Positions 1 to 64,000 of a DNA stretch of 64,000 nt are shown here, piece after piece. Each line of letters starts with the position of its first letter. The first letter of the stretch is position 1. Under the pieces are notes generated by a model. That model did not search any database. It was given only the letters and a program-made list of their open reading frames with translations, and had not been told where the DNA came from. The position numbers were made by a program, and so were the translations under genes. The stretch comes from Chlamydiota bacterium (GTDB taxonomy: Bacteria > Auribacterota > Tritonobacteria > UBA1439): the NCBI GenBank assembly GCA_012729785.1, contig JAAYCL010000023.1, forward strand, positions 1 to 64,000. The letters are read 5' to 3'.

Positions 1-230
<230 letters not shown>

Positions 231-426
231 AGGAGCAGGGCGCGCCGTCCAAGGCGCGCCCAGGTGGATGTCTCCGGCGCGAGCCGGAGACATGGCGGCC
301 CGCGAGGGCACGCCGCCAACACACGGAACCCGCATGGGCGCGGGTTCATCGCATCCCTTCCGGCGCGGAGTTATTCCGCCGGGGCTGTCCGAAACAGGTC
401 GCGAGCGCCGCCGGTGGCGCAGGTTT

Positions 427-502
427 GGGGGCATAGCTCAATTGGTAGAGCACGTGCTTTGCAAGCATGAGGTCACCGGTTCGATCCCGGTTGCCTCCAC
501 CA
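427..502 (+). tRNA. tRNA-Ala (anticodon TGC)
   Basis: A complete cloverleaf: acceptor GGGGGCA pairs with TGCCTCC, the D arm contains AGCTCAATTGGTAGAGC, the anticodon loop is TTTGCAA with anticodon TGC, and the T arm contains GGTTCGATCCC. The CCA end is encoded (500-502). It sits in the 16S-23S spacer, the usual place for tRNA-Ala in bacterial rRNA operons. Confidence 0.98.
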
Positions 503-506
503 GCCC

Positions 507-580
507 TGATTTTAGACTTGTGATTTTAGATTTGTGATTGCTGCGAATGTGGCAATCTAAAAATCTGAAATCCGGAATCC
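507..580 (+). repeat. AT-rich imperfect palindrome in the 16S-23S spacer
   Basis: Left arm 507-540 is built from TGATTTTAGACTTG / TGATTTTAGATTTG copies about 14 bp apart; right arm 553-580 (CAATCTAAAAATCTGAAATC and on) is its approximate reverse complement. Its AT-richness contrasts sharply with the surrounding rRNA operon. It is not part of either tRNA and would fold into a hairpin in the pre-rRNA. Confidence 0.75.
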
Positions 581-608
581 GGGTTTCCGGCGGTGGCCGG
601 GTTGCACC

Positions 609-685
609 GGGCGTGTAGCTCAGTTGGTTAGAGCGCGTCCCTGATAAGGACGAGGTCCCTGGTTCGATTCCAGGCACGCCCACCA
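609..685 (+). tRNA. tRNA-Ile (anticodon GAT)
   Basis: Complete cloverleaf: acceptor GGGCGTG pairs with CACGCCC, the anticodon loop is CTGATAA with anticodon GAT, the T loop is GGTTCGATTCC, and CCA is encoded at 683-685. Second tRNA of the rRNA spacer, after tRNA-Ala. Confidence 0.98.
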
Positions 686-848
686 CTGGCTAGCATCCGC
701 GGCCGCGGAAGTTTCCCGCCGATGCGGCGGGGGGCGCTCCGGCGGCGTTGCCCCTTTCACGGGGCCGCCGCGCATAGTTCTTTGACAATAGCATAGTTCT
801 GGGTATGAAGTTGCAACCGAGCCGGCCGGGACCGATGGTCCCGGATCC

Positions 849-3749
<2,901 letters not shown>

Positions 3750-3851
3750 TTTGTCTTCTCGGCATAATTGAAGTTCTCTATCCATTGTCCGGATACTGTC
3801 CGGTCGCTTCGTTTCCCCTGGAAACCGGAAACGAGCAACCGGCAACCGTAT

Positions 3852-3966
3852 TCCCGGTGACCATGGCGGAGGGGCCACACCTCTTCCCATTCCGAACAGA
3901 GCCGTTAAGCCCTCCAGCGCCGATGGTACTACCTCCAAAGGGTGGGAGAGCAGGTCGTCGCCGGGA
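3852..3966 (+). rRNA. rrf: 5S ribosomal RNA
   Basis: Terminal helix CCCGGTG (3853-3859) pairs with CGCCGGG (3959-3965). The internal conserved CCATTCCGAACAG and GGTGGGAGAG segments of bacterial 5S rRNA are present, with a length of about 115 nt. Lies about 100 nt after 23S, last gene of the rrn operon. Confidence 0.95.
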
Positions 3967-3976
3967 CTTTTCTTCG

Positions 3977-4012
3977 CGCGGGCGTGATTCGTTCACGCCC
4001 GCGTTTTTTTTT
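3977..4012 (+). terminator. Intrinsic terminator of the rRNA operon
   Basis: Perfect 11-bp stem (CGCGGGCGTGA / TCACGCCCGCG) with a 5-nt loop TTCGT, followed directly by nine T residues. It starts about 10 nt after the 5S end. The following 4013-4277 holds no gene; it contains a TAGTGTCC direct repeat at about 4067-4084 and no promoter I can place firmly. Confidence 0.95.
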
Positions 4013-4277
4013 ATGCGAATGTCCATCACGCGTGTGCCTCCTCCGATCGTGATACCGTACGCTGTGGTAGTGTCCGGTAGTGTCCACTCTTTTTCGCACT
4101 ATCACCTGAGCATGTACTTGAGCTAGTCAATGTTGTATCCCTCTCATCCCCCCTGGGGTCCCCCAGGGGGCGCCACCCGCCCTGTTCCTCGCTTTCAATG
4201 AAAGACGGAAGGGGAGCTCATTTGCACGTCCCGGGGGCGCATGGTTGGTATATCATAGGGCCGGAAGGGAGCAGGCT

Positions 4278-5320
<1,043 letters not shown>

Positions 5321-5348
<28 letters not shown>

Positions 5349-6322
5349 GCCTGACGAGCACGGTCCCCGTCGAGATCATCTACGCGGCGGGGCGGCGCCC
5401 CGTGGATCTCAACAACGTCCTCGTGACCTCCGCGGACCCGTCCGGGCACCTCGACGCCGCGGAGCGGGCCGGGATGCCGCGGACCACCTGCGCATGGACG
5501 AAGGGGATCTACGCGGTCGCCCGCGCGATGCGGCTGCGGGCGGTCGTCGGCGTCCTCGAGGGGGACTGCTCGAACACGCGCGCCATCGTCGAGCGGTGGC
5601 GGGAGGACGGGATCGAGGTGGTCCCGTTCGCCTACCCGCACGACAGGAGCGCGAAGAGACTTCGCGAGGAGCTCGCGCGCTTCGCCGCCGCCCTCGGCAC
5701 GACGCCGGCGCGGGCCGAGGAACTGAAGCGGCGTCTCGACCGGATACGGGCGAAGGTGCGGCGCCTCGACGAACTGACCTGGCGCGATGGGACGGTGACG
5801 GGGGAGGAGAACCACGCCTGGCAGGTGTCGTGCAGCGATTTCGGCGGGGACCCGGACCGGTTCGAGCGGGCGATCGACAGGTTCCTGGCGGCGGCCGGGA
5901 CAAGGAAGGCGGGGAGGCACGGCATCCGCGTCGGATACGTCGGCGTGCCCCCCATCGTCGATGGCCTCTACGGCGAACTGGAGCGGATCGGCTTCGAGGT
6001 GGTCTTCAACGAGGTGCAGCGGCAGTTCGCGATGCCGTACGCGACCCGCGACCTTCCCTCCCAGTACCTCGCGTACACCTACCCGTACGACATTCAGGCG
6101 CGCCTCCGGGACATAACGGCCGAGGTGCGGACGCGGCGCATTTCGGGTATCATCCACTATGTCCAGACCTTCTGCCATCGCGCGATCGAGGATCTTCTGA
6201 TCCAGCGCGCGGTCGGCGTACCGGTCCTCGCGCTCGAGTGCGACCGCCCGGGCCGCCTGGACGAGCGGAACCGCATCCGCCTCGAGGCGTTCGGGGAGAT
6301 GCTTTGCAGACGTTGTATGTAA
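5321..6322 (+). CDS. 2-hydroxyacyl-CoA dehydratase family protein (HgdB/BcrC-type subunit)
   Basis: Related to the iron-sulfur subunits of 2-hydroxyglutaryl-CoA dehydratase and benzoyl-CoA reductase. Supporting motifs: PVEIIYAAG and PVDLNN near the N terminus, [15 protein letters not shown], and conserved cysteines in TFCHRA and LECDRPG toward the C terminus, which in the family help hold a [4Fe-4S] cluster. Family enzymes work as two subunits with an ATP-driven activator (HgdC/BadF type). Neither a second subunit nor an activator is next to this gene, so the substrate is unknown. The start ATG lies inside the end of pyk and has GGGAGGGG upstream. It ends just before the fumarase pair. Whether it is a catabolic enzyme or an uncharacterised orphan paralogue cannot be decided here. 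Confidence 0.8.
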
Positions 6323-6373
6323 CATGTGCGGAGTAAGGGAGATATAGCGTTAGTCGCCCCGGGGGGAAATCGT

Positions 6374-7216
6374 ATGAGAGAGCTGAAAGTCGCCGAGATC
6401 ACGCGGGCGGTGAGGGGGCTCTGCATCGAGGCGAACATCGTCGCCGACGAGGACGTGCTCGCGGCGTTCAGGGAGCGCCTGAAGACGGAAACCTCCCCCG
6501 TAGGGAAGGAGGTGCTGAAGACCCTCCTCGAGAACGCGCGGATCGCCAAGGAGGAGCGCCTCCCGATCTGCCAGGACACGGGGATGGCGATCGTCTTCCT
6601 CGAAGTCGGACAGGAGGTCCGCCTCGTCGGCGGGGACCTCGAGATGGCGGTGCACGAGGGGGTGCGGCAGGGGTACAAGGACGGCTACCTCAGGAAGTCC
6701 GTCGTGAAGGACCCGGTCGAGCGGGGCAACACCGGCGACAACACGCCGGCGGTCATCCACACGCGCATCGTCCCCGGGGACAAGGTCAGGATCACCGTCG
6801 CGCCGAAGGGCTTCGGCAGCGAGAACATGAGCTTCGTGAAGATGTGCACCCCCACCGCCGGCTACGAGGGGATCAGGCAGTTCGTCGTGGAGTGCGTGAA
6901 GAAGGCCGGCGGGAACCCGTGCCCGCCGGTCGTCGTCGGCGTCGGCGTCGGCGGGACATTCGAGAAGGCGGCCCTGATGGCGAAGCAGGCGCTCACGAGG
7001 AAGCTCGGCGAAAAGAGCCCGAGGCCGGAGATCGCGAAGCTCGAGGGCGAGCTCCTCGAGGAGATCAACAGGACGGGGGTCGGCCCGCAGGGCCTCGGCG
7101 GCTCCACCACCGCCCTCGCCGTCCACGTCGACACCTACCCGACGCACATCGCCGGGATGCCGGTCGCGGTGAACATCTGCTGCCACGCCTACCGGCACGG
7201 GGTCGTGGAGCTGTGA
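6374..7216 (+). CDS. Class I fumarate hydratase, alpha subunit (Fe-S; fumarase/tartrate dehydratase N-terminal half)
   Basis: Alpha subunit of the two-subunit, oxygen-sensitive [4Fe-4S] fumarase that interconverts fumarate and malate. The 280-residue protein has the three expected cluster cysteines: [10 protein letters not shown] (Cys66), VKMCTPTAG, and [11 protein letters not shown] near the C terminus. It also carries GNTGDNTPA and GGSTTALAV, typical of the family. Start taken at the ATG of MRELKV; the ATG at 6326 would add 16 residues not typical of homologues. The beta subunit follows after 70 bp. L-tartrate dehydratase alpha subunits look alike, so fumarase is the likelier but not the only reading. 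Confidence 0.92.
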
Positions 7217-7286
7217 GGGCGTATGGGAGTGACGGCGCGCGGGCGAAGAGGCAATCGATGCCGACACGAATATGGGGAGGATCATC

Positions 7287-7823
7287 ATGGCGACAATCGA
7301 GATCACCACGCCGCTGACGGACGAGGTCGTGAAGGGGCTCAAGGCGGGGGACAGCGTGCTCATCACCGGGACGATCTACACGGCCCGCGACGCGGCGCAC
7401 AAGCGCCTCACCGAGGCGGTCGCCAAGGGGGAGAAGCCCCCCGTCGAGCTGAAGGGGCAAATCTTCTACTACGCCGGCCCGTCGCCCGCCCCTCCGGGGA
7501 AGCCGATCGGGTCCGTCGGCCCCACGACGAGCTACCGGATGGACGCGTTTGCGCCGAAGACGATGGAGTTGGGCCTCAAGGGGATGATCGGGAAGGGGCC
7601 CCGCGCGAAGGAGGTCATCGACGCGATGAAGAAACACGGGGCAGTGTACTTCGCCGCCGTGGGCGGGGCGGGCGCCCTGCTGGCCAAGTGCGTCAAGGCG
7701 GCGAAGCCGGTCGCCTATCCGGACCTCGGCGCGGAGGCGATCACGGAGCTCACGGTGGAGCGGTTCCCCGCGATCGTGGCGACCGACTGCCGGGGGAACG
7801 ATCTGTATAGCCGCACGGCTTAA
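7287..7823 (+). CDS. Class I fumarate hydratase, beta subunit (C-terminal half)
   Basis: Partner of the preceding alpha subunit; it supplies the substrate-binding half. The 178-residue protein begins TIEITTPL, contains LITGTIYTARDAAHKR, the hallmark GPTTSYRMD segment, GMIGKG and VGGAGALLA, and ends with the family's ATDCRGND segment. Start is the ATG preceded by GGGGAGG with 6-nt spacing; the upstream in-frame ATG at 7272 overlaps that site. Split subunits of this kind are usual in anaerobic and deep-branching bacteria. The gene converges on a minus-strand methyltransferase 30 bp away. Confidence 0.93.
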   Translation: MATIEITTPLTDEVVKGLKAGDSVLITGTIYTARDAAHKRLTEAVAKGEKPPVELKGQIFYYAGPSPAPPGKPIGSVGPTTSYRMDAFAPKTMELGLKGMIGKGPRAKEVIDAMKKHGAVYFAAVGGAGALLAKCVKAAKPVAYPDLGAEAITELTVERFPAIVATDCRGNDLYSRTA

Positions 7824-7853
7824 AGGCGCGGCGGGAGCGGCGCATGGCGCCGA

Positions 7854-9113
7854 TCATTCCGATCGCCTCTTTCTCATCACGACCATATCCTGGAAATTCA
7901 GGGCGCCGCGTTCTCTATAGTCGATGATCTCGAAATATCGGGAATACGCCTCACGCGTGTACCCCTGTTTCTGGAACACCCCCCGGTAGTATCCGGACGG
8001 CGCGACGCCGTCCAGACCGTGATCGACCATTCCGTCGTAGATCCCCCCCGCGAGCAACTCCTCCGCCTGACGCCCCGGAAGCGCGAATCCCGCCGCGAAT
8101 TCACCGTGCACGGTGGCCAGCAATAACCCGCCGGGGGCAAGGATGCGCCGCAGCTCCTCCAGCCAGGCGTGCTGGACTTCCTTTGCCAGGTGCGTCAGCA
8201 CCGAATAGGCAATGATAAGGTCGAAGGAGTCATCGGCGTACCCGGTGGGCGGATAGGGATCGACGGTCGAGAATATCCCCGGCGGGAGAAAATCCCGGCA
8301 CCACGCAATGGAGTCGGAGTCGATGTCGCAGCCGTGTATGGAGGGGATCCCGGAGAAGCTCAAGAAGAACCTGGTGATCCGTCCGCACCCGCATCCCCAC
8401 TCCAGCATCGTCCGTATGCCCCGGGCGTCAAGATGCGAGGAGGCGAGGTTCCAAAACTCCATGTAGGATTGCAAGCCGGAGATCATGAACATATCGCCCC
8501 AGATGCTTCCCTGGGACCTCTTGATGTTTTCGGCGGGCGGCAGCGGATAACAGGAATAGAGGCCCGGATAGTACCAGGCGACCATCTGGGCGGCTTCGTT
8601 CCCGCGGGACGAGCCCGTCACGCGGATCTCGGTGAATCCCCCCCCGTCCTGCTGGGGGAGGGGGACGGAGAAGTCGAACGCTGAACGGCGCGAGTGGGAG
8701 ATGAACGGGAACGCGTCCTGGAGGCTCCCGCGTTCGGCCAGTTCCTCCTGCGCGACCTTCACCCGATTGATATACAGCGACGCCGTGTCAAGTTCCCTGT
8801 CGGGAAGGAGCATCCATCCGGAAGCCCTGAACAGATTCTTCTCGCAGGCGAGTTTTTCAAAATACCCCCGGGCTGTTTCGACCCTCCGCGGTAGTGCGCC
8901 CGACGCGTCGAGGGCGGCCTCGATCCTCTCGATCCTCCCCCGGAGCGCCATAGCGTCGGCGTCGGCGCGATGGCCCGCCGCGGCCAGGCTTGTCCGGAGC
9001 GCACTGAGCCGCTCGTCGACCGACGTATCCGTGGAGGAGATCCCGAGGACGTTCTTTATGAACGAGCGCACCCCTGCGGGGAGACATTTCGCGAGCACGG
9101 GGCGTGGGTTCAT
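7854..9113 (-). CDS. SAM-dependent class I methyltransferase with N-terminal extension
   Basis: A 419-residue protein. Residues from about 40 to 80 are predicted helical/coiled coil, followed by a domain of unknown function with the segment RASGWMLLPDRELDTASLY. The C-terminal third is a Rossmann methyltransferase: motif I MLEWGCGCGRITRFF, acidic motif II GCDIDSDSIAW, DLIIAYSVLTHL, and the post-motif segment LRRILAPGGLLLATVHGE. The layout resembles methyltransferases from glycan and surface polysaccharide clusters, but no glycosyltransferase lies nearby and the substrate is unknown. Start chosen at the ATG of MNPRPVL, preceded by an AGGAGA site and a promoter; the open frame extends further upstream without support. 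Transcribed alone on the minus strand. Confidence 0.8.
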   Translation of the reverse strand: MNPRPVLAKCLPAGVRSFIKNVLGISSTDTSVDERLSALRTSLAAAGHRADADAMALRGRIERIEAALDASGALPRRVETARGYFEKLACEKNLFRASGWMLLPDRELDTASLYINRVKVAQEELAERGSLQDAFPFISHSRRSAFDFSVPLPQQDGGGFTEIRVTGSSRGNEAAQMVAWYYPGLYSCYPLPPAENIKRSQGSIWGDMFMISGLQSYMEFWNLASSHLDARGIRTMLEWGCGCGRITRFFLSFSGIPSIHGCDIDSDSIAWCRDFLPPGIFSTVDPYPPTGYADDSFDLIIAYSVLTHLAKEVQHAWLEELRRILAPGGLLLATVHGEFAAGFALPGRQAEELLAGGIYDGMVDHGLDGVAPSGYYRGVFQKQGYTREAYSRYFEIIDYRERGALNFQDMVVMRKRRSE

Positions 9114-9139
9114 GCTACACTTTCTCCTCAGGAAAGGAT

Positions 9140-9168
9140 ACTGTATACGGTATCCGAACATCGGGCAA
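9140..9168 (-). promoter_or_regulatory. Putative sigma70 promoter of the methyltransferase gene
   Basis: On the minus strand TTGCCC (9168-9163) and TACAGT (9145-9140) are 17 nt apart, ending about 26 nt before the ATG at 9113. An inverted repeat GGATAC-N8-GTATCC (9136-9155) overlaps the -10 region and could be an operator. On the other side a TTTCCTCC/GGAGGAAA inverted repeat (9233-9259) lies in the divergent interval before lemA. Confidence 0.5.
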
Positions 9169-9335
9169 CGATAATCTCCCGACCGGCGCAATAGGCCGGT
9201 TGCGGTGGGATGGCATTCACACCGCCCACCAGTTTCCTCCCTCTCGCGTGAGGAGGAAAACAGCGGCGCTGCCGTAGCATCACCGAGGCGTTGCCGGCCG
9301 GCAAGGATCCGGTCGGACAGATGAGGAGGTGCGCA

Positions 9336-9890
9336 ATGTCGGTCGGATGGATCATCCTGCTGGTCGTTGCCGCGGTCGTGTTGTATGCGGTTCTCGGGTA
9401 CAACCGTCTCGTACGCCTGCGGAACAGGATCGAGAACGCCTGGTCGCAGATCGACGTGCAGCTCAGGCGCCGCTACGACCTGATCCCCAACCTCGTCGAG
9501 ACGGTGAAGGGGTACGCCAGCCACGAGAAGGAGGTCTTCCAGAAGGTGACCGAGGCCCGCGCGAAGGCGATCAACGCCTCCGGCGTGATGGCGCAGGGGC
9601 AGGCGGACAACGCCCTCACCGGCGCGCTGAAGTCCTTATTCGCCGTGGCGGAGAACTACCCCGATCTCAAGGCCAACCAAAACTTCCTAATGCTCCAGGA
9701 GGAGCTGTCGGGGACCGAGAGCAAGATCGCCTACTCCCGCCAGTTCTACAACGACACGGTGATGACCTACGACACCACGCGCGAGACGTTCCCCTCGAAC
9801 ATCATCGCGAACCTGTTCGGCTTCGGCGAGAGGGAGTATTTCCAGACGGGGGAGGAGGCGGCGCGGGAGCCGGTGAAGGTGAAGTTCTGA
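9336..9890 (+). CDS. lemA: LemA family membrane protein
   Basis: LemA proteins are small, singly membrane-anchored proteins with a long helical-bundle domain; their exact role is unknown. The 184-residue sequence starts with a hydrophobic anchor (about residues 4-20), followed by the family signature [20 protein letters not shown], then [20 protein letters not shown], and NIIANLFGF near the end. Start is the ATG after GAGGAGGT with 5-nt spacing. The next gene, an HtpX-type protease, lies 25 bp downstream; LemA-HtpX pairing is common and suggests a joint role in envelope quality control. Confidence 0.95.
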
Positions 9891-9915
9891 AGATAGCTTG
9901 CCGCATACTACAATA

Positions 9916-10809
9916 ATGTACGAACAGATCGCCCGCAACAAGCGCAACTCGGTCGTCCTCTGCGTCCTCTTCGTCGCCTTCGTCGCCTTCCTCGGCTGGG
10001 TCTTCGGCCAGGTATCCGCGATGGGGAACGCGGGGGTCGTCATCGCCGTCGCCGTCGCGGTGGCGTGGACCTTCGGCTCCTACTACTGGAGCGACCGGAT
10101 CGTCCTCGCGATGAGCGGCGCGAGGCCGCTTGTGAAAGAGGAGTTCCCGCACCTGTTCCACGCCGTCGAGGGGCTGGCGATCGCGGGGGGGCTCCCCGTC
10201 CCGCGGGTCTACGTGATCGAGGACAGCGCCCCGAACGCCTTCGCGACCGGGCGCGATCCGGCGCACGCGGTCGTCTGCGTGACCACGGGCCTCCTCCAGA
10301 AGATGAACCGGCTCGAGCTGGAAGGGGTCGTCGCCCACGAGCTCTCGCACATCAGGAACTACGACATCCTTCTCGGCTCCCTCGTGGTGGTGATGGTCGG
10401 GGTCGTCACGCTCCTGAGCGACTGGATATTCAGGAGTTTCTTCTGGGGCGGGCGCCGCCGCCGCGACAACCGCGGAGGGGGAGGGCAGGCGCAGGCGATC
10501 CTCTTGATCGTCGCGCTGCTCCTCGCGCTCCTCGCGCCGCTGGTCGCGCAGCTCGTCCGGCTGGCGATCTCGCGGCGGCGGGAGTTCCTCGCGGACGCGA
10601 GCGCGGCGATGCTCACGCGCTACCCGAAGGGGCTCGCCGACGCCCTCCGGAAGCTGGACGCGGACTCGGACCCGCTCGAGGCGGCGAACAAGGCCACCGC
10701 GCACATGTACATCGTCAATCCCCTGCGGGGGGACCGCGGGATGGTGAGCCGCCTCTTCTCGACGCACCCGCCCGTCGCGGAGAGGATACGGGCGCTGGAG
10801 GGGATATGA
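9916..10809 (+). CDS. htpX: HtpX-like M48 family zinc metalloprotease
   Basis: Membrane-bound zinc protease that degrades misfolded membrane proteins. The 297-residue protein has two N-terminal membrane segments (about residues 14-35 and 40-56), the zinc motif HELSHIRNYD, two more hydrophobic segments around the glycine/arginine-rich loop, and REFLADASAAMLTR carrying the third zinc-ligand glutamate region. It ends STHPPVAERIRAL, as in HtpX. The ATG of MYEQIARNKR matches the family start; a TTG at 9898 would add six residues. No strong ribosome-binding site is visible, so coupling to lemA is likely. Confidence 0.93.
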   Translation: MYEQIARNKRNSVVLCVLFVAFVAFLGWVFGQVSAMGNAGVVIAVAVAVAWTFGSYYWSDRIVLAMSGARPLVKEEFPHLFHAVEGLAIAGGLPVPRVYVIEDSAPNAFATGRDPAHAVVCVTTGLLQKMNRLELEGVVAHELSHIRNYDILLGSLVVVMVGVVTLLSDWIFRSFFWGGRRRRDNRGGGGQAQAILLIVALLLALLAPLVAQLVRLAISRRREFLADASAAMLTRYPKGLADALRKLDADSDPLEAANKATAHMYIVNPLRGDRGMVSRLFSTHPPVAERIRALEGI

Positions 10810-10873
10810 GCCGTACGCGGCGCGTCGGAACCGGAACACGATATGCTCCGCGTGGCGGGGCGGGGGGGATGCG

Positions 10874-11260
10874 ATGCGGGGCGTGACGATCGAGCGGATA
10901 CGGATGCACCGCGACGAGCGCGGCAAGGTGTTCGAGCCGCTCGGCCCGGAGACGCTCCAGTCGGGCCTGCTCCGCAACACGCACGTGGCGACGATGGCGC
11001 CCGGGGCCGTTCGCGGCTCCCATCGCCACCGGAGCGCGACCGAGACAGTCGTCTTCTCCGGCGAGATCCGGCTCGTCTTGCGGGACTTGGACGGCGCTTC
11101 CGAGGAGCATCTCTTCCACGACGGGGAGTGCATCCGGGTCACCATCCCCCCGGGCGTCGCGCACGCGTTCGTCAACGCGGGGACTACCGACGCCTTCATC
11201 GTCTGTTTCAGCGACCGGGTGGCGGGGACGGATCCGCAGGAGAAGGTGCAGCTCGTCTGA
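10874..11260 (+). CDS. Cupin domain protein (WxcM/sugar isomerase-like)
   Basis: A 128-residue single-domain cupin. Motif 1 is GSHRHRSATETVVFSGE, giving two His and one Glu ligand, and motif 2 is IPPGVAHAFVNAG, giving the fourth His, so a metal site is intact. Cupins of this size and the DERGKVFEPL start resemble the sugar 3,4-ketoisomerase/WxcM-like group and DUF4437-type proteins, but no sugar-nucleotide gene is adjacent. The start ATG follows a G-rich stretch. The aminotransferase gene starts about 70 bp downstream, so the two may share a transcript. Precise function unknown. Confidence 0.75.
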   Translation: MRGVTIERIRMHRDERGKVFEPLGPETLQSGLLRNTHVATMAPGAVRGSHRHRSATETVVFSGEIRLVLRDLDGASEEHLFHDGECIRVTIPPGVAHAFVNAGTTDAFIVCFSDRVAGTDPQEKVQLV

Positions 11261-11331
11261 GCCAACAAGGGTCGAGGCGCGACCGGATGCGGTTCAGGCG
11301 TGCGTGCGGCCGCAACGACAGGCAGATTACC

Positions 11332-12438
11332 GTGAAGAATCCCCTGAGGATCGCGGAGCGGATGAAGATGATCGACGCCTCCGGCATCCGGAAGGCGTTC
11401 GATCTCGCCCACGCGATCGAGGACCCCGTCAACCTGAGCATCGGCCAGCCGGATTTCGACGTCCCCGAGGAGATCAGGGAGGCGGCCATCCGCGCCATCC
11501 GGGCGGGGCACAGCCGCTACACGCTCACGCAGGGGATCGACGCGCTCCGGCGCGAGATCCGCCGGCACCTCGAGGAGGAGAAGGGATACTCGCCCGAGGA
11601 GGTCATCGTCACCTCCGGCGCGGCGGGCGGCATTATGCTCTCCTTCCTCGCGCTTCTCAACCCGGGCGACCGGGTCGTCATCCCCGACCCGTACTTCGTC
11701 ATCTACAAACACCTCTGCCGAGTCGTCGGGGCCGAGCCGGTCTACCTCGACACCTACCCGGACTTCGAAATCACCGGCGAGCGCCTCGAGCGCGCGATGG
11801 GGAAGGGGGCGGCGATGGTCATCATCAACAGCCCCTGCAACCCGACCGGCGCGGTCCCCCGCGGCGCGCGCCTGCGCGAGATCGCGGCGATCGCGGCACG
11901 GGCGGGGGCGTACATCCTCTCGGACGAGGTCTACGACTTCTTCTGCTACGACGGCCCGCACGAGAGCGTCGGCGCCTCCTCGAGGGACGCCCTGGTCGTC
12001 GGCGGCTACTCGAAGGCGTTCGGGATGCCGGGCTGGCGCCTAGGCTACGCGGCCGGGCCTAGGGAGATCCTGGCCGAGATGACCAAGCTGCAGCAGTACT
12101 CGTTCATCTGCGCCCCCGCGCCGCTGCAGCACGCCGTCCTCGACGCCTACCGGATCGATATGCGCCCGGTCCTCGACGCATACCGGCGGAAGCGCGATCT
12201 GCTCTGCGACGGGCTCGCGGAGAAGTTCCGCTTCGTCAGGCCCGAGGGCGCATTCTATCTCTTCCCCGAAGCGCCCGGGGGGAGCGGGGCCGAGTTCGTC
12301 AGGCGTGCGGTCGAAGAGAAGCTCATCCTCGTCCCCGGCTCCGTCTTCTCGGAGCGGGACACGCACTTCCGGATCTCCTTCGCCGCCCCCGACGACACCC
12401 TCCGACAGGGGGTGGAGATCCTCAACCGCCTCGCCTGA
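11332..12438 (+). CDS. Class I/II pyridoxal-phosphate aminotransferase (aspartate aminotransferase-like)
   Basis: A fold-type I aminotransferase of 368 residues with NLSIGQPDFDVPEEI at the N terminus, SRYTLTQGIDALR, PDPYFVIY, the substrate-site segment NSPCNPTGAVP, DEVYDFFCY, and the PLP lysine in YSKAFGMPGWRLGY (Lys228 counted from the GTG). It closes with the arginine-containing FRISFAAPDD. The family includes aspartate, alanine and aromatic aminotransferases; the substrate cannot be read from sequence. GTG at 11332 gives an N terminus (VKNPLRIAERMKMIDASGIRKAF) that matches relatives; the ATG at 11287 or 11362 are alternatives. Confidence 0.87.
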   Translation: MKNPLRIAERMKMIDASGIRKAFDLAHAIEDPVNLSIGQPDFDVPEEIREAAIRAIRAGHSRYTLTQGIDALRREIRRHLEEEKGYSPEEVIVTSGAAGGIMLSFLALLNPGDRVVIPDPYFVIYKHLCRVVGAEPVYLDTYPDFEITGERLERAMGKGAAMVIINSPCNPTGAVPRGARLREIAAIAARAGAYILSDEVYDFFCYDGPHESVGASSRDALVVGGYSKAFGMPGWRLGYAAGPREILAEMTKLQQYSFICAPAPLQHAVLDAYRIDMRPVLDAYRRKRDLLCDGLAEKFRFVRPEGAFYLFPEAPGGSGAEFVRRAVEEKLILVPGSVFSERDTHFRISFAAPDDTLRQGVEILNRLA

Positions 12439-12571
12439 ACGCGGTCCGCGGGGAGAGCCCCACACGAACGTCTCCGATCCGGGCCCGAAATCGCCCGAAA
12501 CCGGCCTCCTGAACCGCGGGCCCGATACACCCCTCCGGCGCGCCCGCCGACCGGGCGAGGCGCTTTTGCGA

Positions 12572-12601
12572 TTGACCGGCTCCGGCCCGTTGTGGTATCA
12601 C
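12572..12601 (+). promoter_or_regulatory. Putative sigma70 promoter before the 42-residue ORF
   Basis: TTGACC (12572-12577) and TATCAC (12596-12601) are separated by 18 nt, about 50 nt before the ATG at 12651. The rest of 12439-12571 is GC-rich and carries nothing recognisable. Confidence 0.45.
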
Positions 12602-12650
12602 TGTGACGGTTTCAGGCGAACGGTCCTCAGCGGCCGAGAGAGGAGTACCT

Positions 12651-12779
12651 ATGGGAACCATCCTTTTCATCCTGGCGCGGTTGATAGGGAAGATCGACGC
12701 GCCGAACGATCTGCTGCTCCTCTGCTTCCTCATTTCGCTGGACAGCATCGCGCTTGCGAGCTTTCTGAAGAAGGAGTAG
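12651..12779 (+). CDS. Small hydrophobic protein of 42 residues
   Basis: A short reading frame that starts MGTILFILARLIGK, continues IDAPNDLLLLCFLISL and ends ASFLKKE. Two hydrophobic stretches flank a short charged turn, so it could sit in the membrane as one hairpin or a single amphipathic segment with a basic C terminus. Support for reality: an excellent GAGAGAGGAG ribosome-binding site 6-7 nt before the ATG, a promoter-like pair upstream, and a free intergenic position between the aminotransferase gene and tRNA-Arg. I do not recognise a family. Absence of homologues would make it doubtful. Confidence 0.55.
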   Translation: MGTILFILARLIGKIDAPNDLLLLCFLISLDSIALASFLKKE

Positions 12780-12923
12780 GTCCGCAGACGCATCGCCGTT
12801 GGAACATCGTGCACGCCATCGGCGTGACAAGGAGCGGCCGACCGCTCCCCTCCGCCGCGCAGTTCCCTTCTGAAACGCGCGCCGCGGCGAAAAGCGCCGC
12901 GGCGGACCTCGCGTATGTCGTCT

Positions 12924-13000
<77 letters not shown>

Positions 13001-13007
13001 GTACCAC

Positions 13008-13035
13008 GGTGCAAGGTTGAAGGTGCAAGGTTGAA
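13008..13035 (+). repeat. Tandem 14-bp repeat before rph
   Basis: Two exact copies of GGTGCAAGGTTGAA (13008-13021 and 13022-13035), followed by a partial GGCAAAGG that merges with the ribosome-binding region of rph. They lie directly between the tRNA-Arg 3' end and the rph start. Confidence 0.8.
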
Positions 13036-13044
13036 GGCAAAGGT

Positions 13045-13782
13045 ATGTCCGTGAACCGGAAGGACGGGCGGAAAAACGACGAGCTTCGGCAGGTGCGGAT
13101 CACGCCGGATTTCGTCAAGTACCCGCTCGGTTCGGTGCTGGTGGAGTTCGGGGACACGAAGATCCTCTGCGCCGCCTCGGCGGACAACGTGCAGCCCCGT
13201 TGGATGCGAGACCAGAAGAGGCCCGGCGGCTGGATCAGCTGCGAGTATTCGATGATGCCGTTCTCCTCCCCGGAGCGGATGGTGCGGGAGTCGACCCGCG
13301 GCAGGATCGGGGGGAGGACGCACGAGATCCAGCGGATGATCGGACGGGCGTTGCGGGCGGTGGTGGATTTGGAGAGCATCGGCCCCCGCACCATCTGGAT
13401 CGACTGCGAGGTGCTCCAGGCGGACGGCGGGACGCGGACCGCCTCCGTGACCGGCAGCTTCGTCGCCCTCCGGCTGGCCCTGCGGAGGATGGCGGCGGAG
13501 GGGCTCCTGGAACGAAACCCGCTGCGCGAGGCGCTTGCTGCGGTGAGCGTCGGCAAGGTGGACGGGGAGATACTGCTCGACCTCGACTACGAGGAGGATT
13601 GCCGCGCCCAGGTCGACATGAACCTCGTCGTCACGGAGAGCGGGCGGTTCATCGAGATCCAGGGCACGGCGGAGACGGAGCCGTTCACGGCGGAGGAGAT
13701 GGCGTCGTTGACGGCGATGGCGCGGTCCGGCATCGCCGCGCTCATCGAAACCCAGAAGCGCGCGCTCGAGGGGCGTTCGTGA
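13045..13782 (+). CDS. rph: Ribonuclease PH
   Basis: Phosphorolytic 3'-5' exoribonuclease that trims tRNA 3' ends. The 245-residue protein (family about 240) shows the RNase PH features: ELRQVRITPDF at the N terminus, EYSMMPFSSPERM, GRTHEIQRMIGRALRAVVDL with the phosphate-binding arginines, ASVTGSFVAL, and DLDYEEDCRAQVDMNLV carrying catalytic acidic residues. It overlaps rdgB by 4 bp (GTGA), a conserved rph-rdgB pairing. The start ATG lies 45 bp after tRNA-Arg, just past a tandem repeat. Confidence 0.96.
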   Translation: MSVNRKDGRKNDELRQVRITPDFVKYPLGSVLVEFGDTKILCAASADNVQPRWMRDQKRPGGWISCEYSMMPFSSPERMVRESTRGRIGGRTHEIQRMIGRALRAVVDLESIGPRTIWIDCEVLQADGGTRTASVTGSFVALRLALRRMAAEGLLERNPLREALAAVSVGKVDGEILLDLDYEEDCRAQVDMNLVVTESGRFIEIQGTAETEPFTAEEMASLTAMARSGIAALIETQKRALEGRS

Positions 13783-14414
13783 ACGAGATCGTGCTCGCGA
13801 CGAACAACCGGGACAAGGTCCGCGAGTTCAAGGAGATGCTCCGGCGTTCCGGGCTCGGACTCGAGGCGCGCTGCCTCGCCGACTTCCCCGGCTCTGCGGC
13901 GGTCCCCGAGGACGGTGAGACGTTCGCCGAGAACGCCGCGAAGAAGGCCCTCGCCGCCGCGCAGGCGACGGGGAAACTCGCCCTCGGCGACGATTCCGGC
14001 ATCGAGGTGGACGCGCTCGCGGGCCGTCCGGGGGTCCGCTCCGCCAGGTTCGCGGGGGAGAACGCCACCGACGAGGACAACAACGAGAAGCTCCTCGCCC
14101 TGCTGCGCGACGTCCCCGAGCGCAGGCGCCAGGCGCGTTTCGTCTGCTGCATCGCCATCGCCGATCCGGAGAAGGTGCTCGACGTCGCGGAGGGGAGCTG
14201 CGCGGGGAGCATCGTGATGAAGCGCCGGGGGAGCGGCGGATTCGGCTACGACCCGCTCTTCCAGCCGCTGGAGTACCACAAGACCTTCGCCGAGCTCCCT
14301 TCGGGCGTCAAGAACAGGATAAGCCACCGCGCCCGGGCGCTCGAGAAGGCGCTGATGATGCTCGAGAAGCATCTGTACAAGACGGAGCGCGATCGGGCGG
14401 GATCCGGCGGTTGA
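13779..14414 (+). CDS. rdgB: XTP/dITP diphosphatase (RdgB/HAM1 family)
   Basis: House-cleaning enzyme that hydrolyses deaminated purine nucleoside triphosphates to monophosphates. The 211-residue protein starts VNEIVLATNNRDKVREF, has ETFAENAAKKA with the metal/phosphate-binding acidic residues, GDDSGIEVDAL, GRPGVRSARFAG, SGGFGYDPLF, and KNRISHRARAL, all diagnostic. GTG start overlaps the rph stop by 4 bp, which indicates translational coupling. The C terminus is about 10 residues longer than usual. Confidence 0.96.
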   Translation: MNEIVLATNNRDKVREFKEMLRRSGLGLEARCLADFPGSAAVPEDGETFAENAAKKALAAAQATGKLALGDDSGIEVDALAGRPGVRSARFAGENATDEDNNEKLLALLRDVPERRRQARFVCCIAIADPEKVLDVAEGSCAGSIVMKRRGSGGFGYDPLFQPLEYHKTFAELPSGVKNRISHRARALEKALMMLEKHLYKTERDRAGSGG

Positions 14415-14509
14415 ACCGTCCCTCTCCGCCCTCCCGTGCCCCGGACGCCTTTCCCGGGCGCGGGCCCGGTCGAAACGGGGCGGACCGGTCTTCGACGGAA
14501 GGAGCTCCG

Positions 14510-15592
14510 GTGCGAACCGACGACCTGACGTTGCTCGCCCTGCGGCTGCGGGAGCCGGTCGAGCAGGCGATGCGGATCCGCTCCGCGACCCTCAGCAGGC
14601 GCGGGATGGTGTTTCGCGGCGCGCTCCTCATGGCGCCGGGGGATGCCGTCGCCTTTCTCAGGGAGCGTCTCGGCGCGATCGGATTCGTCCCCCTGCTCTC
14701 GCGGCGCGGGGAGGAGTGCGAAATCCGCCTGGCCCGCGACGTTGCCCCGCCCCGCGCGAATCCGCTGGTCAATCTTCTGCTGTTCGCCCTCACCGTCTAC
14801 TCGACGCTTCTCGTCGGCGCGGCGAACGCGGGCGTCGACATCGTTGCGCACCCCGGGCGCCTCGCGGCCGGGATCCCCTTCTCCGCGAGTTTGCTCGCCA
14901 TCCTCATCGTGCACGAGTTCGGGCACTTTTTCATGGCCGCGTACCACGGCGTTCGCGCGACGCTCCCGTATTTCATCCCCGCCCCGACCGCGATCGGGAC
15001 GCTCGGGGCGCTGATCAAGACGCAGTCGTTCATCCCCGGCAGGAAGGCCCTGCTCGACATCGGGGTCGCGGGGCCGATCTGCGGCTTCATCGTCGCCCTG
15101 GTCGCGCTCGGCGTCGGCCTGGCGCGCTCGGAGGTGGTCGAGATCGCCCCGCTCCTCAGGGCGGGGAGGGTGGACTACTTCGGCGACTCGCTGGCCGTCT
15201 GGGTGATGACCCTTCTCGTCAAGGGGGGGATCGCCGAAGGACGGGACGTGGTCCTGCATCCTGTCGCGTTCGCCGGGTGGGTGGGGCTGCTCGTGACCGC
15301 GTTCAACCTGATGCCGGTCGGGCAGCTCGACGGGGGGCATATCGCCTACGCGGTCGCGGGGCGCGGCCACTCGTTCATCGCCCGCGTCGCGCTCGCGGCC
15401 CTCCTCGCCCTCGGCTTCCTCTGGCGTCCCTGGTGGATATGGGTGCTCCTCATACTGGCCCTCGGCCCCGGCCACTCCCCGCCGCTGGACGACGTGACGC
15501 CGATCGGCCGCGGGAGGACCTGGATCGCCTTTGCGGCGGCCCTGATTCTCGTGCTATGCTTCGTGCCCGTGCCGATCTCGGCGCGCGGGTGA
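14510..15592 (+). CDS. Site-2 protease family (M50) membrane zinc metalloprotease
   Basis: A 360-residue polytopic protein. After about 80 soluble residues come hydrophobic segments containing the zinc motif HEFGHFF and, further on, NLMPVGQLDGGH with the third metal-ligand aspartate. The remaining membrane segments are near the C terminus. This arrangement resembles cyanobacterial/plastid EGY-type M50 proteases rather than RseP, because no PDZ domain is present. It would cut substrates inside the membrane, perhaps regulatory ones, but no anti-sigma factor is adjacent. GTG start chosen from the GGAAGGAG site 5-6 nt upstream; a TTG at 14411 overlapping the rdgB stop would add a low-complexity stretch. 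Confidence 0.88.
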   Translation: MRTDDLTLLALRLREPVEQAMRIRSATLSRRGMVFRGALLMAPGDAVAFLRERLGAIGFVPLLSRRGEECEIRLARDVAPPRANPLVNLLLFALTVYSTLLVGAANAGVDIVAHPGRLAAGIPFSASLLAILIVHEFGHFFMAAYHGVRATLPYFIPAPTAIGTLGALIKTQSFIPGRKALLDIGVAGPICGFIVALVALGVGLARSEVVEIAPLLRAGRVDYFGDSLAVWVMTLLVKGGIAEGRDVVLHPVAFAGWVGLLVTAFNLMPVGQLDGGHIAYAVAGRGHSFIARVALAALLALGFLWRPWWIWVLLILALGPGHSPPLDDVTPIGRGRTWIAFAAALILVLCFVPVPISARG

Positions 15593-15635
15593 GATGCCGG
15601 ATGCGCGAAACGAGGCGGCGGAAGGAAGAGAGACG

Positions 15636-16865
15636 GTGCCTGCGACACAATTGGACGGGAGCGACGAGCGCTTTCTCGACAAGCTGTGCGCCGGGATGAA
15701 ACCGGCCGAGAGGGCGCGGTGGACGCGGCGCCTCGAAGCGGTCGTCGCGATGCCCAAGGCCGAGCTGCACTGCCACCTCGCCGGATCGATGCGCCCCGGC
15801 ACGCTCAGGGACCTCGCCAGGACCGTTCCGGCCCTCGACTGGAGCTTCTGCGACTCAGGGTACGGCTACTCGGTGAGGAGGCGGATCGCGGAAGGGGACC
15901 CGGCGGAGGTCACGCGGCTGCTCGAGTACCGCAAGACCGGCGGCAGCCTCTCCGACTACATGCTCGCCTACTCGCTGCCCAAGACCGTGCTCGCCACCGA
16001 GGAGGCGCTCGAACGGGTGACCTGCGAGGTGTGCGAGGACGCCTTCCGCGAGCGGATACGCTACCTCGAGATCCGGTGCAACCCCCGGATGCTCACCGGG
16101 GCGATCAAGATCAAGCCGTATCTCAAGGCGCTCGGGCGCGGGCTCGACCGCGCCCGTGACCGCCATCCCGACCTCGAGGCCGTCCTCCTCATCTCCCTGG
16201 TGAAGGACTACAGCGCGGAGGTGGTGGAGGAGATCGTGTCGGAGATGCTCGACGCGGCCTCGAGCCCCTCCCTTCGGGGGAAGATCGGCGGGGTGGACAG
16301 CGCGGGAAACGAGATAGGCTTCTGCATCGCCCGGCACGCCAAGGCGTTTGCGATGGCGCACAGTGCGGGGCTGGCGGTCGTCTGCCATGCGGGGGAGGCG
16401 TTCGCCGCGCTCGAGGACGGGGTCGCGATGATCGAGGACGCCGTGGAGATCCTGAAGGCGAAGAGGATCGGGCACGGCCTCGCCGCGGGGCTGGATGCGC
16501 GCCGCCTGGGCGGTACGGTCGATCTCAACGGCCGGCGCTACACCGAGGCGCGCCTGGAGCGGCTGGCCGCCCGGCAGCGCGCCCTGCGCGCGAAACTGCG
16601 GAATGACGACGTCCTCGTGGAGGTGTGCCCCTCGAGCAATCTGCACACGGGCAACGTCGCCACCCTCGAAGAGCACCCGCTACGCCGTTTCCTCGCCGAC
16701 GGCGTCCCCGTGGCCATCTGCACCGACAACCGCTGGATCTCCCACACGAAGCTGAGCTGGGAGATCGTCCGGATGGCGCGCGCCCTGGCGCTCGACGAGT
16801 CGGCGATCCGGCGGGTCGTCTCGTCCCCGTTCCGGTACCGCCTCCCCGATCTCGCCCGTCCATGA
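15636..16865 (+). CDS. Adenosine deaminase family metal-dependent hydrolase
   Basis: Deaminates adenosine or a related purine nucleoside. The barrel carries the zinc motif AELHCHLAGSM, VVCHAGEA, RIGHGLAAG, CPSSNLHTG, and CTDNRWIS containing the zinc-ligand aspartate. In classical adenosine deaminases the last motif is TDDP; here the second acid is Asn, a form I believe also occurs in some actinobacterial homologues, so substrate range is open. The 409-residue length is larger than the usual 330-350 because of an N-terminal extension of about 35 residues and a GTVDLNGRRY insertion. GTG at 15636 follows AAGGAAGAG with good spacing; ATG at 15594 is the alternative. Confidence 0.85.
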   Translation: MPATQLDGSDERFLDKLCAGMKPAERARWTRRLEAVVAMPKAELHCHLAGSMRPGTLRDLARTVPALDWSFCDSGYGYSVRRRIAEGDPAEVTRLLEYRKTGGSLSDYMLAYSLPKTVLATEEALERVTCEVCEDAFRERIRYLEIRCNPRMLTGAIKIKPYLKALGRGLDRARDRHPDLEAVLLISLVKDYSAEVVEEIVSEMLDAASSPSLRGKIGGVDSAGNEIGFCIARHAKAFAMAHSAGLAVVCHAGEAFAALEDGVAMIEDAVEILKAKRIGHGLAAGLDARRLGGTVDLNGRRYTEARLERLAARQRALRAKLRNDDVLVEVCPSSNLHTGNVATLEEHPLRRFLADGVPVAICTDNRWISHTKLSWEIVRMARALALDESAIRRVVSSPFRYRLPDLARP

Positions 16866-16899
16866 CGCGAGGGTGGCGAAACGGAGGCGGCGCCCCCCC

Positions 16900-18990
16900 T
16901 CACCGGTAGAGATAGAGATCCTTCTCCTTGTACTCCCTGATCTTGAGCCGCGGGTACGCGTACACCCCGTCGTCGCCTATGGTGCCGCGCAGTTCGATCG
17001 GGATCTTGCCCCCGGCGTAGCCGCCCTTCTCCCGGAGGCCGCTGCGGTACTTCGCCTCCTCCGCGAACGCCATCAGCCGGCGGTAGGTGGCGTAGTCGAG
17101 GTCGATCGTCTCCTCGCGCTCCCCCTTCCCGTCGAGGTGGATGAGGGTGATCGTGCCGCGCTGCGTCGAGACGATCCCTTTCGGGGAGAGCTCGCCGTTG
17201 TCCGGGTCGCCGTCGAGCAGGTGCGGCCCCAGATGCAGCGCGGTCATCGAGAAGACGATCGGATCCTCGCTGAGGGTCTGTTTGTCGAGGGAGAAGACCG
17301 GCTCCCGGGACTTCTCGAGGACGGCGAGACGCTCGAGCGCCTTGGGCGCCGCCGCGGTCCCCGGATAGTCGTCGAGGACGGTCTCGTAGCAGCGGATCTT
17401 CTCCTCGGCGCTGTCCGTCGCCTCCGCGAACTCGAGGTACTGCGCGGCCGCCTTCTCCCGCAGCTTCACGAGCCGCCCCTCGGAGAGCTTGCCGCTTCTC
17501 TCGTAGTGGTATACGGCCTTGGCCAGGTTCTGCCGGCGTGCGTAGGCGCGGCCGAGCTTCAGATGGACGTCGGGGGCCTCCGGGGAGTCCGGATAGCGGC
17601 GCAGGAAGGCGACCCCGCGGTCGATGATCTCCCCCTCGGAGACAGGGGTGCGCAGGACCGAGCTCGCGCCGCGGATGCCGAGAGCGAGGAGGTTGAACGT
17701 CCCCATGCTCCCGAGCGCCTGGAGACCCTGGGTGATGAAGCGGGAGGTGCCGAGGATGACGTTCGACTTCACGAACCCGTCCCCCAGCGCGATGTATTTC
17801 GCGGTCTCCTTATGGTGCTGCATCCGCGAGCGCTCGAACGCCCGCTGCGGGTTGTACCCCTCGTCGGCGAGGAACGCCGCGGCGCGCCTTCCGATATGGG
17901 TCTGTTCGTCGCGTTCCGCGAGCTCCCGCATCAGGGAGATCGCCCTGTCGTGCGCCCCCTTCATGTCGTGGGCGACGGCGATCGCGTAGCGGGCGGAGGG
18001 GGCGTAGGGGCTCTGCGGGTGGCGCGCGAGGAACTCCTCCGCCTCGAAGATCAGCGTCTCCGGGACGCCGTCGGCGGCGGCGTAGAGGACGCGTGCGTAG
18101 GCGCGCTCGTCCTCCCCGGGCGGAAATGCGCCCGCCTTGTCGGCGGGCTCGAGGGTTCCGCGCTTGAGCGCGTTCAGTTCCGCCTCGAGTTCCCGGGCGC
18201 GGGCGAGCCCCTTCGCCGCCGCGTCGTCGCCGGGCGCGTAGGCGAGCGCGTTCTTGAAATGCTGCTGCGACTGCCAGTAGTTCCCTTTCGCCAGCTCCTC
18301 CTGGGCGAGGGCGAGCTCGCGGGAGCGGGCCGTCTCGAGGCGCTTGCGGTCGAGGCGGGTCACGCGCCGCCGCAGGAGTTCCGCCTTGTCGCTGTCGGGG
18401 TACTTGTCGAGAAACCGCCGGTAGAGGACGAGGGCCTTCTTCTCCTCGACGCTGAGTTCGGTGAGCTTCCCCGCGTTGAGGGCCGTCGCCATCCCGGCGT
18501 CGATCATCGCCGGGAAGTAGCCGACCGCGAGGAGGCTCAGGGGGCGCACGAAGGTGTTGAAGATGAAGGCGAACCGGTTGTACCGGTCGGCGCGCAGTAG
18601 GGCGTCCGCGCTGCGCGCCTCGTCGCCGAGGCGGTGCTCGATCCGCCCGCGGAGATCCGCGTCCGGCGTCTCCCCGAGGAGACTGCGCTGGGCCCTGACG
18701 AACTCGTCGGGATCGGCGATGGTGCTCATCGAGAGGTCCAGCACGTTGTCGCTCAGGCCCGTGGTGGGGGCGTTTCGCGCATCGAGGAAGTCGTCCATCC
18801 CCTTGAAGAAGAGGTACTCCTTCTCGAGCGCATCGGCGTCGCCGAGGTAGGCGAAGGCGATCGCGCGTTCGACGTGCCGCTCGATGCCGGAGGAGGAGTC
18901 GGTCCCCGCCGCGGCGGCGGGCTCCCCCTCCGCCCGAGCCGCGCCGGAGAGCGCCGAGAGGAGCGCAAGGACGCCGATCGCCCGTTTCAT
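16900..18990 (-). CDS. Exported TPR-like protein, 696 residues
   Basis: A Sec-type signal peptide (MKRAIGVLALLSALSGAARA) is followed by helical repeats: segments such as FLDKYPDSDKAELLRRR, NYWQSQQHFKNALAYAPGDD, FLRRYPDSPEAPDVHLKLGRAYARR and YETVLDDYPGTAAAPKALERLAVLE resemble tetratricopeptide repeats of the YbgF/BamD-like type. A hydrophobic helix pair lies at about 130-155 and near 430. The C-terminal 110 residues are non-repetitive and rich in charged strands. Probably a periplasmic or outer-membrane scaffold. The ATG overlaps the stop of the upstream lipoprotein gene (ATGA), so both are one operon. Function unknown. Confidence 0.75.
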   Translation of the reverse strand: MKRAIGVLALLSALSGAARAEGEPAAAAGTDSSSGIERHVERAIAFAYLGDADALEKEYLFFKGMDDFLDARNAPTTGLSDNVLDLSMSTIADPDEFVRAQRSLLGETPDADLRGRIEHRLGDEARSADALLRADRYNRFAFIFNTFVRPLSLLAVGYFPAMIDAGMATALNAGKLTELSVEEKKALVLYRRFLDKYPDSDKAELLRRRVTRLDRKRLETARSRELALAQEELAKGNYWQSQQHFKNALAYAPGDDAAAKGLARARELEAELNALKRGTLEPADKAGAFPPGEDERAYARVLYAAADGVPETLIFEAEEFLARHPQSPYAPSARYAIAVAHDMKGAHDRAISLMRELAERDEQTHIGRRAAAFLADEGYNPQRAFERSRMQHHKETAKYIALGDGFVKSNVILGTSRFITQGLQALGSMGTFNLLALGIRGASSVLRTPVSEGEIIDRGVAFLRRYPDSPEAPDVHLKLGRAYARRQNLAKAVYHYERSGKLSEGRLVKLREKAAAQYLEFAEATDSAEEKIRCYETVLDDYPGTAAAPKALERLAVLEKSREPVFSLDKQTLSEDPIVFSMTALHLGPHLLDGDPDNGELSPKGIVSTQRGTITLIHLDGKGEREETIDLDYATYRRLMAFAEEAKYRSGLREKGGYAGGKIPIELRGTIGDDGVYAYPRLKIREYKEKDLYLYR

Positions 18991-19952
18991 TCGCTCTCGC
19001 CCTGGATCCTCGCCACGTAGGCGTTGAACGACTGGAGCTTGCCGAGGGCCTGCACCTTCTCCTCGGCGCCGTCCTTCTGCGCCACGAGGCTGTAGAGGCG
19101 TATGGCCGCGTCGGCGGATTTGTTGAAGGCCGACATGTCGAAGTCGAGGCTGCGCGGGTCCTTCTCCTGCGCGTACCGTTTGGCGAGCAGGGCGCAGAAG
19201 TCGGCCCAGTTGAGGTAATGGATGTTGATATTCTTGCTCGCGGCGTGCTTCACGGTGAGCTGGCGGTGCAGGGTGAGCGCGCTCTCGGCCCCGTTGCGGA
19301 CGATGAGGTAGTTCTGGGCGACGAACTCGGCGAGGTGCTGCTCGGCCTTCTCCTCCTCCTCGAGGGCGAGCCATTCGTACGGGGTGCCCCGGACCTCCTC
19401 GATGAGCCGCCGCCACCGGTCGAGCCTGAACTCCATCTCGGTCAAATAGTCGCCGACGTTGTTCTTCTCTATCCGGTAGCCGGCAAGATCGTTGAATTTG
19501 GCCAGGACCGGCAGCTTCGCCTGCGCGCGCTCCCTGAGCGGGGAGTCGCTTTCGGCGACCTGTCTGAACGCGCCGAGGGCGCCATCGTAGTCGTGGAGCC
19601 GTTCCATGCAGAGGCCCTTCAGGAACGCCACGGTGTCGGGCATCCGCCGGGGGTAGACCTTCTCGAAGTTCATCAAGCGGATGAGGCTCGCCTTGTGCAG
19701 GTTCTGTCCGCTCGGGTCGCGGGGCGCGGCGAAACGGTAGGTGTTGTCGTGCGCGTGCCGCTGGATGTCGCTCGCGATCTCGAGGAGGTTCTCGTACGGT
19801 TCGTAGCGGCCATCGGCGACCGGCCGGCGGTCGCGCGCGCATCCCGGCAGCGCCGCCGCCACGAGGGCGGCGAGGAGGCACGCGGCCGTCCCCCGCCGCG
19901 GATGCGGCGGGGATCGAAGGGGGACCGCGGGGGCGATGCGGGGAACGGCCAT
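18987..19952 (-). CDS. Putative exported lipoprotein with helical repeats
   Basis: The N terminus has basic residues, a hydrophobic core (ACLLAALVAAALPG) and a cysteine followed by ARDRR, consistent with a lipoprotein signal although Pro precedes the Gly-Cys. The body (about 320 residues) is helical with a possible TPR near FLKGLCMERLHDYDGALGAFRQV. No enzymatic motif is seen. Start placed at the ATG at 19952, just downstream of a TACAAT element; the in-frame ATG at 19967 overlaps that element. The gene overlaps the next exported TPR-like protein by four bases, so the pair probably acts together at the envelope. Confidence 0.7.
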   Translation of the reverse strand: MAVPRIAPAVPLRSPPHPRRGTAACLLAALVAAALPGCARDRRPVADGRYEPYENLLEIASDIQRHAHDNTYRFAAPRDPSGQNLHKASLIRLMNFEKVYPRRMPDTVAFLKGLCMERLHDYDGALGAFRQVAESDSPLRERAQAKLPVLAKFNDLAGYRIEKNNVGDYLTEMEFRLDRWRRLIEEVRGTPYEWLALEEEEKAEQHLAEFVAQNYLIVRNGAESALTLHRQLTVKHAASKNINIHYLNWADFCALLAKRYAQEKDPRSLDFDMSAFNKSADAAIRLYSLVAQKDGAEEKVQALGKLQSFNAYVARIQGESE

Positions 19953-19965
19953 TTTCAGTGCACCC

Positions 19966-19996
19966 ATTGTAGCGCATCGCCGGGGGGGGCGGCAAG
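19966..19996 (-). promoter_or_regulatory. Putative sigma70 promoter of the TPR/lipoprotein operon
   Basis: On the minus strand TTGCCG and TACAAT (19971-19966) are separated by 18 nt. The expected transcription start falls about 7 nt before the ATG at 19952, implying a very short or leaderless transcript. Confidence 0.45.
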
Positions 19997-20132
19997 GCCG
20001 CCTCGCGTCCGGCCGCGAACCTCTTTCCCTGGCGCCGTTTCCGCGGAATCGGCTATACTGAACGGACAGGCGCCCCGCGGCGGCCGCGGCCGACGACGGC
20101 GCGAAGGGGGCGGCGGGGGGGAGGAGGGGACG

Positions 20133-21917
20133 ATGAAGACCGGCGAGGGGCGCGTGCTGGTCGTGGACGACGACAAGGCCCTGCGCGACATCCTGTCCCG
20201 CGCCCTCGCGAGCCACGGCCGGCGGGTGCGCTGCGCCGCGGGGGGGGAGGAAGCCCGCCGCGAGATGCGGGAACCGTTCGACGTCGTCCTTGTGGACCTG
20301 GTCCTCCCCGGCGAGAGCGGCATCGACCTCCTGCACTGGATCAGGAGGACGTCCCCGTCCACGGAGGTCATCGTCATCACGGGGCACGCGACGGTCGAGA
20401 CGGCGATCCGGGCGATCGAGTACGGGGCGTTCGACTACATCCAGAAGCCGTTCGACCTCAGGGAGATATCCCATACCGTCTCGCGCGCCGCGGAGAAGAA
20501 CAGGCTCCGGGCCGAGAACGAACGGCTCATCGCCGAGCTCAAGGAGTCAAGGGGGCGCCTCGAGGAGTCCGCCCGCGGGCTCGAGGAGACGGTGCGCCGG
20601 CGGACGGCCGATCTGGGGGCCGCGCGCGAGGAGACCGAGAAGAAGGCCCGGCAGCTCGCCATCATCAATGAGATCTCCAACGCCCTGACATCGAGCCTCG
20701 AACTGGAGGAGGTCCTCCGGATCGTGGTGCGCGAGATCAAGAAGCTGATCCAGTTCGACCGTTTGAGCATCGCGATGCTCAACGAAACCCGCACGCACAG
20801 CCGGGTATACTTCATGGAGCCGCCGATGGAGGGGATGCAGGGGGCCGTCTTCCCCCTGGACGGCACCGGGATCAGGTGGGTCGCGGGAGAGAAGCGGCCG
20901 CTCATCCGGGGGCGTCTCCAGGGGGAGGCATCCTTCGCCGAGGACGAGTTCATCCAAACGACCGGGATGCGGTCGGGGATCGTCGTGCCCCTTCTGTACC
21001 GGGGCGAGGTGACCGGGACGCTGAACCTGGGGAGCGCCGCGGAGGCCGCCTATGCGCGGGGCCACGAGGAGATACTGCAGCAGATCGGCGGGCAGATCGC
21101 CATCGCGCTCGAGAACGCCCGCCTCTACCGGGAGCTGAAGCGGTACAGCGACACGCTGGAGCAGAGGGTCGACGAGCGGACCGCGGCGCTCCGGAGGAAC
21201 CTGAAGGAGCTCGAGGAGGCGCAGCGGAACCTCGTCCAGTCGGAGAAGCTCGCCGCCACCTCCAAGCTCGTCGCCGGGGTGGCGCACGAGATCAGGAATC
21301 CGCTCAACTCGATGTCGTTCGCCACGGCGAACATCCAGAGGGCCCTCACCCTCGGAGAGATCTCCCGCGTCCGCGAACTGTGCGGCGAGAGCATCGGCAT
21401 CCTCAGGTCGGATATCGCCCGCCTGAAGGATATGGTCGACAAGTTCATGGCGTTCACCAAGCCGGCGGCCATTACCCTCGAGGAGACCGACCTGAACGAA
21501 CTCGCCGCCAACGTGGTGCGCGGGGTGCGGGAGATGTTCGCGGAGGCGGGGATCGAGCTCCGGGAGGGGTACGGGGACGGCATGCCGCGGTTGAGGGTGG
21601 AGCGGGACGCGTTCCACCATACGATCCTCAATCTGCTTCTGAACGCCCGCGACGCGACGCCGCGGGGGGGGCACGTCGCCGTGCGGACCCGGTCTGACAA
21701 GGATCGCGTGGTCGTCGAGGTCGAGGACGACGGCTGCGGCATCCCCGCCGAGATCAGGGACAAGATCTTCGACATCTTTTTCACCACGAAGGCGGAGGGG
21801 GCGGGGCTGGGGCTCTCGCAGGTGTACCGCACCGTCGAGAGCCACAGGGGGACGATCGCGCTGGCAGGCGGGGCCGGGAGCGGGACCGTCTTCACGATCT
21901 CGCTCCCGCGGGACTAG
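20133..21917 (+). CDS. Hybrid sensor protein: receiver, GAF and histidine kinase domains
   Basis: A soluble 594-residue signalling protein with unusual order. Residues 1-125 form a receiver domain (acidic VDDD, phospho-acceptor Asp55 in VLVDLVLPGE, Lys of QKPFD). A coiled coil (about 130-180) leads to a GAF domain (about 190-340), a second coiled coil, then a HisKA domain with His385 in GVAHEIRNPLNS and an HATPase domain with NLLLNARDA, DDGCGIP and GAGLGLS. No membrane segment is present, so it senses a cytosolic signal or is itself controlled by phosphorylation. The ATG has a strong GAGGAGGGG site. The NtrC-type partner starts 5 bp downstream. Confidence 0.9.
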   Translation: MKTGEGRVLVVDDDKALRDILSRALASHGRRVRCAAGGEEARREMREPFDVVLVDLVLPGESGIDLLHWIRRTSPSTEVIVITGHATVETAIRAIEYGAFDYIQKPFDLREISHTVSRAAEKNRLRAENERLIAELKESRGRLEESARGLEETVRRRTADLGAAREETEKKARQLAIINEISNALTSSLELEEVLRIVVREIKKLIQFDRLSIAMLNETRTHSRVYFMEPPMEGMQGAVFPLDGTGIRWVAGEKRPLIRGRLQGEASFAEDEFIQTTGMRSGIVVPLLYRGEVTGTLNLGSAAEAAYARGHEEILQQIGGQIAIALENARLYRELKRYSDTLEQRVDERTAALRRNLKELEEAQRNLVQSEKLAATSKLVAGVAHEIRNPLNSMSFATANIQRALTLGEISRVRELCGESIGILRSDIARLKDMVDKFMAFTKPAAITLEETDLNELAANVVRGVREMFAEAGIELREGYGDGMPRLRVERDAFHHTILNLLLNARDATPRGGHVAVRTRSDKDRVVVEVEDDGCGIPAEIRDKIFDIFFTTKAEGAGLGLSQVYRTVESHRGTIALAGGAGSGTVFTISLPRD

Positions 21918-21922
21918 AACCG

Positions 21923-23287
21923 ATGGAACCGGTGCCGATACTGCTGCTCGACGACGACGCCAACACCCGCAAGGGGTTGTCCACCTTCCTCTCGATGCAG
22001 GGCCTTTCCGTGAGAGTCGCGACGCGCCCCTCGGAGGCGTTCGCCGCGCTCGAGGAGGGGGGGGCGGGCATCCTGCTCACGGATGTGCGGATGCCGGAGA
22101 TGGACGGTATCTCCCTCGCGCGGGAGGTCAAGAAACGGTTCCCCGACGTGATGGTGCTGGTGATGACCGCCTACGGCAACGTCAAGGACGCCGTCGTGGC
22201 GATGCGGGAGGGGGCGTTCGACTATTTGACGAAGCCGCTGGACGAGGAGGAACTGCTCCTCTCCCTCCGCAAAGCCTCCGACTACGTCTCCCTGCGCAGC
22301 GAGGTCCGCACCCTCCGGAGGAGCCTCGGCGCGTCCTCCCCGTACGAGGGCCTCGTCGGCGGCAGCGAGGCGATGGGGGAGGTCTATCGCTTCATCGCGA
22401 ACGCCGCGGCGGCGGAGTCGAGCGTGCTCATCAACGGGGAGACCGGGAGCGGGAAGGAGATCGTCGCCCGCGCCATCCACTTCAACAGTTCGAGGAAGGA
22501 CCGGCCGCTGGTAGCCGTGAGCTGCGGGGCGCTTCCGGAGGCGCTGATCGAGAGCGAGCTCTTCGGCCACCTGAAGGGCGCGTTCACGGGGGCCGTCGCC
22601 GACAGGGCGGGCAAGATCCGATCCGCCGACGGCGGGACCCTGTTCCTCGACGAGATCGCGACGCTGAGTCTCTCCTCCCAGGTCAAGCTCCTCCGCGTCA
22701 TCGAGGAGCGGAGCTTCGAGCCGCTGGGGAGCGACCGCGCCATCGAGGTGGATATCCGCCTCATCGCCGCCACAAACGAGGATCTGGCGCGGGCGGTGGA
22801 GGAGGGGCGGTTCAGGAAGGATCTGTTCTATCGGCTTAACGTGCTGCATATCGAGCTGCCGCCGCTGCGTACGCACAAGGAGGATATCCCGCCGCTGGTA
22901 CGGCACCTCCTCGGCCGGCTCGGCAGGGGCGGGGCGCGCGTCTCCTCCGGGGCGATGAGCCTCCTCCTCCGACACGACTGGCCGGGCAACGTCCGGGAGC
23001 TTGAGAACGTGCTGGAGAGCGCCCTGGCGTCCGTGGAGGGCGATCTCCTCGCGGCGGAGCACCTTCCCCCCGTTCTGGGCGCCCCCGAGGAGCCGCGGCC
23101 GATGCGCCTGAGCGACAAGGTGGCGTACTTCGAGAAGCAGATCATGGTGGAGAAGCTCAAGGAACTGCACGGCAACGCGGCGCGGGCGGCGCGGGAACTG
23201 GGCTGCCCCCTGCGGACATTCAGAAGGAAGCTCGCGCACCATTCCCTCGAACCCTCCTCGTTCAAACTAAGCCGCCCCTCGCCGTAG
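21923..23287 (+). CDS. NtrC-family sigma54-dependent response regulator
   Basis: A 454-residue activator: receiver domain with Asp54 in LLTDVRMPEMDG, a central AAA+ domain with Walker A GETGSGKE, the sigma54-contacting ELFGHLKGAFTGA, Walker B GGTLFLDEI, and arginine-finger region LFYRLNVL, and a C-terminal Fis-type helix-turn-helix (NAARAARELGCPLRTFRRKL). It is the cognate regulator of the preceding kinase, five bases downstream. Its presence implies RpoN-dependent promoters elsewhere in the genome. The targets are unknown; the downstream receiver and repeat protein are candidates. A palindromic terminator follows. Confidence 0.94.
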   Translation: MEPVPILLLDDDANTRKGLSTFLSMQGLSVRVATRPSEAFAALEEGGAGILLTDVRMPEMDGISLAREVKKRFPDVMVLVMTAYGNVKDAVVAMREGAFDYLTKPLDEEELLLSLRKASDYVSLRSEVRTLRRSLGASSPYEGLVGGSEAMGEVYRFIANAAAAESSVLINGETGSGKEIVARAIHFNSSRKDRPLVAVSCGALPEALIESELFGHLKGAFTGAVADRAGKIRSADGGTLFLDEIATLSLSSQVKLLRVIEERSFEPLGSDRAIEVDIRLIAATNEDLARAVEEGRFRKDLFYRLNVLHIELPPLRTHKEDIPPLVRHLLGRLGRGGARVSSGAMSLLLRHDWPGNVRELENVLESALASVEGDLLAAEHLPPVLGAPEEPRPMRLSDKVAYFEKQIMVEKLKELHGNAARAARELGCPLRTFRRKLAHHSLEPSSFKLSRPSP

Positions 23288-23370
23288 CGCTTCCCCGCCG
23301 CATCCTCCAGGTATCCGCACACTCTATCGATCCTGTGCCACACGCACCCTCGGTGTTCCATTGTTCCCCC

Positions 23371-23400
23371 GAACAGTGCCAGACTGGCACTGTTCTTTTT
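23371..23400 (+). terminator. Palindromic terminator after the NtrC-type gene
   Basis: Perfect 12-bp inverted repeat (GAACAGTGCCAG / CTGGCACTGTTC with one central base) followed by TTTTT. A third copy of the half-site TGGCACTGTT occurs at 23428-23437. It can act as an intrinsic terminator, but the exact symmetry and the extra half-site also fit an operator. The interval to 23557 is unusually AT-rich and has a TACAAT element near 23476 that might be a -10 box for the next gene. Confidence 0.65.
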
Positions 23401-23557
23401 CTCCAAGCAACCCGAAAGGGCCGAATATGGCACTGTTTTAAGGGGCGCAAATAATCCAAGTTATAACACTTTGCGATACAATGAATAGCAACTACGGTCT
23501 ATGCGATGGAGTGGCATCGTTCTTGCTGAATCCAGTCACATGCGCGCCATATGCGAA

Positions 23558-23974
23558 ATGAGTGACACTGCAGTGAGTTCGAACAAACAGAGGATTTTGG
23601 TGGTCGACGATTCCAGGAACATCCGGCGGTCTTTCTGCCGGATGCTCGAATTCTCGGGGTACGACGCCGTCGAGGCATCCAGCGGCATGGATGCGATCCG
23701 GTGCGTGGAGCGCGGCGGCGTGGCGCTCGTCCTCATGGACGTGGTGATGCCCGGAATGACCGGCATAGAGGCGGCGAGAACCATCTCGTCGAAGCCCATC
23801 GTGCCTCCGGTGATACTCATGAGCGGCTACCTCAACGCGCAACGGCGTGCGGAGATCCCGCGCGTGGCGCGTGCGGTGCTGGGCAAGCCGATAGACGAGG
23901 AAACGCTTCTCGACGCGGTGGGCAGGGAGCTTGCGCGCGGCCCGGCGAATTCAAACTGCGAGGCGGCGCGATGA
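23558..23974 (+). CDS. Stand-alone CheY-like receiver protein
   Basis: A 138-residue single receiver domain: VVDDSR acidic pair, phospho-acceptor Asp61 in [10 protein letters not shown], and Lys in LGKPIDEE. There is no output domain, so it must act through protein contacts or as a phosphate sink. Start at the ATG of MSDTAV is preferred; the frame extends 19 codons upstream. Its stop overlaps the start of the large exported protein (ATGATGA), so the two are translated together. It may exchange phosphate with the kinase encoded at 20133, but this is inference. Confidence 0.85.
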
Positions 23975-26886
23975 TGAAGCGGGCCCTCCGGATCGGATGC
24001 GGCGCCCTCGCCGCGGCGTGCGGACTGTTCGCGGCGGATGCCTCCGCGCAGTCCTACGAGCTTCGCCCGATCGCCGACGCCTTCAGCCAATGGACGCGCA
24101 GCACGGGCGCCCACAACTACGACTGCGTGGACGAGGAAGGCGCGCATGACGGCGAAGGAAGCTACGTCTTCGGCAAGACGCCATACATCACGGACTCCTA
24201 CGAGCTCGAAAACCTCCCTGCGGGGGTGACCGGGATCGAGAAGGTCCGGCTCTACGTGGTGGCCAGGAAGACCCATCCCGCCCATACCCAGCTCGAGCTA
24301 GGCATACGATCAGGCAAAACGGAGAGCTGGAGATCCGGGCAGGTCCTCGCCACATCCTATGCGACATACGGAGGGGAGGGGGCGGAATGGACGGTTGACC
24401 CGGCCACACAGGCGCCCTGGACGGTCGAGGGGGTCAACGCGCTCAAGGCATCCATCAAGCACAGCAAATGGAACACCGGCCATAGGCAGATCAACGTCAC
24501 GCAGGTCTATATCGTCGCGATCGGTGGATCGATCCAACCGACGGCAACGCCGACGGAAACACCCGAGCCCACGGCGACGCCGACGAAGACGCCGGAGCCC
24601 ACGGCAACGCCGACGGATACGCCGGAGCCTACGGCGACGCCGACGGAGACGCCTGAACCCACGGCGACGCCAACAGATACGCCCGAGCCCACGGCAACGC
24701 CGACGGATACGCCGGAGCCCACGGCGACACCGACGGATACGCCCGAACCCACGGCGACGCCGACGAAGACGCCGGAACCCACGGCAACGCCGACGGATAC
24801 GCCGGAGCCTACGGCGACGCCGACGGAGACGCCCGAGCCCACGGCGACGCCAACAGATACGCCCGAGCCCACGGCAACGCCGACGGATACGCCCGAGCCC
24901 ACGGCAACGCCGACGGATACACCCGAGCCCACGGCGACACCGACGGAAACGCCTGAACCCACGGCGACGCCGACGGATACGCCGGTGCCCACTGCGACGC
25001 CGACGGAGACGCCTGAGCCTACGGCAACGCCGACGGATACGCCCGAGCCCACGGCAACGCCGACGGATACACCCGAGCCCACGGCGACACCGACGGAGAC
25101 GCCTGAACCCACGGCGACGCCGACGGATACGCCGGTGCCCACTGCGACGCCGACGGAGACGCCTGAGCCCACGGCAACGCCGACGGATACGCCCGAGCCC
25201 ACGGCAACGCCGACGGATACACCCGAGCCCACGGCGACACCGACGGAAACGCCTGAACCCACGGCGACGCCAACAGATACGCCCGAGCCCACGGCAACGC
25301 CGACGGATACACCCGAGCCCACGGCGACACCGACGGAGACGCCTGAGCCCACGGCAACGCCGACGGATACACCCGAGCCCACGGCGACACCGACGGATAC
25401 GCCGGTGCCCACTGCAACGCCGACGGAGACGCCCGAGCCCACGGCAACGCCGACGGATACACCCGAGCCCACGGCGACACCGACGGATACGCCGGTGCCC
25501 ACGGCGACGCCGACGGATACGCCTGAGCCCACGGCGACACCGACGGAGACACCCGAACCCACGGCGACGCCGACGGAGACGCCCGAGCCCACGGCGACGC
25601 CGACAGATACGCCGGTGCCCACCGCGACACCGACGGAGACACCCGAGCCCACGGCAACGCCGACGGATACGCCGGAGCCCACGGCGACGCCGACGGATAC
25701 ACCCGAACCCACGGCAACGCCGACGGAGACGCCGGTGCCCACCGCGACACCAACGGAGACACCCGAACCCACGGCAACGCCGACGGAGACGCCTGAGCCC
25801 ACGGCGACACCGACGGAGACACCCGAACCCACGGCGACACCGACGGAGACGCCCGAACCCACGGCGACACCGCTTGTAGGCGATCTGTACGAGCTGCCTT
25901 TCGAGGTTGGATCGGACTTCAGCGGGGGCGGCACCACGTGCGGCTTCAACGACAACTATACACGGTACGGCGACAGCAAGATCGTCGAGTCCGGTCCCGA
26001 TGTCGTCTATTCGTTCACCCGCCAGTCCGCCGGGCCGATGCACATCGCCCTTACGGGTCTTGCGACGGACCTCGATCTGTTCCTCTGCAACGGCCCCTCG
26101 GCGGCATACGCTGTCGCCGCCAGCGTCAATCCCGGATCGGCCGACGAATCGATCGACGTCGAGGCCGAAGCGGGGACCTACTACCTGGTGATAGACGGAT
26201 ACGACGGCGTTTGCGGAGGGTACCAACTGGCCATATCGAATCCCATTGTCAACGATACCTTCGAAATGCCGATGGCAATCGAGCCGAATTACGGCGGCAG
26301 CGGCACCACCTGCGGCCTGAACAACGACTACGAGTCGTATCCCTGCCTCCAGAAGGTGCTCGAAACCGGGACGGACGCCGTCTACATGTTCACCACGGCC
26401 TTCGCCGGGAGGATCACGGTGAGGATCTCCAACCTCTCCGCCGACCTCGACCTGTTCCTCTTCGACGGCCCGAGCCCCGACTCGTGCGTCGCGGCCGGCG
26501 CGTTCGGGGGAACACACGATGAGGAGATCGTGTACGACGGCCCGGCGGGAACCTACTACGTCGTGGTCGACGGCTTCGATGGCGCGTGCGGAACCTTCGA
26601 TCTCTCCGTGATCTCGACGGAATCGCCGACGCCGACACCGACCTCCATGCCGACGGTTGTGCCTCCCACCGCGACGCCGACCGCGACGCCGACCATCACC
26701 CCGGTGCCGCCCACCGCGACGCCGACGCCGACGCTGCCCAACATCGGCTATTCCCTGAAGGTCAACTTCCAGCCGGAATGGCACCTGATTCCCGAGGGGT
26801 TCGTGGAAGACAACGGCTATACGTTCGACCTGCAGCCCGCTCCCCCTCCCTCGCTCGGCTACCTGGAGTACGGCTGGACGTACTGA
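23971..26886 (+). CDS. Large exported protein with TPEPTATPT repeat stalk and two PPC-like domains
   Basis: A 971-residue protein. A Sec signal peptide (hydrophobic core about residues 8-22, cut after ADASA) precedes a folded region to about residue 190. Then comes a stalk of about 44 ten-residue repeats of the type PTATPT(D/E/K)TPEP. Two related domains of about 110 residues follow, each with a TTCG motif, DLDLFL, and AGTYY(L/V)V(I/V)DG(Y/F)DG segments, which resemble bacterial pre-peptidase C-terminal domains. A short second Thr/Pro linker and a C-terminal segment ending [10 protein letters not shown] complete it. Pro/Thr-rich stalks of this type are common in cell-surface proteins and are possibly glycosylated. 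No membrane anchor or cell-wall sorting signal is visible at the end. Translationally coupled to the receiver gene. Confidence 0.8.
24538..25872 (+). repeat. 30-bp tandem repeat encoding the Thr/Pro stalk
   Basis: About 44 copies of a 30-bp unit, mostly differing at third codon positions and at the D/E/K codon and the E/V codon (EP versus VP). Higher-order blocks of 60-180 bp recur nearly exactly (for example the GTGCCCAC-containing copies near 24986, 25134 and 25406), indicating recent duplication or unequal exchange. No stop codon falls in at least two other frames on either strand. Confidence 0.95.
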
Positions 26887-26931
26887 ACCCCGCCGGGGTG
26901 CAGCCGTCGCCCGGGCACCGCGTTCCACCGG

Positions 26932-26994
26932 CTGTCAACCCGCGGTGACACTGTTGCCTCCGGTTGACAGTCCGTGCGCCCGAATCCGTTATGT
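26932..26994 (+). promoter_or_regulatory. Putative comEC promoter with overlapping inverted repeat
   Basis: TTGACA (26964-26969) is followed at 18-19 nt by TTATG-type sequence (26988-26994). The -35 box is inside an inverted repeat, CTGTCAACC (26932-26940) and GGTTGACAG (26962-26970), which could bind a regulator. The ATG of comEC is about 115 nt downstream. Confidence 0.4.
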
Positions 26995-27108
26995 CCCGCC
27001 CCCCCAATTCGTAACATCTTCATCCTTAGAGCGTTGCGCAACCCGGGAAGTTAAGGTCCGTGCGCACCTCGGCATGCTCCTTGCAACCATCTGGGCCGGA
27101 GAGGCGCG

Positions 27109-29547
27109 ATGCACAACCCGGCGTTTTGGCTTGCATGCGCGTTCGCGGGGGGGATCTTCGTGTGCGCCCAATTCCCGTTCCGCCCCGCGATCCCCGCCGC
27201 CGCATGCGCCTTCGCCGCAGCCGCGGCCGGTGTCCGGATCAGGAACGACAGGGCGGCGACGGCGGCGACGTTCGCCGCCGTCTTCTTCGCCGGGGTGTGC
27301 GCATACGCCCTGAAGGAACGGTGCCTGGACGCGTGCGACCTGAACGCGTTGTTGGGGGGAAGATCCGCATTCCTCTCGCTCCGCGGCACGGTGAGACGCG
27401 CGCCGGTGTGGGAAAGGAGGCCCGACGAGAGAGGGGAGGCGCACTGGAGGGGCACGGGAGAGGTGTGCGTCTCGGCCGTGGAGACGGCGCGCGGCTGGAC
27501 CGGCCTGTCGGGGATCGTGCGCGCGGCGTGGAGGTCCGGCGAGCCGATCGCGCTCGGGTGCGGCGACCGGGTGACGCTGCACGGCGTCCTGCGCCCGATC
27601 GACGGGGCCTCGAATCCCGGGCAGTTCGACGCGCGGACGTTCTGGCGAAGAAGGGGGATCGGGTATATCCTCTCCGTCTCCCCCGGCGGCACGAGGATAA
27701 CGGATCGGGCCGGCCGGCGCCGGATCGCGGGGCTGCTCGACGCGCTGAGAAGAGAGCTCAGCAGGAGACTCGCCGCGGGGATGCCTCCGGGGGCCCCCGC
27801 GCGCGTCGTCCAGGCGATGCTCCTGGGCGTCAGGGAGGGGCTCGGCGACGAGATCTCCAGGCCGTTCGGACGGACCAACACGATGCACATCCTCGCGATA
27901 TCCGGCCTGCACGTCGGCTTCTTCTACCTTTCGGTGCGCGCGGCGCTGGACGTGTTGCGCGTGCCGCGGCATCTCTCGTCGGCTGTCGCGATACCGCTGA
28001 TCGCGCTTTACGCGGTCGTCACGGGGGGCGCGGTCCCCGTGCTGCGCGCCTCGGTGATGTTCATCGCCCTGCTCATCGCCCCGTTTCTGCGGAGGCAGCG
28101 GGACCCGGTCAACGCCCTCGGCGTCGCGGGGATCGTCATCCTCGCCGCCAACCCGCTCCAGCTTTTCGACACCGGATTCCGGCTCTCCTTCGCCGCCGTC
28201 CTCTCCATCCTCGTCTTCTCCGGCCCCCTGGCTGCGTTCTTCCACCGCCTCTGGCCCTGTCGGCCGCTCCAGGGCCAGCTCCTGGTGAGCCGCGGGGAGC
28301 GGGTGCGATGGTGGACGGGGAGGCAGGCGATCTCGCTGCTGGCGGCGTCGCTGGCCACATGGATCGGCCTCGCCCCCCTTTTCGCGGCGTCGTTCCACAT
28401 CGTGACCGCGCTCGGCCTTCTCGGCAATCTGCTCGTCATCCCCGCGGGGCTCGCGGTCGTCTGCCTGGGGTTCGCGGGGCTTCTCGCCACCTGCATCTCG
28501 ACGGCGCTCGCCGGTCTCCTGCACCGGCTCGCCTGGTGCGTCGCGTGGGCGATGCTCGGCGGGGTGGACGCGATCTCGCGTCTGCCGTGGGCCTGGCGGC
28601 ACGTGCGCTCGCCGGGACCGCTCCTCCTGTGCGCCTACTACGGGACGGCCGTCGCGGGCCTGCTCGTCTTGAAAGGATCCGCGCGCGGGAGGTGGAAGGC
28701 GCTCCTCCTCTCGGCGATGACGCTGTTCCCCCTCCTTCCCCCGGCGCTGGGGCGTGTCCCTCCCGAGCTCCGGATCACCTTTCTCGACGTGGGGCAGGGG
28801 GACGCGATCTGCATCGAGTTTCCGCGAGGGGAGACCCTTCTCGTGGACGCGGGACCCGGGGCGGGGGGGTCGGCGGGGAGAAGGGTCGTCGCGCCATTCC
28901 TGAAATCGCGGGGCCGGTCACGGGTCGATACGGCGCTTTTGACGCACGCCCATGACGACCATTTCGGGGGGTTCGCCGCCGTGTTCGACGAGTTTCCGAC
29001 CGCACGGACGGTCGCGGGGAGGGGGACGGGCGGCCGCCCGCCGCCGCCTTTCGCGGTCGCCCCGGACGACGCGGGAGGCGAAGGGTTTTACGAGGTGAAA
29101 CGCGGGGACCTCATCGCGCGCGGGGACGGAGCCTCCGTGACCGTGCTGCACCCCGGGGGCGCCCTGTGCCCGGAGACGCAGGCGGATCTGAACAACGGCT
29201 CCGTAGCGCTGATGGTGGCGTTCGGACGGACGCGCGCGCTGCTCTGCGGGGACCTGGAGCGGGAGGGGGAGGAGGAGTTGCGCCGCAGCGGCCTGTCACT
29301 GAAGGCCGACCTGCTCAAGGTCGGACACCACGGGGGCGCCTCCTCGTGCACGGAGGAGTTCCTTCGCGAGGTGGCCCCGACGTGGGCGGTCGTAAGCGCG
29401 GGAAGGCGGAACCGGTTCGGGCATCCCTCGCCGAAGACGCTGGCGCGCCTGCGGGAGGCGGGGATAATCGTCTACCGGACCGACCTGCACGGGGCGGTGA
29501 CGTTCGTCTCGGACGGGGAGCGCTGGGCGGCGGATACGTTCCGATAG
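27109..29547 (+). CDS. comEC: DNA internalization-related competence protein ComEC/Rec2
   Basis: Membrane channel for uptake of single-stranded DNA during natural transformation. The 812-residue protein has an N-terminal membrane region and soluble OB-like domain (DUF4131, about 20-190), then the Competence domain with NTMHILAISGLHVGFFY and many membrane segments (about 240-530). It ends with a metallo-beta-lactamase-type domain: FLDVGQGDAICIEF, LLTHAHDDHFGG, LKVGHHGGASS. All three parts expected of a full-length ComEC are present, and the metal motif HxHDDH is intact. Start ATG follows GGAGAGG. Its presence suggests competence, though the pilus genes lie outside the window. Confidence 0.95.
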   Translation: MHNPAFWLACAFAGGIFVCAQFPFRPAIPAAACAFAAAAAGVRIRNDRAATAATFAAVFFAGVCAYALKERCLDACDLNALLGGRSAFLSLRGTVRRAPVWERRPDERGEAHWRGTGEVCVSAVETARGWTGLSGIVRAAWRSGEPIALGCGDRVTLHGVLRPIDGASNPGQFDARTFWRRRGIGYILSVSPGGTRITDRAGRRRIAGLLDALRRELSRRLAAGMPPGAPARVVQAMLLGVREGLGDEISRPFGRTNTMHILAISGLHVGFFYLSVRAALDVLRVPRHLSSAVAIPLIALYAVVTGGAVPVLRASVMFIALLIAPFLRRQRDPVNALGVAGIVILAANPLQLFDTGFRLSFAAVLSILVFSGPLAAFFHRLWPCRPLQGQLLVSRGERVRWWTGRQAISLLAASLATWIGLAPLFAASFHIVTALGLLGNLLVIPAGLAVVCLGFAGLLATCISTALAGLLHRLAWCVAWAMLGGVDAISRLPWAWRHVRSPGPLLLCAYYGTAVAGLLVLKGSARGRWKALLLSAMTLFPLLPPALGRVPPELRITFLDVGQGDAICIEFPRGETLLVDAGPGAGGSAGRRVVAPFLKSRGRSRVDTALLTHAHDDHFGGFAAVFDEFPTARTVAGRGTGGRPPPPFAVAPDDAGGEGFYEVKRGDLIARGDGASVTVLHPGGALCPETQADLNNGSVALMVAFGRTRALLCGDLEREGEEELRRSGLSLKADLLKVGHHGGASSCTEEFLREVAPTWAVVSAGRRNRFGHPSPKTLARLREAGIIVYRTDLHGAVTFVSDGERWAADTFR

Positions 29548-29707
29548 AACGCCGTCGCCTCGGGGCCGCCGGCGGGAGCCGGGCGTCGATCCGCCGCTGC
29601 GGCAGGATGCCGCGAACCCGCGGCGCGGTACGCGGCGGGCGACGGCATGCGCGCGGCGTCATCTCCCCCGCGAGCGTCACGCGGGCATGCGCCGCCTGCA
29701 TTCGTCG

Positions 29708-29950
29708 TTACGCCTTCTTTCCCTTGTCCAGTTTTTTCGTCCGCTCGAGGAGCTGTTTCTGGAGATCGGAGATCTCGGCGCGCGCCTCCGCTTCGGCCTG
29801 CCGGTTGATCAAAAACTCCACGTCGAGGACGTTTCCCTCCTGGAGTTCTGGGGGCAGAAACTTCACCGGCCACTCCACCGTCCCCTCGCCGCCGACCTCG
29901 AGCACCGCGAGATCCTCCTCGATCCGGTCCACGACCACGCGCACCTTCAT
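29708..29950 (-). CDS. DUF3006 family small protein
   Basis: An 80-residue cytosolic protein starting MKVRVVVDRIEEDLAVLEV, the typical DUF3006 opening, followed by FLPPELQEGNVLDVEF and a helical, lysine-rich C terminus (QKQLLERTKKLDKGKKA) with coiled-coil character. Members often lie beside ComEC-like or metallo-beta-lactamase genes; here it is convergent with comEC, 160 bp away. Start ATG follows GAGGAGGCGG on the minus strand. Function unknown; the repeated association hints at a role in DNA uptake or with the ComEC hydrolase domain. The interval 29548-29707 is GC-rich with no clear terminator. Confidence 0.75.
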   Translation of the reverse strand: MKVRVVVDRIEEDLAVLEVGGEGTVEWPVKFLPPELQEGNVLDVEFLINRQAEAEARAEISDLQKQLLERTKKLDKGKKA

Positions 29951-29973
29951 ATCCCGCCTCCTCTGTTGCCGCA

Positions 29974-30002
29974 AGTATAGGAGGGAGCCGCGCGTCGCTC
30001 AA
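29974..30002 (-). promoter_or_regulatory. Sigma70 promoter of the DUF3006 gene
   Basis: On the minus strand TTGAGC (30002-29997) and TATACT (29979-29974) have a 17-nt spacer, ending 23 nt before the ATG. It is back to back with the ketosynthase operon promoter. Confidence 0.65.
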
Positions 30003-30046
30003 GCGCAAAGTGCGGCGTCCCCCTTGCGCGGAGGGCGCATTGCGTG

Positions 30047-30075
30047 TTGACATCTCCGTCTAAATGCCCTAGGAT
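30047..30075 (+). promoter_or_regulatory. Strong sigma70 promoter of the ketosynthase operon
   Basis: Consensus TTGACA (30047-30052) and TAGGAT (30070-30075) with a 17-nt spacer. The predicted transcription start near 30082 leaves a leader of about 100 nt to the ATG at 30186. It is the only clear promoter before the ten co-directional genes ending at 41541. Confidence 0.75.
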
Positions 30076-30185
30076 TTTTCATGCTGCCGGGCGCGCGTCT
30101 TTCCGTGGCCCGGCTCTCCTTTGTGCCCCGTCGGATGCCGCAGGCGCCGCCTCGCGGCCGCCCGGGGGCCGGTCGACGGAGCGCC

Positions 30186-31481
30186 ATGATCCAGGACAAC
30201 CGCAGGGTGGTCATCACCGGGATAGGGGTGATAAGCCCCCTGGGCCTCAGCCGGGACGAGTTCTGGACCAACCTCACGGCGCGGAGATCCGGCGTCTCCC
30301 GCATCACCCTCTTCGACACCCGGGGGTTCCCCACCAGGATCGCCGCGGAGGTGAAAGGATTCGACCCGCAGAGGTACATCGAGAAAAAGAAATCGCTCAA
30401 GGTGATGATCCGGGACATGCAGTTCGCCGTCGCCGCCGCGCGGGAGGCCGCCTCAGACGCGGGCCTCGGCGCCTCCGCCCCCGACCCCGAGCGCGTCGGC
30501 GTGGTCTTCGGGGCGAGCATGATCTCGACCGACCCGTGCGAGCTGGGCCCCGCCATCAAACAGTCCCTCGGGAAGGACGGCCAGTTCGACCTTGTGCGGT
30601 TCGGCGCCGAGGGGATCCAGAACCTCTTCCCCCTCTGGCTGTTGAAGCAGCTCCCCAACATGCTCGCCTCGCACGTCGCCATCATGTACGACGCGCAGGG
30701 CCCGAGCAACACCATCACCAGCGGCTGTTCCGCGAGCGCCCACGCGATCGGCGAGGCGTTCCGCATCATCTCCCGCGGCGCCGCGGACCTCGTCATCACC
30801 GGCGGGGCCAGCTCCTGCATCACCCCGCTCAAGCTCGCGCGCTACCACCGGCTCGGCGTCCTCTCCACGCGCAACGACGAGCCCGAGAAGGCGAGCCGTC
30901 CGTTCGACGCCGCGCGGGACGGGTTCGTCATCGGGGAAGGGGCCGGGATGCTGATCCTCGAGGAGCGGGAGCGCGCGCGGGCGCGGAACGCCCGGATCTA
31001 CGCCGAGATCGCCGGCTACGGGAGCGCGGTGGATATGCAGAGCGGCCCCGGCGGAACGATCGAGCCGTCCAGCAAGGCGCGCGCAATGCGGATGGCGCTC
31101 CTTGAGGCCGAAACGGAACCCGGCGGCGTCGACTACATCGGCGCCCACGGGAACTCGATCCCGTTCACCGACCGCCTCGAGACGCTGGCGATCAAGGAGA
31201 TCTGGGGGAAGCGGGCCCGCGCAACCCCGGTCAGCTCCATCAAGGGGCAGATCGGCGATCTGGGGCCCGCCTCGGGGGCGGTCGGGGTCATCGCAACCGC
31301 GTTGGCCATCGAACGCGGGATCATCCCGTGCACCCTCAACTGGGAGAACCGCGACGCGGACTGCGATCTGGACTACGTGCCGCACCCGCGCGAGGCGGCG
31401 CTGCGCTGCGCCGTCTGCAACTCGTTCGACTTCATGGGACAGAACGTGAGCCTGGTGCTGCGAAATCCGGGGTGCGCCTAG
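30186..31481 (+). CDS. Beta-ketoacyl synthase homologue with altered catalytic triad
   Basis: A 431-residue FabF-type thiolase-fold protein. The nucleophile is kept (Cys181 in TSGCSASAHAIG), as are the first histidine (His321 in GAHGNSIPFTD) and Lys353. The second catalytic histidine of the GH(L/F) motif is replaced: SSIKGQIGDLGPASG has Asp358 where KS2 next door has His. An insertion of about 25 residues precedes the active Cys, as also in KS2. It may therefore be a partner subunit with changed chemistry, comparable in position to chain-length factors but retaining Cys. Start ATG 30186 leaves the usual NRRVVITGIG start. The stop abuts the start of KS2, so a heterodimer is likely. Confidence 0.85.
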   Translation: MIQDNRRVVITGIGVISPLGLSRDEFWTNLTARRSGVSRITLFDTRGFPTRIAAEVKGFDPQRYIEKKKSLKVMIRDMQFAVAAAREAASDAGLGASAPDPERVGVVFGASMISTDPCELGPAIKQSLGKDGQFDLVRFGAEGIQNLFPLWLLKQLPNMLASHVAIMYDAQGPSNTITSGCSASAHAIGEAFRIISRGAADLVITGGASSCITPLKLARYHRLGVLSTRNDEPEKASRPFDAARDGFVIGEGAGMLILEERERARARNARIYAEIAGYGSAVDMQSGPGGTIEPSSKARAMRMALLEAETEPGGVDYIGAHGNSIPFTDRLETLAIKEIWGKRARATPVSSIKGQIGDLGPASGAVGVIATALAIERGIIPCTLNWENRDADCDLDYVPHPREAALRCAVCNSFDFMGQNVSLVLRNPGCA

Positions 31482-32774
31482 ATGGACGACACACGGCGCG
31501 TGGTGATCACGGGGCTCGGACTGGTCACGCCGCTCGGCATCGGCATCGAGCGGAACTGGGACGCCCTCGTCGAGGGCCGCTCCGGCGTGGGCCGGCTCAC
31601 GCACTTCAACGCATCCGGCTACGCGACGCGGATCGCGGGGCAGGTCCGGGAGTTCGACGCCAGCCGGCTCCTCGGGGACCGCGGGGACATCGACTACCTC
31701 GGCGCGCACAGCCGCTTCGCCATCGCCGCCGCGCGCCTCGCCTACGAGGACGCGGGCCTCGGCGGCTGCCCCCTCGACCCTGAGCGGGTCGGCGTCTACC
31801 TCGGCTGCGGGGAGGGGGACCCGAGCTTCCTCTGGCTCGCGCAGCGCATCGCGGAGTCGCTCGAGGAAGACGGCGAGGTCTCCATCCGGCGCTTCCTCTG
31901 CCGCAGCGCGGAGATGCTGAATCCGCGGCGGGACATCGAGTACGAGCCGAACAAGCCGGTCTACCATATCGCGAATCTGTTCAACGCGCGGGGGCCCAAC
32001 TCCAACTGCCTCACCGCCTGCGCCGCGAGCGCCCAGGCGCTCGGCGAGGCGGCCTGCGCCATCGTGCGCGGCGACGCCGAGCTGATGTTCGCGGGGGGGG
32101 CGCACTCGATGATCCACCCGATGGGGGTCGCGGGGTTCAACCTCCTCAACGCCATCTCCACGCGCAACGACGACCCCGAGAAGGCGAGCCGCCCGTTCGA
32201 CCGGGAGCGCGACGGCTTCGTGATCGCCGAGGGGTCGGGGGTGCTCATCCTCGAGGAGGCCGGCCACGCCGCGCGGCGCGGGGCGCGGATCTACGGGGAG
32301 CTCCTCGGCTACGGCTGCTCCTCGGACGCCTACCGGATCACCGACATCCACCCGGACGGCCGCGGCGCCGCCCAGGCGATGCGGAACGCCCTGAACGACG
32401 CGCGGATCGCCCCGGACGAGGTGGGGTACATCAACGCGCACGGGACCTCCACGCAGATCAACGACCGCGTGGAGACCCTCGCGATCAAGAAGGTCTTCGG
32501 GGAGCGCAGCCGCGCCGTGCCGGTCAGCTCGACCAAATCGATGATGGGGCACCTGATCGCCGCGGCGGGGGCGGTGGAGGCGGCCGTCTGCCTGCTCGCG
32601 ATCGGGCGGGGGATCGTCCCCCCCACCATCAACCAGGAGTTCCCGGACCCGGAGTGCGATCTCGACTATGTCCCCAACAGGGCCCGCGAGGCGCGGGTGG
32701 AGATCGCCCTCTCGAACTCGTTCGGTTTCGGGGGGCAGAACATCTGCCTCGTCCTCTCGCGCTACAGGGGGTGA
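31482..32774 (+). CDS. Beta-ketoacyl synthase (FabF-like), canonical triad
   Basis: Condensing enzyme that elongates an acyl chain by decarboxylative Claisen condensation. All catalytic residues are present: Cys180 in LTACAASAQALG, His320 in NAHGTSTQIND, Lys352 and His357 in STKSMMGHLIAAAG. Length 430 residues, slightly above the usual 410 because of an insertion before the cysteine. It begins at the base after the preceding ketosynthase's stop. No acyl carrier protein, malonyl transferase or dehydratase is in the cluster, so it must draw on the cell's general ACP or on CoA thioesters. Paired ketosynthases are seen in aromatic polyketide and aryl polyene pathways; which product applies here is unknown. 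Confidence 0.92.
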   Translation: MDDTRRVVITGLGLVTPLGIGIERNWDALVEGRSGVGRLTHFNASGYATRIAGQVREFDASRLLGDRGDIDYLGAHSRFAIAAARLAYEDAGLGGCPLDPERVGVYLGCGEGDPSFLWLAQRIAESLEEDGEVSIRRFLCRSAEMLNPRRDIEYEPNKPVYHIANLFNARGPNSNCLTACAASAQALGEAACAIVRGDAELMFAGGAHSMIHPMGVAGFNLLNAISTRNDDPEKASRPFDRERDGFVIAEGSGVLILEEAGHAARRGARIYGELLGYGCSSDAYRITDIHPDGRGAAQAMRNALNDARIAPDEVGYINAHGTSTQINDRVETLAIKKVFGERSRAVPVSSTKSMMGHLIAAAGAVEAAVCLLAIGRGIVPPTINQEFPDPECDLDYVPNRAREARVEIALSNSFGFGGQNICLVLSRYRG

Positions 32775-32780
32775 ACCGCG

Positions 32781-33626
32781 ATGCGATGGCTTGAGATCGA
32801 CGGCGTCAGGTACGAGACCCTGCCGCTCTTCCAGCGGGCGTTCAACCGGGCGTTGCTGAACCCGCTCATCAACTACCTCATCCCGGCGCGGCTCCTCTCG
32901 GATTTCCTCAAGAAGAGCAAGAGCCCGCTCCTGCACGAGTCGATGCTGCGCCCGGGCGGCTGGCGGGCGATGAAGATCACCTACGATGACGGGGTGCCGG
33001 TGGACTTCGTCGACAAGCGGATGCTGAAGGACGCCGTGCTCACCCTCAGCGCCAGGAACCGGCGGCGGATGGCGGCGCGCTCGATCAGCGACCTGATCAA
33101 GAAATACCGCGTGAAGGGGGACGTCCACATCGTCGGCATCGGGACCGGCCCGGGGTTCAACGTCCTCGAGGCGATGGTGGACGCCAACACCGACAGGGTC
33201 TTCGCCTATTGCATCGACGAGGACGCGGAGGCGTTCGACTTCGGCCGCGCCCTGGCGTCCCGGATGGGGCTCGGGGAGCGGATCCGCTACATCGCCGGCA
33301 ACGCGATCAACCTGGAGCGTCTCCTCGACGTGGTGCCGCACATCGTCAAGATGGTGGGGATCCTCGAATATCTGAACGACGCCCAGGTGCGCGACCTCCT
33401 CCGGGTCAGTTACCGGAAGCTCTCGCCGGGGGGCGCCGTGCTCGCCAACAGCATGGTCTCGAGCCACGGCGTGGACCGCTATATGCGCAGGATCTTCAAC
33501 TGGCACCTGAACTACCGTTCCCCGGAAAGGATCGTGCGCCTCTTCGAGGAGTGCGGCTTCGGGGATTTCAGCCTCCGGTCGGACCCCCTGGGGGTCTACT
33601 CGATCATCGCCGGTTCGAAGCGCTGA
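32781..33626 (+). CDS. SAM-dependent methyltransferase
   Basis: A 281-residue class I methyltransferase. Motif I is GDVHIVGIGTGPGFNVLEAM (about 115-134), motif II the acidic YCIDEDAEAF, then NAINLERLL and the LSPGGAVLANSM segment. The first 110 residues are helical and could bind a substrate or partner. Seven bases after KS2, before the GH3-type gene, so it probably methylates a product or intermediate of the same pathway. The substrate (C-, O- or N-methylation) cannot be inferred. Confidence 0.82.
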   Translation: MRWLEIDGVRYETLPLFQRAFNRALLNPLINYLIPARLLSDFLKKSKSPLLHESMLRPGGWRAMKITYDDGVPVDFVDKRMLKDAVLTLSARNRRRMAARSISDLIKKYRVKGDVHIVGIGTGPGFNVLEAMVDANTDRVFAYCIDEDAEAFDFGRALASRMGLGERIRYIAGNAINLERLLDVVPHIVKMVGILEYLNDAQVRDLLRVSYRKLSPGGAVLANSMVSSHGVDRYMRRIFNWHLNYRSPERIVRLFEECGFGDFSLRSDPLGVYSIIAGSKR

Positions 33627-33664
33627 GGCGCTCCCGGCCGTCTCCCGAAGGGACCTCTGCGGCA

Positions 33665-35368
33665 ATGTACAGCAGTGTCTGCACCGCCGTCGCGTACGGG
33701 TGGGCGAGGTTGCACGGCGTCAGGGCGCAGCGGGCCTTCCTCCGGCGGGGGGGGCGCTGCGCCGAAACGCAGCGGCGCGTCCTCCGGCGGAAGCTCGCCT
33801 GGGCCGCCGGCACCGAGTACGGCCGCCGCCACGGATTCGCCCGCATCGCCACGCCGGACGACTACCGCCGCGCCGTCCCGCTCGTCGACTACCAGACGAT
33901 CTCCCCGCTCGTGGCGCGCGTGGTCGCGGGGGAAGGCGACATCCTCTTCCCCTCCCGCGAGCGGCTGCTGATGTTCGCCATGACCAGCGGGACCACCGCG
34001 ACGCCGAAGTACGTCCCGGTGACGGAGCGCTACCTCGCCGAGCTCGCGGAGGGGAACTTCGTCTGGGGGATGCGCCTCCTGCGGGACCACCCCGCCGCCA
34101 TCGCGCACAAGATACTGCATATCGTCTCCCCGAGCAGGGAGTCCGCCACCCCCTCGGGGATCCCGTGCGGCGCGGCGACCGGGCTCGTCGCCGAATCGCA
34201 GCGGCGGATCGCCCACCTGAAGTACGCCCTCCCGACGGCGGTGTACGGCATCGGCGACTACGGGCTGAAGTACCTGTGCATCCTCCGGCTCGCCCTCCAG
34301 AAGAAGATCAGCCTCCTCATCGCGGCCAATCCGAGCACGCTGGTGGCGCTGGGGCGCCGGTTCGAGGAGCGCGCGCCGGCGCTCGTCCGGGACCTTCGCG
34401 ACGGCGTCTTCCACGAGGCCGGCGCCCTCCCCCCCGCCGTGCGGGCAGTCGTCGCCCGGCAGCTCCGGAAGGACCCCGCGGGGGCGCGCCGGCTGGACCG
34501 GATCCTTGCGGCGAACGGGAAACTTCTCCCGCGCGACGCCTGGCCGGAACTCGAGGTGATCGGTTGCTGGACCGGCGGGACGCTCACGCCGTACCTCGAC
34601 CTCGCGCGGGCGTACTGGGGCGACCGGCCGCTGCGCGACCCCGGGCTCATCGCCTCCGAGGGGCGGATGACCATCCCTTTGGAGGACGGGGACGGGGGCG
34701 GCGTGCTGGACGTGGGGAGCCACTTCTACGAGTTCATCCCGTACGGCGAGGAGGAGGCGGGGGCGACGCTTCTCGCCCACGAGCTGGAGGTGGGGAAAAG
34801 CTACTTCATTATCCTGACCACCTCCTCGGGCTTCTTCCGGTATAATATCTCCGACGTCGTGAAGGTGACCGGCCGGTTCGGCGACACCCCGGTGCTCAGA
34901 TTCCTGCACAAGGGAAGCCGCATCAGCTCCCTGACCGGTGAGAAGATCACCGAGCACCAGGTGGTGGAGGCGTTCAGGGAGTGCGAGCGGTCGCTCGGCC
35001 TCGCGGTCCCGCAGTTCACCGTCTGCCCCGGATGGGGCGACCCTCCCCGCTACTTCATCCTGATCGAGGAGCAGGGCGGAGGCCCCGTTTCGGCGGGGGA
35101 GGGGGGCCGGCGCTGGGCGGAGGCGGGCGCCCTCTTCGACCTCGCCCTCGGGCGGGCGAATATCGAGTACCGGGGCAAGCGCGACTCGGGGCGCCTCGGG
35201 ATGCCGGTCGTGCGCCTGGTCGAGCCCGGCTCGTTCGACCGGGACAAGTGCGCGCACGTCGGCAGGAGCGGGGGGAGGATGGAACAGTACAAGCACCCCT
35301 ACCTGAGCCCGCAGATCGACCATTGCGCCCGGTTCCGCCTCTCGGAGCCGGAAGACGGACGCGGCTGA
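33665..35368 (+). CDS. GH3-family acyl-acid-amido synthetase homologue
   Basis: A 567-residue member of the GH3 family, the adenylate-forming enzymes known from plants, where they join carboxylic-acid hormones to amino acids. ATP-binding motif 1 is FAMTSGTTATPKYVPVT; motif 2 lies around IASEGRMTIPL; motif 3 is FFRYNISDVVKVTGRF. HKGSRISSLTGEKITEHQVVEA matches the C-terminal hinge. Bacterial members are mostly uncharacterised. In this operon it could activate a free acid made by the ketosynthases and couple it to an amine. Start ATG at 33665; the open frame continues upstream over the methyltransferase without support. Spacing to the next gene is 15 bp. Confidence 0.88.
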   Translation: MYSSVCTAVAYGWARLHGVRAQRAFLRRGGRCAETQRRVLRRKLAWAAGTEYGRRHGFARIATPDDYRRAVPLVDYQTISPLVARVVAGEGDILFPSRERLLMFAMTSGTTATPKYVPVTERYLAELAEGNFVWGMRLLRDHPAAIAHKILHIVSPSRESATPSGIPCGAATGLVAESQRRIAHLKYALPTAVYGIGDYGLKYLCILRLALQKKISLLIAANPSTLVALGRRFEERAPALVRDLRDGVFHEAGALPPAVRAVVARQLRKDPAGARRLDRILAANGKLLPRDAWPELEVIGCWTGGTLTPYLDLARAYWGDRPLRDPGLIASEGRMTIPLEDGDGGGVLDVGSHFYEFIPYGEEEAGATLLAHELEVGKSYFIILTTSSGFFRYNISDVVKVTGRFGDTPVLRFLHKGSRISSLTGEKITEHQVVEAFRECERSLGLAVPQFTVCPGWGDPPRYFILIEEQGGGPVSAGEGGRRWAEAGALFDLALGRANIEYRGKRDSGRLGMPVVRLVEPGSFDRDKCAHVGRSGGRMEQYKHPYLSPQIDHCARFRLSEPEDGRG

Positions 35369-35383
35369 GCCGCGGAGGATTGC

Positions 35384-36136
35384 ATGCGGACGACGATGAC
35401 GGCTGCGCTGCTGCTGCTGATCCTCGCCCCCCTCTCGGCGTCGGAGGAGGGGGAGGCGCCCGATCTGATGCGGCTCCTGGCCGCGGCGCGCCTCCACTAC
35501 GCCGGCGTCACCGACTACACGGCGGTGTTCCACAAGCAGCAGCGCGTGGGAGGGGTGCTGCAGCCCGAGGAGAAGACGCAGTTCAAGTTCATGAAGCCGT
35601 TCAGCGTCTACATGAAGTGGATCGGGGGTTCGCACACGGGGAGGGAGGCGCTCTTCGTGCGCGGGAAGTACCACGACCGTCTGCTCGTGCATCTGGGGGG
35701 GATGGCCAACTATTTCGCCCCGACCATGGCGCTCTATCCCAACGGGATGCTCGCGATGCGGAACAACCTGCGCCCGATCACCGAGTCGGGAATGGAGAGC
35801 ACCATCAACCTCATCGCCAGGGTCTGCGAGGAGGCCCGAAGGAACGGCGACCTGACGGTGCGGTATCGGGGGGAGGGGAACGTCGCGGGCCGGCCGACGC
35901 ACATCTTCGAGCGCCTCCTGCCGAAGGGGAAGGGGTACCCGGCGCACCTGAGCCTGCTGGAGCTCGACAAGGAAACAGGCTACCCGCTCTCGGTCCTCAG
36001 CTACGGGTGGGACGGGGAGCTGCTCGAGAAGTACCGGTACGAGCGGTTCCGCACGAATGTGGGCCTCACCGAACGCGATTTCGACAGGGGAAACCGCGCC
36101 TATGCGTTCGGCCGCTTCACCGCGCCCATTCCCTGA
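35384..36136 (+). CDS. DUF1571 family periplasmic protein (LolA-like)
   Basis: A 250-residue exported protein with a short signal peptide (hydrophobic LLLLILAPLSAS). The body matches DUF1571 in layout: VTDYTAVFHKQQRVGGVLQPEE, the PFSVYMKW segment, GRKYHDRLLVH-like region, and a PITESGMESTINL segment. This group is common in Planctomycetota. The fold is related to LolA/LolB-type carriers, which bind lipids in the periplasm. Within the cluster it may shuttle the acyl product to the outer membrane, as LolA-like proteins are thought to do in aryl polyene clusters; that is inference. Confidence 0.82.
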   Translation: MRTTMTAALLLLILAPLSASEEGEAPDLMRLLAAARLHYAGVTDYTAVFHKQQRVGGVLQPEEKTQFKFMKPFSVYMKWIGGSHTGREALFVRGKYHDRLLVHLGGMANYFAPTMALYPNGMLAMRNNLRPITESGMESTINLIARVCEEARRNGDLTVRYRGEGNVAGRPTHIFERLLPKGKGYPAHLSLLELDKETGYPLSVLSYGWDGELLEKYRYERFRTNVGLTERDFDRGNRAYAFGRFTAPIP

Positions 36137-36148
36137 GGGAGGACGGCA

Positions 36149-37318
36149 GTGCGCGTGCGCAGCCTGGTCGTGTACCGTGTCCGGGTCCCGTTCAGAACCG
36201 TCTTCAGCCACGCCCGCGCCTCCCGCGCCGAGACCGACAACGTCGTTGTCGAGGCGGTCACCGACGCCGGGGTGCGCGGGTTCGGCGAGGGGGTGCCGAG
36301 GGAGTACGTGACCGGCGAGACCCCCGCGTCGGCGATCGACTATCTCCGGACGCTCGACCTCGCCTTCCTCTCCGCGGGCTGGGGTTCCGCGGGGGAGGCC
36401 GTTCGGGCGCTGCGCGCCTGGGAGAAGGGGGCGGAGGAGCGCGGCGGGATATTCCCGGGCGCGGCGCGGTGCGCCTTGTCGCTGGCGCTCCTCGACGCGG
36501 CGGGGAAGGCCTGGAAGGTCGGCGCGGAAGCCCTCTGCGCGGAGGCCGCCGGGGCGGGCGCGGCGGGGGGGGCGCCTGAACGGGTGCGCTACAGCGCCGT
36601 CTGCTCGGGCGGGGAGCCGCGCGCGGTCGCACTCTCCTGCCTGAAATTCAGGCTCTACGGCTTCGCGGCCGTGAAGCTCAAGGTCGGGTGGGGGGAGGAG
36701 CGCGACGTCGCCCTCGTGCGCCTCGCGAGGAGGCTGCTCGGGCGGCGGACCGATATCCGGGTGGACGCCAACGGCAGGTGGAATTTCGACACCGCGAGGC
36801 GTCTGATCCCCCGCCTCGGCGGGTTCGGCGTCTCGTCGGTGGAGGAGCCGCTCGCTCCGGAAGAGCGGGGCCGGCTCCCCGAGCTCAGGCGGGCAGCCGG
36901 GGTGCCGCTGATGCTCGACGAGTCCGTGCGCTCGAGCGCGGAGCTGCGCCGTCTCGCGGAGGCCGGCGCGTGCGACCTCGTGAATATCCGCCTCTCGAAG
37001 TGCGGCGGGATCTTCGCGTCGCTGGCGCTCGCGGCGCAGGCGCGGGCGTCGGGGCTCGGGTTTCAGATGGGGTGCCAGGTGGGCGAGAGCGGGCTCCTCT
37101 CCGCGGCGGGGCGCCTGTTCGCGTTCCTCGCCCCGGATGCGCGCCACCTCGAGGGCTCGTACGACAGGCACCTGCTGCGGGAGAATCTGGTCGCCGAGGA
37201 CGTTACCTTCGGCCGCGGCGGGTGGGCGCGGCGGCTGCCGGGCGCGGGGCTCGGCGTGACAATCGACCCTCAGGCGCTGGACCGATGCGCGGCGGAGAGG
37301 CTGCAACTGACGTTGTGA
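36149..37318 (+). CDS. Enolase superfamily enzyme, muconate-lactonizing/dipeptide epimerase group
   Basis: A 389-residue two-domain enzyme of the enolase superfamily. The barrel has the MLE-group catalytic and metal residues: Lys176/Lys178 in VKLKVG, Asp206 in DANGRW, Glu232 in EEP, Asp257 in LDES, and Lys284 in RLSKCGG. The lysine pair on both faces is typical of dipeptide epimerases, N-acylamino acid racemases, o-succinylbenzoate synthase and cycloisomerases. Menaquinone genes are absent, so OSBS is less likely; an epimerase acting on an N-acyl amino acid made by the GH3 protein would fit the operon, but is untested. GTG start has an ideal GAGGGAGGA site. Confidence 0.85.
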   Translation: MRVRSLVVYRVRVPFRTVFSHARASRAETDNVVVEAVTDAGVRGFGEGVPREYVTGETPASAIDYLRTLDLAFLSAGWGSAGEAVRALRAWEKGAEERGGIFPGAARCALSLALLDAAGKAWKVGAEALCAEAAGAGAAGGAPERVRYSAVCSGGEPRAVALSCLKFRLYGFAAVKLKVGWGEERDVALVRLARRLLGRRTDIRVDANGRWNFDTARRLIPRLGGFGVSSVEEPLAPEERGRLPELRRAAGVPLMLDESVRSSAELRRLAEAGACDLVNIRLSKCGGIFASLALAAQARASGLGFQMGCQVGESGLLSAAGRLFAFLAPDARHLEGSYDRHLLRENLVAEDVTFGRGGWARRLPGAGLGVTIDPQALDRCAAERLQLTL

Positions 37319-37379
37319 CGAGGGCGTGCGGCGGGCGGGCGCATCGTCCGACGAAACGGACGGAGGCACTGGGACGCGG

Positions 37380-38558
37380 ATGAACGGGGAAGAGCGCGGC
37401 GAAGAACGGCTGCACGGCGGATCGGCGCCCCCGCCCGACGAAAGCCGGGCGGGGATGCGGACGGATGCGGGAGGGGCCGGCGGAGCGGACGGGCGGCGCG
37501 CCGGTCAATCCGGGACCGGGAACGTCCCGCCGCCCCGCGGGGAGGCCGACAGGGAGGCGCGCAGGCGCGGCGGAAGGAGGCGCAGGAGGCCGCGCGGTCC
37601 CGCCGGCCGCCGGGCGGGGGGAGACGGACACGAGGAGGGGCATCGCCGGGAGGAACGCCGGGACCGCCGCTTGGACGAGCAGGAACCTTGCGGCGGGGCC
37701 ACGGGTGCGGATACGGACGGGACCGCGCCCGAGGTAAAGCGGATGGTCATGGACGACGGGATCGCGCTCCAGTACCGGGACTGGGCGCCGCGGCATCCGA
37801 AAGGGGCCGTGATCTGCGTGCACGGCATCCGGAGCCACGGCGCCTGGTACCTCGGCTCCTGCGCCCGGCTCGCCGAACGCGGGTATCGGGTGCTGTTCCC
37901 CGACCGCCGCGGCTCAGGCCTCAATCGGGACGCGGGAACGCCGGGCGCCGAGCGGGTCGCGCGGTGGGTGGGGGACCTGGTGCAATTCGCCGCGCGCGCG
38001 TCCGTGGAACTGCGGGGGAAACCGGTGCACCTGCTCGGCATCTCGTGGGGCGGGCGCATCGCCGCGGCGGCGGCCGCGGCGGGGCGCGTCCGGGTGCGCA
38101 GCGTCGTCCTCTCCGCCCCCGGCATCGTCGCCTTGCGGGACTGCAGCATCGGCACGAAGCTCTCCGTCGCCACCGCGCTCCTCCTGAACCCGCGCCGCGA
38201 CTTTTCGATACCGCTGCAGGACCCGGCCCTCTTCACCGACGACCCCGACGAGCGCAACTACATCGAGCAGGACCAGTTCGGGGTCCGGCGCGCGAGCGCG
38301 CGGTTTCTTTTCGAGAGCAGGAAACTCGAGCGCCTCGGGCGCCGGTCGCTGCGGACGCTGCGGACCCCGCTCCTGCTGCTCCTCGCGGGGCGCGACCGGA
38401 TCGTGGACAACGCGAAGACGCAACGCCTCTTCGAGAAGTGCCCGGCCGCGGACAAGGTCTTGAAGGTGTACCCCGAGGCCCGGCACACGCTCGACTTCGA
38501 CGCGTGCCGCGACGAGTATTTCGACGACCTCGCGGCCTGGTTCGACGCGCACGGATAG
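37380..38558 (+). CDS. Alpha/beta hydrolase with arginine-rich N-terminal extension
   Basis: From about residue 122 this is a standard alpha/beta hydrolase: GAVICVHGIRSHGAWY (oxyanion loop), nucleophile Ser222 in GISWGG, Asp in LAGRDRIVDN and His in EARHTLDF. It may act as a lipase, esterase or thioesterase in the operon. The first 120 residues are Gly/Arg/Glu-rich low complexity (for example RRRGGRRRRRPRGPAGRR), with somewhat lower third-position GC than the core. An ATG at 37743, with GAGG eight bases before it, would give a clean 271-residue hydrolase; I keep the longer frame because it stays open from the preceding gene and codon use is still plausible, but the short start may be the real one. 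Confidence 0.75.
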   Translation: MNGEERGEERLHGGSAPPPDESRAGMRTDAGGAGGADGRRAGQSGTGNVPPPRGEADREARRRGGRRRRRPRGPAGRRAGGDGHEEGHRREERRDRRLDEQEPCGGATGADTDGTAPEVKRMVMDDGIALQYRDWAPRHPKGAVICVHGIRSHGAWYLGSCARLAERGYRVLFPDRRGSGLNRDAGTPGAERVARWVGDLVQFAARASVELRGKPVHLLGISWGGRIAAAAAAAGRVRVRSVVLSAPGIVALRDCSIGTKLSVATALLLNPRRDFSIPLQDPALFTDDPDERNYIEQDQFGVRRASARFLFESRKLERLGRRSLRTLRTPLLLLLAGRDRIVDNAKTQRLFEKCPAADKVLKVYPEARHTLDFDACRDEYFDDLAAWFDAHG

Positions 38559-38640
38559 GGCGCCTGTGCGCCGGGTGGGGGGCCCCCCCCCGGGCGGGGA
38601 CGCGCCCGGGCGGAAGGGGCCGATGACAAGGAGAACGGAG

Positions 38641-39633
38641 ATGCAGGCATTGGTGACGGGGGCGGCCGGGTGCGTGGGGAGCGCCCTGGCGGAGCTGTTG
38701 AAGGCCCGGGGGCACGAGGTGCGGGCGCTCGTGCGCGAGGGGAGCGACACCGCGTTCCTGAAAACGCTCGACGTGGAACTGACCCGCGGCGACCTCGGCG
38801 ACCGCCCCTCCCTCGACGCGGCGGTGCGGGGCGTGGACGCGGTCTTCCACTGCGCGGCGCTGGTGGGCGACTGGGTGAGCCTCGATGAGATGCGGCGGGT
38901 GAACGTCGAGGGGCTGGGGCGGCTTCTCGAGGCCTCGGCGGCGGCGGGCGTGCGGCGCTTCATATATATGAGCTCGATGGTGGTCCTCGGGGCGGACAGG
39001 CAGGACAACCTCGACGAGACCGCCCCGTACGTCTTCACCGGCGACAACTACAACACCACGAAGATCGAGGCGGAGAAACTGCTGATGGAGTTCGCCGCCG
39101 CGCACAAGCTCGCCGTCACGGTGGTCAGGGCCCCGTACGTCTACGGTCCCCGGGACCGGCAGATGTTTCCCCGCATCCTTCAGTACCTCGCCCGGGGGAA
39201 GTACGCCTACATCGGCGGCGGCGACGTCCCGTTCACGCTCGTCTACTCCGGGAACCTCGCCGAGGGGCTCCTCAAGGCCGCTCGGAACCCCGCGGCGGCC
39301 GGGAAGGTCTACAACATCACCGACGGCGCCCCGGTGACCCGCCGGCAGCTGATCGAGCGGATGGCGGACGAGCTCGGCCTCCCGCGGCCGAAGAAAAATG
39401 TCCCGTACCCGGTCGCCGTCGCCGTCTGCGCCCTCTGCGAGGCGGCGGCGAAACTGTTCCGGCTGAAGACCCCGCCGATCCTCAACCGTTTCCGGCTGAA
39501 GTTCATGACGGCGCATCTCACCTTCGACATCTCCAAAGCCCGCCGCGAGCTCGGCTACGAGCCGCGGATCCCGTTCGACCGGGCGCTGAAGGAGACGGTG
39601 GCCTGGTTCAAGGCGAACGGAAAGACGAGGTGA
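38641..39633 (+). CDS. NAD-dependent epimerase/dehydratase (extended SDR, 3-beta-HSD-like)
   Basis: A 330-residue extended short-chain dehydrogenase. Cofactor motif TGAAGCVGSAL at the N terminus, catalytic Tyr137 and Lys141 in YNTTKIEAE, and the substrate-side segments YVYGPRD and VYNITDGAPVT. The family includes sterol/ketone dehydrogenases, dihydroflavonol reductases and nucleotide-sugar epimerases; the lack of sugar genes favours oxidation or reduction of a lipid-like substrate, perhaps the beta-keto group made by the ketosynthases. Start ATG follows AAGGAG; an ATG at 38623 is an alternative. A second SDR follows 7 bp later. Confidence 0.85.
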   Translation: MQALVTGAAGCVGSALAELLKARGHEVRALVREGSDTAFLKTLDVELTRGDLGDRPSLDAAVRGVDAVFHCAALVGDWVSLDEMRRVNVEGLGRLLEASAAAGVRRFIYMSSMVVLGADRQDNLDETAPYVFTGDNYNTTKIEAEKLLMEFAAAHKLAVTVVRAPYVYGPRDRQMFPRILQYLARGKYAYIGGGDVPFTLVYSGNLAEGLLKAARNPAAAGKVYNITDGAPVTRRQLIERMADELGLPRPKKNVPYPVAVAVCALCEAAAKLFRLKTPPILNRFRLKFMTAHLTFDISKARRELGYEPRIPFDRALKETVAWFKANGKTR

Positions 39634-39640
39634 GCCGATC

Positions 39641-40618
39641 ATGATCCTTGTCACCGGGGCGAACGGCTACGTGGGCGCGCACCTCGTCGCGCGCCTCCGC
39701 GAGGAGGGGGCGGCGGTCCGCGCGCTCGTGCGGAGGGGCTGTTCCGGCGCCGAGGCGGAGTGTCTGCGGAAGACGGGCGCGGAGCTGGTCGAGGCCGACC
39801 TCGAGGAGGCCGGCCCCCTGGCCGCCGCGCTGGACCGGGCGGAGACGGTCGTGCACCTCCTCGGGAGCATCGAGCGTCCCCGGCGGGGCGGCTACCGGGG
39901 GATGCACACCGCCAAGACGGCGCTGCTCGCGCGAGCGTTCCGCGCGGAGGTCGACGCCCGGCGGCGGCGGGGCGGGTCCGGGCGCGGGCGGGTGGTGTAC
40001 CTGAGCGCCCTCGGCGCCTCGCCAAACGCCGCGAACCTCTACGCCCGCACGAAGGGGGAGGCGGAGGAGGAGCTCAGGCGTTCGGGGCTCGACTGGGTGA
40101 GCGTGCGGTCGTCGCTCATCTTCGGGAGGGAGACGGGGAGGCGCGACAGCAAGATCGTGCGCAAGCTCGCCCGCCTCGCGGCCTCGGGGCGCGCGGTGCC
40201 GCTCGTCGGCGGGGGGAGGAACCGGATCCAGCCGATCTACATCGCCGACCTCGTCTCCTGTCTCCGGGCGGCGATCCTGGCCGACGGCCCGCTCCGCGAG
40301 ATTTGGGAAGCGGGCGGGCCCGCGCAGCTCATGCTCCGCGACGTGGCCCTCACGCTGATGCGGCTCTTCGGTAATCCGAACGGGATCGCCGCGGTCCCGT
40401 TCCCGGTGGCGTACCTGCTGGCCCTGTGCGCGCGCGCCGTGCGCGCGGAGAAGACGCTGAACCTCGAACAGGTGCGAATGTCCCGCCGCGACGCGGTCTG
40501 CGCCGCCAACCGCGCCCCCGCGGCCTGCGGCGGGCGCCTTGTCTCGTTCGAGGAGGGGATGGCGCGGACGATTTCGCGTTTCGGGCGCGAAGCGCTCCTG
40601 GGGGGGGAGGGGAGATGA
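39641..40618 (+). CDS. NAD(P)-binding SDR-like protein (NDUFA9/YbjT type)
   Basis: A 325-residue protein with Rossmann motif [37 protein letters not shown] and an [12 protein letters not shown] segment holding the YxxxK pair. It matches the atypical/complex-I-subunit-like SDRs that bind NAD(P) and act as reductases or structural subunits. The C-terminal third has a hydrophobic stretch ([15 protein letters not shown]). The stop overlaps the ATG of the next gene (ATGA). With the preceding SDR it offers two redox steps for the pathway; individual roles are unknown. Confidence 0.8.
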
Positions 40619-41541
40619 TCTGGGTCGGCCTCGTCGCGGTCCTGGCGCTGGCGGCCTACCTGTGTAGCCTCACGGTCCACTACGTCCGCCTGATCAGGAG
40701 CATCTTCCTCAACTCGACGATCTCGGCGCCGCCGCAGACGCGCTGGGAGATAGACGGCGAGGTGGTGAGGTTCCTCAGCCTCGACGGCGTCGAGCTCAAG
40801 GGCGTCTTCGTCCCGTGCGCCTCCGGCGCGGCGAACGGGACGATCGTCTTCGCGCACGAGGTGGGGGCGGGGCTCAACTCCTACGAGCGGTACTGCGCCT
40901 TCCTCCTCGACGAGGGGTACAACATCTTCTCCTTCGACTTCCGCGGCCAGCACGCCGAGGAGAACGAGCACTACAACCCGACCCAGTGGGCGAGCGAGAA
41001 CGAGTACTACGACCTCCTGGGGGCCATCGCCTACGTGCAGGGGCGCGCCGACGTCGACCCCGAGCATATCGGCCTGTTCGGCGTCTCCCGCGGGGCCACC
41101 ACCTGCCTCTGCGTGCTCGGGAGGAACCCGGGCGTCAAGGCCGTCGTCAGCGACGGGGCGTTCTCGACGATGGCGACGATGGGGAGCTATATCCGCCGAT
41201 GGGCGCCGATCTACTTCCCCCGCTTCGTGGCGCCGCGACTTCCGAAATGGCTGATCGTCTATCTGAGTTTCCTCAGCCTGAAGTCGGCGCAGCGGCGGCT
41301 CGGTCTGCGGCTCCTCTCGCTCGAGTGGTCGCTCCGGAGGAACACCGACGTCCCCGTCTTCATCATCCACGGGAAGAAGGACCGCTACATCGAATCCCGC
41401 CTCGCCCCGTGGCTCTACGACCGGATCCGCGCCTCCAAGGAGCTCTGGATCGTCGAGGGGGCCCGGCACAACGAGGCGGTCCAGCTCGAGCCCGAGGAGT
41501 ACCGGAAGCGGGTCACCGCCTTCATCCGCGAGTATCTCTGA
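40615..41541 (+). CDS. Membrane-anchored alpha/beta hydrolase
   Basis: A 308-residue protein with one N-terminal membrane segment ([17 protein letters not shown]) and an alpha/beta hydrolase domain: [15 protein letters not shown], nucleophile Ser in GVSRGATT, Asp in HGKKDRYI and His in GARHNEAV. The layout resembles BEM46/YqkD-type hydrolases. It closes the ten-gene operon and may release or process the product at the membrane. Start overlaps the previous stop and has GGGGGGAGGGGAG upstream, so it is strongly coupled. Confidence 0.82.
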
Positions 41542-41578
41542 GACGCCCCGCCCCCTCCCCGCGTCCGGCCCTTTGGCC

Positions 41579-41607
41579 TTGACGAGGGAGGGGGAACGCG
41601 GTACCAT
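41579..41607 (+). promoter_or_regulatory. Promoter of the rplU-rpmA-obgE operon
   Basis: TTGACG (41579-41584) and TACCAT (41602-41607) with a 17-nt spacer. The leader to rplU is about 30 nt. It separates the ketosynthase operon from the ribosomal operon. Confidence 0.65.
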
Positions 41608-41643
41608 TCTCTCCTTGTTCTCACCACGTGCGGGGAGGCGACA

Positions 41644-41958
41644 ATGTTTGCTATCATAGAGTCCGGATCGAAGCAGTACAAGGTGTCCGAAGGGGACAGG
41701 ATCGAGATCTACGCCCTCGGCCTCGAACCCGGCAAGGAGATCGAGTTCAAGGAGGTGCTCCTCGTCGCCGACGGGAAGAAGGTGCTCGTCGGCCGCCCGG
41801 TCGTCGAGGGGGCGAAGGTCGTCGGGACCGCCGAGGGGGAGAAGAAAGGGCCGAAGCTCTTCCCCCTCCAGCGGAGGCGCCGGAAGAACTCGCAGCGCCG
41901 CATCGGCCACCGCCAGAAGATGAGCGTGGTCAGGATCAGCAGCATCGTCGTCGCATAG
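41644..41958 (+). CDS. rplU: 50S ribosomal protein L21
   Basis: 104 residues, the usual length. Begins [18 protein letters not shown] and ends with the rRNA-binding [15 protein letters not shown], matching L21. Start ATG has GGGGAGG upstream. First gene of the conserved rplU-rpmA-obgE order; L27 follows after 10 bp. Confidence 0.98.
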
Positions 41959-41968
41959 GAGGTTCGCC

Positions 41969-43253
<1,285 letters not shown>

Positions 43254-43258
43254 CGACA

Positions 43259-43420
43259 GCCACAGAGGGCACAGAGCACACGGAAAGAGGCGGTTTTGTT
43301 TCGCCACGGATCGTCACGGATGTCCACGGATCGAACACTCGGGTATCCGTGAAGATCCGTGAGAATCCGTGGCAAAAGAAGGAATCTTTCCCTCTGTGGC
43401 CTCTGTGATCTCTGTGGCAA
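43259..43420 (+). repeat. Nested periodic palindrome between obgE and proB
   Basis: The outer left arm has CACAGAGG-type units (43261-43290) matched by CTCTGTGG-type units on the right (43391-43417). Inside these, three CACGGAT units about 11 bp apart (43305-43331) face three ATCCGTG units (43345-43371). The two arm pairs nest about a central AC-rich loop, so the whole 160 bp can form one imperfect hairpin with a 10-11 bp period. It ends at the proB start and supplies its leader. It carries no gene. Confidence 0.85.
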
Positions 43421-43422
43421 CG

Positions 43423-44571
43423 ATGAATATGAGAACGCAACTGATATCGAAGGCGCGCAGGGTCGTGGTCAAGGTCGGGAGCAACGTGCTCTCCGACAGG
43501 ACCGGGCACCTGAGCGAGCGGGTCATCGGCGACCTGGCCCGCCAGGTCGCCGCGGCGCGAGGCGGCGGGCGCGAAACGGTCCTGGTCACCTCCGGGGCGA
43601 TCTCCGCGGGCGTGGCCCAGCTGGGCCTCGCGTCGCGCCCCAAGCTGCTCCCCCAGCTCCAGGCCGCCGCCGCGGTGGGCCAGAGCCGCCTGATGCAGCT
43701 GTACGCCGCCGCCTTCCGCAGGGAGGGGCTGGAGGTCGGTCAGATCCTGCTCACCGCGGAGGATCTGAAGGCCCGCACCCGGCACCTGAACGCGCGCAAC
43801 ACGATCATCGCCCTGCTGGAGAAGGGGGTCGTCCCGATCATCAACGAGAACGACACCGTCTCGACCGACGAGATCAAGTTCGGCGACAACGACACCCTGT
43901 CCGCGCTCGTCGCGAATCTGGTCGCCGCCGACCTCCTGGTGATCCTCACCGACACGCGGGGCCTGATGACCGAGGACCCCCGGAAGGGGAAGGGGGAGCT
44001 CATCCGCGAGGTGGAGCGCATGACGCCCGGCATCGAAACCCTCGCCAGGGGCGCCGGGTCCGCCCGCGGCACGGGCGGGATGGCGTCCAAGCTCAGGGCG
44101 GTGAAGATGGTCGTCTCTTCGGGCGAAGCGGCGGTCATCGCCGACGGCCGGGAGCGGGAGATCCTGTGCCGCATACTGCGCGGGGAGGATGTCGGGACGT
44201 TCTTCCACCCCGCCGGGGCGAAAATGGACGGCCGGAAGCGCTGGATCGCCTGGTTCGTCAAGCCGAGGGGGACGCTGATCGTCGACGACGGCGCGGCGGC
44301 CGCCCTCCTGCGGAAGGGAACCAGCCTGCTCCCCTCCGGCATCCGGGATGTGCTCGGGGAGTTCAGGGACGGGGACACGGTGCGCGTCACCGCCGCGGAC
44401 GGGCGGGAGATCGCGCGGGGGCTCTCGAACTACTCCGCCGCCGACCTCCGCGTCATCCGGGGGCGGAAGACCGGCGAGATCGCGGGCCTTCTCGGGCACA
44501 AGGACTACGACGAGGCGGTGCACCGGGACAACCTGGTGCTCATGGGGGGACGGGAGACCGGCGGGGGGTAA
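43423..44571 (+). CDS. proB: Glutamate 5-kinase
   Basis: First step of proline synthesis: L-glutamate + ATP to gamma-glutamyl phosphate. Amino-acid kinase domain: RRVVVKVGSNVLS, TSGAISAGVAQLGL, INENDTVSTDEIKFGDNDTLSA, GTGGMASKLRAV. A PUA domain follows (about 275-375), with RVIRGRKTGEIAGLLG; proline feedback acts through the kinase part in this family. Length 382, near normal. Two starts, ATG 43423 and 43429, are equally good; the frame reaches further upstream only across the palindromic repeat. Forms a pair with proA 102 bp downstream. Confidence 0.96.
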   Translation: MNMRTQLISKARRVVVKVGSNVLSDRTGHLSERVIGDLARQVAAARGGGRETVLVTSGAISAGVAQLGLASRPKLLPQLQAAAAVGQSRLMQLYAAAFRREGLEVGQILLTAEDLKARTRHLNARNTIIALLEKGVVPIINENDTVSTDEIKFGDNDTLSALVANLVAADLLVILTDTRGLMTEDPRKGKGELIREVERMTPGIETLARGAGSARGTGGMASKLRAVKMVVSSGEAAVIADGREREILCRILRGEDVGTFFHPAGAKMDGRKRWIAWFVKPRGTLIVDDGAAAALLRKGTSLLPSGIRDVLGEFRDGDTVRVTAADGREIARGLSNYSAADLRVIRGRKTGEIAGLLGHKDYDEAVHRDNLVLMGGRETGGG

Positions 44572-44673
44572 GGGGCCCGCTCCCGCCGCGCGGACACGCC
44601 CTTTGCCTTTCGGCGGGCGGAAAACGGACGGGGCGCACACGGCGCCGCGCCGGCGATCACAACCGAGGTGCGT

Positions 44674-45933
44674 ATGCGCGCGATCAGGAACTATGTCGAG
44701 GATCTCGGGCGCAGGGCCCGCGCGGCGGCCGCGGCGCTCGCCCGCCTCTCCACGGAGGCCAAGAACGCCGCGCTCCTGGCGATGGCCGAAGCCGTCGTGC
44801 GCGAGGCGGCGTCGCTGGAAGCCGCCAACCGGCTCGACCTCGAGGCGGCGGAGCGGGCGGGGGTTTCGCCCGCCGTCCGCCAGCGCCTCCGGCTGGACGG
44901 CGCCGCGCTCGCCGGGATCCGGGACGGCCTGCGGCAGGTGGCCGCGCTTCCCGACCCGGTGGGGGAGCTGCTCGGGGAGTGGGAGCGGCCGAACGGCCTC
45001 CGGATCAGCAAGGTGCGGGTCCCGATCGGCGTGATCGCCATGATCTACGAGGCGCGCCCCAACGTGACGCCCGACGCGGCGGCGCTCTGCGTCAAGTCCG
45101 GCAACGCGGTGATCCTGCGCGGCGGCCGCGAGGCCCTGCGCTCCAACATCGCCCTCGCCCGGCTGCTCCGGGAAACCTCCGCGGCGAGTGGGCTCCCGGC
45201 GGACTCGATCCAGCTCGTCGAGAGGCCGGAGCACGAGGCGGTGGACGAGCTGCTCACGCTGAACGAATGGATCGATCTCGTGATACCGCGGGGCGGCGAG
45301 GCGTTGATACGGAAGGTCGTCGAGCGCTCGACCATCCCGGTCATCAAGCACTACCGCGGCGTCTGCCACGTCTACGTGGACCGAAGCGCCGAGCTCGAAA
45401 TGGCCGAGCGGATCGTCGTCAACGCCAAGGCGCAGAAGCCCGCGGTCTGCAACGCCGCCGAGACGCTTCTCGTCCACGAAGAGATCGCCCCCGCGTTCCT
45501 CCCGCGCCTCGCCCCCCTCCTCGCCGCGCGCGGGGTGGAGCTGCGGGGGGACGCCGCGGCGCGGGCGATCGTCCCCGAAATGGCGGAGGCGACCGGCTCC
45601 GACTGGGGGCGGGAGTATCTCGACCTCATCCTGGCGGTCAGGGTGGTGAAAGACCTCGACGAGGCGGAGGCCCACATCGCCCGGTACGGCTCGCAGCACT
45701 CCGACGCCATCGTGGCGGAGGACCGCGAGGCCGCCGAGCGCTTCCTGCGCGAGGTGGACTCGTCCGCCGTCTTCTGGAACGCGTCGACGCGCTTCAACGA
45801 CGGCGGCCAGTTCGGGATGGGCGCCGAGATCGGGATCAGCACCGACCGGATCCACGCCCGGGGGCCGATGGCCCTCCCCGAGCTGACCATCTACAAGTAC
45901 GTGGTGCGCGGGGCGGGGCAGGTGAGGGACTGA
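44674..45933 (+). CDS. proA: Gamma-glutamyl phosphate reductase
   Basis: Second step of proline synthesis, NADPH-dependent reduction of gamma-glutamyl phosphate. The 419-residue protein (usual 415-420) has VPIGVIAMIYEARPNVTPDAA, GNAVILRGG, PRGGEALIRKV, VIKHYRGVCHVYVD, the catalytic cysteine in QKPAVCNAAETLL and GMGAEIGISTDRIHARGP. ATG follows GAGGTGCGT; a GTG at 44668 is a weaker alternative. nadD follows after two bases. Confidence 0.97.
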   Translation: MRAIRNYVEDLGRRARAAAAALARLSTEAKNAALLAMAEAVVREAASLEAANRLDLEAAERAGVSPAVRQRLRLDGAALAGIRDGLRQVAALPDPVGELLGEWERPNGLRISKVRVPIGVIAMIYEARPNVTPDAAALCVKSGNAVILRGGREALRSNIALARLLRETSAASGLPADSIQLVERPEHEAVDELLTLNEWIDLVIPRGGEALIRKVVERSTIPVIKHYRGVCHVYVDRSAELEMAERIVVNAKAQKPAVCNAAETLLVHEEIAPAFLPRLAPLLAARGVELRGDAAARAIVPEMAEATGSDWGREYLDLILAVRVVKDLDEAEAHIARYGSQHSDAIVAEDREAAERFLREVDSSAVFWNASTRFNDGGQFGMGAEIGISTDRIHARGPMALPELTIYKYVVRGAGQVRD

Positions 45934-45935
45934 TC

Positions 45936-46634
45936 GTGCCGACCGTGCGGGGCGGGCGAAACGGGGCGGGGGAGCCGGCCAGGATCGGGATCATGGGCGG
46001 CTCGTTCGACCCGATCCATCTCGGGCACCTGATCGTCGCCGAGCGGGCGAGGGAGGCGCTCGGGGCGGACCGGGTGCTGTTCATCCCGTGCAACATCCCG
46101 CCGCACAAGGACGCCGCCGGGCTCACGAGCGGGCGGCACCGGCTGCGCATGATCGAGCTCGCGGCGGCGGGCAACCCGAGATTCCGCGCCTCCGACATCG
46201 AGCTGCGCCGCGGGGGGGTGTCGTACACGGTGGAGACGATCGAGGAGCTGCGGAACCTCCACGGCCGGGGGGCGAAACTCTGGTTCATCATCGGCGCCGA
46301 CAGTTTGCGGGAACTGACCACCTGGCGCGACTACCGGCGCCTGCTCCGTCTCTGCACGGTGGTGACCGCGGGGCGGCCCGGCGTTGCGCTCGACCGGTGG
46401 CGCGGGGCGCGGGGCGCGTTCGGCGGCCGGGAGATCGCGCGGCTCAAGAAGCATTTCCTCGACGCGCCGCTGATCGGCATATCCTCCTCGGAGATACGCC
46501 GGCGGCGGCAGGCGGGGATGAGCATACGCTATCTCGTTCCCCCCGCGGTGGAGCGCTACATCGCCGCCCACGGCCTGTACGGGGGGGCTGCGGAGAGGGG
46601 GCGCGTCAGATGCCGCGCCGCGCGAACGCGCTGA
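45936..46634 (+). CDS. nadD: Nicotinate-nucleotide adenylyltransferase
   Basis: Joins nicotinate mononucleotide to AMP in NAD synthesis. Motifs: GIMGGSFDPIHLGHL (nucleotidyltransferase HxGH), NIPPHKD, WFIIGADSLRELTTW and ISSSEIRRRRQAGMSIRYLVP. 232 residues including an arginine-rich C-terminal tail. GTG start after GAGGGAC; several GTG codons are possible and the exact one is uncertain. Proceeds to rsfS as in many bacteria. Confidence 0.95.
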   Translation: MPTVRGGRNGAGEPARIGIMGGSFDPIHLGHLIVAERAREALGADRVLFIPCNIPPHKDAAGLTSGRHRLRMIELAAAGNPRFRASDIELRRGGVSYTVETIEELRNLHGRGAKLWFIIGADSLRELTTWRDYRRLLRLCTVVTAGRPGVALDRWRGARGAFGGREIARLKKHFLDAPLIGISSSEIRRRRQAGMSIRYLVPPAVERYIAAHGLYGGAAERGRVRCRAARTR

Positions 46635-46802
46635 CGCGGCCGCAGGGAACGCGGCGCCGGGTGCCGCGGCGCGGATACGATGCGGGGATGCGTGCGCCGC
46701 GGAGACTCGCGGATCTTGTCGGATGATGCCGTCGCCGTGAAGGTCCGCGGCGAACGATGCGCCTCCTCCGACTTCTCCGCGGCGCCCTACAAAGGAGGCA
46801 GC

Positions 46803-47183
46803 GTGAGAACGCCACGAGCCGGGAAGACGCCGGCCGCGAAAAAGATCGCCCTCGCGTGCGCGAAGGCCGCCGGGGAGAAGCAGGCGCGCGACATCGTCGT
46901 CCTCGACATCCGGAAGGTCTCCTCGATCGCGGACTACTTCGTGATCTGCGGCGCCGCCTCCGACCGCCAGGTGAAGGCGGTCGCCGAGGGGGTCATCGAC
47001 GCGATCGCGGCGCTCGGGACGCGCTGCTACCACAGCGACGGGTGGCGGGACTGCACCTGGATCGTCCTCGATTTCGTCGACGTGATCTTCCACGTGTTCC
47101 AGGACGAGGCGCGCGAGCGGTTCGGGATAGAGCGCCTCTGGGGCGACGCCGCGCGGGTGAAGACGAAGACAATTCCCGGTTGA
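46803..47183 (+). CDS. rsfS: Ribosomal silencing factor RsfS (Iojap/YbeB)
   Basis: Binds L14 and blocks subunit joining when nutrients are scarce. Sequence has KQARDIVVLDIRKVSSIADYFVICGAASDRQVKA, then YHSDGWRDCTWIVLDFVDVIFHVF, both diagnostic. 126 residues. GTG start is set by AAAGGAGG four bases upstream; upstream codons in the frame look non-coding. The interval 46635-46802 after nadD is otherwise unremarkable. Confidence 0.95.
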   Translation: MRTPRAGKTPAAKKIALACAKAAGEKQARDIVVLDIRKVSSIADYFVICGAASDRQVKAVAEGVIDAIAALGTRCYHSDGWRDCTWIVLDFVDVIFHVFQDEARERFGIERLWGDAARVKTKTIPG

Positions 47184-47225
47184 TCGTTTCCGGCATGGGG
47201 GGTACGGCTCCCCGGAAGGGCGGAT

Positions 47226-48923
47226 ATGGACGCACCAGGGCATCGCCGGGACCGCAGCATCCGGTCCCGCGTCGAGGAGGCGCTCGTCCGGGCCTGCCGC
47301 GCCTCCGCGCCTGGGCGCGTCCCCGCCGTCATCCTCGAGAAGCCCCGGCGGGAGGGGCACGGCGACCTGTCCACGAACCTCGCTCTCCTCGTCGCCCGGG
47401 AGACGGGGGAGAAGGGGCGCGACGTCGCGGAGAGGCTCGCCGCCGCGCTCCGGGCGGACGCCGGGCTCTGCCCCTCCGTCATCGCGAAGATCCAGATCGC
47501 GGGGGGCGGGTTCATCAACTTCTTCCTCGCCCCCGGGGCGTTCCACGCCGCCCTCGCCCTGCTCCTGAGCGATCCGGAGCGGTTCGGCGTCTCCGTCCCG
47601 TCGGACCCGAAGCGCATCCTCGTCGAGTTCGTGAGCGCGAACCCCACCGGCCCCCTCACGGTCGCGCACGGCAGGCAGGCGGCGGTAGGGGACAGCATCG
47701 CGCGCCTCCTCGGCGCGGCGGGACACCAAGTCGTGCGCGAGTACTACCTGAACGACCGCGGGAAGCAGATCCGCCTCCTCGGCCTCTCCGCGTGGCGGCG
47801 CTACCTGGAGCTGTTCGGCGACAAGGCGGAGATCCCCGAGGACGGCTACCGCGGCGACTACCTGCGCCTCGTCGCCGCGCGGGCGAGGGAGCGCGAGGGG
47901 GACCGGTGGCGCGGGGCGGCGGAGGAGGCGGCGGTCGCGTTCTTCTCCAGCTTCGCGGCGGGCGAGATCCTCGCGGAGATCCGGAACGACCTCGACCGGT
48001 TCCGCGTGCGCTTCGACCGGTGGACGAGCGAAACGGAGTTCGGCGCCACGGGGAAGATCGAGGAGTGCCTCGATCTCCTCCGCCGGAACGGGTTCGTCCG
48101 GGAGCGGGACGGGGCGGTCTGGTTCGAGAGCACGAGGCTGGGCGACGACAAGGACCGCGTGCTCGTCAAGGGCGACGGGTCGCGCACCTACTTCACCCCC
48201 GATATCGCCTACCACCGCGACAAGTTCGAGCGCGGTTTCGACCGCGTCATCGACCTTTGGGGTCCCGATCACCACGGCTACATCCCCCGGATGAAGGCCG
48301 CGGTCAGGGCGCTCGGCTACCCAGAGGACCGGTTCACCCCGCGCATCGTCCAGCTCACGACCCTTTTCCGCGGGAAGGAGAAGCTGTCGATGTCCACGCG
48401 CGCGGGCGAGTTCGTGACGCTGCGGGAGGTCGTCGACGAGGTGGGCGTGGACGCCGCCCGGTACTTCTTCGCCCGGATGCGCACCGAAAGCCACCTCAAC
48501 TTCGACCTCGCCCTCGCCGCGGAGCGCTCCAACGACAACCCGGTCTACTACGTCCAGTACGTCCACGCGCGCATCTGCAGCATCTTCAAGCGGCTCCCGG
48601 AGAAGCTGCCGGGGTTCGTGGTGCCGCCGTGGGGCGAGGCGCCGCTCGACCGGCTCGTCCAGCGCGAGGAGCTCGACCTGATCGGCGCGCTCTCGGAGTT
48701 CCCGCACATGGTGCGGAAGGCCGCGGACTCCCTCGAGCCGAACCTGCTCTGCAACTACCTCGAGGCGCTCGCCGCCGGTTTCCACCGCTGCTACGCCGCG
48801 CACACGGTCATCTCGAACGACGCCGCCCTGACCGCCGCGCGGCTGGCCCTCGCCGAGGGGGTGCGCGCCGTCGTCCGGAGCGGCCTCGACCTCCTGGGGG
48901 TCTCGGCCCCGAGGGAGATGTAG
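47226..48923 (+). CDS. argS: Arginyl-tRNA synthetase
   Basis: Class I aminoacyl-tRNA synthetase of 565 residues. N-terminal Arg-tRNA D-loop domain, then SANPTGPLTVAHGRQAAVGD with the HIGH-equivalent HGRQ, YYLNDRGKQI, YFTPDIAYHRDKF, GPDHHGYIPRMKA, and a KMSKS-like KLSMSTRAGEF. The C-terminal anticodon-binding domain is DALR type with RSNDNPVYYVQYVHARICSI. All motifs intact. ATG preceded by GGAAGGGCGG. Confidence 0.96.
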   Translation: MDAPGHRRDRSIRSRVEEALVRACRASAPGRVPAVILEKPRREGHGDLSTNLALLVARETGEKGRDVAERLAAALRADAGLCPSVIAKIQIAGGGFINFFLAPGAFHAALALLLSDPERFGVSVPSDPKRILVEFVSANPTGPLTVAHGRQAAVGDSIARLLGAAGHQVVREYYLNDRGKQIRLLGLSAWRRYLELFGDKAEIPEDGYRGDYLRLVAARAREREGDRWRGAAEEAAVAFFSSFAAGEILAEIRNDLDRFRVRFDRWTSETEFGATGKIEECLDLLRRNGFVRERDGAVWFESTRLGDDKDRVLVKGDGSRTYFTPDIAYHRDKFERGFDRVIDLWGPDHHGYIPRMKAAVRALGYPEDRFTPRIVQLTTLFRGKEKLSMSTRAGEFVTLREVVDEVGVDAARYFFARMRTESHLNFDLALAAERSNDNPVYYVQYVHARICSIFKRLPEKLPGFVVPPWGEAPLDRLVQREELDLIGALSEFPHMVRKAADSLEPNLLCNYLEALAAGFHRCYAAHTVISNDAALTAARLALAEGVRAVVRSGLDLLGVSAPREM

Positions 48924-48964
48924 GGGGGCGCGGCGCGCCTCTCCACCGCAACAGGGAGACGACC

Positions 48965-50305
48965 ATGATCGGATGCACCATCGGGAGGCTGTTCCAGGTC
49001 ACCGTCGCCGGGGGGTCGTACCAGGAGGGGCTCGCCGCCGTCGTGCAGGGCCTCCCCCCCGGGATGCCGCTGAGCGAGGAGGAGATCTACGCCGACCTGC
49101 TGCTGCGCAAGCCGGGCGCGGACGAGCTCTCCAGCCCGCGCAAGGAGCCGGACCTGCCCATCATCCTGACCGGCCTCAACGCCGCCGACACCGTGGAGGG
49201 GGCGGGGAACCGGAACCGAACGAACGGGACGCCGCTGACGATCCTCATCCCGAACCTGGACCGCCACTTCGTCCATATCAAGCAGTACCAGGACACCAAC
49301 CGCACGCCGCGCCCCGGGCACGCCTCCTGGGCCTCGTTTCTCAAGTACGGTCCCGACGACGACGCCGTCGGCGCCGGCTTCTTCAGCGGGCGCCACACCG
49401 CCCCGGTCGTCGCCGCGGGGTCGGTCGCCAGGAAGGTCCTCGCCCGCTGCGGGATCCGCGTCTTCGCCTACGTCCGCGAGATGGCGGGGGTGCGCTGCGG
49501 CGACATGGACCACGAGAAGGCGTTCGCCTCCGTGGAGGCGTACAAGCGGATGCGGCGCGACACCGACCCGTTCCAGCGGGCGGTGTACGCGCGCGGGCGC
49601 GTCACGATGGAGATGCGCTTCCTCGAGAAGGCGCGCGTCTTCGCCGAGATCGAGAAGGAGATCGACAAAATACGGGCCGGCGCGCCCCGGCTCGCCCCCG
49701 GGGAGGTGCGGGAGCGGTACGGGGTGCACCACGTCGTGAACTGCCCGGACCCGGATGCCGCCGCCGGGATGCTCGAGGCCGCCACCCGGGTGTCGGCCGC
49801 CGGCGACTCCTCGGGCGGCGTGGTGGAGCTCGTCGCGCTCGGCGTCCCCGCGGGGCTCGGCGAACCGGTCTTCTGCAAGCTCGACGCGGCGCTCGGCGGG
49901 ATGCTCGGCATCGGGGCGGTCAAGGGGGTGGAGGTCGGCGCGGGCTTCGCCGTGAAGGATATGACCGGCTCGGTGTGCAACGACCAGATGCGGGCGGAGA
50001 ACGGGCGCGTGATCTTCCTCTCCAACAACGCCGGCGGGATCACCGGCGGTCTGGCGACCGGCCAGCCGGTCGTCGCGCGCATCGCCGTCAAGCCCACGCC
50101 CACCATCGACCGGCCGCAGAAGACGATCGACAAATACACGAAGAGGAATACCGAGCTGGCGGCCATCACGCGGCGCGACCCGACGATCGTGGCGCGCATC
50201 TGGCCGGTCGCGGAGTCGTACGCCGCCCTGGCGCTGCTCGACCAGCTGATGATCCATTTCGGCTACCAGACGCTCAGGGAGCGCGCGGCGGGAACAAACC
50301 CTTGA
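48965..50305 (+). CDS. aroC: Divergent chorismate synthase homologue
   Basis: A 446-residue protein with the chorismate synthase fold across its length: GRLFQVTVAGGSY at 7-19, GLPPGMPLSEEEI, RKPGADELSSPRKEPD, HASWASFLKYG, SGRHTAPVVAAG, GDSSGGVVELVALGVPAGLGEP, KLDAALGGMLGIGAVKGVEVGAGF, NNAGGITGG and a KPTPTI motif. In ordinary AroC the first motif is GESH with an essential histidine (His17 in fungal enzymes); here residue 19 is Tyr. The RHDP motif is RRDP. His119, aligned with the second catalytic histidine, is kept. It is about 60-80 residues longer than usual because of an insertion near 200-260. It may be a paralogue with altered chemistry rather than the housekeeping enzyme. ATG after AGGGAGA. 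Confidence 0.8.
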   Translation: MIGCTIGRLFQVTVAGGSYQEGLAAVVQGLPPGMPLSEEEIYADLLLRKPGADELSSPRKEPDLPIILTGLNAADTVEGAGNRNRTNGTPLTILIPNLDRHFVHIKQYQDTNRTPRPGHASWASFLKYGPDDDAVGAGFFSGRHTAPVVAAGSVARKVLARCGIRVFAYVREMAGVRCGDMDHEKAFASVEAYKRMRRDTDPFQRAVYARGRVTMEMRFLEKARVFAEIEKEIDKIRAGAPRLAPGEVRERYGVHHVVNCPDPDAAAGMLEAATRVSAAGDSSGGVVELVALGVPAGLGEPVFCKLDAALGGMLGIGAVKGVEVGAGFAVKDMTGSVCNDQMRAENGRVIFLSNNAGGITGGLATGQPVVARIAVKPTPTIDRPQKTIDKYTKRNTELAAITRRDPTIVARIWPVAESYAALALLDQLMIHFGYQTLRERAAGTNP

Positions 50306-50329
50306 AAATCCGGCGCAAGGTGCTATAGT
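50302..50329 (+). promoter_or_regulatory. Promoter of the ferredoxin gene
   Basis: TTGAAA (50302-50307) and TATAGT (50324-50329) with a 16-nt spacer; the -35 overlaps the last codon of the chorismate synthase-like gene. Leader about 30 nt, ending in AGGAGGAGAGAG. Confidence 0.65.
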
Positions 50330-50366
50330 TGCACCGGTTCCATCGCGTGAGGACAGGAGGAGAGAG

Positions 50367-50540
50367 ATGGCTCACAAGATCATCGAGGTGTGCGTGTCCT
50401 GCGGCGCATGCGAGGCCGAGTGCCCCGTACAGGCGATCAGCCAGGGCGAGACGACCTACCTGATCGATCCCGCCAAGTGCACCGACTGCGGGGCGTGCGT
50501 CGAGGTCTGCCCCGTGCAGGCCATCGTGAAACCCGAGTGA
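50367..50540 (+). CDS. 2[4Fe-4S] ferredoxin
   Basis: A 57-residue low-potential electron carrier of clostridial type. Two cluster motifs: CVSCGACEAECP and CTDCGACVEVCP, each giving three cysteines of one cluster and one of the other, separated by a short linker (ISQGETTYLIDPAK). Start ATG has GGACAGGAGGAGAG. Own promoter. Neighbours give no clear partner; radical SAM, fumarase or dehydratase enzymes in the window may need such a donor. Confidence 0.95.
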   Translation: MAHKIIEVCVSCGACEAECPVQAISQGETTYLIDPAKCTDCGACVEVCPVQAIVKPE

Positions 50541-50574
50541 CGGCCGCCGCCTCGCCGTCGTCTCGGTGCCCCAG

Positions 50575-51900
50575 ATGCCCCCGCACACCGTGCGCCCGCA
50601 TTCGGCCCGCCTGCTCGCCGCGGCGGCGCTGATCGCCTGCGCGGCGCCCCTCCGGGGAGAGGCCGTCCCCGGGCCGGACGACGCGGGGGCGCGCTGCGCC
50701 TCCGCCCTGAAGCTCCTGGAGGCCGGCAGGCGGCGCGAAGCCGCAGCCGAGATGGCCGCTGCGCTCGACGCCTGCGCCGGCACGGCCGCCGCCGCGGCGC
50801 CCTCCTCCGCCTCCGAGAAGCGTTACCGCGCCGGGCTGGAGCAGTTGGGCGTCCGGTACGATTCGCTCGCGGAGAAGGAGTTCAGGGAGGCGCTGTCGCT
50901 CGATCCCGGCCACGCCGCCGCGCGCTACCAGCTCGCCTTCCTGCTCGGCAACAGGGGCGACTACGCGGGGATGTTCCGCGAGATCTGGCAGGCGGTCCGG
51001 ACCCGGCCGCTGGAGACCGAGAAGCTCCGGGCGATCGGCGGGCTCTCCCTGATGGCCGGCGACGTGCCCCGGGCGATACGGGCCTACGAGCGGGCGCTGG
51101 AGCTCTCCCCCTCCTCCCCGGAGGTCCGAAGGATGCTCGGCCTGGTGCTGGTCGAGAACGGCAGGAGGGACGAGGGGTTCGCGATGCTCCGGCAGGCGCT
51201 CGACGCGCAGCCGGGCGACTATTCGACCCTCTCCTCCCTCGGCCTCGCCCACGCCCTGGCCGGCGACTACCCGAAGGCGGAGGAGACGCTCAAGAAGGCG
51301 ATCGAGATCAACCGCGGGCACCCGGAGGCGCTGTCGCGCCTCGGGATGGTCCTCCTCGTCCAGGACCGCGCCGGAGAGAGCGTCCGGCTGCTCGACGCGG
51401 CGGTGAAGACCGCGCCCGATTCCGCCGATCTCCACGCCAACCTGGCGAAGGCGTACAGGGCCGAGGGAAAACTCGACGAGGCCGAGCGCCACTACACGCT
51501 CGCCCTGAAGGCGGACCCGGGGAACTACGACGCCTGGTTCGAGCTGGGCGCCATCCAGAGCGCGGCGGGGCGCTTCGAGAGGGCGCTGGAGGCGTACCGG
51601 AAGGCGGCGGAGCTCGACCCCGGCCTCGCCCGCGCCCACCACAGGATCGGCCTGCTTTTGGCGAAGAAGAAGCAGTACGCCGACGCGGAGAAGAGCTTCA
51701 AGAAGGCGCTCGACGCGAACTGCGACTTCGCGGACGCCTACTTCGCGCTCGCCCTGATCGCGCGCGAGCACCGGAAGGACCCGCGCGCCGCCGCGCACTA
51801 CTGCCGGATGTACCTGCTCTACGACTCGAGGAGCCCCCGCGCGGCGCAGGCGGCGCGCTGGATAGAGGACGCGGAAGGCGGGGGGAAAGGCGGGGGCTAG
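50575..51900 (+). CDS. Exported tetratricopeptide repeat protein
   Basis: A 441-residue protein starting with a signal-like hydrophobic stretch (LLAAAALIACAAP) and continuing as about ten TPRs; clear units end in ALELSPSS, ALDAQPGDY, AIEINRGHP, AVKTAPDSA, ALKADPGNY, AAELDPGLA and ALDANCDFA. TPRs bind partner proteins. The last 25 residues are Gly-rich. It precedes a kinase/regulator pair by 25 bp, so it could be a periplasmic sensor input, but the link is untested. ATG at 50575 is chosen; a GTG at 50566 is possible. No good ribosome-binding site is visible. Confidence 0.82.
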   Translation: MPPHTVRPHSARLLAAAALIACAAPLRGEAVPGPDDAGARCASALKLLEAGRRREAAAEMAAALDACAGTAAAAAPSSASEKRYRAGLEQLGVRYDSLAEKEFREALSLDPGHAAARYQLAFLLGNRGDYAGMFREIWQAVRTRPLETEKLRAIGGLSLMAGDVPRAIRAYERALELSPSSPEVRRMLGLVLVENGRRDEGFAMLRQALDAQPGDYSTLSSLGLAHALAGDYPKAEETLKKAIEINRGHPEALSRLGMVLLVQDRAGESVRLLDAAVKTAPDSADLHANLAKAYRAEGKLDEAERHYTLALKADPGNYDAWFELGAIQSAAGRFERALEAYRKAAELDPGLARAHHRIGLLLAKKKQYADAEKSFKKALDANCDFADAYFALALIAREHRKDPRAAAHYCRMYLLYDSRSPRAAQAARWIEDAEGGGKGGG

Positions 51901-51925
51901 ACGCGCCGCTCGGAGGCGGGCCGGT

Positions 51926-53104
51926 ATGCCGTTCCTGGACAAGGTGCTGCCGCGGATCGACCGGGTCGACCGGGACCGGCTCGGCGGCATGCTCACGACG
52001 CTCGCGCGCGAGCGCGACCTGTTCCGGCAGGTGTTCAACCTGCTCGGCGAGGGGATCGTCGTCACCGACCGGGAGGGGAAAGTCACCTTCGCCAACCGGT
52101 CCGCGGACTCGATGCTGACGGCGGGCAGGGAGACGCTGGAGGGGATGCGCCTGGCCGACGTCCTCCCCGACGCCCGGCTCCGCCGCTTCATCGCGGAGGC
52201 GCTCAGGGGGCGCGTGGGGATACTCGCCCGCGAGATGACCGTGGAGCGCCCGGCGCCCGAGCACCTCACGGTCACCGTGATGCCGATCGACGAGCAGGGG
52301 GGCGCCTTCGACGGGGCGGTCTTCATCTTCAGGGTCACCACCGCGGAGATGCGCAGGCAGGCGCGGCACGCCCAGATGAAGCGGATGCAGGCGTTCGGGA
52401 TGATGGCGGCGGGGATCGCCCACGAGATCGGGAACCCGTTGAACAGCCTCGATATCCACCTTCAGCTCATCGGGCGCAAGATCAGGCTCTTGCAAGGGGC
52501 GGGGAAGGCCGAGCTCGCGGAACTCCTCGGCGTCGCCCAGGAGGAGGTCAAGCGCCTCGAGCGGATCGTCGGCGGGTTCCTGAAGGCGGCGCGCCCGGAG
52601 CCCCCCGCGTTCACGGAGGCGGAGGTGACCGATATCCTCGACCGGACGATCGCCCTGATGGAGCCCGAGATGCGGCAGGCGGGGATCGCGGTCGAGCGGC
52701 GCTACGAGCCGTTCGTCCCCCCGGTGCTGTGCAGCCCCGACCATCTGCGGCAGGTCTTCATCAACCTGCTCAAGAACGCGGTCCATGCGATGCGCGGGGG
52801 GGGGACGATCCGCATCGGGGCGGGGGTCGAGCGCGGGCAGGTGGCGGTGACGGTCGCCGACAGCGGCTGCGGCATCCCCGGGGACCAGCTCGGCAGGATC
52901 TTCGAGCCGTACTTCACCACGAAGGAGGAGGGGAGCGGTCTCGGCCTCGTGATCGTGGAGCGGCTCGTGAACTCGCACGGGGGGGACCTTGCGGTGTCGA
53001 GCGCGCCGGGGAAGGGGACGACGATCACGGTGCGCATCCCGGTGCCGGCGAAGTACGGCAAGCTCCTCACCGGGGGCAGCGATGTCAACGGGGAGCGCGC
53101 GTGA
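51926..53104 (+). CDS. PAS-domain sensor histidine kinase (NtrB-like)
   Basis: A 392-residue cytosolic kinase. PAS domain (about 35-140) with LLGEGIVVTDREGKVTFANRSA, HisKA domain with phospho-acceptor His166 in AGIAHEIGNPLNSL, HATPase domain with NLLKNAVHAM, DSGCGIP and GSGLGL. No membrane segment. Architecture matches NtrB/AtoS-type kinases feeding a sigma54 activator, and the NtrC-type gene begins 4 bp after its stop. The signal bound by PAS is unknown. Confidence 0.92.
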   Translation: MPFLDKVLPRIDRVDRDRLGGMLTTLARERDLFRQVFNLLGEGIVVTDREGKVTFANRSADSMLTAGRETLEGMRLADVLPDARLRRFIAEALRGRVGILAREMTVERPAPEHLTVTVMPIDEQGGAFDGAVFIFRVTTAEMRRQARHAQMKRMQAFGMMAAGIAHEIGNPLNSLDIHLQLIGRKIRLLQGAGKAELAELLGVAQEEVKRLERIVGGFLKAARPEPPAFTEAEVTDILDRTIALMEPEMRQAGIAVERRYEPFVPPVLCSPDHLRQVFINLLKNAVHAMRGGGTIRIGAGVERGQVAVTVADSGCGIPGDQLGRIFEPYFTTKEEGSGLGLVIVERLVNSHGGDLAVSSAPGKGTTITVRIPVPAKYGKLLTGGSDVNGERA

Positions 53105-53108
53105 GGCG

Positions 53109-54437
53109 ATGAAACCGGTTATTCTGATCGTCGACGACGAGAAGAACACCCGCGAGGGGCTCCGGAGGGGGCTGGAGTCGCCCGCGCACGAGCTGCTGCT
53201 CGCCGCCGACGCGGCCGAGGCGCTCGGGGTGCTCACGACGCGGAAGGTGGACCTCGTCCTCACCGACCTCAGGATGCCGGGGGAGAGCGGCCTCGACCTG
53301 ATGCGCCGCGCCCGGGCGGCAAAATCCGACGCGATCTTCATCCTCCTCACCGCCTACGGGACCGTCGAGACCGCGGTCCAGGCGATGAAGGAGGGGGCGT
53401 ACGACTACCTGACCAAGCCGGTGAACCTCGACGAGCTCGGGATGATGGTGCACCGCGCGATCGCCTCCCGGCGGCCTAGCGACGAGGAGGCGGCGGGGAG
53501 GGGATTCGACGCGCTCATCGGCGACAGCCTGGCGATGGCGCGGATCAAGGGCCTCGTCAGGCAGGTCGCGCCGACGCGGGCGACCGTCCTCATCGAGGGG
53601 GAGAGCGGCACGGGGAAGGAGCTCATCGCCCGCGCGATCCATTCCCTGAGCGACCGGAGCGCCCGCCCGTTCGTCGCGGTGCACTGCGCCGCCCTGGCGG
53701 AGGGGGTGCTCGAGAGCGAGCTCTTCGGCCACGAACGGGGCGCCTTCACCGGCGCCGTCCGTCGCCATCTCGGCCGCTTCGAGATGGCCGACCGGGGCAC
53801 GCTCTTCCTCGACGAGGTGGGCGACACGGCCCCGGGGACGCAGGTGAAGCTGCTCCGCGTCCTCCAGGAGCAAACGTTCGAGCGCGTCGGCGGGACGGAG
53901 ACGGTCAACGTCGATGTCCGCCTCATCACCGCGACGAACGCCTCGCTCGAGAAACTGATGCGCGAGGGCCGGTTCCGCGAGGATCTGTTCTACCGTTTGA
54001 ACGTCATCCGGCTCGAGGTGCCCCCCCTGCGCGACCGGAAGGAGGATATCCCCCTGCTCGCGGCGGCGTTCCTCAACGAGTTCAACGCGCTCAACGGAAC
54101 GCGGATCTCCGGCTTCGCCCCCGACGCCCTCGCCGCGCTTGCCGCCTACGGCTGGCCGGGGAACGTCAGGGAGCTGCGCAACTGCGTCGAGGGGCTCGTC
54201 GTGCTCTGCCGCGGGACGGAGATCGCCCTCTCCGACCTGCCGGGCAAGATCCGCGAAGGGGCGCAGGAGGCCGGCGACACGCCGCGGGCGCCGGGCGGCG
54301 CAACGATCCGGGACGCGGAACGGAAGATGATCGAGGATGCGCTGGCGAAGGCCGGCGGCTCGCGGACCGAGGCGGCCCGCGCCCTCGGCATCAGCCGCCG
54401 CACGCTGCACCGCAAGATCAACCGGTACGGCCTGTGA
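53109..54437 (+). CDS. NtrC-family sigma54-dependent response regulator
   Basis: A 442-residue partner of the preceding kinase. Receiver with Asp53 in VLTDLRMPGE, AAA+ domain with Walker A GESGTGKE, ELFGHERGAFTGA, Walker B GTLFLDEV and LFYRLNVIRLEVPPLR, and Fis-type helix-turn-helix GGSRTEAARALGISRRTLHRKI at the end. It is a second, distinct sigma54 system besides that at 21923; targets unknown. The downstream 54438-54669 has a TGCCGGA/TCCGGCA hairpin near 54606-54623 and no clear sigma54 promoter. Confidence 0.94.
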   Translation: MKPVILIVDDEKNTREGLRRGLESPAHELLLAADAAEALGVLTTRKVDLVLTDLRMPGESGLDLMRRARAAKSDAIFILLTAYGTVETAVQAMKEGAYDYLTKPVNLDELGMMVHRAIASRRPSDEEAAGRGFDALIGDSLAMARIKGLVRQVAPTRATVLIEGESGTGKELIARAIHSLSDRSARPFVAVHCAALAEGVLESELFGHERGAFTGAVRRHLGRFEMADRGTLFLDEVGDTAPGTQVKLLRVLQEQTFERVGGTETVNVDVRLITATNASLEKLMREGRFREDLFYRLNVIRLEVPPLRDRKEDIPLLAAAFLNEFNALNGTRISGFAPDALAALAAYGWPGNVRELRNCVEGLVVLCRGTEIALSDLPGKIREGAQEAGDTPRAPGGATIRDAERKMIEDALAKAGGSRTEAARALGISRRTLHRKINRYGL

Positions 54438-54669
54438 ACCGCCTGGGGCACGGGCGCGCGCGCGGGCGCGCGAATGCCGCACACATCCGTGCGGCGGCAT
54501 CCGCCGAGGCGCGGTCGAGGCGTGGAATCGCGGCGCGCGGCTGCGAGGCGCCGAGCCCGCAGGGTGGGGATGGGGCCGCCGTGCATAGGGCCGCGTGCAC
54601 GCGCTTGCCGGACCAGTCCGGCAGGTCCGACGTCCCGGGCGCATGCCGCGAAGGCGGGGGAAAGCGGGG

Positions 54670-55248
54670 ATGAACGGATACAGACCGGGCATGATCGCGT
54701 GCGTCGCGCTCGCGTTCGGGGCGCCGCTGGTGTGCGCGTGCGCCGCGCACGCCGCCAAGGATTTTTCCGTGGCGGAATCGCGCATCGGCATCACGCCGCC
54801 CGACGCGGCCGGGATCGTGACCCTCTCGGGCCCCCCGGGGACCGTCTTCTTCGGCCGGAATCCCGCCGCCACCTTCACGATAGAGAACAAGAGCGCCAGG
54901 CCCAAGCGCCCCCCCGGCCAGGGGATCGTGGGGCCCGACGGGGGGTTCAGCGCCCGTATCGCCGGCGCCACCGGCGACAAGATCAAGCTGAAGATCAGCC
55001 TGATCACCGGCAAGAACAAGAGCGTGACGCTGAAGGTCCCCCCCGGAATGGCGCCATCGGCCTCCTCGCCTGTCGTGGCGCCCAGGACGGACGTGATCTC
55101 CCAATCCCCGTACCGGCCGTGGGTACGCCCGGCTGAGCCGACGCCGGAGATCACCATCAACTACCGGGACGCCCCTTCGCGGCCGTCCCCGGCGCCCGTC
55201 GATCCCGACGCCGAAATCCGCACGAGTGGCGTCCTGCCGCCGGAGTGA
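54670..55248 (+). CDS. Exported protein of unknown function
   Basis: A 192-residue protein. Signal peptide MNGYRPGMIACVALAFGAPLVCACA with a likely cut after the alanines near residue 27. The mature part has an N-terminal beta-type segment and a basic, Lys-rich middle (KSARPKRPPGQ, KNKSVTLKVPPG), then a proline-rich C terminus. I recognise no family. Start ATG has GGGGGAAAG upstream. Last gene before the low-GC island. Confidence 0.65.
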   Translation: MNGYRPGMIACVALAFGAPLVCACAAHAAKDFSVAESRIGITPPDAAGIVTLSGPPGTVFFGRNPAATFTIENKSARPKRPPGQGIVGPDGGFSARIAGATGDKIKLKISLITGKNKSVTLKVPPGMAPSASSPVVAPRTDVISQSPYRPWVRPAEPTPEITINYRDAPSRPSPAPVDPDAEIRTSGVLPPE

Positions 55249-55294
55249 ATAAGACAAGTGATAATGGGTCAGTTCGGGGGGGTAGTCTTTTGGA

Positions 55295-55373
55295 TCTCAT
55301 CCCCGCGGAAGCAGGGATCCAGCATTGGATCGCATAGTGCTGGATTCCTGCTTCCCGCCTGCCGGATGGCGGG
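55295..55373 (+). repeat. REP-like inverted repeat
   Basis: Left arm GGAAGCAGGGATCCAGCA (55307-55324) and right arm TGCTGGATTCCTGCTTCC (55338-55355) are complementary except at one base, with a 13-nt loop; a second small hairpin CCCGCC/GGCGGG follows. The CCCCGCGGAAGCAGGGATCCAG layout resembles widespread intergenic REP-type elements in other bacteria. The gene-free interval 55249-55564 holds this element, a tandem 17-bp repeat, a promoter and a leader hairpin. Confidence 0.75.
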
Positions 55374-55381
55374 CAGGTCGT

Positions 55382-55415
55382 CGGAAGGACAAACTACTCG
55401 GAAGGACAAACTACT
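55382..55415 (+). repeat. Tandem 17-bp direct repeat
   Basis: Two exact copies of CGGAAGGACAAACTACT (55382-55398, 55399-55415), upstream of the promoter of the NYN gene. Confidence 0.9.
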
Positions 55416-55464
55416 ATGGAGTTCCCCCTATAACTGCCCCTTGCTGACAAGTGGCAATCGGATA

Positions 55465-55492
55465 TTGACAAGGTAAACCACTGTGATATTAT
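55465..55492 (+). promoter_or_regulatory. Strong sigma70 promoter of the NYN gene
   Basis: Consensus TTGACA (55465-55470) and TATTAT (55487-55492) with a 16-nt spacer. Predicted start near 55500, about 65 nt before the ATG. Confidence 0.75.
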
Positions 55493-55508
55493 ATGGGCAG
55501 AAGTTGAT

Positions 55509-55551
55509 CCCCGTCCGACACGCCGAAAGGCCTCGGACGGGGTTATTTTTT
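55509..55551 (+). terminator. Terminator-like hairpin in the NYN gene leader
   Basis: Stem CCCCGTCCGA (55509-55518) pairs with TCGGACGGGG (55533-55542), loop of 14 nt, followed by TTATTTTTT. It lies between promoter and start codon, so it may attenuate the gene or end a separate RNA of about 50 nt. Confidence 0.7.
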
Positions 55552-55564
55552 CCCGAGGCCCACC

Positions 55565-56194
55565 ATGCCCGTTGAACCCGCCCAAAAGCGCGCCATTACC
55601 TTTGTTGACGGCCAGAATCTGTTCTTCGCCGTGAAGGATGTCTTCGGCTATGCATATCCGAATTATGATGTTATGGCTCTCTCAAAGGCAGTCTGTCGCT
55701 TGCAGAATTGGCACCTTCGGCAGGCGCGCTTTTACACGGGAGTGCCCGATCAGACCGATAATGCATTCTGGCATCATTTCTGGAATCATAAGCTGGCGAT
55801 AATGGGACGGCATGGCGTGCATGTATTTTCGCGCTCCCTCCGCTACCGCAATCGGCGAGTCCGGCTGCCCGATAGCACGCAGCACACATTCACTTCCGGA
55901 GAGGAAAAGGGTATTGATGTTCGAATCGCCATCGATGTGATCCGCCTTGCGCACAGTCGGGAGTACGACGTCGCCGTCATCTTCAGCCAGGATCAGGATC
56001 TGTCGGAGGTTGCCGATGAGGTGCGCGTCATCGCGAAAGAGCAGAACCGCTGGATCAAGGTTGCCTCCGCCTTCCCGGTGAGCCCTGTGGTGACGAGGGC
56101 GCGCGGCATAAACAAGACTGACTGGATCCGTATCGACCGCACCACATATGACACCTGTATCGATTCCAGGGATTATCGCTCCATTGGGACATAG
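55565..56194 (+). CDS. NYN (PIN-like nuclease) domain protein
   Basis: A 209-residue protein of the NYN/LabA group, PIN-like metal-dependent ribonucleases. Acidic residues that would bind metal are in ITFVDGQNLF (Asp15), EEKGIDVRIAIDV (Asp118, Asp124) and IFSQDQDLSEV (Asp143, Asp145). It is lower in GC than its neighbours (AT-rich third positions such as GCTCTCTCAAAG), and repeats surround it, suggesting transfer. It could be an RNA-degrading toxin or defence nuclease. The ATG is preceded by only a weak ribosome-binding site but a strong promoter. Confidence 0.85.
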   Translation: MPVEPAQKRAITFVDGQNLFFAVKDVFGYAYPNYDVMALSKAVCRLQNWHLRQARFYTGVPDQTDNAFWHHFWNHKLAIMGRHGVHVFSRSLRYRNRRVRLPDSTQHTFTSGEEKGIDVRIAIDVIRLAHSREYDVAVIFSQDQDLSEVADEVRVIAKEQNRWIKVASAFPVSPVVTRARGINKTDWIRIDRTTYDTCIDSRDYRSIGT

Positions 56195-56253
56195 CCGGAC
56201 CAAAACGGCCCAATTGGATAGTGGTCATTCGTTTGTCATTTGAGCTTCAGCAT

Positions 56254-56284
56254 TCTCCGTGCCCTCCGTGTCTCTGTGGTGAAA
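56254..56284 (+). repeat. Half of a CTCTGTG-type periodic repeat
   Basis: Three units near 10-bp period (CTCCGTGCC, CTCCGTGT, CTCTGTGGTG) leading into GAAA. Same motif class as the right arm of the nested palindrome at 43259-43420, here as a single arm without its complement. Confidence 0.7.
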
Positions 56285-56292
56285 ATTGCTTT

Positions 56293-56487
56293 ATGGATGA
56301 GTACGTGCGGTGCCCGCACTGCGGCGGCGACACGCCGGACGAGAACCTCAACTGCATCTACTGCGGGGAGGCGTTCCCCGCCGCGCTCGGCGTCTTCGGC
56401 GCCCTGCGCTACGGCTGGAGGGGCGTCTTCTGCGCCGCTGTCGCCCTCGTTTTGATCCTCTCCATCCTCGCCTGGCTCGTCGTGTAA
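56293..56487 (+). CDS. Small zinc-ribbon membrane protein
   Basis: A 64-residue protein: a zinc ribbon with two pairs of cysteines (RCPHCGG and CIYCGEAF, about residues 7-26), then a hydrophobic helix (FCAAVALVLILSILAWLVV) that ends the chain. Probably a membrane-tethered metal-binding domain with the zinc ribbon in the cytosol; partner unknown. Codon use is like the host. Start ATG follows the repeat arm; no clear ribosome-binding site. Confidence 0.65.
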   Translation: MDEYVRCPHCGGDTPDENLNCIYCGEAFPAALGVFGALRYGWRGVFCAAVALVLILSILAWLVV

Positions 56488-56619
56488 CCGTCCGCACCCT
56501 GCGCCTCGACGCGCATATTCCCGCTCCCGCATCCCGGCCTGCCCTCGCGTCATGGGAGGGAGGATGCCGCGCGGATCGTCCGCCCTGCGCGCCGCGCCCC
56601 GCCCGTAGCGCGCGTCCCT

Positions 56620-56649
56620 CTTCCGAAGAGGCCCGCGGGGGGTTATACT
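56620..56649 (+). promoter_or_regulatory. Possible promoter with TATACT -10 box
   Basis: TATACT (56644-56649) with a weak TTCCGA (56620-56625) 18 nt upstream. The predicted start coincides with the ATG at 56656, so the following gene may be leaderless. Confidence 0.35.
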
Positions 56650-56655
56650 GGTGAC

Positions 56656-58134
56656 ATGGCCTCTATCGCGTTCTTCGGGATCTTCGGCGTAGCGACGGCC
56701 CTCTGCGCGGTTTCCGCCCCCGCGCAGGATACCGCCCTGCATGCGCAGGTCGAGCGCCGCATCGTTGAGATCACGGACGCCGCCCTCGTCCGGCACGGCA
56801 TCCCCGGGGCGGTCGTGGGCGTCCGGATCGGCGGCGCGGGGACGTGGCTCGTGGCGCGCGGGAAGGCCGACCTCGACGCGGGCAGGGACGCGGAGGCCAC
56901 CGACCCCATCCGCATCGGAAGCGTCACGAAGTCGTTTACGGCGGTCGCGGCGCTCCAGCTCGCCGACCGCGGCCTGCTCGATCTCGACGACGCGCTCGAC
57001 CGGTTTGACGCCGGGGCGAAGGTGCCCCACGCCGCCGAGATCACCGTCCGGATGCTCCTCAATCACACGAGCGGCATCTTCGACTATGCGAACGACGAGG
57101 TCTTCGAGGAGGATTTCGCCACGAAGCCCGACAAGACCTGGACACCGGAGGAGCTGGTGGATATCGCCGTATCGCACGGCCCCGACTTCCCGCCGGGCGC
57201 GCGCTGGGCGTACTCCAACACGAACTACATCCTCCTCGGGATGATCGCCGAGGAGGTCTCCGGCGAGTTTATCGGCGACCTCATCCGCGAGAACATCGTC
57301 GAGCCGCTCGGGCTCGCCTGCACCGTGTGGCCCGACGGCCCCACGATGGAGGACCCCTGCCTGCATGGCTACTGGGACCCGGGATGCACGGGCGTTCTCA
57401 AGGATTGCAGCAGGTACGAGCCGACCGCCGAGTTCGGCGCGGGTGCGATGATCTCCTGCGTCGAGGACCTCCTCGTGTGGGCGAAGGCGTTCGCGGAGGG
57501 GGCGCTGCTCGGCGAATCCGTCCGCCGGGAGCAGCGGACCCTGGTCGACGCCGGCGGGGGGGGGAGATGGGGCCTCGGCGTCTCATTCGTGCACGGATTC
57601 TACGGGCACGGCGGGAACATCCGGGGGTACGACATTTCGATGTACCATCTCCCGTCGCGGGACGCGTCGTTCGCGATCCTGCTCAACAGGCAGGTCGGCT
57701 GGGAAGAGTGCAGCGCGCCTGTCGTGGTTTCGGCGTCCATCTTCAAGGAGATCGCGGCGGAACTCGTCAAGGCATCCTCCCTCCTCCAGCTCGACCTGAA
57801 CGGGCGGGAGGCGGCGGTGGGCGACACCGTGAGCGTCCTCGCGACCGCGGCGCACCTCGTGCCCCCCTTCGACGCCTACTGCGTCGTCGAGGATCCCGCG
57901 GGGACGCTCTTCTCCCTCGGTCCCGGCGGCGCGGTCATGCCGGGCGTCTCGCCGTTCGCCCGCGGCGTCCCCTTCGTCTCGGATCCCGTGACCGTCGAGC
58001 TGTTCCGGGATCCGATCCCCCCGGGCCTGCGGCTCGGCCGCTACCGGGTCACGCTCGGCATCTGCGACCCGGGCGCCCGGCCCTCCCTCGACTCCGCCCG
58101 GGAATACCGGCAGGACCTGATCGCCATCCGCTGA
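56656..58134 (+). CDS. Serine hydrolase of the beta-lactamase/penicillin-binding class C family
   Basis: A 492-residue exported protein: signal peptide (hydrophobic core about 5-20) and a class C beta-lactamase/DD-peptidase-like domain. SxxK is Ser89-Lys92 (RIGSVTKSF), YxN is Tyr186-Asn188 (WAYSNTN), and the third motif is HGG (YGHGGNIRGY). Such proteins include D-alanyl-D-alanine carboxypeptidases, esterases and beta-lactamases; sequence does not choose. The C-terminal 130 residues form a separate, beta-rich domain. No ribosome-binding site precedes the ATG, which lies 6 bases after a TATACT box. Confidence 0.85.
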   Translation: MASIAFFGIFGVATALCAVSAPAQDTALHAQVERRIVEITDAALVRHGIPGAVVGVRIGGAGTWLVARGKADLDAGRDAEATDPIRIGSVTKSFTAVAALQLADRGLLDLDDALDRFDAGAKVPHAAEITVRMLLNHTSGIFDYANDEVFEEDFATKPDKTWTPEELVDIAVSHGPDFPPGARWAYSNTNYILLGMIAEEVSGEFIGDLIRENIVEPLGLACTVWPDGPTMEDPCLHGYWDPGCTGVLKDCSRYEPTAEFGAGAMISCVEDLLVWAKAFAEGALLGESVRREQRTLVDAGGGGRWGLGVSFVHGFYGHGGNIRGYDISMYHLPSRDASFAILLNRQVGWEECSAPVVVSASIFKEIAAELVKASSLLQLDLNGREAAVGDTVSVLATAAHLVPPFDAYCVVEDPAGTLFSLGPGGAVMPGVSPFARGVPFVSDPVTVELFRDPIPPGLRLGRYRVTLGICDPGARPSLDSAREYRQDLIAIR

Positions 58135-58421
58135 CTGGGCCATCCCCCCGTCATCGACCGCGCGCCATGTTCAATGCCAACGCCGGCGGGACGTGGCGGC
58201 GCAGACTCGGCGGCGCGCTCCCGGCCGGCAGAGGCGTATCCTGCAAGAGCACGGTTGTTGCGCGCGAAATCGCCCCCGCGGCCGGCGACTTTCAGGTCAG
58301 GTTCATGCTACACACTGCGATGCGCGAAATAAGCTGATTGAAAAGGAGTATTGGATTAAGATGGATGCGAGAGACCATTCGAGATGGGAGATGGAGTAGA
58401 AGGAGCGGCGGAGGCGGCGGT
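58135..58421 (+). other. Intergenic interval without a supported gene
   Basis: Between the serine hydrolase and radical SAM genes. One short reading frame ends at 58399 but lacks a ribosome-binding site, good codon use and homology, so I do not call it. The last 50 bases are purine-rich with AAGGAG and GGAGGCGGCGG before the next ATG. Confidence 0.6.
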
Positions 58422-59549
58422 ATGATCGCGATACGGAAGAGCCCCGACACCGCGGAGAAGCTCGCGACCCTGTCGCGCGACTCGCGCTACGACCTGGCGT
58501 GCGCCTGCGCGACGCGCGCGGACGAGCACCGCCGGCGATCCCCCGATGACACGTGGATCTACCCGGTGATCCATCCCGACGGGCGCGCGACCTTCCTGTT
58601 CAAGGTCCTGCTCTCCAACGAGTGCGTCAACCGCTGCGCCTACTGCCCCCTCCGGGCCGGGGCGGATATCGCCCGCTGCACCCTCGCCCCCGAGGAGCTG
58701 GCGCGGGCGTTCCTCTCCTACTACAGGGCGGGGCGGGTGAGCGGCCTGTTCCTGAGCAGCGCGGTGCGCGGGAGCCCCGACGACACGATGGAGCGGATCA
58801 ACCGCGTCGCAGTCTCCCTGCGCAGGGCGCGGTTCAGGGGCTACATCCACCTCAAGATCATCCCCGGGGCCTCGGACGCCGCGATCGAGCAGGCGCTGGG
58901 CCTCGCCACGGCGGTGTCCCTGAACATCGAGACCGCCGGGGAGGCCAATTTCAGGCGCCTGGACACCGGGAAGGAGTACCTCCGCGACATCGTCAGGCCG
59001 ATGCGTCTCATTGGCGCGCTCACCGCGAAGGGACGCCGCTACGCGGGGGTGAAACAGACGACGCAGTTCGTCGTGGGGGCCGCGCAGGAGACGGATGCGG
59101 AGCTCATCCGCTACACCTGGAGACTGTACAAGGGGCTGGGGCTGGCCCGGGTCTACTTCAGCGCCTACCAGCGCGCGGCGGGCTCCGCCGCGCTCTCCCC
59201 GGTCCGGGGCAACCGCGACCTCCTTATGCGCGAGCACCGGCTCTACCAGGCCGACTGGCTCATCAGAAAGTACGGTTTTGCCGCCGACGAGATACCGCTG
59301 GGGCCGGACGGGAACCTGTCGCTCGAGGCCGACCCGAAGGAGATCTGGGCGCGGGCGCACCCGGAGTTTTTCCCCGTCGCGGTCAACAGGGACGACGCCG
59401 CCCGGCTCCTCCGTGTGCCGGGGATAGGGCAGGTGGCGGCGAAGCGGATCCTGGCGCTGCGGCGGGACGGAACGAGCTTCCGCTCGCCGGAGGATCTCGC
59501 GCGGGCCGTCGTCCTGCGCGGGAAGGCCGTACCCTATCTGTCGTTCTGA
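58422..59549 (+). CDS. Radical SAM protein with C-terminal helix-hairpin-helix (putative DNA modification/repair)
   Basis: A 375-residue radical SAM enzyme. The cluster motif is CVNRCAYCPLR (CxxxCxxC, within KVLLSNECVNR), SAM-binding features such as the GLFLSS and LNIETAGEANF segments follow, and the last 60 residues form a helix-hairpin-helix DNA-binding motif: RLLRVPGIGQVAAKRILALRR. This layout matches the family annotated as putative DNA modification/repair radical SAM protein (TIGR03916-like), which usually sits beside a uracil-DNA glycosylase-like partner. No such partner is in the window. Start ATG follows GGAGGCGGCGG; the frame continues upstream without support. Confidence 0.85.
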   Translation: MIAIRKSPDTAEKLATLSRDSRYDLACACATRADEHRRRSPDDTWIYPVIHPDGRATFLFKVLLSNECVNRCAYCPLRAGADIARCTLAPEELARAFLSYYRAGRVSGLFLSSAVRGSPDDTMERINRVAVSLRRARFRGYIHLKIIPGASDAAIEQALGLATAVSLNIETAGEANFRRLDTGKEYLRDIVRPMRLIGALTAKGRRYAGVKQTTQFVVGAAQETDAELIRYTWRLYKGLGLARVYFSAYQRAAGSAALSPVRGNRDLLMREHRLYQADWLIRKYGFAADEIPLGPDGNLSLEADPKEIWARAHPEFFPVAVNRDDAARLLRVPGIGQVAAKRILALRRDGTSFRSPEDLARAVVLRGKAVPYLSF

Positions 59550-59584
59550 CCGTTCCTTCCGGGCCTTCCCCGCCCGCGGCTTCC

Positions 59585-59644
59585 TGTGACATTCTGTCCC
59601 ACCTGCGACGGGACGGCCTGTCGACTCTGGGGCGGGATGTCACA
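59585..59644 (+). promoter_or_regulatory. Inverted repeats in the dnaK upstream region
   Basis: TGTGACAT (59585-59592) and ATGTCACA (59637-59644) form an inverted repeat over 60 bp; a nested GTCCC-N9-GGGAC lies between. The region between 59550 and 59794 also has a TATATT box (59697-59702). The known CIRCE sequence is absent. Confidence 0.4.
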
Positions 59645-59794
59645 ACCGTTGCCTCGCCGCTCCGGCACTTCAATTCCGCAACACCTCGCGCCGCAGTATA
59701 TTGCGTTTGCTTGAACGATTCGATCTCTCTTGGAACGCCGCGTGCTTACTAATGAGCGGGATTCCATCCGGGGATCCCCATAAGGAGGATGCAA

Positions 59795-61741
59795 ATGTCC
59801 AAGGTTATCGGTATAGATCTCGGTACCACCAACTCATGCGCGGCGGTGATGCAGGGCGGTGAGCCGGTGGTCATCCCCAACGCCGAGGGGAACCGCGTGA
59901 CGCCGTCAACCGTGGCGATCACCAAGTCCGGCGAGCGGCTCGTGGGGCAGACGGCCAAGCGGCAGGCGGTGACGAACTACAGCAACACCATCTTCTCCAT
60001 CAAGCGCTTCATGGGGCGCAAGTACGAGGAGGTGGGGAGCGAGATCAAGCTCGTCCCCTACAAGGTCGTGCGCGCCTCCAACGGCGACGTCAACGTCGCC
60101 GCCGGCGGCAAGACGATGTCTCCGCCGGAGGTCTCCTCGATCATCCTCCAGAAGATGAAGAGCGACGCCGAGGCGTACCTGGGCGAGAAGGTCACCCAGG
60201 CCGTCATCACGGTCCCGGCCTACTTCAACGACAGCCAGCGCCAGGCCACCAAGGACGCGGGCCGCATCGCGGGCCTCGAGGTGCTCCGCATCATCAACGA
60301 ACCCACCGCCGCCTCGCTCGCCTACGGCCTCGACAAGAAGAAGGACGAGAAGATCGCCGTCTACGACCTCGGCGGAGGCACCTTCGACATCTCCATCCTC
60401 GAGATCGGCGACGGCGTCTTCGAGGTCAAATCCACCAACGGCGACACGCACCTCGGCGGGGACGACTTTGACCAGCGGATCGTGGACTGGATCGCCGACG
60501 AGTTCAAGCGCGAGCAGGGGATCGACATCCGCCAGGACAAGATGGCCCTGCAGCGCCTGAAGGAGGCGTCGGAGAAGGCCAAGTGCGAACTCTCCTCCGC
60601 GACCGAGACCGAGATCAACCTCCCGTTCATCACCGCGGACGCCTCCGGGCCCAAGCACCTCGTCCTCAAGCTCTCCCGCTCGAAGCTCGAGCAGCTGGTG
60701 GGCGACCTGATCGAGCGCACCATCGGCCCCTGCAAGCGGGCGATCGAGGACTCCGGCATCGCGCTCGACAAGATCGACGAGGTGATCCTCGTCGGCGGGC
60801 AGACCCGGATGCCCAAGGTGCAGGAGGCGGTCAAGAAGCTGTTCGGGAAGGAGCCGCACAAGGGCGTGAACCCCGACGAGGTGGTCGCGGTCGGCGCCGC
60901 CATCCAGGCCGGCGTCCTCAAGGGGGAGGTGAAGGACGTCCTGCTCCTCGACGTGACCCCGCTCTCCCTCGGCATCGAGACCCTCGGCGGCGTGACGACC
61001 CGCCTCATCGAGCGCAACACCACCATCCCCACCAAGAAGAACGAGATCTTCTCCACCGCCTCCGACAGCCAGACGAGCGTGGACATCCGCGTCCTGCAGG
61101 GCGAGCGCGAGATGGCGGCCGACAACAAGCTGATCGGCAACTTCCAGCTCGTGGGCATCCCGCCCGCGCCGCGCGGCATCCCGCAGATCGAGGTGACGTT
61201 CGACATCGACGTCAACGGCATCCTCCACGTCTCCGCGAAGGACCTCGGGACCGGCAAGGAGCAGTCGATCAAGATCACCGCCTCGAGCGGCCTGGACGAA
61301 GGCGAGATCAAGCGGATGGTCAAGGACGCCGAGCTCCACGCCAACGAGGACAAGACGCGCCGGGAGCGGATCGAGACGAAGAACCGCTCCGAGGCCGCGG
61401 TCTACGAGGCCGAGAAGCTCCTGAAGGAGCACGGAGGGAAGATCTCCGCGGAGCAGCAGGAGAAGCTCAAGGCCGCGATGGAGCGCGTCCGGGAGGCGGT
61501 GAAGAAGGACGACCACGACGAGATGAAGTCCGCCTCGGAGGCGCTGACGCAGGCCTGGCACGCGGTCTCCTCCGAGCTGTACGCCCAGGCGGGGCCGAAG
61601 GGGCGGCCGGAGGGGGCGCAGGGCGGCCCGCAGGGAGGCCCCGGCGCGGGGCAGCCCGGCGAGGAGGGGCCGCAGCAGAAGAAGGGCGGCGACGACGTGA
61701 TCGACGCCGATTACGAGGTCGTGGACGACGACAAGAAGTAG
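59795..61741 (+). CDS. dnaK: Chaperone protein DnaK (Hsp70)
   Basis: ATP-dependent protein-folding chaperone of 648 residues. Nucleotide domain: [75 protein letters not shown]; substrate domain begins [18 protein letters not shown]. The C terminus has a Gly/Pro/Gln-rich linker and the typical [13 protein letters not shown] tail. Start ATG 59795 follows AAGGAGG; the MQMSK start at 59789 overlaps that site. grpE and dnaJ are not adjacent. Confidence 0.98.
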
Positions 61742-61812
61742 GGCGCCGGCGCGCAGGGCGGCCCGCACGGACGGCGACAAGGAGGTGATGCGAGGCGGTG
61801 ACGCGATAGGGC

Positions 61813-61840
61813 TTGCGATTCGGGCAAAAACGACTATACT
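61813..61840 (+). promoter_or_regulatory. Promoter of groES-groEL
   Basis: TTGCGA (61813-61818) and TATACT (61835-61840) with a 16-nt spacer; leader of about 24 nt to the ATG. No inverted repeat of CIRCE type around it, so control is not HrcA-like in an obvious way. Confidence 0.6.
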
Positions 61841-61870
61841 ATTTACCCCATTCACGAAAGGAGACGCACG

Positions 61871-62158
61871 ATGAAGGTAAAACCCCTGGGCGACAGGATC
61901 CTGGTGGTGAGGATCGAGGATGCCGAGGTGAAGAAGGGCGGCATCATCATACCCGACACCGCGAAGGAGAAGCCGATGCAGGCCAAGGTGATCGAGGTCG
62001 GCTTGGGCAAGAGGAACGAGGACGGGAAGCTGATCCCGTTCGAGGTGAAGAAGGGCGACACGGTCCTGATCGGGAAATACGCGGGCACCGAGGTGACGAT
62101 CGCCGACAAGGAGCACCTGATCCTCCGCGAAGAGGATGTCCTCGCGGTCATCTCGTAA
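61871..62158 (+). CDS. groES: Co-chaperonin GroES (Hsp10)
   Basis: 95 residues. [33 protein letters not shown], the mobile-loop segment, and the closing [16 protein letters not shown] identify it. Starts with GAAAGGAGACGC before the ATG; groEL follows 36 bp later. Confidence 0.98.
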
Positions 62159-63835
<1,677 letters not shown>

Positions 63836-63853
63836 TCCGGCACGCCTGAGTTC

Positions 63854-63890
63854 GAACCCCGGGGAGGGCGCATGCGCCCTCCCCGGGTTC
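63854..63890 (+). terminator. Strong GC-rich hairpin after groEL
   Basis: Near-perfect palindrome (GAACCCCGGGGAGGGCGC / GCGCCCTCCCCGGGTTC with one bulge) about 20 nt after the groEL stop. It lacks a directly adjacent T run; a TTTTTT tract lies at 63956-63961 further on. Probably ends the operon or stabilises the transcript. The remaining bases to 64000 hold no recognisable gene. Confidence 0.6.
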
Positions 63891-64000
63891 GCCGCGCCCG
63901 CGGCGGGCGCCTCGGGAAGGAGGCCCGTCGCGGGCGGAGGCGAATCGTTTCAACATTTTTTCCGTCCCCGGCGTCAAAGGGGTGTGCGGCGCATTCGGGA

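What the first reader, a model, noticed from the sequence alone, without database searches (positions are those of the whole stretch)
48965..50305. Chorismate synthase-like protein lacking the GESH histidine
Whole-length similarity to AroC, but GESH reads GGSY (Tyr19) and RHDP reads RRDP. The first histidine is essential in studied enzymes. An insertion of about 60 residues near 200-260 adds further difference. The adjacent ferredoxin could supply reducing power to a flavin enzyme. Possibly a paralogue with different chemistry, or a lineage-specific AroC.
Basis: partly seen in the sequence, partly recalled or inferred. Interest (0 to 1): 0.6.

Follow-up and report, generated by a model that had tools for sequence, protein, structure and literature searches.

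The report
Chorismate synthase with histidine replaced
This gene is almost certainly the bacterium's only chorismate synthase (the last shared step in making aromatic amino acids), but it belongs to a large, overlooked branch in which one of the enzyme's two 'invariant' catalytic histidines is a tyrosine, so it naturally tests how essential that histidine is.

Summary
In detail: window 48965-50305 (+) encodes a 446-aa full-length AroC homologue with GGSY for GESH and RRDP for RHDP, plus a helical insert at about 183-252. The 'different chemistry' reading is not supported. It is the only AroC in the genome, which also has an archaeal-type DHQ synthase, AroA, AroE, TrpE/PabB and prephenate dehydratase, so chorismate is needed. 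The GGSY form is one clade (100/100), found mostly in Planctomycetota and scattered candidate phyla; it follows aroA directly in 37 of 72 loci. Across 120 genomes of one class it is almost mutually exclusive with canonical AroC (22 GGSY only, 91 canonical only, 5 both, 2 neither). Close relatives carry a second Tyr form (GESY) inside aroA-aroC-aroE; in this genome aroC is missing exactly there, and the GGSY gene sits between argS and a ferredoxin, a junction that is aroC-free in relatives. This is gene displacement, and the ferredoxin is incidental. All other catalytic residues are kept (His106, Asp367, Ser16, Ser127 equivalents). Both Tyr forms share twelve signature residues, including Tyr19, an inserted His104 and Arg404, which may replace His17 in protonating the leaving phosphate (inferred). 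A new variant of a known enzyme.

The parts
48965..50305 (+). aroC, GGSY-type chorismate synthase, 446 aa
   Evidence: PF01264 313 bits and TIGR00033 314.5 bits, cut-off 212.2; AF2 pLDDT 92.2, all PDB matches with E<=0.001 are chorismate synthases
49010..49021 (+). GGSY motif (residues 16-19), equivalent to GESH; Tyr19 at 49019-49021
   Evidence: Y in 89 of 89 Tyr-type rows against H in 35 of 35 others
49274..49276 (+). His104, in a 3-residue insertion (VHIKQY), invariant in both Tyr subtypes and absent from His-type enzymes
49310..49324 (+). RPGHA motif (residues 116-120) with His119 (equivalent of N. crassa His106 / S. pneumoniae His110), retained
49511..49720 (+). helical insert, residues about 183-252, specific to the GGSY subtype
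   Evidence: alignment; secondary structure and pLDDT 92-98
50171..50182 (+). RRDP (residues 403-406): Arg404 for His, catalytic Asp405 retained
47226..48923 (+). argS, upstream neighbour; ancestral neighbour of the ferredoxin, not functionally linked
   Evidence: argS-ferredoxin adjacent without aroC in G002-G005
50367..50540 (+). 2[4Fe-4S]-type ferredoxin, 57 aa; downstream neighbour, incidental
   Evidence: sequence and empty-site comparison; absent near all 80 GGSY loci

Best explanation
The gene encodes the cell's only chorismate synthase: an FMN-dependent enzyme that turns EPSP into chorismate by anti-1,4-elimination of phosphate. It belongs to one old clade in which the phosphate-side histidine (N. 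crassa His17) became tyrosine and the surrounding pocket was rebuilt. In this genome an acquired or retained GGSY copy between argS and a ferredoxin gene displaced the operon copy (GESY form) that relatives carry between aroA and aroE. Likely mechanism (inferred, not shown): His119 still protonates flavin N1 and Asp405 still serves as the base relay to N5, while protonation or stabilisation of the leaving phosphate passes to Tyr19 with the clade-specific Arg404 and perhaps the inserted His104. Confidence is about 0.9 that it is a working chorismate synthase and about 0.35-0.4 for these particular replacement residues.
For: Only AroC in a 96.6% complete genome, and sole AroC in 13 of 14 other GGSY genomes including three single-contig chromosomes. 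Of 120 genomes of one class, 22 GGSY only, 91 canonical only, 5 both, 2 neither; Fisher p 3e-17 (types by match length). aroA directly upstream in 37 of 72 loci and in G059-G062. EPSP synthase, archaeal-type DHQ synthase, AroE, chorismate-binding enzyme and prephenate dehydratase present. aroC missing exactly between aroA and aroE in G000 and G003 while present there in four relatives; empty argS-ferredoxin site in relatives. Retained S18, R48, R116, H119, S141, R143, K376, D405. One Tyr clade, 100/99. Confident chorismate synthase fold. Purifying selection, dN 0.15 and dS 0.54 against G003.
Against: No biochemical test exists. GGSY also changes Glu17 to Gly, Gly20 to Gln and the GHAD Asp to Ser, all invariant or nearly so in the His-type enzymes sampled. 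Some genomes (G022, G068, five) carry both forms, so a secondary role there is possible. Residue roles rest on conservation; no coordinates or ligand model were available to measure distances.
Confidence: 0.9

Rival explanations
1. A paralogue that binds reduced FMN and EPSP or a related enolpyruvyl sugar acid but carries out a different elimination.
For: Loss of an otherwise invariant histidine, further changes in GESHG and GHAD motifs, a ~60-aa insert, and co-existence with a canonical AroC in G022, G068 and five class genomes.
Against: Sole AroC in most genomes that have it, near mutual exclusivity with canonical AroC, aroA-aroC operons, and chorismate-consuming enzymes in the same genomes.
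Confidence: 0.05
2. An inactive or decaying AroC, with chorismate made by an unknown enzyme or aromatic amino acids imported.
For: One proposed catalytic histidine is missing.
Against: Tyr19 and every other catalytic position are fixed in about 80 loci over several phyla; purifying selection; placement behind aroA.
Confidence: 0.02
3. It is the housekeeping chorismate synthase, but the His-to-Tyr change is catalytically near neutral (binding only), with no substitute proton donor. This competes only with the residue-level part of the best explanation.
For: Changing the other invariant histidine (His106 to Ala) in the fungal enzyme costs only about 20-fold (PMC3509576); phosphate could leave stabilised by the conserved arginines.
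Against: Tyr19 is never anything else in the clade and changes together with His104, Gln107, Thr402, Arg404 and Thr407, which suggests a rebuilt site.
Confidence: 0.4

Closest known systems
Canonical chorismate synthase AroC (TIGR00033 / PF01264; S. pneumoniae 1QXO, 1UM0, C. lusitaniae 7RCA)
   Same: Whole-length homology, same predicted fold (TMt 0.80-0.87), retained His106, Asp367, Ser16 and Ser127 equivalents and conserved arginines, aroA linkage.
   Different: His17 is Tyr; GESHG is GGSYQ; GHAD is GHAS; RHDPC is RRDPT; inserted His104; ~60-aa helical insert.
GESY-type AroC of the same bacterial family (G001, G002, G004, G005, also f16)
   Same: Sister subtype in one Tyr clade (100/99), with Tyr19, His104, Arg404 and Thr407; 43-50% identical.
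   Different: Normal length (about 370 aa), keeps Glu17 and Gly20; lies in the aroA-aroC-aroE operon.
Probable AroK-AroC fusion proteins (G022, G036, G038, G039, G068)
   Same: Their AroC domain is the nearest His-type group to the Tyr clade (95/94).
   Different: Canonical GESH or GDSH and RHDP or similar; an N-terminal shikimate kinase is apparent by eye in G068 (L133).

Membership tests
Chorismate synthase (AroC, TIGR00033/PF01264) | Score above curated family cut-offs over full length | tested here: met
   TIGR00033 314.5 bits, cut-off 212.2; PF01264 positions 1-327 of 327. Below the narrower NF003793 cut-off (313.1 against 321).
Chorismate synthase (AroC, TIGR00033/PF01264) | Chorismate synthase fold | tested here: met
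   AF2 pLDDT 92.2, pTM 0.92; all 28 PDB matches with E<=0.001 are chorismate synthases
Chorismate synthase (AroC, TIGR00033/PF01264) | Both active-site histidines (His17 and His106, N. crassa) | tested here: not met
   His106 equivalent H119 kept; His17 equivalent is Tyr19, fixed in the clade. This feature defines the studied enzymes; the genomic evidence indicates a variant that does the same job, so it is filed as a variant rather than a typical member.
Chorismate synthase (AroC, TIGR00033/PF01264) | Catalytic aspartate (Asp367) and serines (Ser16, Ser127) | tested here: met
   D405, S18, S141 invariant in all 124 rows; the aspartate's numbering from PMC3509576, the serines' from memory
Chorismate synthase (AroC, TIGR00033/PF01264) | Genomic role: sole AroC in a genome with EPSP synthase and chorismate users | tested here: met
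Chorismate synthase (AroC, TIGR00033/PF01264) | EPSP to chorismate activity with reduced FMN | not testable with these tools
   needs an assay or complementation

The most novel reading that the evidence does not exclude
A whole natural clade of chorismate synthases has moved the phosphate-side proton donor from His17 to a rebuilt Tyr19/His104/Arg404 site, giving a second solution to the leaving-group chemistry of this enzyme.
Probability: 0.4. Interest if true: 0.65.

Novelty: new variant of a known kind. Interest (0 to 1): 0.45.

Why it matters
His17 and His106 have been described as the two invariant active-site histidines of chorismate synthase (title of Kitzing et al. 2004, as cited in PMC3509576). 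A large natural clade without one of them bears directly on how the enzyme gets rid of phosphate, an unsettled part of the mechanism. The enzyme is also a drug target, and motif-based annotation or inhibitor design that assumes the histidine would miss these forms. The gene history is a clean case of displacement inside one bacterial family, with both the vacated operon site and the unoccupied insertion site visible.

Tried and rejected
Second aroC in the genome: none. Ferredoxin as a dedicated electron donor: rejected by the empty-site comparison and by absence from other GGSY loci. RRDP as a loss of an essential residue: rejected, because that position is His, Ser, Ala or Phe in His-type enzymes. 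Sequencing or assembly error: rejected by 79 independent loci. Missing upstream pathway: canonical DHQ synthase PF01761 is absent but the archaeal-type PF01959 enzyme is present. Literature on natural His17 variants or on a His17 mutant rate: nothing found in the open library; Kitzing et al. 2004 is not held. Distances in the predicted model could not be measured because coordinates are not returned.

Full report
OBSERVATION. Window 48965-50305 (+) encodes a 446-aa protein starting MIGCTIGRLFQVTVAGGSYQ. It matches PF01264 along the whole model at 313 bits and TIGR00033 aroC at 314.5 bits, cut-off 212.2. Its relatives among solved structures are all chorismate synthases.

IS TYR19 REAL AND FIXED? 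Yes. A scan of one genome per GTDB species gave 361 relatives, of which the best 80 were kept. Reading them, the motif is GGSYQ in 78 and GASYQ in 1; the one remaining record gave no clean motif. RRD[PA] is found in 79, and the RPGHA histidine in all 80 (an 81st reading is a canonical AroC in the same locus as one of them). Fifty-five of the 80 are Planctomycetota; the rest are Lentisphaerota, Omnitrophota, Fibrobacterota, Armatimonadota and others, many from metagenome bins.

A SECOND TYR FORM. Same-genus and same-family relatives (G001, G002, G004, G005) and family f16 carry a normal-length AroC with GESY and RRDA. In a maximum-likelihood tree of 85 sequences, GGSY is one clade (100/100), GESY is one clade (100/98), and together they form one clade (100/99). 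The nearest His-type group is the AroC domain of probable AroK-AroC fusions, 95/94. The tree's bootstrap had not fully settled and some His-type branches are long, but the split between His and Tyr types was recovered in all 200 bootstrap trees checked. So the change from His to Tyr most simply happened once.

WHAT IS KEPT AND WHAT CHANGED. Across 124 aligned sequences, Ser18, Arg48, Arg116, His119, Ser141, Arg143, Lys376 and Asp405 are invariant in every class. By alignment His119 corresponds to N. crassa His106 and Asp405 to N. crassa Asp367; changing these in the fungal enzyme costs about 20-fold and 300-600-fold (PMC3509576). Twelve positions mark the Tyr class, among them Tyr19, an inserted His104, Gln107, Thr402, Arg404 and Thr407, which is Cys in all 35 His-type rows. 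The GHAD aspartate is Glu in GESY and Ser in GGSY. The His of RHDP varies in His-type enzymes and so is not a catalytic loss.

IS IT THE HOUSEKEEPING ENZYME? Several lines agree. (a) It is the only AroC in the genome, and the only one in 13 of 14 other genomes with the GGSY form, three of them single-contig chromosomes. (b) In 120 genomes of the class of one of these, searched with a 90% completeness floor, 22 have only the long form, 91 only a normal-length form, 5 both and 2 none; if independent, about 22 would have both and 19 neither; Fisher p 3e-17. Types there were judged by match length, and genomes are related, so the p-value overstates the independent evidence. (c) EPSP synthase (aroA) is directly upstream on the same strand in 37 of 72 loci with enough sequence. 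(d) The genome has two EPSP-synthase-family proteins, one of them AroA next to aroE, an archaeal-type DHQ synthase, a chorismate-binding enzyme and prephenate dehydratase.

GENE HISTORY. Relatives G001, G002, G004 and G005 have aroA-aroC(GESY)-aroE. In G000 (L132) and G003 (L136) aroA and aroE are neighbours, 33-50 bp apart, with the flanking genes in the same order and no aroC between. In the window, the GGSY aroC lies between argS and a small ferredoxin; in G002, G003, G004 and G005 argS is followed by the same ferredoxin and TPR gene with no aroC. G003 carries its GGSY gene elsewhere. Hence one Tyr form has displaced the other, which implies equivalent function, and the ferredoxin is an accident of the insertion site. 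Whether the GGSY gene arrived by transfer or the ancestor had both and lost one cannot be settled here.

STRUCTURE. AlphaFold2 with 53 sequences gives pLDDT 92.2 and pTM 0.92; the insert is confidently helical. Foldseek against the PDB finds chorismate synthases for all 28 matches with E<=0.001 (target-normalised TM 0.77-0.91), then nothing significant.

MECHANISM. Shown: conservation, fold, genomic role. Inferred: FMN binds as usual, His119 protonates flavin N1, Asp405 relays the proton from N5, and the job attributed to His17 (near the EPSP phosphate, assisting protonation of the leaving group; PMC7144000) is taken by Tyr19 with Arg404 and perhaps His104. I could not measure distances, so the alternative that the position is only a binding residue remains about as likely.

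VERDICT. A genuine, clade-wide active-site variant of a familiar enzyme, doing the familiar job.

Noticed in passing
L133 13693-15309 (G068); also G022, G036, G038, G039: Canonical AroC in these genomes lies in a long frame (538-659 aa); in G068 it starts with a shikimate-kinase-like sequence, suggesting an AroK-AroC fusion. It is the nearest His-type group to the Tyr clade.
   Followed up: partly
G000 C22:4757-7420: The genome lacks canonical DHQ synthase (PF01761) and instead has the archaeal-type DHQ synthase (PF01959) next to prephenate dehydratase; G001, G003 and G059 likewise lack PF01761 and have PF01959.
   Followed up: partly
G169 C121:21804-24228: A canonical AroC (585-aa frame) and a long GGSY-type AroC lie in tandem 170 bp apart on the same strand, perhaps an intermediate stage of displacement.
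   Followed up: no
G019 (98% complete), G015, G018: Three relatives of the same phylum, each over 90% complete, show no AroC of any kind.
   Followed up: no
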